Positions 1 through 49,856 of a stretch of 49,856 bases of DNA are shown here, piece by piece (position 1 is the stretch's first letter; every line of letters begins with the position of its first letter). This DNA is from a virus: positions 1-49,856 of the IMG/VR virus record IMGVR_UViG_3300003937_000232, one strand, 5' to 3'. The notes under the pieces are model-generated. The model was not told the DNA's origin. It was given only the letters and a program-made list of their open reading frames with translations, and ran no database searches. A program made the translations under genes and the position numbers.

Positions 1-461
1 GCTGCGACAACAGTACTATCCGTACCTGAGGCACCAACAATATCAATATCAGCATTGTCACCAGACTTTGAGGTGGTAAGACCCACATCAATGTCTATGT
101 TTTGTGAGTTACCTGCAAAGGTAATTACAGCATTAACACTATCACAGCCTGAAGTAGCGTCGGCGGAATCACAATTGAAATCAATGTCGTTACTATTTCC
201 TGTTGTGCTCCACACACCGGTAAAGCTATCGCCATGAATATCAAATGTAATTATATTACTATTACCGACTTGGTCAATATTAAAGTTCGTTGCTGAACCA
301 CTGGCTGTAGACGCAGTTGTGCTATTGCCGATCATATTTCCATCGCCATCTTGTAGTACATCAAATACTAATGATGCTCCTGATTGTGTTACATAAATCT
401 TATTTGTTGCCATTACCGACAAGCTCATCATTACCATAACAAAGAAACTGAAAATCTTCAA
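1..461 (-). CDS. Curlin-repeat (CsgA/CsgB-like) secreted protein, C-terminus cut off by window edge
   Basis: Reading leftward from a TTG at 461-459, two bases after the csgG stop and behind a GGGAG ribosome site, is an open frame that runs off the window. It begins MKIFSFFVMVMM with a hydrophobic signal peptide ending near SVMA. The mature part is rich in Gly, Asn, Ser, Asp and Thr and has curlin-like units such as NIDQVGNSNIITFDI, matching the Gln-x-Gly-x-x-Asn spacing of CsgA/CsgB repeats, with more degenerate copies (VLQDGDGNMIGN, FAGNSQNIDIDV). Curlins are secreted amyloid subunits exported through CsgG. Its place just downstream of csgF and csgG supports the role of export substrate. The family call is good; fibre formation is inferred and the C-terminus is unseen. 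Confidence 0.65.
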   Translation of the reverse strand, partial: MKIFSFFVMVMMSLSVMATNKIYVTQSGASLVFDVLQDGDGNMIGNSTTASTASGSATNFNIDQVGNSNIITFDIHGDSFTGVWSTTGNSNDIDFNCDSADATSGCDSVNAVITFAGNSQNIDIDVGLTTSKSGDNADIDIVGASGTDSTVVA

Positions 462-462
462 A

Positions 463-1368
463 TTACTCTCCCTGTTTTGCCATATTTGGATGTTTAGCCC
501 ACTCATCGAGTGGTATATTACTGTCTATATTTATAGTTTGGGCCTCTTCAATAACTGGTAATTCCCATTCCCAGAGGCCTAATTCTTTACCTTCATATAC
601 CATTTGCAATACTGCATATTCAATAGCAGTTCGAATTGCATAGTTCACTGGTTCGTTAGTTGCATTACCAGATTCTATCTCTAATGCTTTTGTACCTAAA
701 TCTAAAAATCTAAATACATCAGCCCCATTACTTGTACTCGCAATTGTTTTCGAGACTTGTACAGTTAATAAAATCTCTCCTGTCTGTACCCCAACAAGTC
801 TTAATGAAACTGTTACTTGATCTGTTCTATATTCTTCTCCTACACCCAAACCAAAATATCTCATACCAGCACCACCAGAAGTTGTGTTAGTATCATAACC
901 AACAATGCCACCCTCTAATATTAGGCCGGCAAATAACATGGGTTGTAATGAATCTACTCCGGTCGCACCATCATATAATTCCCTTGTGCTTCTTATTAGT
1001 TGACGCTCTTTAACTACGTTATCTAAACTAGCTCTCTCAACAACTGTAAACCAATCACCTTTGCTAACTGCCATTAATGCTTGTATAACCCAAACATCAG
1101 CTCCCTGTGAAACCGCTGTAGATAACCCAGTTTGTTTCCTCTGTCCTGTGACATCAGGAAATTTATAAACAGCAACAGTAATCTTTACTGGATTGCCTTC
1201 ACCATCTGTTGGCACGTTTATCAAGTCAGGTACATCATGTAATAATACCTTGGTTGGTGTACCTTCTATAAACGGCATCTCACCTTGTATTGCTTCAGTC
1301 TTTTGATTCATTCCACACGCGCCGACTAAGCACGATAATAACGCCACTGCTAAATATTCCATATTCAT
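463..1368 (-). CDS. csgG: CsgG, curli secretion pore lipoprotein
   Basis: This 301-residue protein starts with a lipoprotein signal peptide: the lipobox VGAC gives Cys18 as the lipidated residue. The rest follows the CsgG family closely, with KITVAVYKFPDVTGQRK, VSQGADVWVIQAL, WFTVVERASLDNVVKERQ, an ILEGGIVGYDTNT segment, and the YFGLGVGEEYRTDQVTVSLR stretch that forms the barrel region in known CsgG. CsgG is the nonameric outer-membrane channel of type VIII (curli) secretion. Its length is close to that of bacterial CsgG (about 277 residues) with a modest C-terminal extension. It lies 7 bases downstream of csgF in a minus-strand operon. No csgE or csgD is visible. The call is secure; the purpose in a phage is not. 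Confidence 0.93.
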   Translation of the reverse strand: MNMEYLAVALLSCLVGACGMNQKTEAIQGEMPFIEGTPTKVLLHDVPDLINVPTDGEGNPVKITVAVYKFPDVTGQRKQTGLSTAVSQGADVWVIQALMAVSKGDWFTVVERASLDNVVKERQLIRSTRELYDGATGVDSLQPMLFAGLILEGGIVGYDTNTTSGGAGMRYFGLGVGEEYRTDQVTVSLRLVGVQTGEILLTVQVSKTIASTSNGADVFRFLDLGTKALEIESGNATNEPVNYAIRTAIEYAVLQMVYEGKELGLWEWELPVIEEAQTINIDSNIPLDEWAKHPNMAKQGE

Positions 1369-1375
1369 AACCTAT

Positions 1376-1822
1376 TTAAAATTTAAAATCACCCGTTGGT
1401 ACAATTGTTTTAAGATCATCATCTCTTACCCATTTAACAATTGAGCCATCAGGTAGAGTTGCTTGTCCCTCATCTGGACATTCAATTATATCATCAATTT
1501 CATCATCATCAGGAGTACATTTCGTACCAAACATATTATCAACCATTTGTTTGGATAGATTTGCAAAGATACGACTCTCAACATTCGTTACAAACTTAGC
1601 AAGGGTTGTATTTGAAGCCGCTCTAGCAGCTGCTTTTTCTGCAGCTGTTGCATCGTCTTTTACTGCCTCTGCTCTTTGGAATTGTAACTGTTCGATTGAC
1701 AGCACATGAGTAGAATAACCTTGTCCACTAAAAGCTGGATTCTTAAATCCGAAGGTTAATTCACTAGCCTGGCAAATCGTCGTCAGTATTATAGTAACTA
1801 GTATCGCTATTAGTTTTTTCAC
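1376..1822 (-). CDS. csgF: CsgF, curli assembly factor
   Basis: This 148-residue protein has a clear Sec signal peptide (MKKLIAILVTIILTTICQAS). The mature N-terminus, ELTFGFKNPAFSGQGYSTHV, matches the CsgF N-terminal segment that inserts into the CsgG channel. An Ala- and Glu-rich helix follows, then an acidic segment (TPDDDEIDDIIECPD) containing two cysteines. CsgF normally couples curlin secretion to nucleation at the cell surface. The first 59 bases overlap the end of the upstream small membrane-protein gene, which suggests translational coupling, and csgG follows after 7 bases. The CsgF N-terminal motif together with the neighbouring csgG makes the identification firm. Confidence 0.88.
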   Translation of the reverse strand: MKKLIAILVTIILTTICQASELTFGFKNPAFSGQGYSTHVLSIEQLQFQRAEAVKDDATAAEKAAARAASNTTLAKFVTNVESRIFANLSKQMVDNMFGTKCTPDDDEIDDIIECPDEGQATLPDGSIVKWVRDDDLKTIVPTGDFKF

Positions 1823-2078
1823 GTCTGGCTTTCTCCTGTAATATTATATCTAATTTAGCATTAAGCCTAATCAAATCATTATCCAACATTCTAACTCTAT
1901 CAATCAATGCAATCAAAGTCATATGGCTATCACCTATAACTGGATCTACTTTTGTAGATACCCATGTCCATATGAAATATATAAAATATCCCATTGCACC
2001 CGCAGCAATAATGGGAAACCCATAATCACTAATCATTGAACCAATCGTGGTTCCTTGTTCTATAACTACTTCTTCCAT
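1764..2078 (-). CDS. Small membrane protein with coiled coil, paralogue of the 2374-2655 protein
   Basis: This 104-residue protein has one clear transmembrane segment near residues 20-40 (YGFPIIAAGAMGYFIYFIWT). A charged, coiled-coil-like stretch follows (DRVRMLDNDLIRLNAKLD) and the tail is acidic. It closely resembles the protein encoded at 2374-2655: both share a [D/E]xGFPI-x-x-AGAxGYFxY core, a helix with R-x-x-x-[L/M]-[D/N], and an [LI]IRx[D/N][A/V]K motif. The pair flanks a holin-like gene in one operon, so a part in membrane permeabilisation or lysis timing is reasonable but inferred. An alternative is an inner-membrane factor that works with the Csg export genes just downstream, whose first gene overlaps this one by 59 bases. 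Confidence 0.75.
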   Translation of the reverse strand: MEEVVIEQGTTIGSMISDYGFPIIAAGAMGYFIYFIWTWVSTKVDPVIGDSHMTLIALIDRVRMLDNDLIRLNAKLDIILQEKARREKTNSDTSYYNTDDDLPG

Positions 2079-2080
2079 AA

Positions 2081-2374
2081 TTAATTCTTCCCTATTCCAA
2101 ATGCACTACCAGTAAGTATTGCACCAAATGCCAAATGAAATAAACCACCGCCCATAAGGGTAAATGGATTATGTTGACCTGTCAATTTCTTCATTAACTC
2201 TAATTGAATTAACGGGTCCTCAACCGTATTGAGTATGTCAATAAACATTGCTAAGTCCGGCCTATTCAGCCCATACCATATAGGCACGAACATAAAGTCA
2301 TAAAAGCAAATAGCAAGATATAATATTAATGCACTCCAACGCCATCTCATTTGACTTTTTAAAACAGGATCCAT
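2081..2374 (-). CDS. Holin-like small membrane protein
   Basis: This 97-residue protein has a basic N-terminus (LKSQMRWRW), a first hydrophobic helix (SALILYLAICFYDFMFVPIW), a charged middle segment and a C-terminal hydrophobic helix (FHLAFGAILTGSAFGIGK). The length, the segment pattern and the RWRW-start resemble phage holins of the three-transmembrane class known from marine phages. A holin forms inner-membrane lesions that release or activate the endolysin. Its ATG overlaps the upstream stop by one base (TAATG), behind an AGGAGA ribosome site. No experimentally defined holin motif exists, so function rests on topology, size and late-operon context. Confidence 0.55.
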   Translation of the reverse strand: MDPVLKSQMRWRWSALILYLAICFYDFMFVPIWYGLNRPDLAMFIDILNTVEDPLIQLELMKKLTGQHNPFTLMGGGLFHLAFGAILTGSAFGIGKN

Positions 2375-2655
2375 TAATCTCTCCTAGCATCAGTCTTACC
2401 ATCTGCTCTTGCTATTCGATCAACGTCAGGTCTTATATTAAATGCTTGACACATCTTGACATCAATACGTATTAATTCGCTATTCATTGTCTTAACCCGA
2501 TTGTCCAATGCTTGTGCAAACATCCTTTGTTGCTTGATATCGTCTAGAACACCATCTAAAATAAAATTTAGGGTCAAGTAAACAAAGTATCCGGCTGCAC
2601 CAGCGCCGACGATTGGGAATCCAACCTCAGTAATTAAATCTAAATATGCGTCCAC
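2374..2655 (-). CDS. Small membrane protein, first gene of the minus-strand late operon
   Basis: This 93-residue protein starts at a GTG with a GGAG ribosome site about 10 bases upstream. It has one transmembrane stretch (EVGFPIVGAGAAGYFVYLTL) followed by an amphipathic charged helix (MFAQALDNRVKTMNSELIRI). It is a paralogue of the 104-residue protein encoded at 1764-2078, with the holin-like gene between them. The operon is read from a T4-type late box at 2685-2692, so it should be expressed with virion and lysis genes. Function is not established; holin accessory or antiholin are the simplest guesses. An out-of-frame ATG just upstream does not give an open frame. Confidence 0.75.
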   Translation of the reverse strand: MDAYLDLITEVGFPIVGAGAAGYFVYLTLNFILDGVLDDIKQQRMFAQALDNRVKTMNSELIRIDVKMCQAFNIRPDVDRIARADGKTDARRD

Positions 2656-2684
2656 TCATTAATCTCCATATATATCCATGACTA

Positions 2685-2692
2685 TATTTATA
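2685..2692 (-). promoter_or_regulatory. T4-type late promoter box for the holin-csg operon
   Basis: The minus strand reads TATAAATA at this position, the -10-like late box recognised by the T4 gp55 sigma family. It lies about 30 bases before the GTG of the first minus-strand gene. It forms a divergent pair with the plus-strand box at 2720-2727. A gp55 homologue is encoded in this window. Confidence 0.65.
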
Positions 2693-2719
2693 GAAAAGCG
2701 CCTCTGTAAGCGACAATTT

Positions 2720-2727
2720 TATAAATA
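2720..2727 (+). promoter_or_regulatory. T4-type late promoter box for the ferredoxin-lipase gene run
   Basis: TATAAATA followed by GTAATATT lies in the gap between the divergent operons, 22 bases upstream of the ferredoxin GTG. It resembles the extended T4 late consensus in which TATAAATA is followed by an AT-rich initial region. Confidence 0.6.
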
Positions 2728-2737
2728 GTAATATTAA

Positions 2738-3004
<267 letters not shown>

Positions 3005-3026
3005 ATCTACTTTTAAGGAGAACACC

Positions 3027-3197
3027 GTGGAAGAAGGTCCAGTAGTGACTTACCCAGCGCCAGATTTAGAAAATTTAGAAGAAGTAATAAAGCACGACAA
3101 ATTTATGAGAGAAGTATATAAGAAAGAATTAGGGAAAGATTTTGAATCATTAAAAGATGGTGTATGCACCGGCAAAACAGGAGAAGAAGATGTTTGA
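3027..3197 (+). CDS. Small acidic protein of unknown function
   Basis: A 56-residue frame starts at GTG, six bases after an AAGGAG ribosome site, and ends in a TGA that overlaps the start of the next gene by eight bases. The product is charged and acidic, beginning MEEGPVVTYPAPDLENLEE, with no membrane segment and no motif I recognise. The good ribosome site and the tight packing between the ferredoxin and the next membrane protein are the reasons for calling it real. Confidence 0.6.
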   Translation: MEEGPVVTYPAPDLENLEEVIKHDKFMREVYKKELGKDFESLKDGVCTGKTGEEDV

Positions 3198-3450
3198 AGA
3201 TACTTTATGGATTTATACGAGTATAGCAGGAGCGATGTTAGGTGCTGCTTGTTTATTTTATATTAAAGATACCCGCATAGGTTTATGGGGTTATGGAAAG
3301 ATTGATGCAACAGTAGATTATTTCAGAGACAAGTATGGTTGGACTTGGTTGAACCAAGATGAAGATGCTTGGAAAAAAGTTAATCCAAAGATCGCTGCAA
3401 AGATTGAATCATTGGAAGAACGCTTACAAAATTTAGAGGAGAAAGTATAA
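3190..3450 (+). CDS. Small single-pass membrane protein
   Basis: This 86-residue protein starts at the ATG at 3190, which follows an AGGAGAAG ribosome site. An upstream GTG at 3157 would add 11 residues but lacks a site. Residues 5-25 (TLWIYTSIAGAMLGAACLFY) form one transmembrane segment. A soluble part rich in Trp and Lys follows (YFRDKYGWTWLNQDEDAW), then a short C-terminal coiled coil (AKIESLEERLQNLEEK). It overlaps the preceding gene and abuts a second tiny membrane gene. Function is unknown; late expression beside a lipase suggests an envelope-directed role. Confidence 0.7.
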   Translation: MFEDTLWIYTSIAGAMLGAACLFYIKDTRIGLWGYGKIDATVDYFRDKYGWTWLNQDEDAWKKVNPKIAAKIESLEERLQNLEEKV

Positions 3451-3581
3451 TGGGAAGTAATTTAGGTTTAATAGGTATGGCATTAATAGCATTATTCGCT
3501 ACATCATTTATCAAGTTTGCTGCGATCGCTGCAATTGGTTGGGGTGTTTATAGAGCATATAAAGATTGGGGAGCAATGTAA
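3450..3581 (+). CDS. Tiny hydrophobic membrane protein, 43 residues
   Basis: The ATG overlaps the upstream stop by one base (TAATG). The TAA is likewise shared by one base with the ATG of the lipase gene. The product is almost one long hydrophobic helix (GLIGMALIALFATSFIKFAA) followed by a short basic tail (YRAYKDWGAM). Such peptides occur as phage holin accessories or toxin-like permeabilisers, but no family is recognised. The paired one-base overlaps make translational coupling very likely. Confidence 0.65.
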   Translation: MGSNLGLIGMALIALFATSFIKFAAIAAIGWGVYRAYKDWGAM

Positions 3582-4336
3582 TGTCAATTAATGATTTGGA
3601 TATAAAGGGTAGAAGTCTGCTCTTTGCTAAACTTGCAGCTGAAGCATACGGTGATGAAGCCGATGTAAAGAAGCTTGCGAAGGAACATGGTTTTACTAAA
3701 ACAAAATTTTATGATATAGGTGGAGCTCAAGCATATAGGTTTGAGAATAAGACTGATGTTGTAGTTGCTTGTCGTGGTACACAACCTACGGAATTCAACG
3801 ATCTCAAAGCAGATCTTAAAGCATTTCCAGTCAAATCAGAAACAGTAAGTCGAGTACATCGTGGCTTTAAGGCTGAGGTGGATGAGCTTTGGCCCGAGGT
3901 TTCTGTTGATATAATCAATGTAAAGAAACCTTTATGGTTCTGTGGACACAGTTTAGGTGCTGCAATGGCTACTATTATGGCTAGTCGATGTGCTCTTAAC
4001 TATGATTTTCCAGAGGTTGAATGCTTATTTACATACGGTTCACCACGTGTTGGTTGGCCGACATATGTTAAAGCTTTAAAAATAAATCATTATAGATGGC
4101 AAAATAATAATGATATTGTCACAAGAGTACCTCTTAGGATTATGGGTTATAGGCATGATGGTCATTTAATGTATATAAGGCATGATGGTTCTATTGACGA
4201 TGATGGTAAATTTAAATGGCGTGAACGATTTAATGATAGAATGAAAGGTATGTGGGGTGGTTTAAAACATGGTAAAGTGGATAACTTTAGCGATCATGCT
4301 ATGGCTGAATATATTCCTCATATTGAAAATTGGTAA
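3581..4336 (+). CDS. Class 3 (fungal-type) lipase/esterase
   Basis: This 251-residue alpha/beta-hydrolase belongs to the lipase_3 family. The nucleophile elbow GHSLG places Ser124, preceded by KPLWFC and followed by AAMATIMASR. The oxyanion-side motif VVACRGTQ (61-68), the YGSPRVG segment (152-158), Asp178 in NNNDIVTRVP and His239 in FSDHA complete a plausible Ser-Asp-His triad. No signal peptide is seen, so it would act in the cytoplasm or on membranes after permeabilisation. The ATG at 3581 is preferred because it overlaps the upstream stop; a TTG at 3566 is possible. Activity on phospholipids during lysis is an inference from the tiny membrane proteins encoded just upstream. Confidence 0.87.
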   Translation: MSINDLDIKGRSLLFAKLAAEAYGDEADVKKLAKEHGFTKTKFYDIGGAQAYRFENKTDVVVACRGTQPTEFNDLKADLKAFPVKSETVSRVHRGFKAEVDELWPEVSVDIINVKKPLWFCGHSLGAAMATIMASRCALNYDFPEVECLFTYGSPRVGWPTYVKALKINHYRWQNNNDIVTRVPLRIMGYRHDGHLMYIRHDGSIDDDGKFKWRERFNDRMKGMWGGLKHGKVDNFSDHAMAEYIPHIENW

Positions 4337-4338
4337 TG

Positions 4339-4346
4339 TATAAATA
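4339..4346 (+). promoter_or_regulatory. T4-type late promoter box
   Basis: TATAAATA followed by CATC lies just after the lipase stop, 33 bases before the next ATG, which has its own GAGGGAGA ribosome site. It fits the gp55-dependent late box. Confidence 0.6.
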
Positions 4347-4379
4347 CATCTATATAACGTAATATCGAGGGAGATATAC

Positions 4380-4721
4380 ATGGCTGACATAGAACTTCTC
4401 GATATTGAGAAGAAATTAGAACGTATGCATCTTGCTTTAAAAAGGCAGGAAAAAGAATTAGAATCGTGGAGACATAAGTCTACGAGGTTACCAAATTGGA
4501 TACGTAATAGCGGTGTAGCTTTATTCGTAGCATTATTTGCTCAGTCTATGACCGCGGTTTGGTGGGCATCAGAAATAACGAATACGCAAGCTAATATTCT
4601 ACAAGATGTAAAAGTAAATACAGAATATAGAATGGAAGCTTCAGAAAGATATAATGAAATTATGATCGAATTAACAAAGCTCCAAGTAATGATGGAGACA
4701 CATTTTAACTTAAAGGACTAA
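4380..4721 (+). CDS. Membrane-anchored coiled-coil protein
   Basis: This 113-residue protein has an N-terminal charged coiled coil (IEKKLERMHLALKRQEKELE) and one transmembrane segment at about 43-62 (SGVALFVALFAQSMTAVWWA). A second amphipathic helix ends in KLQVMMETHF. The architecture resembles small phage inner-membrane proteins found near lysis genes, but there is no diagnostic motif. A late promoter box and a good ribosome site precede it, and the next gene follows after two bases, so it heads a late transcript. Function is unknown. Confidence 0.75.
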   Translation: MADIELLDIEKKLERMHLALKRQEKELESWRHKSTRLPNWIRNSGVALFVALFAQSMTAVWWASEITNTQANILQDVKVNTEYRMEASERYNEIMIELTKLQVMMETHFNLKD

Positions 4722-4723
4722 AT

Positions 4724-5053
4724 ATGAAAACACTTTCGCAAATTAGAGAAGCATCTGGTGGCAAGGAGGCTTACCAAAAATTCTTCAATTCTCTTCTTAA
4801 AAAATTTGGAGTAGATTCACCTTCAGAACTGAAAGGAGATAAGAAGAAAAAATTCTTTGATGCGTTAGATAGTGGTTGGGATGGCGATAATGAAAAGCCT
4901 GAGGCTGGAGATAAAAAGAATGAAGCTAAAAAAGTAAAGCCACCTAAACAAGGTGATAGAGACGAATATTATAGAAGGGTTGATAAAGTAGATAAAGCCT
5001 GGGGAATTGGAGCTGGTAAGAAATCACTAAGAAACTACTATCATGATCGGTGA
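4724..5053 (+). CDS. Lys-rich phage protein of unknown function
   Basis: This 109-residue hydrophilic protein starts MKTLSQIREASGGKEAYQKF and continues with LKKFGVDSPSELKGDKKKKF, a pattern I associate with small uncharacterised T4-like marine phage proteins that may be virion-associated. The C-terminal half is highly charged (GDKKNEAKKVKPPKQ) with a Tyr/Arg-rich end. It overlaps the next, much larger gene by 11 bases, which suggests coupled production. No enzymatic motif is visible. Confidence 0.7.
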   Translation: MKTLSQIREASGGKEAYQKFFNSLLKKFGVDSPSELKGDKKKKFFDALDSGWDGDNEKPEAGDKKNEAKKVKPPKQGDRDEYYRRVDKVDKAWGIGAGKKSLRNYYHDR

Positions 5054-6635
5054 AAAAGTAAAAGCTGGCAAAGGTAATATCAAAGATGTAGGTGTAGACC
5101 TTGATGCAACAGATTATGATGGTGGCGAAAAGCAATATATGAAAGATGTAAAGAAGAAGTTTAAAGTCACTATTAAACTAACTCGTTATGGTGCAGAGCT
5201 CTCTGGTAAAAAACAAGATATTGTTGACTTTATGATGAGTGATATGTATGGTGGTGTAGACCAAAGAGATATTGAAGATATGTGGCCTGACCTAATGGAA
5301 ATATATGATGATCCTGATAACTTAGATCCAGATACAACTAAAAATCCAGATGAAGATGAAATTGAGGAGGCTGCAAACTCTGCGCAATTAAAAAAGGCCC
5401 AAGCCATAGCTACAAAGAATTCTGGAGATATGGCGGCAGCAATAAAGGCGATTGAAAAGATTAAAAGAGGTTTATCCGACGATAAAAAAGTAATGGATAT
5501 GCTTAAGAGAGCCAATGAATCAACAGTTAAAATTTCCAAATGGCATAGTGAATCTAATAGACTTTGGTATATTACTGAGATGACAGCTGAAGTGGAATTT
5601 GATTGGGACAGTTATGGATGGAATAAAAGAAAACATGACAAATTGGTGAAGAAGTGGAAATTAAAAGTTACACCGATGAGCATGAAGGGACCAGGTGGTG
5701 TTGATGTCGATCATTTCGCAAAAGTTGTTGGTAAGAAAGAAAATATTAGAGGTTGGATGAAAGACTGGAACTATGACTATGACGCAGATGAATATAAACA
5801 AATGGGTCTTGGTTTAAAAGGTGAATCAGTTAGTGAAGCAAATCGTTATCGTAAAGTCTTAAATAAGCCATCACAAATTATTATGGCTTTAGTCATGAAA
5901 GATATTCATAGAAATCGTACTACAGACCCTAAAGAAATTGATGCTGTAGTTGATGATATTGCTGGAGTATCTCTTACTGATAAAGAAGTAGCTCAAGTTA
6001 AATTAGCTATTCGCCATGAAGATGTTAATGAAGCAATGTCTAAAGGTGAATTAAAACATGATAAAGAATTCATGCATAAGAAACTTAAAGGCAATAATAA
6101 TAAAGCTATGCACATTACTACAGCTGACAAGTTAGATGGTGTTTCAATGAACGGTCGCCATATTGAATGGTCAGGCAAAGTTGATAAGCTTATGTCAAAG
6201 CATAAAGTTACTATACGTAATGACCGCGATGGTGATGTTTCAGTTTGGGGTAAAGGCGATGATGTTCATAAGTTTTTAGCAGATGTCGGTATGAAAACTG
6301 AAGGTGTTAGTGTTGATCGTAGAACGATCGGGTTTAAAGAAGCCATGAAGAGGAGAGCTGAAGCAAAGAAAAAACGTGAAGCGGCAAAGATCAAAGCTGC
6401 TAAAGGTAGTGCTAAGAAAGCTATGGCTTCTATAGACGCGAACTATGCATATGACGGTGATATAGAAGAAATTATTCGTGATGGTAATAAAAAGCTTTTC
6501 GGTGAAGATATAGCTAATAATGCAGGTGACGGTCATGTCGATATGAATCCAGATGGCGGTAAGTTAGATCCAGATACTACTCTCAATAAGAAAAAGAAAA
6601 AGACTTTATCGGTTATAAAGAGAACCGTCGCTTAA
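5043..6635 (+). CDS. Large charged protein with a triplicated beta-beta-alpha-like unit, possible virion protein
   Basis: This 530-residue protein is not assigned to a family. By eye it holds three related units: residues 38-66 (KKFKVTIKLTRYGAELSGKK), about 204-240 (KWKLKVTPMSMKGPG then VVGKKENIRGWMKDW) and 386-414 (KHKVTIRNDRDGDVSVWGKG then DVHKFLADV). Each has two basic-to-hydrophobic strands, a Gly-Lys turn and a short amphipathic helix. An acidic linker and a Lys-rich helix (431-463) separate them, and LDPDT occurs twice (94-98 and 508-512). The gene lies in a late run upstream of neck genes, so a structural or head-packaged role is possible. Function is not established. Confidence 0.75.
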   Translation: MIGEKVKAGKGNIKDVGVDLDATDYDGGEKQYMKDVKKKFKVTIKLTRYGAELSGKKQDIVDFMMSDMYGGVDQRDIEDMWPDLMEIYDDPDNLDPDTTKNPDEDEIEEAANSAQLKKAQAIATKNSGDMAAAIKAIEKIKRGLSDDKKVMDMLKRANESTVKISKWHSESNRLWYITEMTAEVEFDWDSYGWNKRKHDKLVKKWKLKVTPMSMKGPGGVDVDHFAKVVGKKENIRGWMKDWNYDYDADEYKQMGLGLKGESVSEANRYRKVLNKPSQIIMALVMKDIHRNRTTDPKEIDAVVDDIAGVSLTDKEVAQVKLAIRHEDVNEAMSKGELKHDKEFMHKKLKGNNNKAMHITTADKLDGVSMNGRHIEWSGKVDKLMSKHKVTIRNDRDGDVSVWGKGDDVHKFLADVGMKTEGVSVDRRTIGFKEAMKRRAEAKKKREAAKIKAAKGSAKKAMASIDANYAYDGDIEEIIRDGNKKLFGEDIANNAGDGHVDMNPDGGKLDPDTTLNKKKKKTLSVIKRTVA

Positions 6636-6853
6636 TGAAAAAGCTAAAGCAGTATATTGAAGAACTTTGCGCCAAGTGTGGTGAAGATCACGAAGGTGAA
6701 TGCAGTCACGAGGCTGTATCACCTGCTCAAAGACGTGCTAGGAAACAAGCTTACTTATTGAAGACAATGAAAAAATATGGTGACGCAGCTAAAATGGGTA
6801 TTCCGGCAGATCAAGTCAATCAAAGAAGAAACACGCCGACCCGAAAGAAATAA
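6635..6853 (+). CDS. Small putative zinc-binding protein
   Basis: This 72-residue protein starts at an ATG that shares one base with the upstream stop (TAATGA). The N-terminal half carries a Cys/His-rich cluster, CAKCGEDHEGECSH, that could bind a metal: CxxC, then Cys and His. The C-terminal half is basic (AQRRARKQAYLLKTMKKYG) and ends NQRRNTPTRKK, which suggests nucleic-acid or virion interaction. No named family is recognised. The next gene either overlaps its end (ATG at 6777) or follows it (ATG at 6873). Confidence 0.7.
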   Translation: MKKLKQYIEELCAKCGEDHEGECSHEAVSPAQRRARKQAYLLKTMKKYGDAAKMGIPADQVNQRRNTPTRKK

Positions 6854-6872
6854 ACTAGGCCTCTTTATAATT

Positions 6873-7646
6873 ATGGCATTACTCACATTACCTACGGCAG
6901 CAACAACAAATCCAGTATCAACTGTTGCAGACTATGCTGCTAAATCCAATCTAACAGAAATTTCCGGGTCATTTATGACTGAGGCTACTATGATGGTATA
7001 TGATGAAATATTAAGATTCCAAAGAGGCAGTGCTGGATATACTCATGGACTAACAAAAGAAGCAGTTGATGCATTTGAATATGATGCCTTTGCTGCTAAC
7101 GTACTTTGGTTTATGGATGAGTTAGTTGGATTAGAATCTGATTGGATAAAGACTGCAGCGAATGATGATAGTTCAGCTTATGGCTATGTACAATTCACAG
7201 AGCCTAGTGTTAAAACAGCTTTGACTCGTTACAGATATCATATTGAGAAATTTAATTCACGTAGTATTTTAGGTAGAAGGGATTGGGAACCATATGGATA
7301 TAAGAATAGTAAATATCTTGGTGGTACTAAGATGGAATATCCTATTTGGTTTACGAAAATAGAACAATTGATGGAGACAGTAACAGGCGGTATTATTTCA
7401 TCAATGGTAAAACCGATGTATAATCATGAAAAACATTTAGCAGAATTAACTTACGATCAGATGTTAGCCTTAGCATTTGTTCATCTTCATAGTAAGACAT
7501 CTAAGGATTATAACTTCGTACAGTTAGCCAAGGGCGGTCAGGATGCCGTTACAGCGGCTATCGAGATCTATGAAGACAATCATCACACTAAAGCAAGCGA
7601 CAATAAGACTCAAGCAAGGATAGCCCTGTTCTTTAAATTGCACTAA
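6873..7646 (+). CDS. Lytic transglycosylase-like (SLT-fold) endolysin candidate
   Basis: This 257-residue protein carries the SLT-type signature: the putative catalytic Glu88 in VGLESDWIKTAANDDSSAYG, followed by GYVQF (104-108), matching the E-S-x...G-x-x-Q arrangement of soluble lytic transglycosylases. These cleave peptidoglycan glycan strands. The ATG at 6873 lacks a strong ribosome site. An in-frame ATG at 6777 would add 32 residues and turn KLGLFIIMALLTLPTAATT into a signal peptide or anchor, which would suit export. A late box lies just downstream for gp13. Endolysin or virion-associated muralytic enzyme are both possible. Confidence 0.65.
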   Translation: MALLTLPTAATTNPVSTVADYAAKSNLTEISGSFMTEATMMVYDEILRFQRGSAGYTHGLTKEAVDAFEYDAFAANVLWFMDELVGLESDWIKTAANDDSSAYGYVQFTEPSVKTALTRYRYHIEKFNSRSILGRRDWEPYGYKNSKYLGGTKMEYPIWFTKIEQLMETVTGGIISSMVKPMYNHEKHLAELTYDQMLALAFVHLHSKTSKDYNFVQLAKGGQDAVTAAIEIYEDNHHTKASDNKTQARIALFFKLH

Positions 7647-7662
7647 GTGAGCTATGGAATTA

Positions 7663-7670
7663 TATAAATA
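7663..7670 (+). promoter_or_regulatory. T4-type late promoter box for the neck genes
   Basis: TATAAATA in the 48-base gap, 24 bases before the gp13 ATG. The leader contains AAGGAA as a ribosome site. Confidence 0.65.
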
Positions 7671-7694
7671 AGTACATATAGATAAGGAATTGAT

Positions 7695-8438
7695 ATGGCT
7701 GTACCAAATTCAAGAGACACATTACAAGACTACTGCTTAAGAAGCTTAGGTGCACCTGTAATTGAAATCAATGTAGATGAAGATCAGATAGAAGATCGTA
7801 CTGATGACGCTTTACAGTTCTATCAAGAGTTTCATTCGGATGGTGTTATACGTGAATATTTAAAACATGAGTTAGTTGCTGACGATATAACAAATAATTA
7901 TATTACTGTGGCTGATGGTATTACAAATATTGTACGCATGTTAGCAATTAATGGTAAGTCAGGTAGTTCATTATTTGATATGGGTTATCATATGCGTATG
8001 AATGACGTCTTTATGTTACAAGGATTAAGTACTCAGCTACAAGAATTCGAAATGTCACAACAAAAATTATCTTTAATAGATCATACCTTAAATTCAGAAG
8101 AGCATATACGTTTTAGTAGACATATAAACAGAGTTCATATGGATGAAGGCTATGGCGAATTAGTTGCTGGAGATTTTATTGTATTAGAAGTATTTAGTAT
8201 TATAGATCCAACAACTTACACAGATGTATATAATGATTTATATTTAAAGAAATATCTTACCGCATTAATTAAACGACAATGGGGAGCGAACATGATGAAG
8301 TTTGAGGGCTTTCAATTACCAGGGGGTATAACAATGAATGGCCGTCAAATGTTTGATGATGCAATAGAGGAACTTCAACGATTAGAAGAAGAATGCAGGT
8401 TGACATGGATGATGCCTGACAACTTCGTAATGGGATAA
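7695..8438 (+). CDS. 13: T4 gp13-like neck/head-completion protein
   Basis: This 247-residue homologue of the T4 neck protein gp13, with gp14, closes the packaged head and joins it to the tail. Family-typical stretches are VDEDQIEDRTDDALQFYQEF near the N-terminus, IDPTTYTDVYNDLYLKKYLT in the middle and KFEGFQLPGGITMNGRQMFD before a Glu-rich C-terminal helix. The gene starts behind AAGGAA and heads a tightly packed run: gp14 follows after three bases, then gp15. Gene order 13-14-15 matches T4. Length and motifs are intact. Confidence 0.93.
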   Translation: MAVPNSRDTLQDYCLRSLGAPVIEINVDEDQIEDRTDDALQFYQEFHSDGVIREYLKHELVADDITNNYITVADGITNIVRMLAINGKSGSSLFDMGYHMRMNDVFMLQGLSTQLQEFEMSQQKLSLIDHTLNSEEHIRFSRHINRVHMDEGYGELVAGDFIVLEVFSIIDPTTYTDVYNDLYLKKYLTALIKRQWGANMMKFEGFQLPGGITMNGRQMFDDAIEELQRLEEECRLTWMMPDNFVMG

Positions 8439-8441
8439 TAA

Positions 8442-9389
8442 ATGGCGACTAGTGTATATTTTAATGGTGCTGTACGATCGGAGCAGGACCTCTACGAAGA
8501 CTTAGTACTTGAAAGCATTAAAATGTTTGGTCAAGATGTAGTATACATCCCGCGAGAACAAATATATGAAGATGCATTATTAAACGAAACACTCAATCAA
8601 TATCGTCATGCATTTCCAATAGAATGCTTTATAGAAAACGTCGAAGGATTTGAAGGCGATGGTAATCTATTAAGTAAATTTGGATTAGAGATTCGTGACC
8701 AAGGTAACTTTGTAATCCCTGCGAAACGCTGGGATCATGTTGTAGGTATGAATCTTGCTAGTGATTTAGGTCATCAATCACTCAGTAAACCTGGTGAAGG
8801 TGATCTTATATACATGCCAATGACTGATAGAATATTTGAAATCAAATATGTTGAACCTAAGAATCCTTTCTATCAATTAGCAGATCTTCCTACCTATACT
8901 CTTACTGCTGAATTGTTTGAATACAATGATCAGAATTTTGATACTGGTATGCCAGAGATTGATAATATAGAATTACTATATGCTAGTGCTTATTCATACA
9001 CAACTACAGCTACGGCCAACACTAATCACTTTGAGATTGGTGAGTATGTGCATCAATATACCGGTTCTACCGATGGTGGTGGTACTAATATTAATATAAT
9101 TGGTAAGATTGCCGGATATGAAGCCGTTGATACAGAAACTTATACAGTAACAATTGTATCGCCACACCAATCAACAAACGGAGATGGAACCTTTATGCAA
9201 CATGCAGTACATGCTACACGCTTACTTGTTGGTCAAACATCTGGTAGCTCAAGGCAAATTACTGTTGACTTAACTGGCACCACTAAGACTGAATATAACA
9301 GAGATCCATATGCCGATAATGATGAGTTCGAATTTGTTGGTGATGATGTTATAGACTTTAGTGAATCTAATCCGTTTGGAGATCCATAA
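8442..9389 (+). CDS. 14: T4 gp14-like neck protein
   Basis: This 315-residue gp14-family neck protein has the conserved beginning SVYFNGAVRSEQDLYEDLVL, then VVYIPREQIYEDALLNE and FVIPAKRWDHV. It assembles with gp13 at the portal vertex. The second half is a Thr- and Ser-rich beta-type segment (residues about 185-290, including YSYTTTATANTNHFEIGEY), an insertion I associate with marine relatives. The C-terminus is acidic (DEFEFVGDDVIDFSES). Its stop and the gp15 start share one base. The family call is strong. Confidence 0.92.
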   Translation: MATSVYFNGAVRSEQDLYEDLVLESIKMFGQDVVYIPREQIYEDALLNETLNQYRHAFPIECFIENVEGFEGDGNLLSKFGLEIRDQGNFVIPAKRWDHVVGMNLASDLGHQSLSKPGEGDLIYMPMTDRIFEIKYVEPKNPFYQLADLPTYTLTAELFEYNDQNFDTGMPEIDNIELLYASAYSYTTTATANTNHFEIGEYVHQYTGSTDGGGTNINIIGKIAGYEAVDTETYTVTIVSPHQSTNGDGTFMQHAVHATRLLVGQTSGSSRQITVDLTGTTKTEYNRDPYADNDEFEFVGDDVIDFSESNPFGDP

Positions 9390-10156
9390 TGTTTGAGAAT
9401 CATTGGTACAATCAGTCAACCCGTAGGATGGTGTCTGTATTTGGCTCTATGTTCAATGACTTAGAAGTTCATAAAACAGATTCTAATGGTAAAGTATTAA
9501 AAAAAATTAAAGTTCCTTTAGCTTATGCTCCACGTCAAAAAGTATTGGCGAGAATGGCGGAACAAACAAGTGATCCTAAGCTTGCTATGACATTACCTCG
9601 TATATCATTTGAAATCTCAAGTATGGAATATGATGCAAATGCACGTGTGTCTAAACATAAGAATTATACAAAGGTTATAACAGGGGACACATTACAACTT
9701 AATAAATTAGGAGCTCCCGCTGTTTATAAAGTTGGATTCGAATTAAATATTATGTCTGCAACACAAGATGAAGGGTTGCAGCTATTAGAACAGATACTGC
9801 CAATGTTCCAACCGGAATACACAGTAACAATAAAAGATATTCCAAGTATGGATATCACAACCGACACTCCTATAGTTTTAGAGAGTGTCACCTTAAATGA
9901 TGATTATGAGGGTGATTTAGTTACGAGAAGAGCTATAATATATACATTACAGTTCGGAACTCGTATTCGTTATTATAGGGGTATAGGAAAGAGCAAACAA
10001 ATTCTCCAAACAGAAGTTGATTATTCAGAGAATGTTGATCCGACAACTCATAAATTTGAGCAACAATCGGTGGATGGTACTACTACTAGCGATGGTGCTG
10101 GTGGCTTTAAAGAACCATACACTGAAACGATTAACTTTTTTGACACTGACGTATAG
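9389..10156 (+). CDS. 15: T4 gp15-like tail-terminator/sheath stabiliser
   Basis: This 255-residue protein begins MFENHWYNQSTRRMVSVFGS and continues with LAYAPRQKVLARMAEQ and PRISFEISSMEYDANA, the hallmarks of the gp15 family. Gp15 caps the contracted or finished tail and forms the connection to the neck. The middle carries QILPMFQPEYTVTIKDI, also typical. The C-terminus is extended with a Gly/Thr-rich stretch (VDGTTTSDGAGGF). GGAG lies 8 bases upstream of the ATG, and translation is coupled to gp14. Confidence 0.92.
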   Translation: MFENHWYNQSTRRMVSVFGSMFNDLEVHKTDSNGKVLKKIKVPLAYAPRQKVLARMAEQTSDPKLAMTLPRISFEISSMEYDANARVSKHKNYTKVITGDTLQLNKLGAPAVYKVGFELNIMSATQDEGLQLLEQILPMFQPEYTVTIKDIPSMDITTDTPIVLESVTLNDDYEGDLVTRRAIIYTLQFGTRIRYYRGIGKSKQILQTEVDYSENVDPTTHKFEQQSVDGTTTSDGAGGFKEPYTETINFFDTDV

Positions 10157-10167
10157 AGGAGAATACA

Positions 10168-10647
10168 ATGTTCAGATTTAACGCACAACTAGTAAGAGTG
10201 GTTGATGGTGATACCATTGACGCAGATATAGAATTAGGTTTTTCAGTATTCATGAGGGATCGCATCCGTTTAATGGGTATAGATACACCTGAGAGTAGGA
10301 CAAGAAATTTGCAAGAGAAATCTTGGGGATTAGCTGCAAAGCATAGACTAATAGAATTATTAGCAGAAACAAATGGAGAGTTTACTTTAGTTACAGAAGA
10401 TATGGAGAAAGGTAAATTCGGAAGAGTACTTGGTACGATTGAGATAAATGGCAAAGATGCTAACCAAACTCTTATTGAAGAAAATTTAGCTATACCTTAT
10501 GAGGGCGGTAATAAAGATGAGAGCCGTACAAAGTTTGGTGTAATGGAATTATGGAATACAGATTATGAGAACCCACAGGAACACGAAGACGACCATGAGC
10601 ATGGAGATGAAAACCCAGAAGCCCATATCGACTGGCACGAACACTAA
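10168..10647 (+). CDS. Thermonuclease (SNase-like) family nuclease
   Basis: This 159-residue protein is a compact staphylococcal-nuclease fold. RVVDGDTIDADIELGF provides the Ca-binding aspartates, RIRLMGIDTPESR carries Arg34 and Glu42 (equivalent to SNase Arg35 and Glu43), and KFGRVLGTI provides Arg86 (equivalent to Arg87). All catalytic positions are present, so activity on DNA or RNA is likely. The tail is very rich in His, Glu and Asp (EHEDDHEHGDENPEAH), a possible metal-binding or disordered extension. It sits between gp15 and the terminase genes behind GAGGAG. It could trim packaged or host DNA; no signal peptide is present. Confidence 0.9.
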   Translation: MFRFNAQLVRVVDGDTIDADIELGFSVFMRDRIRLMGIDTPESRTRNLQEKSWGLAAKHRLIELLAETNGEFTLVTEDMEKGKFGRVLGTIEINGKDANQTLIEENLAIPYEGGNKDESRTKFGVMELWNTDYENPQEHEDDHEHGDENPEAHIDWHEH

Positions 10648-10975
10648 AACTGATTCCGACTATCAGAAAGTCAGGAAACAATTTTATGACTTAGCGGAGC
10701 AAGGTGATGAAGCAATAGAATTAATGCTTGACCTTGCTCGTGAGTCAGAACACCCAAGAGCATTCGAAGTACTTGGTCAGTTAATTAAAAATAATGCTGA
10801 GATAGGCGAGAAGATTCTTAAACTCCATAAGAGTAAAAAGGAACAAGATAAAGATGATACTCCTGCTCTTACTGGAACAAACAACAATGTTTTTATTGGC
10901 TCAACAGCTGAGCTACAGAAGATGCTACGCGATGAAAAGGTAATAGAACACGAACCGGACTTATTTGATAGATGA
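10595..10975 (+). CDS. 16: T4 gp16-like small terminase subunit
   Basis: The frame gives 126 residues from the ATG at 10595; ATGs at 10601 and 10607 are close alternatives. It overlaps the nuclease gene by about 50 bases. The core YDLAEQGDEAIELMLDLARE, then HPRAFEVLGQLIKNNAEIGE and the C-terminal FIGSTAELQKMLR match small terminase subunits of T4-like marine phages, which recognise DNA and regulate gp17. The length is somewhat below T4 gp16 (164 residues). The stop overlaps the ATG of the large terminase gene by two bases, the usual 16-17 arrangement. Confidence 0.85.
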   Translation: MSMEMKTQKPISTGTNTKTDSDYQKVRKQFYDLAEQGDEAIELMLDLARESEHPRAFEVLGQLIKNNAEIGEKILKLHKSKKEQDKDDTPALTGTNNNVFIGSTAELQKMLRDEKVIEHEPDLFDR

Positions 10976-12276
10976 TAGAGAGTAACTACTTAGGCAATCC
11001 TAATGTTAGGGGTGCTGATGTAGAACACCCATGGACTAAAGAGGAATTAATCTTCTATGGTATGCTATCTTTAAAGGTGAACAAGTTGTAGGTATCCTAG
11101 CGAATAAGGAAGCTATTGCTAGAGAAATGCTTGGTAGGATTACTCTTATGTTAGAAAATCTGCCATTCTTTTTACAACCTGGTTGTAATGCACTCAATAA
11201 GAAGTCCATAGGCTTTTCAAATAATAGTAGAATCATCGCAGCAGCAACATCATCAAGCTCTATTCGTGGTATGTCACTTAACCTTGTGTACCTTGACGAG
11301 TTCGCATTTGTAGATAACGCCGCTGAATTCTATACATCAACCTATCCGGTTATCTCATCAGGTAAAACATCTAAGATCATTATCACATCTACAGCCAATG
11401 GTATAGGTAATATGTTCCATAAACTATATGAAGGAGCTCTTCAAGGAACAAATGAATTTGATGCCACGCGTGTAGACTGGTGGGATGTACCTGGATGGCA
11501 ACTCATTCCATGGTACAGGTAATACATTAATATCTGCAGATATCTTATTAGCACTAAGAGCTATGAATCCTATAGAAATGCTTAATAATGTAAAGATATG
11601 GAATCAACCAGAGGAAGGCCATAATTATTTAATGTTTGTTGACGTATCTAGAGGAAGAGGCCAAGACTATTCCACATTTACAGTCATAGATGTCTCATGT
11701 AACCCCTTTGTGCAGGTGTGTACGTACCGTGATAACATGATAAGCCCTTTATTACTTCCTGACATGATATACAAGTATGCTACACATTATAATGAGTGTT
11801 ATGTGGTGATTGAATCTAACGATGCAGGACAAGTAGTATGTAATGGTTTATACTATGAATTAGAATATGAGAACGTATTCGTAGAGTCTATGATTAAAGC
11901 GAATGCTATTGGTGTAAATATGACTGCTAAAATTAAAAGAATTGGCTGTTCTAATATAAGAGATATTATGCAGCAAAAGAAATTAGCAATAAAAGACGAA
12001 GAAACAATTAGAGAGATGAGTACATTTGTAGCAAAAGGATCATCTTACCAAGCAGATCATAATTCAAATGATGACCTCATGATGAATTTAGTTATGTTTG
12101 GATGGTTCACATCTACTCCTTTCTTTGCAGAATCAACCGATGTAGATATGAAACAAATGTTATACAAGGAAAAAGTTAAACAATTAGAAGATGAAGTCAT
12201 ACCAGTAGGTATTATACCACAGCAAAATGATGATGACCACCCATTTGGGAAGGGTTGGCAAATATGGAAAGCTTAA
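10972..12276 (+). pseudogene. 17: T4 gp17-like large terminase, broken by two internal gaps
   Basis: Three pieces of one gp17 are visible in different frames. Piece 1 (10972 to about 11048) starts MIESNYLGNPNVRGADVE and reaches WTKEEL, then runs out of frame to TAG at 11089. Piece 2 (about 11049-11499) resumes with WYAIFKGEQVVGILANKEAI, holds the Walker B LVYLDEFAF and the coupling segment SKIIITSTANG, then leaves frame after DVPGW. Piece 3 (about 11497-12276) resumes at GNSFHGTGNTL and holds the nuclease domain with FVDVSRGRGQDYSTF. Compared from memory with T4 gp17, about 60-65 residues including the Walker A loop are missing at the first junction and roughly 25-35 at the second. As written, no functional packaging motor is encoded. 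Confidence 0.88.
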
Positions 12277-12280
12277 GTAG

Positions 12281-12288
12281 TATAAATA
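12281..12288 (+). promoter_or_regulatory. T4-type late promoter box for the tail sheath gene
   Basis: TATAAATA followed by AGTATATTG lies directly after the gp17 stop and about 58 bases before the gp18 ATG. The sheath gene has its own AAGGAG ribosome site, so this leader is longer than most here. Confidence 0.6.
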
Positions 12289-12346
12289 AGTATATTGAGA
12301 AAATCCTTATTATGAATAATCTTATCAATAACATGAAGGAGTTTAG

Positions 12347-14026
12347 ATGGCTAATCTAGTTTCGCCTGGAGTACAGGTAAAAGAAATCGATTTGACCAAT
12401 GTAGTACCGTCAGTATCAACAACATCAGGAGCCATGGCTGGAAGTTTTGCCTGGGGAGTTGTTAATGAAGTTGTCACTGTATCATCGGAAACACAACTGA
12501 TCGAAACGTTTGGAAAGCCAGATGCGAATACTTTTGAAAGTGTTCTCACGGCAGCCCAATTTCTAAGTTATGGCAGCGCTTTAAAGGTTGTCAGAGCTGT
12601 AGGAGCATCAGCACTAAATGCCACGGCATCAGGTACTGGTATTCTATCACAAAACAAGACCGTATTTGACGGTCAAACACCTGCAGCAGGAGACTGGACG
12701 CAAGCCCGATACCCTGGTGTTACAGGTAACGCGGTGGGTGTATCCGTCGCGACAGCAACACAAGCACTAACAGCATGGCAAGCAACACATGTTGAAAGTA
12801 TAGCTGGAACATCAGCAGGAGCAGCAGCGGTAGGCGGTTCTAATGATGAAATACACATATTTGTTTATGATACAAACGGAACAATTACTGGTACAGAAGG
12901 TACCATACTTGAAAAGTTTACTTATCTATCGCAAGCAAGTGATGTTAAGGGCACTAGCGGAGAATCTTTATACTATAAAGATGTCGTTAATTCCCAGTCA
13001 GAATGGGTCTATATCGGTAATCACCCAGCAGCTTTGACAGATGCAGGTGAATCAGCAACTAGTAATGCATTTACAAATGTTGCATCATTTTATATTGCCT
13101 TAAGTGGTGGTATTGATGATAATGTACTAACTGTAGGTGAGACTACTACAGCTCTTGCATATTTCGCCGATGCAGAAACAATGGACATGAGCTTAATGTT
13201 TCAATCAAACTCTTCACTGAGCGCGACTGATAATATTACACTAAGTAATTATATTACAGCTTTATGTGCAGCAAGAAAAGATGCGGTTGGCTTTGTCTCA
13301 CCAGAGAGAGCGGCAACAGTAAATGTAACAGCGGCTGCGGCTTTAACAGCAATAGCAGCATGGAGAACAGGAGCAACCTCAACGTCTTATGGCTTTGCGG
13401 ATTCTGGTTCTCTATATGTGTATGACAAGTACAATGATGTATATCGTTGGATTTGTGCGGCTGGATCAACAGCAGGACTAACGGCTAACGCCGACTTAGT
13501 TGCTGATGCTTGGTTCTCACCGGCAGGTTTTACACGTGGTAATGTTCGTAACGTTACTAAACTAGCATATAATCCTAATCAGGCAGATAGAGATGCTCTA
13601 TACAAGACAGGTGTAAACCCTATTGTTACATTTCCTGGTGCGGGTACAGTGTTATTTGGTGACAAAACTCTACAAGCTAAACCATCAGCGTTCGATAGAA
13701 TTAACGTTCGTAGATTGTTTATCGTATTAGAGAAGGCTGTTAGCACAGCATCGAAAGCATCATTATTCGAATTTAATGATGAATTTACAAGGGCTCAATT
13801 CAGAAACATGGTTGAACCATTTTTAAGAGACGTTAAGGGTCGTAGAGGTATTACGGACTTTAAAGTAGTTTGTGATGGCACAAATAATACAGGAGCAATT
13901 ATTGATACCAATAAGTTTGTTGCTGATATTTATGTCAAACCTGCAAGATCTATTAACTATATAACACTAAACTTTATCGCTACGAGAACTGGCGTAGAGT
14001 TTTCTGAAATTGCAGGAGGTAACTAA
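12347..14026 (+). CDS. 18: T4 gp18-like contractile tail sheath protein
   Basis: This 559-residue sheath subunit starts MANLVSPGVQVKEIDLTNVV, the sheath N-terminal signature, and ends with the conserved C-terminal lobe (NVRRLFIVLEKAVSTASKA, then EFNDEFTRAQFRNMVEPFLR and DFKVVCDGTNNT). The middle part (about residues 85-330) is Ala-, Thr- and Ser-rich and forms the variable surface domain. Sheath subunits polymerise around the gp19 tube and contract during infection. Length is shorter than T4 (659 residues) as in other marine relatives. The stop shares one base with the gp19 ATG. Confidence 0.96.
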   Translation: MANLVSPGVQVKEIDLTNVVPSVSTTSGAMAGSFAWGVVNEVVTVSSETQLIETFGKPDANTFESVLTAAQFLSYGSALKVVRAVGASALNATASGTGILSQNKTVFDGQTPAAGDWTQARYPGVTGNAVGVSVATATQALTAWQATHVESIAGTSAGAAAVGGSNDEIHIFVYDTNGTITGTEGTILEKFTYLSQASDVKGTSGESLYYKDVVNSQSEWVYIGNHPAALTDAGESATSNAFTNVASFYIALSGGIDDNVLTVGETTTALAYFADAETMDMSLMFQSNSSLSATDNITLSNYITALCAARKDAVGFVSPERAATVNVTAAAALTAIAAWRTGATSTSYGFADSGSLYVYDKYNDVYRWICAAGSTAGLTANADLVADAWFSPAGFTRGNVRNVTKLAYNPNQADRDALYKTGVNPIVTFPGAGTVLFGDKTLQAKPSAFDRINVRRLFIVLEKAVSTASKASLFEFNDEFTRAQFRNMVEPFLRDVKGRRGITDFKVVCDGTNNTGAIIDTNKFVADIYVKPARSINYITLNFIATRTGVEFSEIAGGN

Positions 14027-14556
14027 TGGCTATTTTAGGCGTAGATGATATGAAAGGCCAATTAATTGGTGGCGGTGCAAGACCTAATTTATTTCAGGTC
14101 ACACAGAACTTCCCCGGTTTAATTATAAAGCCAAACTCAACGAAGGCGTCATACATGACAAAGATGGCATCGTTGCCAGCAAGTACTATTGCTCCTATTC
14201 CAGTTCCATTTAGGGGTCGTACGTTACAGATAGCTGGTGATAGAACATTTGAACCATGGACGATCACGGTCATTAATGACAATGACTTTGATGTACGAAA
14301 TGCATATGAAGATTGGATGAACATGATTAATGGTCATAATAACAATACTGGTATAATCAAGCCAGATAGTTATATGGCTGACATGGTCGTTGAACAACTA
14401 GATAAAGCTGGTACTAGTATTAAAAAATACGATATCAGAGGTTGTTTCCCAACTACTTTGGGTGCGATTGAACTTTCGTATGATTCAGAAAATGTTATTG
14501 AAGAATTCACTGTTGAACTGCAAGTTCAATATTGGGAGTCTGATACTACAACGTAA
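14026..14556 (+). CDS. 19: T4 gp19-like tail tube protein
   Basis: This 176-residue tube subunit forms the channel for DNA. It has the family beginning (LGVDDMKGQLIGGGARPNLF), the central FRGRTLQIAGDRTFEPWT motif, and an IRGCFPTTLGAIELSYDSEN region before the last strands. Length is near T4 gp19 (163 residues). AGGAGG precedes the start and it is coupled to gp18. A terminator hairpin follows 18 bases after the stop. A more divergent tube-like protein is encoded at 20498-20965. Confidence 0.95.
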   Translation: MAILGVDDMKGQLIGGGARPNLFQVTQNFPGLIIKPNSTKASYMTKMASLPASTIAPIPVPFRGRTLQIAGDRTFEPWTITVINDNDFDVRNAYEDWMNMINGHNNNTGIIKPDSYMADMVVEQLDKAGTSIKKYDIRGCFPTTLGAIELSYDSENVIEEFTVELQVQYWESDTTT

Positions 14557-14574
14557 ATCATCGATAAACATAAG

Positions 14575-14598
14575 GAGTGCCGAAAGGCACTCTTTCTT
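14575..14598 (+). terminator. Intrinsic terminator after gp19
   Basis: GAGTGCC, a GAAA tetraloop and GGCACTC form a perfect 7-bp stem, followed by TTTCTT. It closes the sheath-tube transcript before the late box of gp20. Confidence 0.85.
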
Positions 14599-14604
14599 AA
14601 GTGT

Positions 14605-14612
14605 TATAAATA
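14605..14612 (+). promoter_or_regulatory. T4-type late promoter box for the portal gene
   Basis: TATAAATA seven bases after the terminator's T-run, 34 bases before the gp20 ATG. The terminator-promoter order restarts transcription for the head genes. Confidence 0.65.
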
Positions 14613-14646
14613 TATTTAAGAAAGAGTGAATTAGGAACAGGAATGT

Positions 14647-16158
14647 ATGGCAGAAAATAACGGCGTAACACTATTTGGCTTTGAGTTTAAACGAAAGGCA
14701 ATAGAAGATAAAAAGAAACCTTTATCATTCGCAACCGAGAATGAGGATGGCGCGTACGAAATTTCCCCAACTGGTGGACACTTTGGTCAATATATGGATC
14801 TTAGTGGAGATAAGTTCGAGTCAGATAAACTATTAATAATGAAGTACCGTTCGATATCAGCATATCCAGAAGTGGATATGGCGATTGAAGATATATGTAA
14901 TGAAGCAATCACAGATGAGAACGGCATTATTGTTAAATTAAATCTTGATAACTTAGATCAAGCAGACAATGTTAAAGATCTAATCATGGAAGAATTCGAT
15001 AGAATTCTAAACTTAACTAACTTCTCTATGTCATCATACGATACATTTAGACGTTGGTATGTAGATGGACGTTTATTTTATCATGTTATTATTAATGAAT
15101 CTAAGCCTGATGCTGGTATATTAGAACTAAGACAAATAGATCCAACAAAGATTCGTAAGATTAAAGAAGTCGAAAAGGTTAAAGACCCTAAGACCGGTGC
15201 TGAACTTGAAAAAGAAGGCCAAGAATATTACCTCTATCAAGATGATGTATTAATTAATAACGCAGAAGGCTTACGTATTAATCCTGATGCTATTATTCAA
15301 GTTAACTCAGGTCTATTAAACGAAGAACGCAATAAGGTTATTGGCTACTTAAATAAAGCCCTTAAACCTTTAAACCAATTAAGTATGATGGAAGACTCAC
15401 TTGTCATCTATCGTATATCAAGAGCACCTGAACGTCGTATATTTTATATAGACGTAGGTAATCTACCTAAGGGTAAGGCTGAAGAATACCTTAATAACAC
15501 GATGAATAAGTATCGTAATAAGGTTGTATATGATCCTTCTACCGGTAATCTAAAAGATGAGAAGATCCATCGTAATGTCATGGAAGACTTTTGGTTGCCA
15601 CGTAGAGAAGGCGGCCGTGGTACAGAAATCGATACTCTTCCAGGTGGTTCAAACCTTGGTGAGATTGAAGATATACAATACTTCCAAAACAAATTATATA
15701 GGGCTTTAAATATTCCTATGTCACGATTAACAGAAGCAGATGCATTTTCTGTTGGTCGTTCCTCAGAAATCACTCGTGATGAACTTAAATTTCAAAAGTT
15801 TATAGATCGTTGCCGTGGTAAATTCTCAACATTATTCTATGAAGCGCTTAAGAGACAATTGATCCTTAAAAAGATTATAGTGCCAAGCGACTGGGTAAAC
15901 ATCCGTGAAGACATTGTTGTTGAGTATTCTAGAGATAATTACTATGCTGAACTTAAAGATACTGAAATCCTTAAGGAACGTATAGAAACTCTTCAAATGA
16001 TGGACGAATATATTGGTACGTTCTGGTCTAAAGACTGGGTCCGCCGCAATATTCTGAAATTGGATGATGAGATGATTAAACAAATAGCGAAGGATAACAA
16101 GAAAGATCCTATCGAACCAGGTGATATTAATCCAGATTTATCAAATGCACCTATATAA
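14647..16158 (+). CDS. 20: T4 gp20-like portal protein
   Basis: This 503-residue portal subunit forms a dodecameric ring at the head vertex, the DNA entry channel and the scaffold-assembly initiator. Conserved portal stretches are YRSISAYPEVDMAIEDICNE, then FRRWYVDGRLFYHVI, YRISRAPERRIFYIDVGNLP and EDFWLPRREGGRGTEIDTLP, the last followed by GGSNLG. Length is close to T4 gp20 (524). The start follows AGGAACAGGAATGT, with the ribosome site AGGA. The next gene begins after a late box. All conserved blocks are intact. Confidence 0.97.
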   Translation: MAENNGVTLFGFEFKRKAIEDKKKPLSFATENEDGAYEISPTGGHFGQYMDLSGDKFESDKLLIMKYRSISAYPEVDMAIEDICNEAITDENGIIVKLNLDNLDQADNVKDLIMEEFDRILNLTNFSMSSYDTFRRWYVDGRLFYHVIINESKPDAGILELRQIDPTKIRKIKEVEKVKDPKTGAELEKEGQEYYLYQDDVLINNAEGLRINPDAIIQVNSGLLNEERNKVIGYLNKALKPLNQLSMMEDSLVIYRISRAPERRIFYIDVGNLPKGKAEEYLNNTMNKYRNKVVYDPSTGNLKDEKIHRNVMEDFWLPRREGGRGTEIDTLPGGSNLGEIEDIQYFQNKLYRALNIPMSRLTEADAFSVGRSSEITRDELKFQKFIDRCRGKFSTLFYEALKRQLILKKIIVPSDWVNIREDIVVEYSRDNYYAELKDTEILKERIETLQMMDEYIGTFWSKDWVRRNILKLDDEMIKQIAKDNKKDPIEPGDINPDLSNAPI

Positions 16159-16198
16159 ACAATAAGTATACATAAAGTTTACTGGAAATAAACATTTT

Positions 16199-16206
16199 TA
16201 TAAATA
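16199..16206 (+). promoter_or_regulatory. T4-type late promoter box for the head core/protease genes
   Basis: TATAAATACTATA is the closest match in an intergenic position to the extended T4 late consensus TATAAATACTATT. It lies 15 bases before the gp67-like ATG. Confidence 0.75.
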
Positions 16207-16221
16207 CTATACAGAGATATT

Positions 16222-16443
16222 ATGAGCACAAGAACACTAATTGACAATATAAAAACGGGCGATGCGCAGAAGAGCAACAATACTTTTAATAGTATTATGC
16301 AAGATAAAATATTAAGCGCATTGAATAATCATAAACAAGAAGTTGCTTCTAAAATGTATGGAGCGACGAACGATGCTCCAGCAGTAGAAGAACCTGCGGT
16401 GGAGACACCAGAGGGAGAAGTTGCAACAGATGCTGACGTTTAA
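16222..16443 (+). CDS. 67: T4 gp67-like prohead core protein
   Basis: This 73-residue protein begins STRTLIDNIKTGDAQKSNNT and continues FNSIMQDKILSALNNHKQEV, which matches the small gp67-type internal prohead proteins. The C-terminus is acidic (EEPAVETPEGEVATDADV), as in T4 gp67. Such proteins are cleaved by the gp21 protease during head maturation. It lies between gp20 and gp68/gp21 as in T4, and its end overlaps the next start by 14 bases. Confidence 0.85.
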   Translation: MSTRTLIDNIKTGDAQKSNNTFNSIMQDKILSALNNHKQEVASKMYGATNDAPAVEEPAVETPEGEVATDADV

Positions 16444-16660
16444 GGAATCATTCAATGAAGTAATTGAAGCTAAATTAAAGCTCCCGTCGGGTGAAAAGGT
16501 AGCCAAGGAATTAACCAAACTTGGAAAGAAAAAGAAAACATCTGCAGTCATAACAAACAAATTCAATCTATATATTGATGGAATTAAGCTTGACAAATTT
16601 AAAGATTTGAAAAGTGCTGAAGATGGATTAAAGGATTTCCTCAATTTAATGGGAGCTTAA
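16430..16660 (+). CDS. 68: T4 gp68-like prohead core protein
   Basis: The 76-residue frame from the ATG at 16430 (a TTG at 16421 is less likely) begins MLTFKESFNEVIEAKLKLPS, a start characteristic of gp68-type core proteins, and is very Lys-rich (KVAKELTKLGKKKKTSAV). Its role is in the prohead scaffold core. Gene order 67-68-21-22-23 is conserved with T4. It overlaps the preceding gene by 14 bases and ends directly at the gp21 ATG. Confidence 0.8.
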   Translation: MLTFKESFNEVIEAKLKLPSGEKVAKELTKLGKKKKTSAVITNKFNLYIDGIKLDKFKDLKSAEDGLKDFLNLMGA

Positions 16661-17314
16661 ATGAAGTTAATTACGGAATATATTCAACACCAACTTGGTT
16701 TTTCTATTGAAGAGAATAAAAAAACCGGTAAGAAAAGTACTTTCTTAGAAGGTGTGTTTATGCAAGCAGAAAACAAGAACAAAAACGGTCGTATATATAC
16801 GCGTGAAGTTCTTACACAGGCCGTTGACAAATTTGTCAATGAGCAAGTTATTACAGGTCGTGCAGTTGGTGAATTGAATCACCCTGATGGCCCTTCCATT
16901 AATTTGGATAAAGTTTCTCACAGAATTACCGAACTTAGTTGGGATGGTAATAATGTGATGGGAAAAGCACTTATTTTGGATACCCCTATGGGTCAGATTG
17001 TAAAAGGTTTGGTCGAGGGTGGCGTACAACTTGGAGTGTCTAGTCGTGGTATGGGAAGTCTTAGTATGAAAGACGGGGTTAATTATGTTAAGGATGATTT
17101 TCTACTTAACACTATCGATATCGTACAAGATCCTTCTGCCCCTAATGCTTATGTAAATGGCATTATGGAAGGAGTATCTTACGAGATGGATAGACCTGGT
17201 CATTATACTATGACAATTGAAAAAGGTGAGACAGAAGTGAAAGAGCCTATTAAAGAGAGTTACTCGGAAGAGCAACAGTCTGCAGGTTTTGAGCATTTCC
17301 TCTCTAAACTATAA
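16661..17314 (+). CDS. 21: T4 gp21-like prohead maturation protease
   Basis: This 217-residue serine protease (family S77) cleaves scaffold and capsid proteins after assembly. The catalytic His lies in GELNHPDGP and the Ser in LGVSSRGMGS; an Asp in the following FLLNTIDIVQDPSAPNAYV stretch is consistent with the family. The N-terminal LEGVFMQAENKNKNGRIYT is also typical. Length matches T4 gp21 (212). The gene follows gp68 with a GGGAG site and is followed after 18 bases by gp22. All motifs are intact. Confidence 0.95.
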   Translation: MKLITEYIQHQLGFSIEENKKTGKKSTFLEGVFMQAENKNKNGRIYTREVLTQAVDKFVNEQVITGRAVGELNHPDGPSINLDKVSHRITELSWDGNNVMGKALILDTPMGQIVKGLVEGGVQLGVSSRGMGSLSMKDGVNYVKDDFLLNTIDIVQDPSAPNAYVNGIMEGVSYEMDRPGHYTMTIEKGETEVKEPIKESYSEEQQSAGFEHFLSKL

Positions 17315-17332
17315 TCTCTATAGGAGAATACA

Positions 17333-18505
17333 ATGTCTGAAGTTATTAAAGACGAAAGTATTGATGAAACAGTAGATGAGGTTATTGTTGAGGATACGCA
17401 AGTAGAAGCTGAAGCGGATTTAGATATCCCCGAAGCACCTCTAACAGCAGCTCGTACAGTATCAGCAATACAAGCTTCTTTGACAGAAATGTCTAAAGAA
17501 GGCCTTGACGCAATCTTTGAAGCAGCGGAAAAAGCTAAAGCTAAAGCAGCTAAAGTGGAAGACGATGAAGAAGAAGAGGGCGATGAAGAAGAAGGCGACG
17601 AAGATGAAGGTGAAGTAGAAAATACTAAAGCATCTAAGAAAGAAGGCAAAGCTAAGAAAGAAAGTAAAAAAGCTAAGACTGAAGTCGTAGATGATGACGA
17701 GAAGGACACTGAAGGTAAAGCACCGGCTAAGAAAAAGAAAGTCAAGTCGGATGATGGTACTGAAGGTGATACCGTTGAGTCAAAAGGTAAAGGTAAATTC
17801 AAAGAAGACGTGGAAGCATTAGTTAAGGACGAGGACACATTGTCTGAAGGCTTTAAAGATAAAGCGGCTACTATTTTTGAAGCAGCACTTACATCAAAAG
17901 TCAACGCTGAAACAGCAAAATTAGAAGAGCGTTATGCATCTGATTTGGCTGGTGAAGTTGAAGCTATTAAAGAAGATTTAGTTGATAAAGTAGACGGGTA
18001 CTTAACGTATGTCGTTGAAAACTGGATGACAGATAACGAAGTTGCAATTGAGCATTCTTTGAAGTCTGAAATCACTGAATCATTTATTGAATCACTTGGT
18101 ACATTATTTGCCGAGCACCACATCAATGTTCCTACGGACGCTGGAGATATCTTAGATTCTCTGTCTGAAGAAGCTAAAGATGCTAAAGCTCAGTTGAATG
18201 ATGCTACTGCTCGTGCTATGGAACTTTCTGAGAAAGTTAAAACTTTTGAAAGAAAAGAAATAGTTAGTGAAGCATGTAAAGGTTTAGCTGCAACTGAAAC
18301 TGCAAAATTATCTGAATTAGTTGAAGGTATTGAAGCCGACTCTAATGAAGACTTTGCTAAAAAGGTAGCAACAATTAAGGAATCTTACCTTAACAAAGAT
18401 GCCGCGGTAGATGCAAAAGATGTAGATGCAATTACTGAGGATACACAAGACCAAGATATTTCTGATCAAATGAAGTCATATCTTAGCGCACTTTCGCGTA
18501 AATAA
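17333..18505 (+). CDS. 22: T4 gp22-like major prohead scaffold protein, extended acidic/basic linker
   Basis: This 390-residue scaffold protein is almost entirely charged helix. Residues about 75-160 are low-complexity alternating Glu- and Lys-rich blocks (for example DDEEEEGDEEEGDEDEG, then KEGKAKKESKKAK). The C-terminal half contains the scaffold-type helices (FKDKAATIFEAALTSKVNAE and YLTYVVENWMTDNEVAIEHS). T4 gp22 has 269 residues, so the extra length lies mostly in the low-complexity part. It follows AGGAGAATACA and precedes gp23, as in T4. It is cleaved and expelled during maturation. Confidence 0.92.
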   Translation: MSEVIKDESIDETVDEVIVEDTQVEAEADLDIPEAPLTAARTVSAIQASLTEMSKEGLDAIFEAAEKAKAKAAKVEDDEEEEGDEEEGDEDEGEVENTKASKKEGKAKKESKKAKTEVVDDDEKDTEGKAPAKKKKVKSDDGTEGDTVESKGKGKFKEDVEALVKDEDTLSEGFKDKAATIFEAALTSKVNAETAKLEERYASDLAGEVEAIKEDLVDKVDGYLTYVVENWMTDNEVAIEHSLKSEITESFIESLGTLFAEHHINVPTDAGDILDSLSEEAKDAKAQLNDATARAMELSEKVKTFERKEIVSEACKGLAATETAKLSELVEGIEADSNEDFAKKVATIKESYLNKDAAVDAKDVDAITEDTQDQDISDQMKSYLSALSRK

Positions 18506-18528
18506 TCCATATTAAGGAGAATATTAAA

Positions 18529-19839
18529 ATGGAAATTAATCAACAAATACTACAGGAAAAATGGGCCCCTGTACTTGATTCTGAAGAAGCTGGCAGTATA
18601 ACTGATCAGCACAAACGCAGAGTAACTGCGGTTGTTCTTGAGAACCAAGAAAAAGCTTTCGCTGAAGAGCGTGCACACATTGGTGCTTTGCATGAAACTG
18701 CTGCAAACGCTATGGGCGCATCTAGCTCAACTGCTGGCGCGGGTAACATTGATACTTGGGATCCAGTACTTATCTCATTAGTGAGACGTGCTACTCCTAA
18801 CCTCCTTGCATTTGATCTTGTTGGCGTACAGCCAATGACTGGACCAACTGGTCTGATCTTTGCAATGAAATCTCGTTACACTAGCCAAACTGGTGACGAA
18901 GCGTTATTCGATGAAGCGGACACTGAATTTTCTGGTGCTCCTTCTGGTGACTTATCTACGCACTCAAGCGATCCGTTCGCTGCGGAAGATACAGCTGGTC
19001 CTGACTCAGATACTGTACACGAGTATCAGCCAGGTTCTGGTAACACTACGGCAACTGCTGAAGCACAAGGTAACTCTGGTCCTGCTATTCCTCAAATGGC
19101 GTTCTCAATCGATAAGACTACTGTGACTGCAAAGTCTCGTGCTCTTAAAGCTGAGTACACTACTGAATTAGCGCAAGACCTTAAGGCTGTTCATGGTCTT
19201 TCTGCTGAAACTGAGCTGGCAAACATTTTGTCAACTGAGATTCTTGCTGAAATGAATCGTGAAATCATCCGTCTAGTAAACGTTAACTCTGTAACATCCA
19301 CTCGTGGTAATGCTGCAGGTAACTTTAACTTTGCTGGTAACGTCGATACCGACGGCAGATGGTTTGCTGAGAAAGCTAAAAGCTTAGTACAAGCTATGGA
19401 AATCGAAGCTAATACAATTGCTGTTTCTACTCGTCGTGGAAAAGGTAACTGGGCTATCGTTTCTCATGGTGTTGCTGCTGCATTAAATGCTGCAGGCGCT
19501 ATGGATACTGGCATGGGTACTAGCGGTCCACAATCATTGACATCTGATGTTTCAGGTTCATTGTTTGCTGGTACTGTTTATGGTTCAATGAAGATCTATA
19601 TTGATCCTTATGCAAGCGTAGACTACTTTACTATTGGTTATAAAGGTACTAACCCTTATGACGCTGGTATGTTCTATTGCCCATACGTTCCATTAAGCAT
19701 GATGAAGACAATTGGTGAGAATGACTTCCAACCAAGAATCGGATTCAAAACTCGTTACGGCGTAGCTGACAATCCATTTGTTACTGCAGGTAATGGTAAC
19801 AACGTATACTACAGAAAACGTAAGGTCTTAGGCCTGTAA
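18529..19839 (+). CDS. 23: T4 gp23-like major capsid protein
   Basis: This 436-residue capsid subunit has an N-terminal scaffold-like region (QQILQEKWAPVLDSEEAGS) that gp21 should remove. The HK97-fold core starts near DTWDPVLISLVRRATPNLLA and includes VGVQPMTGPTGLIFAMKSRY. The end has FQPRIGFKTRYGVADNPF. It is shorter than T4 gp23 (521) because the insertion domain is small, as in other marine T4-like phages. Codon use here is more GC-rich than in neighbours (for example GCT, GGT, CGT), as expected for the most expressed gene. AAGGAG precedes the ATG and a strong terminator follows. Confidence 0.97.
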   Translation: MEINQQILQEKWAPVLDSEEAGSITDQHKRRVTAVVLENQEKAFAEERAHIGALHETAANAMGASSSTAGAGNIDTWDPVLISLVRRATPNLLAFDLVGVQPMTGPTGLIFAMKSRYTSQTGDEALFDEADTEFSGAPSGDLSTHSSDPFAAEDTAGPDSDTVHEYQPGSGNTTATAEAQGNSGPAIPQMAFSIDKTTVTAKSRALKAEYTTELAQDLKAVHGLSAETELANILSTEILAEMNREIIRLVNVNSVTSTRGNAAGNFNFAGNVDTDGRWFAEKAKSLVQAMEIEANTIAVSTRRGKGNWAIVSHGVAAALNAAGAMDTGMGTSGPQSLTSDVSGSLFAGTVYGSMKIYIDPYASVDYFTIGYKGTNPYDAGMFYCPYVPLSMMKTIGENDFQPRIGFKTRYGVADNPFVTAGNGNNVYYRKRKVLGL

Positions 19840-19861
19840 TTTTCTAAAGTTACAAAAGAAG

Positions 19862-19888
19862 ATCCCCCTTTATTGGGGGATTTTTTTT
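19862..19888 (+). terminator. Strong intrinsic terminator after gp23
   Basis: ATCCCCC, a TTTATT loop and GGGGGAT form a G/C-rich stem followed by eight T residues. It ends the 67-68-21-22-23 transcript. Confidence 0.92.
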
Positions 19889-19891
19889 AAC

Positions 19892-19899
19892 TATAAATA
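19892..19899 (+). promoter_or_regulatory. T4-type late promoter box, placed for a leaderless mRNA
   Basis: TATAAATA ends four bases before the ATG at 19904, and no ribosome site fits between. By the T4 late promoter geometry the first transcribed base is at or within a base or so of the ATG. Confidence 0.65.
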
Positions 19900-19903
19900 G
19901 TAC

Positions 19904-20488
19904 ATGAATTATTTGGTATTATATCAAGGTGGAATGGCAGGCACATGGTTAGCTTGGTTAATTAATCAACATGATAATTTTCCTAAATACCCTAAACATG
20001 TAAAAGAATCAGGCCTTGATATTGGTTGTTGGGGAGCAGATTGGGAAACCGAAAAAGAAACATTTAAAGAATCTAGACAACACGTAATAAGTAATACAAA
20101 GAAGGATTGTATAAAGATAGTTCCTCTTCATGAATTAAGAGATCCTATTGCAATGCCACATGATATTGATAGACCATTAAGAGATTTAGTATTTAGTGAA
20201 GTAAATCCAGTTAAAGTAATATATCCTATTGTAACAACAATGAGAGAAGAATTTATTGCTAGATGGAATAAGCTTGAACTTGGTAGTCCCGTTATAGAAC
20301 AAGGCTGGACTGAATGGGATTGGTTTGTTGACCAGGAAGAACCATACGGTGATATAGTTAAAATCGATATGGGTAAATTATTGTCAGGTGATATATGGCA
20401 ATACTATAAATTATGTAATGAAATAGAAGAGGAACCGTTGCCAAATATACAAGAACTTATTAATGATTACAAGAAATTTTTCGTATAA
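19904..20488 (+). CDS. Putative sulfotransferase-like/P-loop-like phage protein
   Basis: The 194-residue product begins MNYLVLYQGGMAGTWLAWL. The Gly-rich segment followed by TWL recalls the nucleotide-binding start of sulfotransferase-like phage proteins, but no complete Walker A is present. Later parts (VIYPIVTTMREEFIARWNKL and TEWDWFVDQEEPYGDIVKID) also fit that family loosely. It starts without a ribosome site, directly at the late promoter. The stretch AMPHDI recurs in the protein encoded at 20981. Function is uncertain. Confidence 0.4.
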   Translation: MNYLVLYQGGMAGTWLAWLINQHDNFPKYPKHVKESGLDIGCWGADWETEKETFKESRQHVISNTKKDCIKIVPLHELRDPIAMPHDIDRPLRDLVFSEVNPVKVIYPIVTTMREEFIARWNKLELGSPVIEQGWTEWDWFVDQEEPYGDIVKIDMGKLLSGDIWQYYKLCNEIEEEPLPNIQELINDYKKFFV

Positions 20489-20491
20489 ATA
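20484..20491 (+). promoter_or_regulatory. T4-type late promoter box overlapping the preceding stop
   Basis: TATAAATA spans the stop codon of the 19904 gene and ends six bases before the ATG at 20498. The spacing again predicts a transcript with almost no leader. Overlap with coding sequence makes chance possible. Confidence 0.5.
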
Positions 20492-20497
20492 TATAAT

Positions 20498-20965
20498 ATG
20501 CCAAACTTTTTAAATCCATCATCGTTCGTAATGACTCTAGATAGCCAGACATATTCTGGCGCTCAGTTTACAGTACAGACTATGATGCTCCCAGACGTAT
20601 CTGCGGAAGGTGCACCTGTAACATTTAAACAAGTAAATGTTGCAATGGCTGCAGATAAAGTAATGTTTGCCCCATTAGAATTAAGTTATCTAATCGATGA
20701 GGATCTTTTAAACTATAAAGAGATCTTTGATTGGATGAAGATGGGGATAGAGACAAACCATCAACAAGCAATTATTGGCAACAATCATGTACGAGATCTA
20801 ACCCTAACTGTTATGAACTCGGCTAATAATGTAACAAAACAAATCAATTTTATCGATGCTTACCCGACTAGTCTTTCATCGTTACCATTTGATATCACGA
20901 CAACCGATGTAGAATATCTTACTGCAGTTGCCACATTCAATTATTCATACTACGAATTCATCTAA
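20498..20965 (+). CDS. Tail-tube-fold protein, gp19/gp54-like
   Basis: This 155-residue protein has the signature end of T4-like tube proteins: a KQINFIDAYPTSLSSLPFDI segment, then VEYLTAVATFNYSYYEF, which matches the beta-strand pattern of gp19. The N-terminus (SFVMTLDSQTYSGAQFTVQT) also fits a tube initiator. Sequence is far from the gp19 encoded at 14026. T4 gp54, the tube initiator on the baseplate, shares this fold, and this is a reasonable candidate. It is transcribed from its own late box after gp23. Confidence 0.65.
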   Translation: MPNFLNPSSFVMTLDSQTYSGAQFTVQTMMLPDVSAEGAPVTFKQVNVAMAADKVMFAPLELSYLIDEDLLNYKEIFDWMKMGIETNHQQAIIGNNHVRDLTLTVMNSANNVTKQINFIDAYPTSLSSLPFDITTTDVEYLTAVATFNYSYYEFI

Positions 20966-20980
20966 TGAAACCTTTATATA

Positions 20981-21442
20981 ATGAGATCAAATATCGAACA
21001 GTGGATTGAGGAGTTTGTCTCAGTTCATAATGAATCGCTAAACCAAACACCATGCCCGTATGCAAAAGCTGCATTAGTTAAATATATAGAAACAGATGAC
21101 CTTGGTAAATCATTAGCTGATGTAATAAATAATTGGTCTGATTCACATCAAGTTGTATGTTTATATACAGCTACAGAAAATTATACACCTTATAATTTAA
21201 ATCATTTAATAATGGAATTTAATGCTGTAGCAATGCCACATGATATTGTTGCATTAGAAGATCATCCAAATGACCCAGAAATTATTAATGGTGTCAAAAT
21301 GAATTTTGGCAAATGTATATTAGTATTAGTACAAAGACTTAGCGTTATCAATAGGAAAAGCTTAGCATTAAAAGACCAAGGTTATTATGATAATTGGTCA
21401 GAAGAGAATTTAGATGACGTAGTTAATTGGAGATTTAAATGA
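20981..21442 (+). CDS. Uncharacterised protein, 153 residues
   Basis: The frame starts MRSNIEQWIEEFVSVHNESL. The segment NQTPCPYAKAALVKYIETDD holds a CPYA motif, and MEFNAVAMPHDIVALEDHP is another distinctive stretch. No domain I recognise. There is no clear ribosome site before the ATG (CCTTTATATA). Its stop overlaps the next start by four bases, and the following genes overlap in turn, so this is the first gene of a coupled five-gene accessory cassette ending with the radical SAM enzyme. CPYA and the overlaps suggest a conserved cassette member rather than a spurious frame. Confidence 0.65.
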   Translation: MRSNIEQWIEEFVSVHNESLNQTPCPYAKAALVKYIETDDLGKSLADVINNWSDSHQVVCLYTATENYTPYNLNHLIMEFNAVAMPHDIVALEDHPNDPEIINGVKMNFGKCILVLVQRLSVINRKSLALKDQGYYDNWSEENLDDVVNWRFK

Positions 21443-21969
21443 GTTACTCATATGCGAGGATTAATTTAGAGAAAACTAATTATAGCAAAATAGATAATAC
21501 AGATATTATAGATTATTATCCACGCATGCCACAGGATTTAGATAACATATATTATAAGTATTGTAATCATCATGCATTTAATAGTGTAATGCCATTATTT
21601 CCAATCGAGTATGAAGAAAATACTATCCATGGATATTATGATACAAATCATGATGGGCTTTATGATGATTATCATAATCATGGTGACTCAAAAATAATGG
21701 TAGGATTTAGTATGATATGTGAATTTGATAATGAAAATGCTGAAGCTTATCAGTTTGCTTGGGATTATAGAAGACCTAAATTACATTTGGGCCTTGCTAG
21801 CTTAAGACATGAGTGTGCATATTATAAAGAAAAAGGATTTAAGTATCTGTATATCGGTGGAGCAGATGAATATAAACAAAAGATAGATGGATTTGAGATA
21901 ATGAGTCCAGCAGCTTGGATAGATGGAAGGTGGACAATAGATGGATTCGAACCAGTACAAAATAAATAA
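21439..21969 (+). CDS. Putative acyltransferase related to arginyl/leucyl-tRNA-protein transferases
   Basis: In this 176-residue protein the C-terminal half resembles the GNAT-like fold of ATE-type aminoacyl-tRNA-protein transferases: KLHLGLASLRHECAYYKEKG, then FKYLYIGGADEYKQKIDGF, with the small-residue/Tyr/Leu-Gly pattern of the acceptor site. The N-terminal Cys-rich domain of true ATE is absent. Such enzymes transfer an amino acid to an N-terminal residue. It overlaps the next gene (amidinotransferase) by 29 bases. The family assignment is by pattern only; a plain GNAT acetyltransferase is the main alternative. Confidence 0.45.
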   Translation: MSYSYARINLEKTNYSKIDNTDIIDYYPRMPQDLDNIYYKYCNHHAFNSVMPLFPIEYEENTIHGYYDTNHDGLYDDYHNHGDSKIMVGFSMICEFDNENAEAYQFAWDYRRPKLHLGLASLRHECAYYKEKGFKYLYIGGADEYKQKIDGFEIMSPAAWIDGRWTIDGFEPVQNK

Positions 21970-23083
21970 AGCAAATGCATATAACGGTTGGGACCCTTTA
22001 AAACAGGTAATCCTCGGTAATGTATTTGAACCAGAGTTTTTTGAAACTGTTGGTGACCCTAAACTTCGGGATTTACTCCAGCAAATCTTGTATGAAACCC
22101 ATGAAGACTTAACAAATATCCGCACGACGCTTGAGGATTTGGGTGTTGAAGTAATTCAACCACCAAGGAATTCAATGGATGGAGTTCGTGAAGAGGATAT
22201 GTTTGATACTATTCAGAGTGTAATGGATGCCTTCGGAAAGAATGAAGTTATTGATTTTATTTGGAAACCATGTCTTATGCCAAGAGATAATTGGATTACT
22301 TTAGGTGATAAGATTCTTTTTACTGGTTCAGACTTTACTAATCCATATAAAATTAATCCTGATATTATAGATCATTATCCAGTGAAAAATTTAATAGAGA
22401 GGGATGGTTCCGGCTTTAGCATAAACGATCGCCCTCACACTTACAGTAATACTTTTTGGGCTCCTCAAATTATACGTGTAGGCAATAAACTTATTATTGA
22501 TGAAGAGGATAAAACTAATTTAGGCGAATGGGTTTTAGATAAGTATCCACAATTTAAATCTACTTCTGCAATAACAGCGGGAGGACATACTGATGGAGCA
22601 ATGTGTTTACCAAAACCAGGATTGGTTATTCATACACCATGGATAGATGGAAACATTTTTAAAGAGACTCTTCCAGGTTGGGATATTCTTGGAATTCAAA
22701 ATCCAAATCAAATGCAAGCTGATAATGCTCATGAATGGAATGGACTTAATTCATGGAGGTTAGAGAAAGATATTACAGAAGGTAGATGGTGGACACCTCA
22801 AGCTAAATCAAATCCAGAGCTTGTCAAATTTGTAGATAGCTATCTAAGTGAATGGACTGGCTTTGCAGAAGAAAGTATATTCGAAGTTAATATGCTTAGT
22901 ATATCTGAAGAGGTTATCCTATCATTAAACTATCAAAAAGAAGTTCACGATAAATTAAAGAAACATAATATAGAACCGATATACTGTAGATTTAGACATA
23001 GAAATTTTTGGGATGGTGGCTTACATTGTTTAACTTTAGATACATATCGCGAAGGCGGTATGCAAGATTATTTTGCTAAGTAG
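21941..23083 (+). CDS. Amidinotransferase (glycine/inosamine-phosphate amidinotransferase family)
   Basis: This 380-residue protein of the guanidino-group transferase superfamily begins KANAYNGWDPLKQVILGNVF and shows GGHTDGAMC with His216 and Asp218, and a C-terminal GGLHCLTLDT with the nucleophilic Cys363, equivalent to Cys407 of human AGAT. Members move an amidino group from arginine to an amine (glycine or inosamine phosphate), or hydrolyse arginine. The full catalytic set is present, so it should be active; the acceptor cannot be inferred. It overlaps genes on both sides and belongs to the cassette with a radical SAM enzyme. Confidence 0.85.
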   Translation: MDSNQYKINKANAYNGWDPLKQVILGNVFEPEFFETVGDPKLRDLLQQILYETHEDLTNIRTTLEDLGVEVIQPPRNSMDGVREEDMFDTIQSVMDAFGKNEVIDFIWKPCLMPRDNWITLGDKILFTGSDFTNPYKINPDIIDHYPVKNLIERDGSGFSINDRPHTYSNTFWAPQIIRVGNKLIIDEEDKTNLGEWVLDKYPQFKSTSAITAGGHTDGAMCLPKPGLVIHTPWIDGNIFKETLPGWDILGIQNPNQMQADNAHEWNGLNSWRLEKDITEGRWWTPQAKSNPELVKFVDSYLSEWTGFAEESIFEVNMLSISEEVILSLNYQKEVHDKLKKHNIEPIYCRFRHRNFWDGGLHCLTLDTYREGGMQDYFAK

Positions 23084-23678
23084 ATCTGATATAATCAACC
23101 ATGCAATCCAAGCTATTAAGGCTAAAGACTATTTAGAAATAGGCTGTGCATATAACGAAAACTTTGATAAGATCAAAGTAAAAAACAAAGTCGGAATCGA
23201 TCCGAACTCAGGTGGAACATTACGTATGACTAGCGATGAATTCTTTGCGGTTAACCTAATGAAATATGACGTCATCTTTATTGATGGGTTGCATGAACAT
23301 AAACAAGTCTGGCAAGACTTCTGTAATTCAGTTAAAATTCTAAGACCTAGAGGGATTATAATCTTGCATGATATGTTACCACCCGGAGAGCAACAAGCTA
23401 TTTGGCCGTTTGAAGAAGATCAAAAAAATGATGCACCGCGTTGTGGTACAAGCTGGAGAGCTTCATTCGACATACTAAAATTACAAAAAGAATATTTTAT
23501 TATAGACAGAGAAACAGGTATAGCTATATGGAGAAACAATGATGTACCAAATGATATTGATTTTGATTCAGAGACTATTACCTGGAATGAATTTCAAGAA
23601 TGCCGATCGCGCATGGGATTCGATGTGATAGATTCAACTACAGGTTTACAACGTATGTACAAACTGCGCAAACTATGA
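23073..23678 (+). CDS. Class I SAM-dependent methyltransferase (Methyltransf_24-like)
   Basis: This 201-residue protein has the SAM-binding motif I YLEIGCAYNENFDKI followed by VGIDPNSGG. A second signature is YDVIFIDGLHEHKQVWQDF, with PRGIIILHDMLPP after it. This is the pattern of the methyltransferase family common in phage and surface-polysaccharide clusters. No ATG is in frame near the start; TTG at 23073, overlapping the previous stop, gives MLSRSDIINHAIQ. A promoter-like segment (23653-23684) lies inside its 3' end and serves the next gene. Substrate unknown. Confidence 0.85.
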   Translation: MLSRSDIINHAIQAIKAKDYLEIGCAYNENFDKIKVKNKVGIDPNSGGTLRMTSDEFFAVNLMKYDVIFIDGLHEHKQVWQDFCNSVKILRPRGIIILHDMLPPGEQQAIWPFEEDQKNDAPRCGTSWRASFDILKLQKEYFIIDRETGIAIWRNNDVPNDIDFDSETITWNEFQECRSRMGFDVIDSTTGLQRMYKLRKL

Positions 23679-23684
23679 TATAAT
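23653..23684 (+). promoter_or_regulatory. GTATGTAC-type promoter before the radical SAM gene
   Basis: GTATGTAC and TGATATAAT are 18 bases apart (box end to TATAAT start); other members of this class have 17. The element lies within the end of the methyltransferase gene and TATAAT ends six bases before the ATG at 23691, so the transcript should be leaderless. Confidence 0.6.
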
Positions 23685-23690
23685 ATAACC

Positions 23691-24995
23691 ATGGATAGTA
23701 ATTGGAATAAGCACACAGGTCTTAAAGATCCTACGTGCGCATTAAAATTTGTATGGTCATCTATAAAACTAAGCGAAGGTACATCCGCTAGTTGCCATAG
23801 AACCACATATGATAAGATACCTGAGGGAGACTTTGGTAAATTTCATCATACCCCTACTAAAATGGCTACGCGTAAACTTATGCTGGAAGGTAAATGGCCA
23901 GGTAAAGGTTGTGAGTATTGTAAAAAGATAGAAGATGCTGGTGGTATTTCAGATAGAATGGAAGCCAATAGCATGAAATCTGAACTCTTTAGTACAACTA
24001 ACTGCACAATATTAGAAATGTATTTTAGTAATGTATGTAATCAAGCATGTATATATTGCTCTGCTGAATATAGTTCTACATGGGAAGCCGAAAATAAAAA
24101 GTGGGGTTTAACACAAAATATTAATGACTATGCATTAGACTTCTTTCAAGACAAAGAGAATTTTAAAAGAATAAAAAATGAGTTCTGGGAATGGATGGAA
24201 GATAATCATAAGCCATTAGTTAAATATAATATATTAGGTGGCGAACCATTCTTTCAACCAGAGTTATTAGAGAATTTAGACTTCTTTGAATCTCACCCTT
24301 GCCCTAATTTAGAGTTAACTATATTTACTAATCTAAAATGTCCTGAACAAAGATTTCGTGATACTATGGATCATATAGAATTCTTACGTGCAATAGGTAA
24401 CCTAGGTCATATAAGAATTATTTGTTCTATTGATTGTTGGGGAGAGGCACATGAGTATACACGTTGGGGATCAAAGCTAGAAGAGTTCGATAGGAATCTT
24501 GGTATACTTGCATTAGATTATAAAGATATAGAAACAGAAATCCACATGACTATGGCCGCTACAACAATAAGGGCTATGCCAGAATTAGTAACAAGATTAA
24601 ACTATTGGAATAATCTAAGAAATCCATTAAGAGAAAAGGCACCTGAAGTAAAGTCAGGTGTGAAAGAGAATTCAAAGATAAAACCTATATACATCTCTGG
24701 TAATTTTGTTGTATGGCCAAATCATATGGCACCTGATATATTCCCAGCAGGATTCTTTGCAGATGATTTTAAAAGGTTATATGAAGAGTTAGACAAAGGT
24801 GTATGGAAATATCGTATCTATGAACTAATGAGAGGATATGAAAAGTCAATAGATAATACGCCTGTCAATTATGAGATGATTAAATTACTTAAGACTGAAT
24901 TGACAGATATAGACAGAAGGAGAGGATGCGATTGGAAGAAAACATTCCCATGGTTAAACGATTTTAATACGGATATAAATATTAATACATTATGA
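23691..24995 (+). CDS. Radical SAM enzyme of the phage 'twitch' type
   Basis: This 434-residue protein has the radical SAM cluster motif Cys116-X3-Cys120-X2-Cys123 (CNQACIYC), followed by NILGGEPFFQPELLENLDFF, the GGEP motif of the family. The N-terminal 100 residues carry additional cysteines (Cys16, 35, 74 and 77), a possible auxiliary Fe-S site as in twitch or SPASM-like enzymes. Family members carry out 5'-deoxyadenosyl-radical chemistry on peptides or small molecules. It follows the amidinotransferase and methyltransferase and immediately precedes uvsY. The ATG follows the promoter TATAAT by six bases. Confidence 0.9.
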   Translation: MDSNWNKHTGLKDPTCALKFVWSSIKLSEGTSASCHRTTYDKIPEGDFGKFHHTPTKMATRKLMLEGKWPGKGCEYCKKIEDAGGISDRMEANSMKSELFSTTNCTILEMYFSNVCNQACIYCSAEYSSTWEAENKKWGLTQNINDYALDFFQDKENFKRIKNEFWEWMEDNHKPLVKYNILGGEPFFQPELLENLDFFESHPCPNLELTIFTNLKCPEQRFRDTMDHIEFLRAIGNLGHIRIICSIDCWGEAHEYTRWGSKLEEFDRNLGILALDYKDIETEIHMTMAATTIRAMPELVTRLNYWNNLRNPLREKAPEVKSGVKENSKIKPIYISGNFVVWPNHMAPDIFPAGFFADDFKRLYEELDKGVWKYRIYELMRGYEKSIDNTPVNYEMIKLLKTELTDIDRRRGCDWKKTFPWLNDFNTDININTL

Positions 24996-25438
24996 ATACA
25001 ACTGAAATACTTGAGATGTGGAAGAAAGATGGCCAGATCGATGAACTAAAATTAGATGATACTACTATAAGGATGGCACGTATCCATAGTAAGTACTTAG
25101 AGTTACTTACCATTTCTAAAATGACACGTAAGAAATATGACTTAGAGTATAAGACATTGCTCAAAGATAAATGGCTTTACTATAATGGAAAGTTATCTAA
25201 AGAAGAAATAGATAAATTTAAGTGGGAGTATGATCCATTCGGTGGATTAAATAAACCACTTAAAGGTGATATGAATTATTATTATGATGCTGATACTGAT
25301 ATCCAAAGATCACAAGCACTATTAGAAGTACAAAAGATTCAAGTAGAAACTATTGAAGAAATAATGAATACTATAAGATGGCGACATCAGAATATTGGTA
25401 ACATTATAAAATGGAGATCCTTTGAAGCAGGTGTATGA
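24992..25438 (+). CDS. uvsY: UvsY recombination mediator
   Basis: This 148-residue protein matches T4 UvsY in length (137) and in key stretches: EILEMWKKDGQIDELKLDDT at the start, RKKYDLEYKTLLKDKWLYYN in the middle and IMNTIRWRHQNIGNIIKWRS at the C-terminus. UvsY forms hexamers that load UvsX recombinase onto gp32-coated ssDNA. It overlaps the radical SAM gene by four bases and the helicase gene that follows by four. uvsX itself is not in the window. Confidence 0.93.
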   Translation: MNTTEILEMWKKDGQIDELKLDDTTIRMARIHSKYLELLTISKMTRKKYDLEYKTLLKDKWLYYNGKLSKEEIDKFKWEYDPFGGLNKPLKGDMNYYYDADTDIQRSQALLEVQKIQVETIEEIMNTIRWRHQNIGNIIKWRSFEAGV

Positions 25439-26922
25439 TATTAACAGTAGAAGTTAAAGACAATGCCTTTATCTATGTGGACTGTGATGACAAAGGCATT
25501 ATACAGGAACTAGCAGAATATTTTACGTTCTTTGTTCCTGGCTATAAGTTCATGCCTCAATTCCGTAACAAACTATGGGATGGCAAACTCAGATTACTTA
25601 ACATGCGTGACCAATCCATATACTCTGGATTATTTGGTCATATAAAAGCTTTTTGTTTAGACAGAAATATAGAGCTTCAATCAATATTAAAAGAACCACC
25701 AAGTAAATATAATCTTCCAGGAATGGATTACCCTGTCGATATGTCTTGGTTTGAAACATTACCAATACCACATATACTAAGAGACTATCAGTTAGAAGCT
25801 ATTGAACATGGTATTCGAACGAGGTCAGGTCTTCTAGTATCTCCTACAGCTTCAGGTAAATCATTAATAATATATCTCCTTATAAGATATTTTTTAGCTC
25901 GTAATGAAGATAAAGTATTATTGATTGTACCTACCACTTCCCTTGTTAGACAAATGTATACCGACTTCTGCAAGTATGCAGATAATGATGATAGCTTTTT
26001 TGTTACGGATAATTGCCATGAGATTATGGCAGGTCTTGATAAAGGCCATAAGACTAAACGAGTGTATATATCCACATGGCAATCTATATACAAAATGCAG
26101 AAGGGCTACTTTGAACAGTTCGGTATGGTTATAGGTGATGAGGCACATAATTTTAAAGCTAAATCATTGACAAGTATATTAACTAAATGTGTTAATGCAA
26201 GATATAGATTTGGATTTACAGGTACTCTTGATGGTACACAAACACATAAGCTTGTTCTAGAAGGTCTATTCGGACCACATAAAAACATCACAACCTCTAA
26301 AGCTCTTATTGATAGAGGAGATCTTGCAAACATATCAATTGACATATTGTTACTTAAACATAAAGAAGAGCATTGTAAAGAAGTAAGTAAGATGAAATAT
26401 CAGGATGAGGTAGATTGGATTGTTACAAATGAGAAGAGAAATAACTTTATAAAGAATTTAGCTATCGATCTAAAGGGTAATACATTAGTATTATTCCAGT
26501 ACGTGGAGAAGCATGGCGAACCGCTGTTTAGATCAATCGATAAAGCAACAGATAATAAAAGAAAAGTATTCTATGTGAGTGGTAAGACACCCGCTGACAC
26601 GCGCGAAGAAATTAGAGCTATAACTGAACAAGAGTCTAACGCTATATTAGTATGTTCATATGGTACATTCTCTACTGGCATTAATATAGTTAACCTACAT
26701 AATATAATATTTGCCTCACCATCTAAATCTCAGATAAGAGTATTACAATCTATTGGTAGGGGATTAAGAAAGAGCACATTAGATACCAAGATATATGACA
26801 TAGCCGATGACCTACATTGGAAATCTAATAAGAATTTTACACTTAACCATGCCGCAGAACGCGTTAAGATATACTCTAAAGAAAGATTTAAATTTAAGAT
26901 GCACGAAATTAAATTGTTATAA
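25435..26922 (+). CDS. uvsW: UvsW-type superfamily 2 DNA helicase
   Basis: This 495-residue protein is of UvsW length (503). It has motif I SPTASGKS (residues 136-143), motif Ia LLIVPTTSLVRQM, motif II GDEAH (Asp235 to His238), motif III FGFTGTL and motif VI QSIGRGLRKS. The N-terminal 95 residues match the UvsW DNA-contact domain (FTFFVPGYKFMPQFRNKLWD). UvsW unwinds branched DNA and R-loops and shuts down origin-type replication. A late box at the end of the gene serves the next one. All motifs intact. Confidence 0.95.
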   Translation: MILTVEVKDNAFIYVDCDDKGIIQELAEYFTFFVPGYKFMPQFRNKLWDGKLRLLNMRDQSIYSGLFGHIKAFCLDRNIELQSILKEPPSKYNLPGMDYPVDMSWFETLPIPHILRDYQLEAIEHGIRTRSGLLVSPTASGKSLIIYLLIRYFLARNEDKVLLIVPTTSLVRQMYTDFCKYADNDDSFFVTDNCHEIMAGLDKGHKTKRVYISTWQSIYKMQKGYFEQFGMVIGDEAHNFKAKSLTSILTKCVNARYRFGFTGTLDGTQTHKLVLEGLFGPHKNITTSKALIDRGDLANISIDILLLKHKEEHCKEVSKMKYQDEVDWIVTNEKRNNFIKNLAIDLKGNTLVLFQYVEKHGEPLFRSIDKATDNKRKVFYVSGKTPADTREEIRAITEQESNAILVCSYGTFSTGINIVNLHNIIFASPSKSQIRVLQSIGRGLRKSTLDTKIYDIADDLHWKSNKNFTLNHAAERVKIYSKERFKFKMHEIKLL

Positions 26923-26925
26923 ATA
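26918..26925 (+). promoter_or_regulatory. T4-type late promoter box, leaderless geometry
   Basis: TATAAATA spans the uvsW stop and ends five bases before the ATG at 26931, so the first transcribed base is predicted to be the start codon. No ribosome site is available. Confidence 0.55.
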
Positions 26926-26930
26926 CATAT

Positions 26931-27296
26931 ATGGAAAAGAACTATCCAGAACACATATCAGACATACCAGTCAAATTATATAAATTGGTTTCAGGCGAAT
27001 CAATTCTTGCATACACACATGATTTAGATGAAGAATCAAGTGGTGCATTAATTGGTATAGAAGAACCAATGAAAGTAATAGTTGAAGAAGACAATCGTTA
27101 TGTTATGACTCCATGGTTACCATTCTCAAATCAAAAATTACACGTCCTTGAGGATTTTAATGTTATGATTACTTCAGATGTTAATGATGATGTTAAAGCA
27201 CATTATATGAAAATAATTTTAGATGAGATTAAACAAGATAAGGAATTGTTGGCAGATGAGATGAGGATGGTTAAAGGAAACGCCACCACCCATTAA
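26931..27296 (+). CDS. Small Sm/LSm-like beta-barrel domain protein
   Basis: This 121-residue protein starts with VKLYKLVSGESILAYTHDLD, followed by IEEPMKVIVEEDNRYVMTPW, the beta-rich pattern of the Hfq/LSm-like proteins found in T4-like marine phages. The region after it is acidic and helical (HYMKIILDEIKQDKELLADE). A paralogue is encoded at 46383. Function is unproven; RNA binding is a family-based guess. It lies between uvsW and an iscA gene. Confidence 0.5.
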   Translation: MEKNYPEHISDIPVKLYKLVSGESILAYTHDLDEESSGALIGIEEPMKVIVEEDNRYVMTPWLPFSNQKLHVLEDFNVMITSDVNDDVKAHYMKIILDEIKQDKELLADEMRMVKGNATTH

Positions 27297-27338
27297 TTAT
27301 ATACTGTCCCTCCGCAGAGATACTCTCTTATTATATCA

Positions 27339-27346
27339 TATAAATA
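27339..27346 (+). promoter_or_regulatory. T4-type late promoter box for iscA
   Basis: TATAAATA in the 81-base gap, about 31 bases before the iscA ATG. The leader lacks a ribosome site, and an ATGTAC nearby does not have the partner TATAAT. Confidence 0.5.
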
Positions 27347-27377
27347 GGTCAATGTACATACTTTCGCGAAAATAAAT

Positions 27378-27686
27378 ATGCAAATAACTAGTAATGCCGC
27401 AGACAAAGTAGCTGGAATGAAATCAGCAACCGAAAACCTAAGAGTTTATATATCTGGTGGTGGATGTTCAGGCTTTAGTTACGGTTTTAAATTAGATGAG
27501 ACATCAATTGATGGTGATTATAGTATTGAGAAAAATGGTGTACAAGTTCTGATAGACCCTATGAGCTATCAATATCTAGAAGGAATAACAATCGATTATG
27601 TCCAAGACTTACAAGGGGCACGGTTTCAAATAAGTAATCCAAACGCTAAAACAACATGTGGATGTGGCTCATCTTTTAGTATTTAA
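27378..27686 (+). CDS. A-type iron-sulfur carrier (IscA/ErpA/HesB family)
   Basis: This 102-residue protein has the three conserved cysteines of the family: Cys30 in [12 protein letters not shown], and Cys94 and Cys96 in [13 protein letters not shown]-type carriers accept Fe-S clusters from scaffold proteins and pass them to targets. The phage also encodes an IscU-like scaffold (45990), ferredoxin (2750) and a radical SAM client candidate, so an assembly function is coherent. Length is normal (about 107). It precedes the early promoter of gp55. Confidence 0.94.
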
Positions 27687-27717
27687 GTATGTACAATTAA
27701 GCGTTTTGTGATATAAT
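27687..27717 (+). promoter_or_regulatory. GTATGTAC-type promoter for gp55
   Basis: GTATGTAC, 17 bases and TATAAT (27712-27717) with extended -10 TG. The -10 lies 20 bases before the gp55 ATG, leaving a short leader with GGAG. It lies just after the iscA stop. Confidence 0.75.
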
Positions 27718-27737
27718 GTATATAACATGGAGATATT

Positions 27738-28319
27738 ATGACTGAAAAAATTAAACCAAGAGACAAACCCCATTACGTAAATAACCGACAGTTTTCATAT
27801 GCTGTCGTTGACTATGTGACCGAGGCAAATGAAGCCAAGATAAATGGAGACAAAAATCCAGTAGTACCAGATTATATTGCTATATGCTTTATGAAGATTT
27901 GTGAAGGTCTATCCCATAAACCAAACTTTGTACGATACACATATCGAGATGAGATGGTTATGGATGGAGTTGAGAACTGTCTTAAAGCAATATACAATTA
28001 TAGAATAGATGCAAGCACGAGAACCGGTAAGCCTAATGCATTTTCTTATTTCACACAGATAGCTTACTTCGCCTTTATACGTAGAATCGTTAAAGAGAAA
28101 AAGCAATCAGATATCAAATTTAAATTCATGGAGCAAGCCAATATAGAAGACTTTGTATCTAGCATTGATGTAAATAGTCCTATTGACCAGTCATTCCTTG
28201 ATACACTTCGTGAAAAAATATCTAAGATTAAAGAAGTCGATACTCAAATTAAAGACTTTGAAAAATCAGAGAAGGTTAAAAAGAAAAAAGGATTAGAAAA
28301 GGTAATGAACGATGGATAG
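27738..28319 (+). CDS. 55: gp55-like late sigma factor
   Basis: This 193-residue protein matches T4 gp55 (185 residues) in size and in blocks such as YVNNRQFSYAVVDYVTEAN, MKICEGLSHKPNFVRYTYRD, MVMDGVENCLKAIYNYRID and NAFSYFTQIAYFAFIRRIVK. The FSYFTQIAYFAFIRRI helix corresponds to the sigma region 2 core that recognises the TATAAATA late box. It is expressed from a GTATGTAC-type promoter, as expected for a gene needed before late transcription. It overlaps the next gene by eight bases. Confidence 0.95.
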   Translation: MTEKIKPRDKPHYVNNRQFSYAVVDYVTEANEAKINGDKNPVVPDYIAICFMKICEGLSHKPNFVRYTYRDEMVMDGVENCLKAIYNYRIDASTRTGKPNAFSYFTQIAYFAFIRRIVKEKKQSDIKFKFMEQANIEDFVSSIDVNSPIDQSFLDTLREKISKIKEVDTQIKDFEKSEKVKKKKGLEKVMNDG

Positions 28320-29118
28320 AGTGGTGAGAAGATTTTTAATAGTAGGATTTGGTATAGTAGGTAAAGCAGTACATGCTGGTTTATTACAAAATGAAACATA
28401 CGATGTGGCAGTATTAGACCCACCTCTTGATATGAATATATTAGATGATGGAATTCGTAACTATGCTGACTATAACTTTTATGATGGTATTATATTAACT
28501 TTGCCGACACCGCAAGGTCCTGTAGGTGAATGTGATGATATGGCTGTTGAACAATATGTACAAGAAATACGTAAGGTTGCACCAAGAACACCTATACTAA
28601 TTAAGTCAACGATATCAATTGAGCTTATAGATTTATTAGGTGATGATCCATATCTAACAACTAATCCAGAGTTTTTAACAGAAGCTGATAACCTAAGTGA
28701 ATTCTTACATCAAAGATTTACTATCTTCGGTGGACGTCAATGTCGATTTTGGTATGATGTATTTCTTCATGCTGGTATTGTTATGGACAATGTTAAGTTT
28801 ACTGATAAACGAACAGCGGCATTTGCAAAATATGCAATTAATTCATACCTAGCCACAAAGGTAATATTCTTTAATGAGTTAAGAGACTTCTTTGGTCCCA
28901 AAGGATTTGATGAATTAACTGAATGCATTTCATTAGACGAACGTATTGGTTCAAGTCATATGATGGTTCCTGGACCAGATAGAGAATATGGATTTGGTGG
29001 TATGTGTTTTCCAAAAGATACAAGTGCATTTCTAAGATCTAGCCATGGTAAATTAACCTTATTAGAAAAAGCAAGACAAATTAATGATGATATAAAGGCG
29101 GATCGTAGATGGATATAA
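28312..29118 (+). CDS. UDP-glucose/GDP-mannose dehydrogenase-type enzyme, short form
   Basis: This 268-residue enzyme is of the UDP-sugar dehydrogenase family. It has a Rossmann motif near residues 9-19 (VGFGIVGKA), then TNPEFLTEAD, and the catalytic Cys232 in GFGGMCFPKD. Family members oxidise UDP-glucose or related sugars to uronic acids using two NAD molecules. Typical enzymes have about 400 residues; the C-terminal UDP-binding domain is absent here, so the exact nucleotide sugar or even activity is uncertain. It precedes an epimerase gene with which it overlaps by ten bases. Confidence 0.8.
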   Translation: MDRVVRRFLIVGFGIVGKAVHAGLLQNETYDVAVLDPPLDMNILDDGIRNYADYNFYDGIILTLPTPQGPVGECDDMAVEQYVQEIRKVAPRTPILIKSTISIELIDLLGDDPYLTTNPEFLTEADNLSEFLHQRFTIFGGRQCRFWYDVFLHAGIVMDNVKFTDKRTAAFAKYAINSYLATKVIFFNELRDFFGPKGFDELTECISLDERIGSSHMMVPGPDREYGFGGMCFPKDTSAFLRSSHGKLTLLEKARQINDDIKADRRWI

Positions 29119-29828
29119 TAATGACAGGATCATCTGGCTATATAGGAAGTCACCTTGCACCATACTTAGAAAAGGCAGGACATAGAATATATGGTTATAC
29201 TGGTGAGATAACAGAATTCGATTATATAAATGGCAGTTTTGATATGGTTATTCATTTAGCTGCATTGACTGGAGTTCGTAGATCTTTAGATTGGCCTGAT
29301 GAATATTTTGATACAAACGTACATGGTACGAGAAAGGTATTTGAATTTTGTTATAGACGTAATATAAAATGTATGTATGCGTCAAGTTCAAATGCTTATG
29401 AATGGTGGACTAACCCGTACGCTACAACTAAAAAGATTAACGAATTAGATGGACATGACTTTGTAGGCTTTAGACCTCATACAGTTTATCCAGGAAGAGA
29501 GGATATGATGTATCATAGAATGACAGAAGATCCTGAATCAGTTGAATATATAAATGGATATCATGAGAGAGATTGGACTCATATAGAAGATTTATGTTCT
29601 GCTATATGTACATTGATCGAAAACTATGATATAATGAAGGGTAAGGTGCAAGATATTGGAACAGGTGAGTCAATCAATTTAAAAGAGGTAGCTGCAAAAT
29701 TAATGCCTTATAGAACACCTGAGATAAGAGCAGAGAATCCAAAAACAGAACGTATAAAAACATGTGCGGATATAACAAAATTAAAGGAACTAGGATGGGA
29801 AGCTAAGCATAGAGTAGTATCTAAATGA
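29109..29828 (+). CDS. NAD-dependent nucleotide-sugar epimerase/dehydratase
   Basis: This 239-residue extended SDR protein has GSSGYIG (7-13) binding NAD, an IHLAALTGVRRS motif, the ASSSNAYEW segment and the catalytic Tyr104-X3-Lys108 (YATTK). It is shorter than usual (about 310 residues), with a reduced C-terminal substrate part (RDWTHIEDLCSAI is retained). Paired with the dehydrogenase upstream it suggests production or alteration of a nucleotide sugar, perhaps for surface glycan or DNA/virion glycosylation. No glycosyltransferase is visible nearby. Confidence 0.85.
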   Translation: MDIIMTGSSGYIGSHLAPYLEKAGHRIYGYTGEITEFDYINGSFDMVIHLAALTGVRRSLDWPDEYFDTNVHGTRKVFEFCYRRNIKCMYASSSNAYEWWTNPYATTKKINELDGHDFVGFRPHTVYPGREDMMYHRMTEDPESVEYINGYHERDWTHIEDLCSAICTLIENYDIMKGKVQDIGTGESINLKEVAAKLMPYRTPEIRAENPKTERIKTCADITKLKELGWEAKHRVVSK

Positions 29829-29971
29829 GAGTAGACAAAGAAACGATATGGCATTTTGTATGTCAATATTGTTCTGCCTATTGGAGCATTGCTACTATGG
29901 AACACGATTGGAAACCAAAGAAATTATATTGTCCACACTGCGGAAAAGAGAATGAGGCTGAAGAATTATGA
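29825..29971 (+). CDS. Small zinc-ribbon protein
   Basis: This 48-residue protein has two CxxC knuckles, VCQYCSAYW and LYCPHCGKEN, 20 residues apart, forming a zinc ribbon. It starts at an ATG overlapping the upstream stop (AAATGA) and overlaps the next gene by 20 bases. Similar short zinc-ribbon proteins occur in T4-like marine phages. Binding of nucleic acid or protein is possible; there is no more specific evidence. Confidence 0.8.
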   Translation: MRVDKETIWHFVCQYCSAYWSIATMEHDWKPKKLYCPHCGKENEAEEL

Positions 29972-30515
29972 TTGGACCTTTGCAAGTGCATTGGCTCCAG
30001 AAATATGTAAAGAAATAATAGACCATGGTTTATCACAAAGTCCAAAGAGGGCAACAACTAGTGGTGGTGTTATTAGTGATAAAAGAGATTCAGACGTAGT
30101 CTGGTTATATGATCCTTGGTTGTTTGATTATATACTACCTTTTGTTGAGAGGGCAAATAGAGAAGCTGGTTGGAATTTCCAATGGGATCCTGTACACATG
30201 CTTCAATTCACAAAATACGGACCAGGACAATTTTATAATTGGCATAGAGATACAAGTATAAGGCAACCAGATTCGGAAGGTAAAATAAGAAAGATAAGTG
30301 TTACTGTAAATCTTAATGATGATTATGAAGGTGGAGAATTTTATATCGATGCTGAAAATCATTATGGTAAGACTAGTCCTAGATTGAATGAGAATTTAAA
30401 ACTTCCAGGTTCGATTGCTGTATTCCCAGCTGATATATGGCATAAGGTAGATCCAGTAACAAAGGGAATAAGATATAGTTTAGTTGTATGGTTAACAGGA
30501 GATCCATTTAAATGA
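29952..30515 (+). CDS. 2-oxoglutarate/Fe(II)-dependent oxygenase
   Basis: This 187-residue oxygenase of the prolyl-4-hydroxylase/PKHD superfamily has Fe ligands His98 and Asp100 in FYNWHRDTS and His164 in FPADIWHKVDP. Arg174 in KGIRYSLVVWLTG is suited to bind 2-oxoglutarate. The fold-typical GPGQFYNW and YEGGEFYID strands are present. The ATG at 29952 is preferred as it follows AAAAGAG and the core aligns from MRLKNYDW. Such phage enzymes hydroxylate proteins or nucleic acids; the target is unknown. Confidence 0.88.
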   Translation: MRLKNYDWTFASALAPEICKEIIDHGLSQSPKRATTSGGVISDKRDSDVVWLYDPWLFDYILPFVERANREAGWNFQWDPVHMLQFTKYGPGQFYNWHRDTSIRQPDSEGKIRKISVTVNLNDDYEGGEFYIDAENHYGKTSPRLNENLKLPGSIAVFPADIWHKVDPVTKGIRYSLVVWLTGDPFK

Positions 30516-31576
30516 AGATAGCAATACTGAATGATACCCACTGCGGTGTCAGGAATTCATCACAGATATTCATAGACTTTCAAGAAAGGTTTTATAATGA
30601 ATTGTTCTTTCCATTCTGCAAAGACAATGATATAAAACATATAATACATCTCGGAGATTATTATGACCATAGGAAGTTTGTAAATTTTAAAGCTCTTAAT
30701 GCTAACCGCAGACATTTCCTTGAGCCTATGAAAAAAGCTGGTATGACAATGGATATTATTCCAGGCAACCATGATGTATTTCATAAGAATACAAATGAGC
30801 TCTGTTCTCTTAAAGAACTATTAGGATACTATACAAGCAATATCAATATTATAATGAAGGCATCTACTTTAAACTATGATGGATGCGATGTACATTTAGT
30901 ACCATGGATTAACCCAGAGAATTACGATAACTCTATGAATTTCTTAGCTAGTAATAAAGGTATTGTAATGGCTCATTTAGAGTTGCAAGGATTTGAAATG
31001 ATGAGAGGTATTAAACAACCTATAGGTCATGGAATGGGTGTTGAACCATTTGCACATTTTGATATGTGTTTGTCTGGTCATTATCATGCAAGTTCACAAC
31101 AAGGCAACATCAGATACTTAGGATGTCCAATGGAATTTACATGGGCTGATGCAAATGATCAGAAATATTTCCATGTATTTGACACAGATACAAAAACAGT
31201 AGAGGCAATAGCTAATCCTCTCACATTATTTGAGAAAATATATTATGATGATACTGACACAGATTACACAAATTATGATATAAATACTCTTACAGGCAAG
31301 TTTGTTAAAGTAATTGTTGGGAATAAGTCTAACCCCTTCATGTTTGACAAATTTATTGAACGGATATCAGAGCTGAATACACATGATTTAAAGATAGCTG
31401 AAAATTTCTCTGAGTTCTTAGGTGAGAATGTTCTTACCAACATAGAAGATGTGGAAAATACAACTGACTTAATGGCAAGTTATATAGATGGTGTGAATAC
31501 AGATCTTGATAAAGAGAAACTCAAGACGCTGATGAACAGTCTCTATAATGATGCTATAGATATGGAGATACAGTAA
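30512..31576 (+). CDS. 47: gp47-like SbcD/Mre11 nuclease subunit
   Basis: This 354-residue metallophosphoesterase matches gp47 (339 residues). The metal-binding motifs are ILNDTHCGVRNSS, HLGDYYDHRK, IPGNHDVFHKN and CLSGHYHASS. With gp46 it forms the Mre11-Rad50-type complex that resects DNA ends for recombination-dependent replication. The start overlaps the oxygenase stop by four bases. gp47 and gp46 are separated here by two small membrane-type genes. Confidence 0.96.
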   Translation: MKIAILNDTHCGVRNSSQIFIDFQERFYNELFFPFCKDNDIKHIIHLGDYYDHRKFVNFKALNANRRHFLEPMKKAGMTMDIIPGNHDVFHKNTNELCSLKELLGYYTSNINIIMKASTLNYDGCDVHLVPWINPENYDNSMNFLASNKGIVMAHLELQGFEMMRGIKQPIGHGMGVEPFAHFDMCLSGHYHASSQQGNIRYLGCPMEFTWADANDQKYFHVFDTDTKTVEAIANPLTLFEKIYYDDTDTDYTNYDINTLTGKFVKVIVGNKSNPFMFDKFIERISELNTHDLKIAENFSEFLGENVLTNIEDVENTTDLMASYIDGVNTDLDKEKLKTLMNSLYNDAIDMEIQ

Positions 31577-31779
31577 TGAAAATGAAAAAAATTTCAAAAA
31601 GTAGATGGGCAATGTTAGCATTTGTGGTAGCATGTCTTATCGTTTTATTTAATGTAGCCGGATGTGCAATGCTTGAAAACAAAATGAATACTATGAAAGG
31701 TTTAGTAGGCATGGATGACACGATTGTTGTCGAGACACCGGTATGTGAAGGAGAAACATGCGAGGATATAAGAGGCTAG
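31576..31779 (+). CDS. Small lipoprotein
   Basis: This 67-residue protein has a basic start (MKMKKISKSRWAM) and a hydrophobic helix (LAFVVACLIVLFNVAGC), the VAGC lipobox placing the lipidated Cys at about residue 30. The short mature part is acidic with cysteines (VCEGETCED). The ATG shares one base with the gp47 stop. Size and topology fit an outer-membrane spanin (o-spanin), with the next, overlapping gene encoding a single-pass inner-membrane protein that could be the partner, but gene order is reversed from the usual and it sits in a recombination operon. Confidence 0.75.
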   Translation: MKMKKISKSRWAMLAFVVACLIVLFNVAGCAMLENKMNTMKGLVGMDDTIVVETPVCEGETCEDIRG

Positions 31780-32276
31780 ATCAAGATGATCCAGATAGAC
31801 TCCTATGGGGAGTTTATCAATTTGCAGTAACATGTATAATTATAGGATTAATAGCATGGCCAATAGTGGTTTGGGCTGAACAAGTATGGACAGACTTCAG
31901 CCCTGAACCTGAGGCAATAGAGATTGTAACTGATGAAACTCCAACAACAGATCCGGATATACAACCGTCGACGGTTGAAGGGTCAGATAGTGAGGGTTTA
32001 GACAAAGAAAAGTATAGACAATACTTTGAAGACAAGTCTCTTGTGCTTATGGTCTTAGGTGGTCTTGAATATTGGAAAATGAATTGTGGTGAACTATCAG
32101 ACCCAGGAAATTATTTTATGAATCTTGCTATTAAAAAACATGACATAGATCCAGAAGAAATGGATATGACTGCAAGTTTTCAAACTGGTTTATTTGCTGC
32201 ACAATTATATAATAACTGTGATATATTTTTAGAGCAAACAAAAAGTATTGGTTTAGATATGATGCTTAAAAAATAA
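31758..32276 (+). CDS. Single-pass membrane protein, unknown function
   Basis: This 172-residue protein overlaps the lipoprotein gene by 22 bases. Residues about 16-40 (GVYQFAVTCIIIGLIAWPIV) form a transmembrane helix. A periplasmic Pro/Thr/Asp-rich linker (VTDETPTTDPDIQP) and a C-terminal helical domain with two cysteines (EYWKMNCGELSDPGNY and LYNNCDIFLEQ) follow. No family is recognised. It could pair with the lipoprotein as an envelope complex; a role with gp46/gp47 at the membrane is another possibility. It is followed by the promoter for gp46. Confidence 0.75.
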   Translation: MRGYKRLDQDDPDRLLWGVYQFAVTCIIIGLIAWPIVVWAEQVWTDFSPEPEAIEIVTDETPTTDPDIQPSTVEGSDSEGLDKEKYRQYFEDKSLVLMVLGGLEYWKMNCGELSDPGNYFMNLAIKKHDIDPEEMDMTASFQTGLFAAQLYNNCDIFLEQTKSIGLDMMLKK

Positions 32277-32307
32277 GTATGTACAATAACGTTTATTGTG
32301 ATATAAT
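32277..32307 (+). promoter_or_regulatory. GTATGTAC-type promoter for gp46, leaderless geometry
   Basis: GTATGTAC, 17 bases and TATAAT (32302-32307) with TG extension. TATAAT ends six bases before the gp46 ATG and no ribosome site is present, predicting an mRNA that begins at the start codon. Confidence 0.75.
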
Positions 32308-32313
32308 ATACCC

Positions 32314-33975
32314 ATGATATTATTCAAAGAACTTACTTACAAGAACTTTCTCTCAACAGGCAACAACCCAATAATAATAGATCTCAATAAGTCGAGATCT
32401 ACTCTTGTTGTTGGTACAAATGGTACAGGTAAATCTACCATTCTCGATGCCATATCATTTGCTTTATTTAATAAGCCACATCGTAATGTCAAAAAGGGTG
32501 GCTTAGTTAATTCAGTAAACGGTAAAGGTTGTGTGGTCACTATAGAATTTGATACTGCCGGACATACTTGGAAAATAATACGTGGTATTAAACCAAATAA
32601 GTTTGAAGTATATCAAGATGGTAACATGATAGATCAGCAGACTAATGTTAGAGACTATCAAAAGTTCTTAGAGCAAAACATATTAAAGCTTAATCATAAA
32701 TCATTCCATCAAATTGTCGTTCTCGGTTCGAGTTCGTTTATACCATTCATGCAATTGAAAGCGTGGGATAGACGTGATGTCATTGAAGATCTATTAGACA
32801 TTGGTGTATTCAGTAAGATGAAGACTGTATTAAAAACACGTAATGCTCAAGCTAAAGAATGGGCAAAGAATTCACATGTTGCATCGAATAATCAGAAAGA
32901 TAAAATAGAACAACAAAAGAAATATATAACACAATTAGAAGAGATTAATAAAGATGCAAAGCAATCATTTAATGAGGACATAGCAGATCTTCAAAAGAAG
33001 ATAGATTCTGCAAAGACTAAATTGGATAAATATCCTGATGGCTTACGTGGCAATCTCAATTCCTTAAGGAAAGTCAGAGAAGGTTTGACTGATGCTAAGG
33101 GTAGATGTAATCATGTTATGAAAGAGCTTGTTGGTAGAGCTAAGTTTTTTGAGGATAATGATGATTGCCCTACATGCACACAAGAGATTAATAAACAATT
33201 AAAGACTGCAATGCTTATTGAAGTCAAAGACCAAGCAAGGAAAATACAACAAGAGATTACCCACAACACAGCAAAGATGGATTCTACTGTTGATACCTTA
33301 GATGGTGTACAGACACAGATATCTGAAATGGCTGATATTAATTCTAAGATCTCGGCTCATACAAATAATATGACTGCATTAATCAATAAGCAAGTCAAAG
33401 AAGTTGATATTGATAAGCCAGCTAAAGAGCTCGTGGATATGACCTATGATTTAATTGATATACAGGACAATCTAACTGAAGCTCAGGATGAGATATTATA
33501 TAACGAAATAGCCGCTGAGATGCTCAAGGATACAGGTATTCGAACGAAAATAATTAGAGAGTACTTACCGGCGATGAATGCCCTTATAAACAAGTACTTA
33601 CAGGTACTTGAGTTTTTTGTGGCATTCCATTTAGATGATAACTTTCAAGAGTCAATCAAGTCAAGACATAGGGACGAATTTGTATATGACAATTTCTCAG
33701 AAGGTGAGAAGATGCGTATTGATTTAAGTCTACTGTTTGCATGGAGACAGATAGCAAAGATGAAAAACTCTACAAACACAAATCTGTTAATCCTTGATGA
33801 GACATTTGATTCATCTCTAGATGATGATGGTACAGACAATCTAATGAAGATCTTAAAGACACTGGAAAGTCATACCAACACATTTATTATCTCTCATAAG
33901 CCAGACTTCCTTGAGAGTAAGATGGAAGACAAGATCCAGTTTGTCAAGAAAAACAACTTCTCCGCGATTTTCTAG
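32314..33975 (+). CDS. 46: gp46-like SbcC/Rad50 ATPase subunit
   Basis: This 553-residue SMC-like ATPase (T4: 560) has Walker A GTNGTGKST (34-42), the Q-loop region, a long coiled coil, a zinc hook CPTC (Cys285 and Cys288), a second coiled coil, then the signature FSEGEKMRIDLSLLFAW and Walker B LLILDETFD. With gp47 it processes DNA ends. The promoter directly before the ATG and the absence of a leader are unusual (see findings). No obvious truncation. Confidence 0.96.
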   Translation: MILFKELTYKNFLSTGNNPIIIDLNKSRSTLVVGTNGTGKSTILDAISFALFNKPHRNVKKGGLVNSVNGKGCVVTIEFDTAGHTWKIIRGIKPNKFEVYQDGNMIDQQTNVRDYQKFLEQNILKLNHKSFHQIVVLGSSSFIPFMQLKAWDRRDVIEDLLDIGVFSKMKTVLKTRNAQAKEWAKNSHVASNNQKDKIEQQKKYITQLEEINKDAKQSFNEDIADLQKKIDSAKTKLDKYPDGLRGNLNSLRKVREGLTDAKGRCNHVMKELVGRAKFFEDNDDCPTCTQEINKQLKTAMLIEVKDQARKIQQEITHNTAKMDSTVDTLDGVQTQISEMADINSKISAHTNNMTALINKQVKEVDIDKPAKELVDMTYDLIDIQDNLTEAQDEILYNEIAAEMLKDTGIRTKIIREYLPAMNALINKYLQVLEFFVAFHLDDNFQESIKSRHRDEFVYDNFSEGEKMRIDLSLLFAWRQIAKMKNSTNTNLLILDETFDSSLDDDGTDNLMKILKTLESHTNTFIISHKPDFLESKMEDKIQFVKKNNFSAIF

Positions 33976-34061
33976 TAGAATATTATTCTACAAACAGCGG
34001 CTTTCATAGAAAAATAGTACTATTTTCGCGGTTTGACCGCAAATAGTTCTACGGCGCACCG
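33975..34061. repeat. Cluster of three inverted repeats after gp46
   Basis: Three hairpin-capable palindromes follow one another in the gene-free stretch: GTAGAAT/ATTCTAC (33975-33991), the perfect AAAATAGTACTATTTT (34011-34026) and GCGGT/ACCGC (34028-34040). The related CCGCAAATAG and CCGCAAACTA follow. No T-run marks a standard terminator, so they may be a weak terminator, an RNA-stability element or a recombination site. Confidence 0.5.
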
Positions 34062-34077
34062 CAAACTATGATATAAT
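34062..34077 (+). promoter_or_regulatory. Extended -10 promoter before tRNA-Tyr
   Basis: CAAACTATGATATAAT, with TATAAT at 34072-34077 and TG extension. The identical 16 bases occur at 23669-23684 and 34282-34297. No GTATGTAC box is present here. TATAAT lies about 35 bases before the tRNA. Confidence 0.6.
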
Positions 34078-34112
34078 ATACCTATATTATGATGAAAAAG
34101 GAAATGAATAAC

Positions 34113-34197
34113 GGACGGACTGGGCACTTGGGGAGCCCCGCAGATTGTAAACCTGTCGCCTCTGGCTGTAGTGGTTCGACTCCACTTCTGTCCACCA
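34113..34197 (+). tRNA. tRNA-Tyr (anticodon GTA)
   Basis: A full cloverleaf can be drawn: acceptor GGACGGA with TCTGTCC, D-stem GGGC/GCCC, an anticodon loop TTGTAAA giving anticodon GTA, a long variable arm (GCC TCT GGC) typical of tyrosine tRNAs and a T-arm AGTGG TTCGACT CCACT. A CCA end is encoded at 34195-34197. One pair at the top of the anticodon stem (A31-C39) is mismatched and G27-U43 is a wobble. It is the only tRNA seen in the window and has its own extended -10 promoter. It may support codon demand in late genes. Confidence 0.85.
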
Positions 34198-34281
34198 ACA
34201 TGTGCAAGTCAATGGTATCAACACATTCTCTGGCACACCAACTCGCCGCATCTGGACCAGTAACTTTCCACACAAGCGGGT
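34198..34281. other. Short gene-free stretch between tRNA and CobS-like gene
   Basis: About 85 bases with a different, less AT-rich texture than the neighbours. The minus strand reads an open frame fragment (WKVTGPDAASWCAREC) that belongs to no gene I recognise and extends across the tRNA. It might be a remnant of a former gene or tRNA; nothing further is supported. Confidence 0.3.
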
Positions 34282-34297
34282 CAAACTATGATATAAT
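34282..34297 (+). promoter_or_regulatory. Extended -10 promoter for the CobS-like ATPase gene
   Basis: Same CAAACTATGATATAAT word as at 34062 and 23669. TATAAT ends 30 bases before the ATG at 34328, whose AAAAAGGA is the ribosome site. Confidence 0.6.
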
Positions 34298-34327
34298 GGT
34301 ACATATAAAATAAAAAAAGGACATATT

Positions 34328-35394
34328 ATGAATAAAGTGATTGAAGAATTAATGAGAAAATATCCTAAGAAGGTTGAATTCTCAGCAAAAATGATTAAAG
34401 AAGCTGCGGAGGCTATTGGTGAAAATCCTAGGTCTGCGTATGTGAATATTAGATATACACACAATGCACCTACAGTGCGTCGCGGTGTATATAACTTGGA
34501 AACTATGATGCCAAAATCAGCTCGTCCTAAAAAGGTTGCTGTTGAAATGGTCAAAGGTGTTGAGTCAGTAACAAACGATGAAGTTTTTGTTCCTGAATTT
34601 GATGCTACTTTTGTTCCATGGGGAAACTTTACTGAGATAGTAAAAGTTCTTAAGTCTGGTATGTTTTACCCAACTTATGTATCTGGATTATCTGGTAACG
34701 GTAAGACTTTCCAGATCGAACAGGCATGTGCGAAATTAAATCGTGAATATGTACGTGTTCAGATTTCTCCTGAGACTGACGAAGATGATCTTATCGGTGG
34801 TTTTCGTTTAATCAAAGGTGAGACAGTTTTTCAAAAAGGTCCAGTTATTAAAGCGATGGAAGCTGGTGCGGTCTTAATGATCGACGAGATTGATCGTGGT
34901 ACAAATAAAATTATGTGTCTTCAAGGTGTTCTTGAAGGTAAGCCAGTTTTAATTAAAAAGACTGGTGAAGTTGTTGAACCTAAAGATGGTTTCAACTTTT
35001 AGAGCGTTTCACAATTACTCTTGAACAGACTTTCCCTACTATGGCAACTGAAGAAAAAATTGTCATGAAACATATGGCTAAGTTTGAAAAAGTTGATGAA
35101 GAATTTGCTAAGCTTTTAGTTGGCTGGGCAGATGCTATTCGTAAGACTTTTTATGATGAAGGTATTGATGAAGTTATTTCAACTCGTCGTTTATGCCACA
35201 TCGTTCAAACGTTTTCAATCTTCAACAAACGTGACAAAGCGATTGCTTTATGTGTAAACCGTTTTGACGAAGATACTAAAGAGGCATTCATTGATCTTTA
35301 CGAAAAAGTTGATGCAACTATTAATGCTCCTGAAGAAGAGGAAGCATATGTTGAACCAAATTTCAAAGATAACAACAATTGGGAGGACGAATAA
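34328..35394 (+). pseudogene. MoxR/CobS-like AAA+ ATPase gene with internal gap
   Basis: Two frames give one protein. Part 1 (34328-35002, 224 residues) ends a domain with Walker A SGLSGNGKTFQIEQA, a DEDDLIGGFRLIKGE stretch and Walker B AVLMIDEIDR, then stops after PKDGFNF. Part 2 resumes in another frame with LERFTITLEQTFPTMATEE and continues to 35394. Related ATPases have a stretch of about 25 residues between these points containing sensor 1 (typically ATANT) and the Arg finger region; it is missing and the frame is shifted. Intact homologues are the 'cobS' genes of T4-like marine phages. Its partner, the VWA protein, follows after two bases. Confidence 0.75.
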
Positions 35395-35396
35395 TA

Positions 35397-37541
35397 ATGA
35401 ATTTATCTGCTCAAGAATATTTAGCGAAGCTTTTAGCTAAGGAGAACTTATCAGTTCAACACGGTAACTATTCTACAGCTAGCTTCGATGTTATGAATCG
35501 TGTACTTCGTCTTCCACTTTGGAAAGACAAAGGAAAGGACGTTTATGATCTTTTAGTTGGACATGAAGTTGGTCATGCGCTTTATACTCCAGCTGATGGA
35601 TGGCATGATTCTGAAAAGAAGATTGGAAAAATTCCACGTGCTTATTTAAATATTGTTGAAGATATCCGTATTGAACGTATGATCCAAGAGACATATCCTG
35701 GAATCGTTCGTCGTTTCAAAAATGGTTATAAAAAATTATTCGATGATGATCTTTTCGGTACTAACGAGAGAGACATCAACAAAGCTGGACTTATGGACAG
35801 ACTTAACGTTAGTTCGAAAGGTCGTGGATATGTTCCAGTTAAATTTACTCCTGAAGAAACTCCTTTAGTTGAAGAAGCTATGGCGGTTAAAACTTGGGAT
35901 GACGTTTTAAAAGTTTGTAAAAAATTCTATGATTTCATAGAAGAGAACAAAGAAGAAAAAGAAGAAGAAGATGATATGGAAATGTCAGGAATGCCTGGTG
36001 AAGGTGATGACTCTCCTGAAGAATCTTCTGGTGAAACTCCTATTTCCGGTGACGAAGAAGGTGAATCTGATGACGAAGGTGATGACGGTGAATCTGATGG
36101 TGACGGTGAAGAAGAATCTAAAGACGGAGAATCTAAAAAAGAAAAAGAAGTTGCTCCTGAAGGTCATGAGACTTGGACTGAAGATACTCACAGAGAACGT
36201 GAAGAAGATCTTTTAGAAAAATCTCCTGAAAGAAAATATGAGAGAAGCGGTCAGCCAATGTATTCAAGCGGCATGAGCGAAGAGAACATGAACAAAGTTC
36301 TTTATTCGTACGACGTTTGTAAAGCATTGCGTGATGAGCGTGTCACAGAAGAAGATTCTGATGGATATTCTCCTTATGTGAGCAATGCTTGTGAGGAAGA
36401 TTGGTCAGAGACTAAAAAAACTTATAAGACTCAAGCAAATTTATTAGCTAAAGACTTTGAACGTAAGAAAGCTGCGTTTGAATATTCAAGAGCTTTGACT
36501 GCAAAGTCTGGCAAACTTGATCCTTTAAAATTACACCAATACAGAACTTCTGAGGATATCTTTTTGACTACTACTCAGTTGGCACAAGCAAAGTCACATG
36601 GAATTATATTGTTCCTTGACCTTTCTGGTTCAATGTGTGAGATCATAGAAGATGTTACTGCGCAAGCAATTACTATCGCTATGTTCTGTCGTCAAGTGAA
36701 CATTCCTTTCGAGGCATATTCATTTACTACTACTGCATACTGGAGACAAGAAGGTAAAGGTATTCGTGAAATCAAAGGTGAAGCTTCTGAACTTTCTGCT
36801 GAGAGTGTTAAAGTTGTTGAAATGTTTTCTGGTAAAATGAATAAGAAAACTTTTGATGAAGCGGCTTTTACTTCTTTCGCGATAGCTAAAGCACATTCAT
36901 ACAACAATCGTATGAAGTATCATTTGTCATCTCATTACCTTCATCCTATTGATGGTATGGGTTCAACTCCTCTTATTCAGACTGCAATGCTTGCATCTAA
37001 AATCACTAAAGCATTTACACGTAAACATGCAATACAAAACACAAACATTATGTTTTTGACTGATGGATATCCTGATGGAATCAGTGTTATTGAAAATGAA
37101 AAATCTGATGTTGAAACTTCGCGTGAAGTAATGATTAACTTTGAAGGTAAAATGATACGTGGAAACGGTGCTCGTGAGATTTATAAGGAAACTCTTATAA
37201 GACTTAAAGAATTAACTGGTGCAACTCTTATGGGTTTCCACCTTGCGTATGATGCATCTACTTTCGGACAAGGATATATGAACGTTAATGAGGATAGAGA
37301 TTTTCCTGATGTCATAAAAGATTGGAGAAAGAAGAGTTTTGCTGCTTGGAAAGATGTTGTTGGTTACGATGATTATTTCATAATTAAAATCAACAGGTCT
37401 GCAAGGTTTGACTCTGATACTTTTGAACCTAAAAAAGCTGATACTATTAATGATCTTAAACGTGAGTTCAAGAAGTTTGCGAAGACTAAAAAAGGTAACA
37501 AGCAATTAATTGCCAGGATTACTGACGCGGTTGCAGCATGA
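35397..37541 (+). CDS. CobT-like VWA protein with N-terminal HEXGH motif, partner of the AAA+ ATPase
   Basis: This 714-residue protein starts from the ATG after GGGAGGA. The N-terminal domain has LVGHEVGHALYTP with HEVGH at His56 to His60, a metalloprotease-like motif, and continues NIVEDIRIERMI. A long acidic, low-complexity linker (about residues 190-265) follows. The C-terminal domain is von Willebrand A type, with the MIDAS motif DLSGSM at Asp408, the LTDGYPDG second motif and a Thr in TPLIQTAML. CobT in cobalamin synthesis has a comparable acidic and VWA layout. MoxR-VWA pairs remodel or activate protein complexes; the phage substrate is unknown. Confidence 0.85.
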   Translation: MNLSAQEYLAKLLAKENLSVQHGNYSTASFDVMNRVLRLPLWKDKGKDVYDLLVGHEVGHALYTPADGWHDSEKKIGKIPRAYLNIVEDIRIERMIQETYPGIVRRFKNGYKKLFDDDLFGTNERDINKAGLMDRLNVSSKGRGYVPVKFTPEETPLVEEAMAVKTWDDVLKVCKKFYDFIEENKEEKEEEDDMEMSGMPGEGDDSPEESSGETPISGDEEGESDDEGDDGESDGDGEEESKDGESKKEKEVAPEGHETWTEDTHREREEDLLEKSPERKYERSGQPMYSSGMSEENMNKVLYSYDVCKALRDERVTEEDSDGYSPYVSNACEEDWSETKKTYKTQANLLAKDFERKKAAFEYSRALTAKSGKLDPLKLHQYRTSEDIFLTTTQLAQAKSHGIILFLDLSGSMCEIIEDVTAQAITIAMFCRQVNIPFEAYSFTTTAYWRQEGKGIREIKGEASELSAESVKVVEMFSGKMNKKTFDEAAFTSFAIAKAHSYNNRMKYHLSSHYLHPIDGMGSTPLIQTAMLASKITKAFTRKHAIQNTNIMFLTDGYPDGISVIENEKSDVETSREVMINFEGKMIRGNGAREIYKETLIRLKELTGATLMGFHLAYDASTFGQGYMNVNEDRDFPDVIKDWRKKSFAAWKDVVGYDDYFIIKINRSARFDSDTFEPKKADTINDLKREFKKFAKTKKGNKQLIARITDAVAA

Positions 37542-38338
37542 AGAAATTAATTTGTCTTTTTGCTCTAGCTGCTCTTAATTCTCAAGCGGATGTTGTAAAG
37601 AATTATTCTTGGCTTGGAAATGTTTATGAAGCATCATCTACTAATGTTGTAGCTAAAACGATTAGTCCATTAAGAGATGATGTTATTCAATTTGATTTGA
37701 TTAGTTCCGATTGCCTATGGGGCGTTGGCGGAGGAGGACACGCAGATGATTGTGATAAAAATTATACTGTCGATCATCCTGGAGATGTCTTCCGATCTCA
37801 GATTAGACTTGAAAAACCATTTAAACAAAATGTCGACCGAGAATTTTCTTTTAGTTTTAAAGATATAAGTGAAGACGATGGACTTGGATATAAAGCTATT
37901 GGCATTACTATCTTTGAACTCTATCCTAAATGGATAGCGTCAGATCCATTAGGACAAGGACCTACTCATCACATTTGGTATGATCCTAAATCCAAAAATA
38001 TATTCGCTGATAGTAATTGGCAAATATATAAATGCGGTGCATGTAACAATATCCCTGGACATATTTTAAGTAAGATGACAGATGGTTGGAATACATTTGT
38101 CATACAAACAAATCAAACATCAAAAGACAACGGCTATTTAAAAATTATCCATAATGGAAATGTAATAGTTGATCTTAAAGGTAAGACCTCATACGATGCA
38201 CCACAAGGATATCAAGCTTGGTGGGGAGCATACGTATGTTGTAGCTTTACAAAAAAAGGTGAACCGAACCACAGATTTCTTTTTAAAGACATACTCTCGT
38301 TTCACCAGAAACCTTATCAACCTAAAATAAGTTTATAA
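37538..38338 (+). CDS. Secreted heparin-lyase-like/concanavalin-type polysaccharide lyase
   Basis: This 266-residue protein has a signal peptide (MKKLICLFALAALNSQADVV). The mature part resembles polysaccharide lyases of the concanavalin-like heparin-lyase-I/PL20 type: DVFRSQIRLEKPF with FSFKD, a HHIWYDPKSKN segment, GWNTFVIQTNQTSKDNGYLK and NGNVIVDLKGKTSY, the typical late strands. Cysteines cluster (KCGACNN and VCCS). It is coupled by a four-base overlap with the VWA gene. Catalytic residues cannot be assigned from sequence alone; a carbohydrate-binding virion or lysis factor is possible. Confidence 0.6.
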   Translation: MKKLICLFALAALNSQADVVKNYSWLGNVYEASSTNVVAKTISPLRDDVIQFDLISSDCLWGVGGGGHADDCDKNYTVDHPGDVFRSQIRLEKPFKQNVDREFSFSFKDISEDDGLGYKAIGITIFELYPKWIASDPLGQGPTHHIWYDPKSKNIFADSNWQIYKCGACNNIPGHILSKMTDGWNTFVIQTNQTSKDNGYLKIIHNGNVIVDLKGKTSYDAPQGYQAWWGAYVCCSFTKKGEPNHRFLFKDILSFHQKPYQPKISL

Positions 38339-38340
38339 AA

Positions 38341-38371
38341 GTATGTACTTTAAGCTTTTATGTGGTATAAT
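38341..38371 (+). promoter_or_regulatory. GTATGTAC-type promoter for the 38397 gene and sliding clamp
   Basis: GTATGTAC, 17 bases and TATAAT (38366-38371) preceded by TGTGG. The -10 ends 25 bases before the ATG, leaving a short leader with AAGGAA. Confidence 0.7.
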
Positions 38372-38396
38372 AGTACCATAATGAAAAAGGAATTAT

Positions 38397-38672
38397 ATGA
38401 AATTTAATGAATTGAAAAACATTCAACAGTTGACAGACTATGTTGAGAGTACTTACTCTAAGCATTATGCATCTGCGAATGGTGTACAAAGTATGGATCT
38501 AATCTCAGCTTCTGGCTTAGGATTAGATTTTTGTCTTGGCAATGTATTAAAATATGCGTCAAGGTATGGTAAAAAGAATGGAGCTAATCGTGAAGATCTA
38601 ATGAAGATCATGCATTATACACTCCTAGCAATTAATGAACATGACTTAAAGGAGTCCAGTAATGAAATTTAG
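38397..38672 (+). CDS. DUF3310 family protein
   Basis: This 91-residue protein carries the DUF3310 signature FCLGNVLKYASRYGKKNG, followed by REDLMKIMHYTLLAI. DUF3310 members occur in many phages and are often called nucleotide-kinase-like, without proof. It overlaps the sliding clamp gene by 11 bases and is transcribed from the promoter just upstream, so it belongs to the early/middle replication operon. No unusual features. Confidence 0.8.
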   Translation: MKFNELKNIQQLTDYVESTYSKHYASANGVQSMDLISASGLGLDFCLGNVLKYASRYGKKNGANREDLMKIMHYTLLAINEHDLKESSNEI

Positions 38673-39363
38673 TAATGAAATAAAAGATGTATTGAGTAAT
38701 TTTCAAACGATCAATAGCAACATTGCTCTCGGTGAAGAAGGTGGAATGATTCGTTCAATGTCTACTTCTAAAACACTCATGGCAAAAGCTAACGTACAAC
38801 CCGAAGCGCCATACGAATGGCCTTATGCATTTGGCATTTATGACTTAGGTGAATTCTTAGCATGTCTTAATATGTTTGAAGATCCTACTCTCAACTTTGA
38901 TGAAGATAAAAAGTTTGTTACAATCACAGATGGTATTACACAATTCAAATACTTCTTCTCTGATATTGACATTCTAACTGTTCCTACGAAAGATATTGAT
39001 TTGCCATGTGCTGATATTCAATTTACTCTTACGTTAGACCAGTTAAACCAGTTGCGTAAAGCTTCTGCTACTCTTAAAACAAACCAATTAAGTATTCGTA
39101 AAAACGATAGTGCGGCATTTATTGAATGTGTTATTGTTGATAAACAGAATCCAACTTCAAATCAATTCTCTATGAACGTCTCAAACTGTAGTATAAATAC
39201 TTCTGCAGACTTTGATTTGGTTCTTGATATGAATAATTTTAAATTCGTTAATGCTGACTCGTATGAGTTTGGTATTGACAAGAAGCTTATCGCTTCTGTA
39301 ATGGCTGGCAACACACAATATTGGGTTGCTCTTGATAAAACAACGACATATAAGGAGATATAA
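38662..39363 (+). CDS. 45: gp45-like sliding clamp
   Basis: This 233-residue clamp subunit (T4: 228) begins FSNEIKDVLSNFQTINSNIA and has a GEEGGMIRSMSTSKTLMA region and a FGIYDLGEFLACLNMF strand typical of phage clamps. It forms a trimer that tethers the polymerase and in T4 is also the activator of late transcription through gp33/gp55. The ATG follows AAGGAGTCCAGTA. It precedes gp44 with one small gene between. Confidence 0.95.
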   Translation: MKFSNEIKDVLSNFQTINSNIALGEEGGMIRSMSTSKTLMAKANVQPEAPYEWPYAFGIYDLGEFLACLNMFEDPTLNFDEDKKFVTITDGITQFKYFFSDIDILTVPTKDIDLPCADIQFTLTLDQLNQLRKASATLKTNQLSIRKNDSAAFIECVIVDKQNPTSNQFSMNVSNCSINTSADFDLVLDMNNFKFVNADSYEFGIDKKLIASVMAGNTQYWVALDKTTTYKEI

Positions 39364-39627
39364 ATGGCAAAGGAAGTTGTTAAAGATGGTTTAGTTGAAC
39401 AACCTACGACCGAGGCACCAGTGGAAACAGTAGAAACTCCCGCTGAGCCGCAGATTCATACTATTAGTTTAGGTGATCTAAATGCTGTTATTCGAATCAT
39501 TGATGTTGTCACTAAACGTGGTGCAATCAATGGGGACGAGTTAGCTGATGTTGGTGCAGTACGTAATAGAATTCAAGCATTCATTACAGCATCTACTCCA
39601 GCGGTTGAAGAAAAACCAGCTGAGTAA
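39364..39627 (+). CDS. Small acidic protein between the clamp and clamp loader genes
   Basis: In this 87-residue protein the first 30 residues are a Val/Glu/Pro-rich tail (QPTTEAPVETVETPAEP), then a compact helical region LGDLNAVIRIIDVVTKRGAI, followed by DELADVGAVRNRIQAF. I have seen such small proteins beside gp45 in marine T4-like phages, but no function is established. AAGGAG before the ATG supports expression. Confidence 0.75.
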   Translation: MAKEVVKDGLVEQPTTEAPVETVETPAEPQIHTISLGDLNAVIRIIDVVTKRGAINGDELADVGAVRNRIQAFITASTPAVEEKPAE

Positions 39628-39658
39628 GTATGTACAATTAGTAAAAGCATGGTATAAT
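39628..39658 (+). promoter_or_regulatory. GTATGTAC-type promoter for gp44
   Basis: GTATGTAC, 17 bases and TATAAT (39653-39658), directly at the end of the preceding gene. The -10 ends 32 bases before the GTG start of gp44. Confidence 0.75.
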
Positions 39659-39690
39659 AGTACCATGCAAAATTATATTATGAGGTCAAT

Positions 39691-40623
39691 GTGAAAGAAT
39701 TTCTATTTGTAGAAAAGTATAGACCACAAACCATATCGGATTGCATTCTCCCTAAAGGACTCAAAGATACCTTTGAACAAATTGTCCAAAAGGGGGAACT
39801 TCCGAATATGATGTTTACAGGTTCTGCTGGCATAGGTAAAACTACCGTTGCCAGAGCATTATGTAATGAATTAGATCTTGACTATATGATGATTAATGGT
39901 TCCGAAGATGGAAACATTGATACCCTTCGTGGTAAGATTAAACAGTTTGCAAGTACTGTATCATTGCATGGTGGACAGAAAGTTGTTATCCTCGATGAGG
40001 CTGATTACTTAAATCCTCAATCTACACAACCTGCATTACGTGGGTTCATTGAAGAGTTCTCTTCGAATTGTAGATTTATATTAACTTGTAATTTTAAGAA
40101 TCGTATAATAGATCCTCTCCATTCGAGATGTTCTATATATGAATTTAATTATTCTGCTGAATCAGAATCATTAGCCGGAGCATTTATGCAAAGGCTTCAA
40201 TTCATTCTTGACTCAGAGAGTATTATATATGATAATCAGGTTATTGCAGAACTGATTATGAAATACATACCAGACTGGCGACGTGTCTTAAATGAGTGTC
40301 AAAGATATGGTATGAGTGGTCATATCGATACTGGCATTCTTGTTACTCTATCTGAGGCAAGTATAAGCTCATTGATGACAGACCTCAAAGCAAAGAACTT
40401 TAAGAAGATGCGTAGATGGGTTACTGATAACATTGACGTAGAATCTGCAAAGTTGTTTAGAATGGTTTATGACAATATGTCAAGCTATGTGCAACCACAG
40501 AGTATTCCTCAATTGGTTCTCATACTTGCTGACTATTCATATAAGGATAGTTTTGTTGCAGATCATGAATTAAACGTAGTGGCATGTATGACAGAAATAA
40601 TGTCACAAATTAAATTTAAATAG
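39691..40623 (+). CDS. 44: gp44-like clamp loader ATPase
   Basis: This 310-residue AAA+ clamp loader (T4: 319) has Walker A TGSAGIGKTTVARAL, the DEADYLN Walker B, the SRC motif in LHSRCSIYEF and FILTCNFKNRI as sensor 1. It starts at GTG behind GAGG. It loads gp45 clamps with gp62, encoded about 1 kb downstream; the two are separated by three small genes. All motifs are present. Confidence 0.96.
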   Translation: MKEFLFVEKYRPQTISDCILPKGLKDTFEQIVQKGELPNMMFTGSAGIGKTTVARALCNELDLDYMMINGSEDGNIDTLRGKIKQFASTVSLHGGQKVVILDEADYLNPQSTQPALRGFIEEFSSNCRFILTCNFKNRIIDPLHSRCSIYEFNYSAESESLAGAFMQRLQFILDSESIIYDNQVIAELIMKYIPDWRRVLNECQRYGMSGHIDTGILVTLSEASISSLMTDLKAKNFKKMRRWVTDNIDVESAKLFRMVYDNMSSYVQPQSIPQLVLILADYSYKDSFVADHELNVVACMTEIMSQIKFK

Positions 40624-40632
40624 GAGATAGCT

Positions 40633-40779
40633 ATGGTAGCACAATTAGCAGACTACGCATCAATTATTATGGCATTAGCTATAGTTAATATTGTATGGCA
40701 ATTAGACAAGGCAAGTAAAATGATTTCTAGTATGAATAGATTTTTACACGACAACTCAACGGATGGTCCAAATGCCTAA
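40633..40779 (+). CDS. Tiny membrane protein, 48 residues
   Basis: The frame starts at an ATG behind AGGAGATAGCT. The sequence has a hydrophobic helix near the N-terminus (YASIIMALAIVNIVWQL) and a short charged tail. The end overlaps the next gene. No family assigned. Similar tiny membrane proteins occur elsewhere in this genome (3450). Confidence 0.6.
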   Translation: MVAQLADYASIIMALAIVNIVWQLDKASKMISSMNRFLHDNSTDGPNA

Positions 40780-41035
40780 ATACTTATACGAAAATATAAA
40801 AGAGTTCTTACGTGATGAGATCATTGAAGTACACTTTACTAAAAAGAATGGCGATGACCGTATAATGAAATGTACACTTATGGCTGAACAGATCCCTGTC
40901 GAGTTCGCGCCGAAAAATATAGGTAATCCACCAGATGAAGAGAACCAAAGCTATATGAATGTCTTTGATGTTGAAGCTCAAGGGTGGAGATCATTTATTC
41001 TTGATAATGTTAAATACATAAAGACTAACCTATGA
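40772..41035 (+). CDS. Small SH3-like (DUF2693-type) protein
   Basis: The 87-residue frame starts at the ATG at 40772, overlapping the previous stop. The core YENIKEFLRDEIIEVHFTKK, then DRIMKCTLM and the ending MNVFDVEAQGWRSFILDNV match DUF2693-type phage proteins, which look like small SH3 or WYL-like domains. Possible nucleic-acid or protein binding. It overlaps the following methyltransferase gene by four bases. Confidence 0.65.
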   Translation: MPKYLYENIKEFLRDEIIEVHFTKKNGDDRIMKCTLMAEQIPVEFAPKNIGNPPDEENQSYMNVFDVEAQGWRSFILDNVKYIKTNL

Positions 41036-41637
41036 CTAATGAAACGAAAGTCATAGACTTCTTCACTGGTCAACCATATACTAAACAAAAATTCGAAAGA
41101 CATCCAACCTCTGGTGTAGTATTAGGTCAAAGGATTATTGATGAGATTGTTAAACTTAATGTCAATCCATTAGTCATCGATGCTGGTTGTGGCATTAATC
41201 CATTCAAAGATATGTTTGATAATATTATTGGATTTGATGCAGCGCCATACCCTGAAGCAGATTTTCAAGCAACCTTCCATCAAGCACATCACATATTCAA
41301 TAGAGAATTTGCTGATGTTGTTATGGCATTAGGATCGTGTAACTTCGGTACACTAGAAGATAATCTATATTACTTTGATTACTTTATGCAATGGCTAAAA
41401 CCTGGCGGGTTATGTGCAGTCAGAGTTCACATTGACAGAAAACCAGAAGCACACCACAATGACATAACTTATGTGCCGTGGACATTAGACATGGCAGATC
41501 AATGTGCACACAAATGGTTTAAGAATTATTTTGATGTTGTTGAAATGCATATTGAAACAATGAACACACCCCCTTATTCAAAATTAGCAGTATGGATCTG
41601 GAAGAAAAAACAACACGTAGGAGCAACGCGTAATTGA
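41032..41637 (+). CDS. SAM-dependent methyltransferase-like protein
   Basis: This 201-residue class I methyltransferase has PLVIDAGCGINPFKDMF as motif I, IIGFDAAPYPEADF as motif II, and FADVVMALGSCNFG for the following motif; WLKPGGLCAVRVHID is the typical post-motif strand. Substrate unknown. It lies between gp44 and gp62, coupled by short overlaps to its neighbours, so it is transcribed with the replication genes. DNA modification is one guess but there is no base-specific catalytic motif. Confidence 0.8.
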   Translation: MTNETKVIDFFTGQPYTKQKFERHPTSGVVLGQRIIDEIVKLNVNPLVIDAGCGINPFKDMFDNIIGFDAAPYPEADFQATFHQAHHIFNREFADVVMALGSCNFGTLEDNLYYFDYFMQWLKPGGLCAVRVHIDRKPEAHHNDITYVPWTLDMADQCAHKWFKNYFDVVEMHIETMNTPPYSKLAVWIWKKKQHVGATRN

Positions 41638-42005
41638 ATCCATTTGCATTAATCACATCAATATCAAATTCAAAGATTGATATACTAGAAAATGAGAAAG
41701 ACTATAATGCTTTTATGGTAAACCGTGGTCTATCTTACTTCCCTGACACTGTCATATACGCTAATGAAATGAACAAATTTCATCATCTGGATGGCCGCCT
41801 GCAGTTCGACTTTCTTATAAATACTATTAGAAAACGTAATCGTTTTTCCAAGTGGAATAAGTCTAATGAATCTGAGGACATTAATGCTATCAAAATATAT
41901 TATGGATACAGTAATGAAAAGGCTCACGATGTTCTTCCGCTTTTAAGTAAGGCAAATTTGAATACTATAAAGGGAAGAATATTTCATGGCGGAACACAAA
42001 GATAG
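41634..42005 (+). CDS. 62: gp62-like clamp loader small subunit
   Basis: This 123-residue protein begins MNPFALITSISNSKIDILEN and contains DYNAFMVNRGLSYFPDTVIY, then ANEMNKFHHLDGRLQFDFLI, characteristic of gp62 in T4-like marine phages (T4 gp62 187 residues, so this is short). It starts at TTG overlapping the previous stop. It partners gp44 as the clamp loader. A TATAAATACTATT sequence inside the gene is likely fortuitous. Confidence 0.9.
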   Translation: MNPFALITSISNSKIDILENEKDYNAFMVNRGLSYFPDTVIYANEMNKFHHLDGRLQFDFLINTIRKRNRFSKWNKSNESEDINAIKIYYGYSNEKAHDVLPLLSKANLNTIKGRIFHGGTQR

Positions 42006-42396
42006 TTTAGTCAATTGGACACCAGATATGATGTTAGAAGTTACTCTAGCTGAACCTGATGACTTCTTAAAAATCAGGGAAACATTAACTCGTATGGGTG
42101 TAGCATCCAAACGAGACTCTCAATTATTTCAATCATGTCATATCTTGCACAAGCAAGGTAGATATTTTATAACTCATTTTAAAGAGTTATTCTTATTAGA
42201 TGGTAAGCCATCAAACCTAACAGAGAATGATATTCACAGACGTAATACAATTGTTACGCTCATGTCTGATTGGGGATTATTAGAGACTGTTAAACCTATT
42301 GGAGAAACTGCTCCATTAAACCAAATTAAAATTATATCGCATAAAGAAAAAGGCGATTGGGAATTATGTCCCAAATACAATATAGGTATTAAATGA
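41986..42396 (+). CDS. regA: RegA translational repressor
   Basis: This 136-residue RegA (T4: 122) has MMLEVTLAEPDDFLKIRETL at the start, then SCHILHKQGRYFITHFKELF with the conserved His and Gly, and HRRNTIVTLMSDWGL. RegA represses translation of early phage mRNAs by binding near the start codon. The gene overlaps gp62 by 20 bases. In T4 regA lies between gp62 and gp43; here five accessory genes separate it from gp43. Confidence 0.95.
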   Translation: MAEHKDSLVNWTPDMMLEVTLAEPDDFLKIRETLTRMGVASKRDSQLFQSCHILHKQGRYFITHFKELFLLDGKPSNLTENDIHRRNTIVTLMSDWGLLETVKPIGETAPLNQIKIISHKEKGDWELCPKYNIGIK

Positions 42397-42420
42397 AAAA
42401 CTGGTAAATAAAGTTATATT

Positions 42421-43842
42421 ATGATTACACATTTATTATTAGGGACCATGTTTGGTCTCGTCATTGGATTATTACCCGCTGCTGGGGCCACGACAGGTCT
42501 TGTCATTCTATTTGGCTTCATGCATCTCTTCTCAGATCCTTATCTTGGCGTTGTCTTTTGTATGGCAGTAGTCGCAGCATCCACTACGGGAGACACATAC
42601 TCAGGTGTTTTATTAGGAATTCCTGGTGCAAACTCATCCGCTGCTACAATGATAGACGGACATCCATTAGCTAAACAGGGTAAAGCAACATATGCTTTAA
42701 CTGCAGCGATCACAACAAGTACAGTCAATGGTCTCTTTTGGGGAACACTTACGTTTGCTTTACTCCCTTGGTATATGAATCTTATGATGATCTTTGGAGT
42801 ACCTGAACTATGGGCATTTACTATGTTAGCACTTGCTTGTGTAGGATTTGTTAGTAATAGATTTTGGATAAGAAGTATTATTGCTATTATTATTGGAACA
42901 TTACTTGGAATGATAGGAGTAGATCCTATTACAAATGCTGATCGTTGGACATTTGGTTGGGATTACTTAGCCGATGGTATTCAAATTATGCCAATGGTTG
43001 CTGGTCTATTTGCCATACCCGAAATATTAGATGGATTAAAACAAGGCAGTGCAACAACACAGCCTCATGATACATCAGGTCAAACATGGGATGGAATTAA
43101 AGCAACATGGAAATATAAATGGGATGCATTAAGAGGTGGAGCAATAGGTGCATTTATAGGATTCTTGCCTGGCATTGGTGGTGGTGTTGCTGATTGGATG
43201 GCATACGGTTCGACATTAGCCACACATCCGAATGAGGAATTTGGTAACGGTAATATAAGAGGAGTGATTGGACCAGAAGGATCTAATAATGCTCAGAAGG
43301 CAACGAGTATGATCCCTACCGTATTGTTTGGTATTCCTGGTGCTTCCTTTGCTGCAGTACTCATGGCATTATTTATGTACTTAGGATTTGAATTAGGTAC
43401 ACCTGATCTGGCGTATGACACAAAATTTTTTAGTAGCCTTACATATGGATTTATGTGGGGTACGGTATTAGTTGCTGCAATATGTATTGCCTTAAATAAA
43501 TATATCTGTAGGATATCTTACGTACCGTATAAATATTATTTTCCATTGCTTGTAGGATTTGTTGTTTGGGCATGTGCTCAATACACAGGCGGATGGGAAG
43601 ATTATATGATCCTTGCAATATGCTCTGTTCTGGGCGTTGTTGGTAAGGCATATAAATATAGTAGACCAGCCATGTTAATGGCGTTTATATTAAGTTATAA
43701 GGTTGAAACGTTGACTATTCAAATGAATGCCCTATACACGTGGGATACTCTAATGACTAGGCCAATATTTTTAGGATTAATAATATGTATTGTATTATTA
43801 TTTGTATTATCATTAAAGAAAAATAAACTGGAGTATGCATGA
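42421..43842 (+). CDS. TctA-like tripartite tricarboxylate transporter, large membrane subunit
   Basis: This 473-residue polytopic membrane protein has the TctA family features: LGTMFGLVIGLLPAAGATTG, a DTYSGVLLGIPGANSSAATM segment, MIDGHPLAKQGKATYALTAA and the second LPG repeat GFLPGIGGGVADWMAYGS, followed by IGPEGSNNAQKATSMIPTVL and FGIPGASFAAVLMAL. About 10-12 transmembrane helices. TctA carries carboxylate substrates with TctB and a periplasmic TctC. The next gene encodes a TctC-like protein and shares the last four bases. I see no TctB. It is slightly shorter at the N-terminus than typical bacterial TctA (about 500). Confidence 0.88.
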   Translation: MITHLLLGTMFGLVIGLLPAAGATTGLVILFGFMHLFSDPYLGVVFCMAVVAASTTGDTYSGVLLGIPGANSSAATMIDGHPLAKQGKATYALTAAITTSTVNGLFWGTLTFALLPWYMNLMMIFGVPELWAFTMLALACVGFVSNRFWIRSIIAIIIGTLLGMIGVDPITNADRWTFGWDYLADGIQIMPMVAGLFAIPEILDGLKQGSATTQPHDTSGQTWDGIKATWKYKWDALRGGAIGAFIGFLPGIGGGVADWMAYGSTLATHPNEEFGNGNIRGVIGPEGSNNAQKATSMIPTVLFGIPGASFAAVLMALFMYLGFELGTPDLAYDTKFFSSLTYGFMWGTVLVAAICIALNKYICRISYVPYKYYFPLLVGFVVWACAQYTGGWEDYMILAICSVLGVVGKAYKYSRPAMLMAFILSYKVETLTIQMNALYTWDTLMTRPIFLGLIICIVLLFVLSLKKNKLEYA

Positions 43843-44876
43843 AAAAATTACTAACACTTTGCCTTATGGCATTCACAACATCAGCAATCGCTGACTACAC
43901 ATTTGTTGTGCCACAGAAACCTGGCGGTGGAACAAGTGTATGGGCACAAATTATTGCTGAACAACTTGTACCTTTCTTAGGAGAGAACATAGTTATATTA
44001 CATCAGCCTGGAGCAAGAGACATTCCTGGCTTTAACACTTGGCATAACGATCTGAGAGATAATGACAAAATCATTATGGTATCTCATGGTGGTAATGGTG
44101 TTGCATTCCTACAAGAGAATGTAGACTATAACTATGGTGACTATGAATCAATTGGCCTTATGAATTTAAATATTATTGCTGGTAAACGTATTGGTGCTGA
44201 TATGGAATTCCCTAAATTTGCTGCGGGATCTGGTCAAACACCAGAAGCTTGGGCAATGACCATGTTAATATGTGGTCCAGACAAGACTATGGCATTCTAT
44301 GCTGCCTGCTTTAAAGAGCATGTAACTTGGGTAAGCGGTATGTCTGGTGGAGAACGTAGACTTGCATTTAAACGTGGAGAGTTAACTGGTACAAGAGAGA
44401 ATCCAGCGGCATATAAGAAACACGTGGCTGGAGATGACAACGCTGAAATGTGGTTTCATCATGGTATACTTCAAGCAGACGGAAGTCATGCCGATGATCC
44501 TAACCACCCAGGATTTCAATTCGAAATATTATTTGAAGAGAAATATGGTGTAGCACCTTCTGGAAAATTTTATGATGCTTATAAACTTGTGAAGTCATTT
44601 CGTGATGGTATGCAAAAAGCATTATGGGTAAACAAAGGTAATCCAAACGCATTTGAATTACAAAATGCATTAACTAAAATGAGTCAAGATCCTGATGCTG
44701 TTGCAGCTATTCAAAAGAAGGTTGGTCAATATGACTGGCTTATCGGAGAAGCTGGCAATAACCATCGTGATACGCTTATGACATTTATTACTGCTGAAGC
44801 TTTACAAAATCTTGTATGGTTTAATACAGAAGCTTTAGGTTTAGCAAGTGTATATAAGGAAGACTTAGTGAAGTGA
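43839..44876 (+). CDS. TctC/Bug-like periplasmic solute-binding protein
   Basis: This 345-residue protein has a clear signal peptide (MKKLLTLCLMAFTTSAIADY). The mature part opens with TFVVPQKPGGGTSVWAQIIA, the hallmark start of TctC/Bug receptors, and LGENIVILHQPGARDIPG. It retains the general two-lobe spacing, but the middle (DKTMAFYAACFKEHVTWVSG) and C-terminal parts differ from typical family members. It would bind a carboxylate substrate for the TctA encoded just upstream. The four-base overlap supports coupled expression. Confidence 0.78.
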   Translation: MKKLLTLCLMAFTTSAIADYTFVVPQKPGGGTSVWAQIIAEQLVPFLGENIVILHQPGARDIPGFNTWHNDLRDNDKIIMVSHGGNGVAFLQENVDYNYGDYESIGLMNLNIIAGKRIGADMEFPKFAAGSGQTPEAWAMTMLICGPDKTMAFYAACFKEHVTWVSGMSGGERRLAFKRGELTGTRENPAAYKKHVAGDDNAEMWFHHGILQADGSHADDPNHPGFQFEILFEEKYGVAPSGKFYDAYKLVKSFRDGMQKALWVNKGNPNAFELQNALTKMSQDPDAVAAIQKKVGQYDWLIGEAGNNHRDTLMTFITAEALQNLVWFNTEALGLASVYKEDLVK

Positions 44877-45454
44877 AGAATTGGATCTTTGTCACTGGTG
44901 CTCCAGGATCACGTTGGAGTGGTGTCGGTCAAGAAATAAGATGGACTAACCACGCTGATATTACTGATTGTACACCAGATAAAGAATACAAACATGGGCA
45001 ATTCAGTGGTCATAAAGGAAACTATTATGGCCCTGGAATGCTTAATGGAACATGGCTAGATAAAGAATTAGGTACAAAAGAGCAATGGATTGATGAGATA
45101 AATAATAGTTACAAGGGCCCTGTAGATCAGGTCAAAGTAATTATGTCTCATCACTTTGCATATTATCTAGAAGAGATAATGGAAGAATTTCCAGAGAGTC
45201 AGATCATTGCGTGTGTACGTGATTGTGATGACTGTATGGAATGGTGGAAGAAAGCTGGTGGATGGGATATAACCTATCCTAGTTATGAATGGTATAGAGA
45301 TGATATCAAAATGAAACATGAAATATACTATCAGAACAAAGCTATTCGCCAATGGGCTCATAAACACTCTGTAAAAAAGAGTGAAGCATTAGCCCAAAGG
45401 TTTAATAAATTTAAACCAATAGTCGAAGACCTAAAGGTTTTCGTGTATAAATAG
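44873..45454 (+). CDS. Putative P-loop sulfotransferase-like protein
   Basis: This 193-residue protein starts at GTG overlapping the TctC stop. The N-terminus WIFVTGAPGSRWSGVGQEIR has a P-loop-like Gly-rich turn, and the middle segment (VKVIMSHHFAYYLEEIMEEF, then PESQIIACVRDCDDCMEWW) resembles the sulfotransferase-like fold of phage proteins. The ending EALAQRFNKFKPIVEDLK is helical. It is followed by a terminator, ending the transporter transcript. Function unproven; a nucleotide-dependent transferase is possible. Confidence 0.45.
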   Translation: MKNWIFVTGAPGSRWSGVGQEIRWTNHADITDCTPDKEYKHGQFSGHKGNYYGPGMLNGTWLDKELGTKEQWIDEINNSYKGPVDQVKVIMSHHFAYYLEEIMEEFPESQIIACVRDCDDCMEWWKKAGGWDITYPSYEWYRDDIKMKHEIYYQNKAIRQWAHKHSVKKSEALAQRFNKFKPIVEDLKVFVYK

Positions 45455-45458
45455 AATT

Positions 45459-45487
45459 GAGTATGCCGAAAGGGTATTCATTTTTTA
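45459..45487 (+). terminator. Intrinsic terminator before hsp20
   Basis: GAGTATGCC, a GAAA loop and GGGTATTC form an imperfect stem with one bulged G, followed by a run of Ts (ATTTTTTAA). It separates the Tct group from the hsp20-iscU group. Confidence 0.75.
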
Positions 45488-45512
45488 ACCTTGCTATATA
45501 TAGGAGGTCAAT

Positions 45513-45971
45513 ATGACAAACTTAGCATTTACAAACTTCCCGAGGGATACATTCCTGGGATTTGATTCACTCTTTAACACATTACAAAATACACAAATCC
45601 ATGACGCGAGAGGCGCCGGATATCCCCCGTATAATGTAATCAAAAGAGATGATGGTCACTTTTTAATTGAAATCGCTGTCGCAGGATTTAATAAGAAAGA
45701 CATTAATCTGACCCTTGAAAAAGGTGTTCTGACAATCACTGGTAAGAAAGTTACTGGTGCAGATACAAGAGACTATGCACATCGTGGCATTTCTCAAAGG
45801 GCGTTTGAGCGTTCATTCACAATAGCCGAGACAATTAAGGTTGTCGGAGCTGATATTGTAGATGGAATGCTTGTTGTAATTCTGGAGAACGATATTCCAG
45901 AAGAGGACAAGCCTCAAACTATTAATTTAGGTGACCTGCCTAAGCACGCTAAAAAGCTGTTGCTAGGCTAA
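45513..45971 (+). CDS. hsp20: Hsp20/alpha-crystallin small heat-shock protein
   Basis: This 152-residue small heat-shock protein has the N-terminal arm FPRDTFLGFDSLFNTLQNTQ, the alpha-crystallin domain with FLIEIAVAGFNKKDINLTLE and GVLTITGKKV, then AHRGISQRAFERSFTIAETI and the end strand DGMLVVILENDIPEEDKPQT. Such holdases are common in marine T4-like phages and may aid virion or polymerase folding. It has the AGGAGG ribosome site. iscU follows after 18 bases. Confidence 0.96.
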   Translation: MTNLAFTNFPRDTFLGFDSLFNTLQNTQIHDARGAGYPPYNVIKRDDGHFLIEIAVAGFNKKDINLTLEKGVLTITGKKVTGADTRDYAHRGISQRAFERSFTIAETIKVVGADIVDGMLVVILENDIPEEDKPQTINLGDLPKHAKKLLLG

Positions 45972-45989
45972 TAAATACTAAGGAGCACT

Positions 45990-46379
45990 ATGGCATATTC
46001 AGATCAAGTTTTAGACCACTATAATAATCCACGCAATGTGGGTAAGATGGATATAAATGACCCGAATGTCGGGACTGGTATGGTAGGTGCTCCTTCTTGT
46101 GGCGACGTTATGAAGCTACAAATTAGAGTAGAAGAAGGCATTATTGAAGATGCAAAATTCAAGGCATATGGATGTGGTTCTGCAATTGCTAGTTCTAGCA
46201 TGGTTACAGAGTTGCTCAAAGGTATGTCGTTAGATGAGGCAAAAGATATTAAAAATACTTCTATCGTAGAAGCTCTTAGTTTGCCTCCAGTTAAGATACA
46301 CTGCTCAGTCTTAGCTGAAGATTCAATTAAAGCAGCAGTCAAAGATTATCAAGGCAAACAACCAAAACCACATAGGTAA
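45990..46379 (+). CDS. iscU: IscU-type Fe-S cluster scaffold
   Basis: This 129-residue protein (Escherichia coli IscU: 128) has all three cluster cysteines: Cys37 in GAPSCGDVMKLQI (with Asp39), Cys62 in FKAYGCGSAIASSS and Cys105 in KIHCSVLAEDSIKAA. The LPPVK motif that HscA recognises is kept (LPPVK at 98-102). No IscS, HscA/HscB or IscR is visible, so the phage would feed an existing host pathway. It sits between hsp20 and an LSm-like gene. Confidence 0.95.
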   Translation: MAYSDQVLDHYNNPRNVGKMDINDPNVGTGMVGAPSCGDVMKLQIRVEEGIIEDAKFKAYGCGSAIASSSMVTELLKGMSLDEAKDIKNTSIVEALSLPPVKIHCSVLAEDSIKAAVKDYQGKQPKPHR

Positions 46380-46382
46380 ATT

Positions 46383-46685
46383 ATGAATGATTATAAATTA
46401 ATCCGATTAACTTCGGGCGAAGAGATATTAGTAGAAATAAAATCAAGAAATGAAACATTAACAGTAGTAAAAGACCCAGTACTTTTAATTCCAGATCCAG
46501 GTGCAGCAGGTAGAATAACCTTTGTACCATATTTGTCTTACTGTGAAATGGATGAATTAACTATTAAGGAAGAACATATAATGTTTATTGTTGAACCTGA
46601 AGAAGGTTTAAAAATAAAATATGAAGATATGGTAGATGGTAAAATCAAACTGGTCAAACCCCCTCAACAAGAAATATTTACATAG
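46383..46685 (+). CDS. Sm/LSm-like small protein, second copy
   Basis: This 100-residue protein starts with DYKLIRLTSGEEILVEIKSR, then LTVVKDPVLLIPDP, the same beta-strand pattern as the protein encoded at 26931. The C-terminal part is EEHIMFIVEPEEGLKIKYED. It follows iscU after three bases and comes before the polymerase promoter. Function unproven; the duplicated domain in T4-like phages suggests a regulatory or RNA-binding function. Confidence 0.5.
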   Translation: MNDYKLIRLTSGEEILVEIKSRNETLTVVKDPVLLIPDPGAAGRITFVPYLSYCEMDELTIKEEHIMFIVEPEEGLKIKYEDMVDGKIKLVKPPQQEIFT

Positions 46686-46687
46686 AG

Positions 46688-46718
46688 GTATGTACTTTAT
46701 ATGTTATCATGATATAAT
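46688..46718 (+). promoter_or_regulatory. GTATGTAC-type promoter for gp43, leaderless geometry
   Basis: GTATGTAC, 17 bases and TATAAT (46713-46718). TATAAT ends six bases before the gp43 ATG. No ribosome site is present, as at gp46. Confidence 0.75.
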
Positions 46719-46724
46719 GGTAGC

Positions 46725-49268
46725 ATGAATCAAACTTTCTATACAAGCGCCTTCCGCCATGGCAAGGTGATTAAATATATGGGGTACGAAGATGGGAAGA
46801 AGGTTTCATTCTCTGTCCCGTATCACCCCACCCTATTTGTAACTAATAAAGGTAATAATGCCCACGATTGGAATGCCCTTGATGGTAATCCAGTAGAACC
46901 TATTGTATTCGGTTCAATGGGTGAAGCCACTGACTTTATTAAGTCGTACAGCGATGTACCTAACTTTAAAGTATATGGCAATACCAATTATGTTGTACAA
47001 TATCTTAATGAGCAATTCCCTGGTGAGATCAAATGGGATCGTAATATGATTAATGTGACCTCACTTGATATCGAATGTAGATTCGGCCAAGGGTTTCCTG
47101 ACCCCAAAGATGCTGACCAAGAGATTACAGCAATCACAATGAAGAACAATATAGATGATGTCTATTACACATTTGGTTGTGGCGAGTACGATACATCTAA
47201 AGCTCTTATGCAAACCCATGAGGTTCGCTATCAGAAATGTGCAGATGAGCGTGAACTCTTACACAAGTTTGTATATCATTGGGCGAGAGAATGCCCCGAT
47301 GTTGTAACTGGTTGGAACGTAGAGTTCTTTGATATACCATATCTCATTAACCGTATAAGAAAAGTTTTTAATAATAATGGCAGAGAGAAATTCTTATCAC
47401 CATGGAGAATGGTCGATGGCAAAGAAGCATTCGGCACTGGTATTAATCAAGCAAAACATAATCACTTACCGAAGGTTAAAGCATCTAAATATGAAATAAA
47501 AGGTGTGGCTATCTTAGACTATATGGCGATCTTTAAAAAGTTCGGTTACACATACGGCCCACAAGAGTCATACAAATTAGATCATATTGCTAATGTAGTT
47601 CTTGGTGAGAAGAAGCTTGACTTTGGCGAAGCCTCTAACCTTAACGAATTATATGACAATGACCATCAAAAGTTTATTGATTATAATATAAAAGACGTAG
47701 AGCTTATAGATCGTATGGAAGATAAGCTCGGCCTTATTACTCTATGTCTGACTATGGCATATAAAGGTGGTGTGAACTATGAGCAAGTCCTCGGGACTGT
47801 GGCTATATGGGATTCACTAATCTATCGTGACTTACATTCAAAACGTATAGCTGTACCAATGAATGAAGAGTCATATAAGGGTGCATATCCCGGCGGTTAT
47901 GTTAAAGTTCCCCAAGTAGGAATGCATGATTGGATATGTTCATTTGATTTAGCTTCTCTATATCCATCAATCATTATGCAATACAATATGTCTCCCGAGA
48001 CTATACTACTTGATGATGAGCCTAATGTTACTGTTGAAACTGTATTAGCTAAACAAGTAAAGAACACAACACCTAATACAGCATTAGCCGTAGGCGGCAC
48101 AAGATTTAGTACAACTAAGCGTGGAGTTTTACCACAGATTATTCAAGAAATTTATGATGAACGTGTAGAATTTAAACACAAACAAATCAAGGCCGAACAA
48201 GAATTAGAATTATGTGGCAACAAGTCAGAGGTCTATGCACTTGAGAAGCGTATAGCCATTGCTAAGAACCAACAGATGGCATTGAAGATCCTACTCAACT
48301 CTTTGTATGGAGCAATGGGTAATAAGTGGTTTAGATATTTTGACATGCGTATTGCCGAAGGTATTACTCTTACTGGTCAAGCAACCATTCGTTGGGCCGA
48401 GAAGTATCTCAATGAATATCTTAATAAAACATTGGTAACAAATAAAGATTATGTTGTTGCTATTGATACTGACTCACTATATGTTTGTCTTAATGAATTC
48501 ATTAAACGTCTTGGTCCAGCTAAACCAGTAGACTTCCTTGACTCAGTGTGCAGGGCCCTTGAAGGCACACTCAATGAATGTTATGATGATTTATATAACA
48601 GACTCGGTGGTATAGAAAACAAAATGCTCATGGAGCGTGAGGTTATTGCAAACCGTGGTATATGGACAGCAAAGAAAAGATACATATTAAATGTACATGA
48701 CAATGAGGGAGTCCGCTATACAAATCCTAAGCTAAAGATTATGGGTATCGAGGCAGTCAAATCATCTACACCAGCAATATGTAGACAAGCATTAAAAGAA
48801 ATATTCAAAAGAATTATGGATACTGATGAGGAGACCGTTCAGGCAGATATAGCAAATTTCAAAGCAGCATTTTGTAAAGCTTCAGCAGAGGAGGTTAGCT
48901 TCCCTCGAGGTGTTCAACATATAAAGAAATGGCAAGACAATAAAACTCTATATAAAAAAGGAACACCAATACATGTCCGCGGAGCTATATTACATAATGC
49001 AGAAGTAGATGATAAGAAGCTTAAGAATAAAATAGAAAAAATAGTGGGTGGCGACAAGGTTAAATTCACATATCTTATTAAGCCAAACCCTATCAAGGAG
49101 AATGTCATTGCATTTATTGACTATCTTCCACAAGAATTTAAACTAGAAAAGTATATAGACTATAATCTACAATTCGAGAAAACCTTTTTAGGTGCAATTA
49201 ATCCAGTTTTAGAAGCGGTTGGATGGACCAGTGAGAAGCAAATATCACTAGAAGATTTTTTCGTATAA
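46725..49268 (+). CDS. 43: gp43-like family B DNA polymerase
   Basis: This 847-residue replicative polymerase (T4: 898) has exonuclease motif I SLDIECRF with Asp115 and Glu117, exonuclease motif II NVEFFDIPYLINRIR and motif III with DYNIKDVELIDRM. Polymerase motif A is DLASLYPSII (Asp408), motif B KILLNSLYGAMGN and motif C AIDTDSLYV (Asp581, Asp583). Proofreading and polymerising sites are intact. It starts without a leader (see findings). It is followed by the promoter of a MazG-like gene. Confidence 0.97.
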   Translation: MNQTFYTSAFRHGKVIKYMGYEDGKKVSFSVPYHPTLFVTNKGNNAHDWNALDGNPVEPIVFGSMGEATDFIKSYSDVPNFKVYGNTNYVVQYLNEQFPGEIKWDRNMINVTSLDIECRFGQGFPDPKDADQEITAITMKNNIDDVYYTFGCGEYDTSKALMQTHEVRYQKCADERELLHKFVYHWARECPDVVTGWNVEFFDIPYLINRIRKVFNNNGREKFLSPWRMVDGKEAFGTGINQAKHNHLPKVKASKYEIKGVAILDYMAIFKKFGYTYGPQESYKLDHIANVVLGEKKLDFGEASNLNELYDNDHQKFIDYNIKDVELIDRMEDKLGLITLCLTMAYKGGVNYEQVLGTVAIWDSLIYRDLHSKRIAVPMNEESYKGAYPGGYVKVPQVGMHDWICSFDLASLYPSIIMQYNMSPETILLDDEPNVTVETVLAKQVKNTTPNTALAVGGTRFSTTKRGVLPQIIQEIYDERVEFKHKQIKAEQELELCGNKSEVYALEKRIAIAKNQQMALKILLNSLYGAMGNKWFRYFDMRIAEGITLTGQATIRWAEKYLNEYLNKTLVTNKDYVVAIDTDSLYVCLNEFIKRLGPAKPVDFLDSVCRALEGTLNECYDDLYNRLGGIENKMLMEREVIANRGIWTAKKRYILNVHDNEGVRYTNPKLKIMGIEAVKSSTPAICRQALKEIFKRIMDTDEETVQADIANFKAAFCKASAEEVSFPRGVQHIKKWQDNKTLYKKGTPIHVRGAILHNAEVDDKKLKNKIEKIVGGDKVKFTYLIKPNPIKENVIAFIDYLPQEFKLEKYIDYNLQFEKTFLGAINPVLEAVGWTSEKQISLEDFFV

Positions 49269-49269
49269 G

Positions 49270-49300
49270 GTATGTACATTCAGGCAATGTATGATATAAT
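49270..49300 (+). promoter_or_regulatory. GTATGTAC-type promoter for the mazG-like gene
   Basis: GTATGTAC, 17 bases and TATAAT (49295-49300) with TG extension, right after the polymerase stop. The -10 ends 27 bases before the next ATG, with AAAGGAG in the leader. Confidence 0.75.
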
Positions 49301-49327
49301 ATTAATAATGAATATAAAAGGAGACTT

Positions 49328-49855
49328 ATGTCAGCAGATTGGGTAAACGATATTAATCGTATGCAAAACAAATACGGTGTTAGAGAATGGATTAACCATG
49401 CTACACCATTTCAATTAAAGAAATATATAGAATTTAGATTAGACTTTATCAAAGAAGAATTTGATGAGACTAAAGAAGCACTCATTATGGAAGATGCAGA
49501 AGAGATCGTTGATGGTCTTATAGATCTTTGTGTTGTCGCTATTGGTACATTAGATGCCATGGGTGTTAATGCACACAAAGCTTGGGATGTAGTATTTGAT
49601 GCCAACATGAATAAAGAAGTTGGTATAAAAGAAGAACGACCAAATCCTTTAGGACTTCCTGATTTAATTAAGCCAGCAGGTTGGGTAAATCCAAGTCATG
49701 CAGCTAATCATGGTATTTTTCCATCGGCATGGAGTGATGCAATTAGAGATAGAGCTATGAAAGCAAATAAAGCAAGGACTGATATCTTAGCAGATAATCC
49801 AGAAATAAATTCACAATGGCACCCAGATGCTAAAGGAGTAACTCATGACGTTTGA
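49328..49855 (+). CDS. MazG-like nucleotide pyrophosphohydrolase
   Basis: This 175-residue protein carries the MazG/PRA-PH helical signature: FRLDFIKEEFDETKEALIME with the EExxE-type acidic cluster, followed by DAEEIVDGLIDLCVVAIG, the second metal-binding helix. The C-terminal half (from NPLGLPDLIKPAGW) is an extension seen in marine phage MazG proteins. These hydrolyse non-canonical or excess NTPs or (p)ppGpp-like nucleotides; the phage substrate is not settled. The gene is the first of a new operon. Confidence 0.88.
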   Translation: MSADWVNDINRMQNKYGVREWINHATPFQLKKYIEFRLDFIKEEFDETKEALIMEDAEEIVDGLIDLCVVAIGTLDAMGVNAHKAWDVVFDANMNKEVGIKEERPNPLGLPDLIKPAGWVNPSHAANHGIFPSAWSDAIRDRAMKANKARTDILADNPEINSQWHPDAKGVTHDV

Positions 49856-49856
49856 A
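49845..49856 (+). CDS. Start of an unidentified gene, cut off by the window edge
   Basis: An ATG at 49845 follows AAGGAGTAACTC, a good ribosome site inside the end of the mazG gene, and overlaps its stop. Only MTFE is visible, so no product can be named. Confidence 0.5.

Follow-up and report, generated by a model that had tools for sequence, protein, structure and literature searches.

Described relatives of the locus reported here include the citrate systems TctCBA of Salmonella and SPO0184–0186 of Ruegeria pomeroyi (PMC10130141), with which the viral genes have the TctA and TctC families in common, but the virus has no TctB. The viral TctA also branches apart from the canonical TctAs with which it was compared. 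In a review of the tripartite tricarboxylate transporters (TTT), TctB is described as a part of unknown function and rare TctAB fusions are noted; a natural TctB-less TctA–TctC pair would bear directly on whether this family can transport without TctB, a point that the review leaves undecided (PMC5812351). More closely related are bacterial systems in which TctC accompanies a fused TctAB (Pelagibacterales and other Proteobacteria; L203–L218). These share with the virus a TctA subclade, in the position of sister, as well as a long TctC subgroup of about 350 aa and adjacent A and C genes. The fused proteins carry TctB at the C terminus of TctA and have an N-terminal extension, and their genes are mostly ordered C then AB with enzyme genes as neighbours, whereas the virus has A then C, no TctB and ~35 % identity to them. 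We know of no TctB-less transporter of this kind that has been shown to work in bacteria.

In viruses, related genes have been mentioned in passing. A tctA domain match was reported on SUP05-associated viral contigs as an auxiliary metabolic gene of unknown role (PMC4164917), and a 'tricarboxylate transport' gene was among the genes listed for a myovirus contig from an OMZ, next to nitrogen genes (PMC8115048); the passages concerned do not describe a TctC partner, a lineage, the absence of TctB or how the genes are distributed. PBP2_Bug_TTT proteins from uncultured Caudovirales phages in BFVD (e.g. A0A6J5T247) have the same TctC fold as the protein reported here at 12–15 % identity, and no published function was found for them. 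The main texts of the pelagimyophage and methylophage genome papers make no mention of tctAC. No description of a viral TctA–TctC lineage without TctB was found in the openly accessible article texts searched, in agreement with the original prediction, which knew of no described phage system of this kind.

The window, meaning the whole 49,856-base virus record analysed, was assigned to the T4 type by its structural and replication genes. Tail sheath, portal, scaffold, major head protein, helicase and an SbcC-like subunit were all found in T4-like form, together with a clamp loader, regA, Hsp20, a NifU-like protein and a gp43-type polymerase. The nearest annotated match of the polymerase was that of the Kyanoviridae phage C48C1 (48 % identity), in which the clamp loader, regA, hsp20 and polymerase genes follow one another as they do in the window, without the tct genes. 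No Rfam elements were found in the window, and promoter-like sites there were not above chance level.

All genes of the locus itself lie on the plus strand. A tctA-like permease gene at 42421..43842 (473 aa, core TctA domain only) is followed by a tctC-like periplasmic binding protein gene at 43839..44876 (345 aa, putative signal peptide), and the tctA stop and tctC start share a four-base ATGA at 43839..43842, as read from the sequence. To the left is the translational repressor gene regA (41986..42396; PF01818, 141 bits; phrog_242) and to the right the small heat-shock protein gene hsp20 (45513..45971; PF00011; phrog_432), so that both the overlap and the placement between these two genes were as originally described, with each flank confirmed by Pfam. 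The end of tctC shares a GTGA with a sulfotransferase-like gene (44873..45454, 193 aa; Sulfotransfer_3, E 2.8e-4, sub-threshold), homologues of which occur near tctAC in many viral loci, in some on the opposite strand. A gene for a NifU-like Fe-S scaffold protein (45990–46379; PF01592, 171 bits) adjoins hsp20 in this phage group.

The claim of a TctA-type permease was confirmed by a match to PF01970 at 319.6 bits (cut-off 28.9), in which residues 5–419 covered positions 4–422 of the 423-position profile. The viral TctA lacks the N-terminal extension of 15–46 residues that is present in 31/31 cellular TctAs compared. The glycine-rich TctA motif G-x3-G-x3-G-x2-P-G-x-G is found in TM1 and TM7 (PMC5812351). 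Its TM7 copy was intact, with G243, G247, P250, G251 and G253 present in at least 87 of 90 viral TctAs. In TM1, residues G8, G12, G16, P19 and G22 were kept, and the glycine following the proline, invariant among the 31 cellular proteins, was replaced by A, S or V in 73 viral sequences and retained in 15, a partial departure from the motif at a position that is not marked as fully conserved in the review (PMC5812351). Other positions that are near-invariant in cellular TctAs were altered across the viral clade (G103N, G295T, S308A, L373Y and K151R). On the basis of these residue changes, the substrate, the ion coupling or even the direction of transport may differ in the viral form.

The TctC-like protein of the window matched no Pfam family, including PF03401, and no PHROG family; PF03401 likewise missed a TctC from the sister group that is plainly cellular. 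NCBIfam matches to short-chain dehydrogenases were far below cut-off and were discarded as noise. An AlphaFold model based on an alignment of 67 viral relatives had a mean pLDDT of 93 and a pTM of 0.89 (a model with only 9 close sequences, at pLDDT 47, was too poor for use), and it displayed the two-domain Venus-flytrap fold of the TctC/Bug type. Its best 17 PDB fold matches were all TctC/Bug proteins (E 7e-10 to 2.5e-7), with Polaromonas TctC, malate-bound MatC, TphC, Bug27, BugD, a terephthalate-binding protein and oxoadipate-bound Rpa4515 among the fold matches. By hhalign, a viral TctC profile aligned with a profile of 14 cellular TctCs over 304 columns (E 4.9e-35, 99.9 %); this cellular profile in turn reached E values as low as 2.5e-13 against TctC/Bug proteins of solved structure, and direct matches of the viral profile to Bug proteins were weak yet consistent. 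By fold and by profile–profile comparison, the assignment holds without support from Pfam, and the same two lines of evidence exclude an unrelated secreted protein.

The N terminus of the viral TctC, MKKLLTLCLMAFTTSAIA-D, resembles a signal peptide when read by eye. Of the original description of a TctC-type protein with a signal peptide, the type was thus borne out by fold and profile and not by Pfam, and the signal peptide is a by-eye reading. Profile searches against the three Tct families similarly returned TctA, no TctB and, by Pfam, no TctC. The best matches of the two proteins were not to unrelated families, and by domain and by fold, respectively, the viral TctA and TctC belong to known kinds. 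The near-universal TctC loop motif P-F-x-A-G-G-x-x-D (PMC5812351) was partly kept in the viral proteins, with the proline and glycines mostly retained, F replaced by Q, and D replaced by S or T in 66/66 scored sequences. Given this changed loop, the viral substrate may differ.

As the original prediction had indicated, no TctB was visible. None was detected by Pfam in the window or in 23 related viral records of up to 328 kb, and none was detected in 15 viral records, the window and 14 of those 23, by a custom profile of fused and free TctB that recovered TctB in 5/5 cellular controls. The 49.9-kb window record is a fragment, and its much longer viral relatives were also without TctB. In alignment with cellular TctA and TctAB proteins, the viral TctA ended at the point where the TctB domain begins in the fused forms, which rules out the earlier suggestion of a fused small subunit in the virus. 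The alternative suggestion of a reduced form fits best: since the nearest cellular relatives have TctB fused to TctA, the viral form looks like the product of TctB-domain loss.

Small membrane proteins of two families were encoded downstream of tctC in some of the viruses. Among 70 distinct loci that either gave a match or extended far enough past tctC to be judged, DUF6552 (PF20189) was present in 20 and a 117-aa family in nine, never both, and often within a few bases of tctC; the remaining 41 loci, including most close kin of the window, had neither, and neither was found in the window. DUF6552 lies near viral tctC at L138:4192–4413 and at 25 further viral loci. The second family is a new one of multi-helix membrane proteins of 117–119 aa (L034:4698–5051, L083:8418–8777, L041:7779–8132 and kin), for which searches of Pfam and PHROG gave no Pfam match and no significant PHROG match. 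In cells, DUF6552 was over the cut-off in 9/299 genomes of the phylum and the genes examined were not near TctA or TctC, which led us to reject it as a general TctB substitute. The DUF6552 and 117-aa proteins are candidates for a replacement part and nothing further.

Three scans of viral contigs yielded 90 distinct complete A+C pairs, which shows that the pair is not peculiar to one phage. The order was A then C with the genes at most 60 nt apart in 72 of these, longer gaps or inserted genes were seen in 16 and C preceded A in two. The four-base overlap of the window recurred in 20/90 pairs, although start codons were set automatically, and for pairs other than that of the window an overlap of a few bases is therefore an approximate value. 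The regA–tct–hsp20 site of the window was common to many pairs and others were sited elsewhere, as in L034, where the pair is upstream of gp32-like and RecA-type genes. Chance or contamination as the source of the locus was ruled out by the dozens of independent contigs that carry it with viral flanks. Among the 50,697 phage records of INPHARED the pair was absent except for seven TctA tblastn matches; these had 27–31 % identity and look like bacterial DNA in phage records. The pair corresponds to no PHROG family.

Median dN/dS was 0.115 for viral TctA and 0.187 for viral TctC, indicating purifying selection on both. tctAC has the features of an auxiliary metabolic gene set, being of cellular type, flanked by viral genes (regA and hsp20), accompanied by T4-like structural genes and having dN/dS values far below 1. 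Distances for TctA and TctC among the viruses were moderately correlated (Spearman 0.50). Relative to the window, L013/L097 and L014 were 86–87 % identical in TctA (87 % for L014) and 96 % in regA, against 58 % in TctC, and the reverse pattern was seen in other viral pairs. The occurrence of near-identical TctA with very different TctC, and the reverse, suggests that viruses exchange these parts, and among these kin of the window the binding protein has likely been swapped, judging from the uneven identities.

In a maximum-likelihood tree, 37 viral TctAs grouped together as a single clade (100/100); the fused TctAB proteins were its sister group and canonical TctA lay outside, with a long viral stem that makes the exact join less sure and with a warning from the tree programme of long branches meeting. 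The comparison with cellular copies, proposed earlier for SAR11 and other marine ones, placed the viral TctAs in a clade of their own. The cellular search covered 247 genomes of the order Pelagibacterales and 399 of its phylum. The best cellular TctA matches were proteins of 650–700 residues with 33–36 % identity and with a TctB-like domain after TctA, and the best non-viral TctC matches in the Pelagibacterales (G008, G033, G075, G089, G098, G122 and G145) were co-located with fused TctAB genes. The viral TctA and TctC thus lead independently to the same cellular operons as their best non-viral relatives in this order. By these sequence comparisons, the viral lineage is descended from the same stock as the cellular systems of TctC and fused TctAB.

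One match was found among cellular genome contigs, in a 'Candidatus Pelagibacter' MAG (L025, CAJQJC010000036.1). This contig carries a viral-type tctA–tctC along with sulfotransferase-like and methyltransferase-like genes and is probably viral DNA that was binned with the MAG. A recent acquisition from any sequenced SAR11 species was rejected, as L025 looks viral and the true Pelagibacterales homologues are ~35 % identical; that the pair is widespread in marine T4-like viruses as a virus-only lineage likewise argues against a recent pick-up from a SAR11 host. Many of the cellular sister systems adjoin PrpF-family genes, mostly 4-oxalomesaconate tautomerase by NCBIfam, and some in the Pelagibacterales sit beside two aconitases. 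Others have different neighbours; in L204, for instance, there is a ComA-type gene, and L213 has a two-component system. By association with the PrpF and aconitase genes, the ancestral system probably carried a tricarboxylate resembling aconitate or oxalomesaconate.

The interpretation that we favour, with a probability of about 0.7, is that tctAC encodes a phage-borne, reduced two-part relative of the TTT systems, a carboxylate importer of a virus-only lineage that keeps A and C together without TctB. The most likely mode of working, as predicted from sequence, is ordinary binding-protein-dependent, ion-coupled import with fewer parts. The Sec system of the host would carry the viral TctC to the periplasm, where the protein would bind in its cleft an anionic organic acid, with a tri- or dicarboxylate similar to aconitate, citrate or oxalomesaconate as the likeliest candidate. 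The loaded protein would then dock on TctA, which would import the acid by Na+ or H+ symport, and the infected cell would thereby have more carbon and more TCA intermediates at its disposal for replicating the phage. The role of TctB may be unnecessary, or may be filled by the TctB of the host or, in some relatives, by the DUF6552 or 117-aa membrane protein. Uptake of organic acids during infection, as originally proposed, is plausible; citrate specifically is not supported, as the neighbours of the cellular relatives point to aconitate- or oxalomesaconate-like acids and the Asp of the viral binding loop is changed. The pair was not filed as a member of the TTT family (TC 2.A.80), because TctB was sought and not found, and it most likely works like one. 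More tentatively, at somewhat below even odds, marine T4-like viruses may own an independent TTT branch that imports with two parts and no TctB, or with a viral protein unrelated to TctB, such as DUF6552, as the third, and in which the loop of the binding protein has been re-tuned away from citrate. If phages do encode binding-protein-dependent uptake of organic acids, they would reprogram which of these dissolved acids are taken up by infected marine cells.

Two other readings, both unlikely, retain a third component. In one, the viral TctA–TctC pairs with the TctB, or with the whole TctAB, of the host and retargets the host transporter to a substrate chosen by the phage. In its favour, a TctA homologue was found in 110 of the 247 Pelagibacterales genomes searched and the MAG containing the viral copy has a TctC–TctB–TctA run, and the partial swapping of TctC and TctA among viruses indicates that the parts are modular. 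However, the nearest cellular forms, at ~35 % identity to the viral TctA, have their TctB fused and thus not free for sharing. In the other, DUF6552 or the 117-aa protein replaces TctB as a non-homologous third part, which in the group of the window would be encoded in the unsequenced remainder of the genome. The mutually exclusive placement of the two downstream of TctC is consistent with this, but most loci have neither, the DUF6552 genes examined in cells lie away from those for TctA and TctC, and DUF6552 is far shorter than TctB.

It is improbable that the transporter instead serves a neighbouring enzyme cassette, for example by supplying 2-oxoglutarate or a similar acid to the 2OG-Fe(II) oxygenases of relatives. 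Bug/TctC proteins, among them the fold matches, do bind dicarboxylates and oxoacids, and a 2OG-Fe(II) oxygenase was identified by Pfam downstream in L019. Proteins with an HxD...H-like motif, recognized by eye, are also encoded nearby: in L013 and L019 they occupy the interval that separates tctC from the sulfotransferase-like gene, and in L025 the position immediately 3' of the latter. However, these match no Pfam family, no such protein is encoded in the tctAC operon of the window, and cells normally contain plenty of 2-oxoglutarate. Least probable of all is a module for membrane sensing, export or exclusion, built on the TctA/TctC scaffold and importing no nutrients. The lineage-specific changes at four of the cell-invariant TctA positions (all those given above except K151R) and in the TctC loop motif would fit such a module, yet an importer would require just what is seen here, namely that both genes are under strong purifying selection and that the pairing with a Venus-flytrap binding protein is conserved.

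Elsewhere in the window, a single tRNA was detected, tRNA-Tyr (gta) at 34113–34197, and a Radical SAM-domain protein with a PHROG match is encoded beside the helicase region (23691–24995). A secreted-looking protein at 37538–38338 matched Polysacc_lyase (PF14099) weakly but above the cut-off. At the equivalent site, L013 and L019 encode a protein of 230–233 aa with a signal-peptide-like start.
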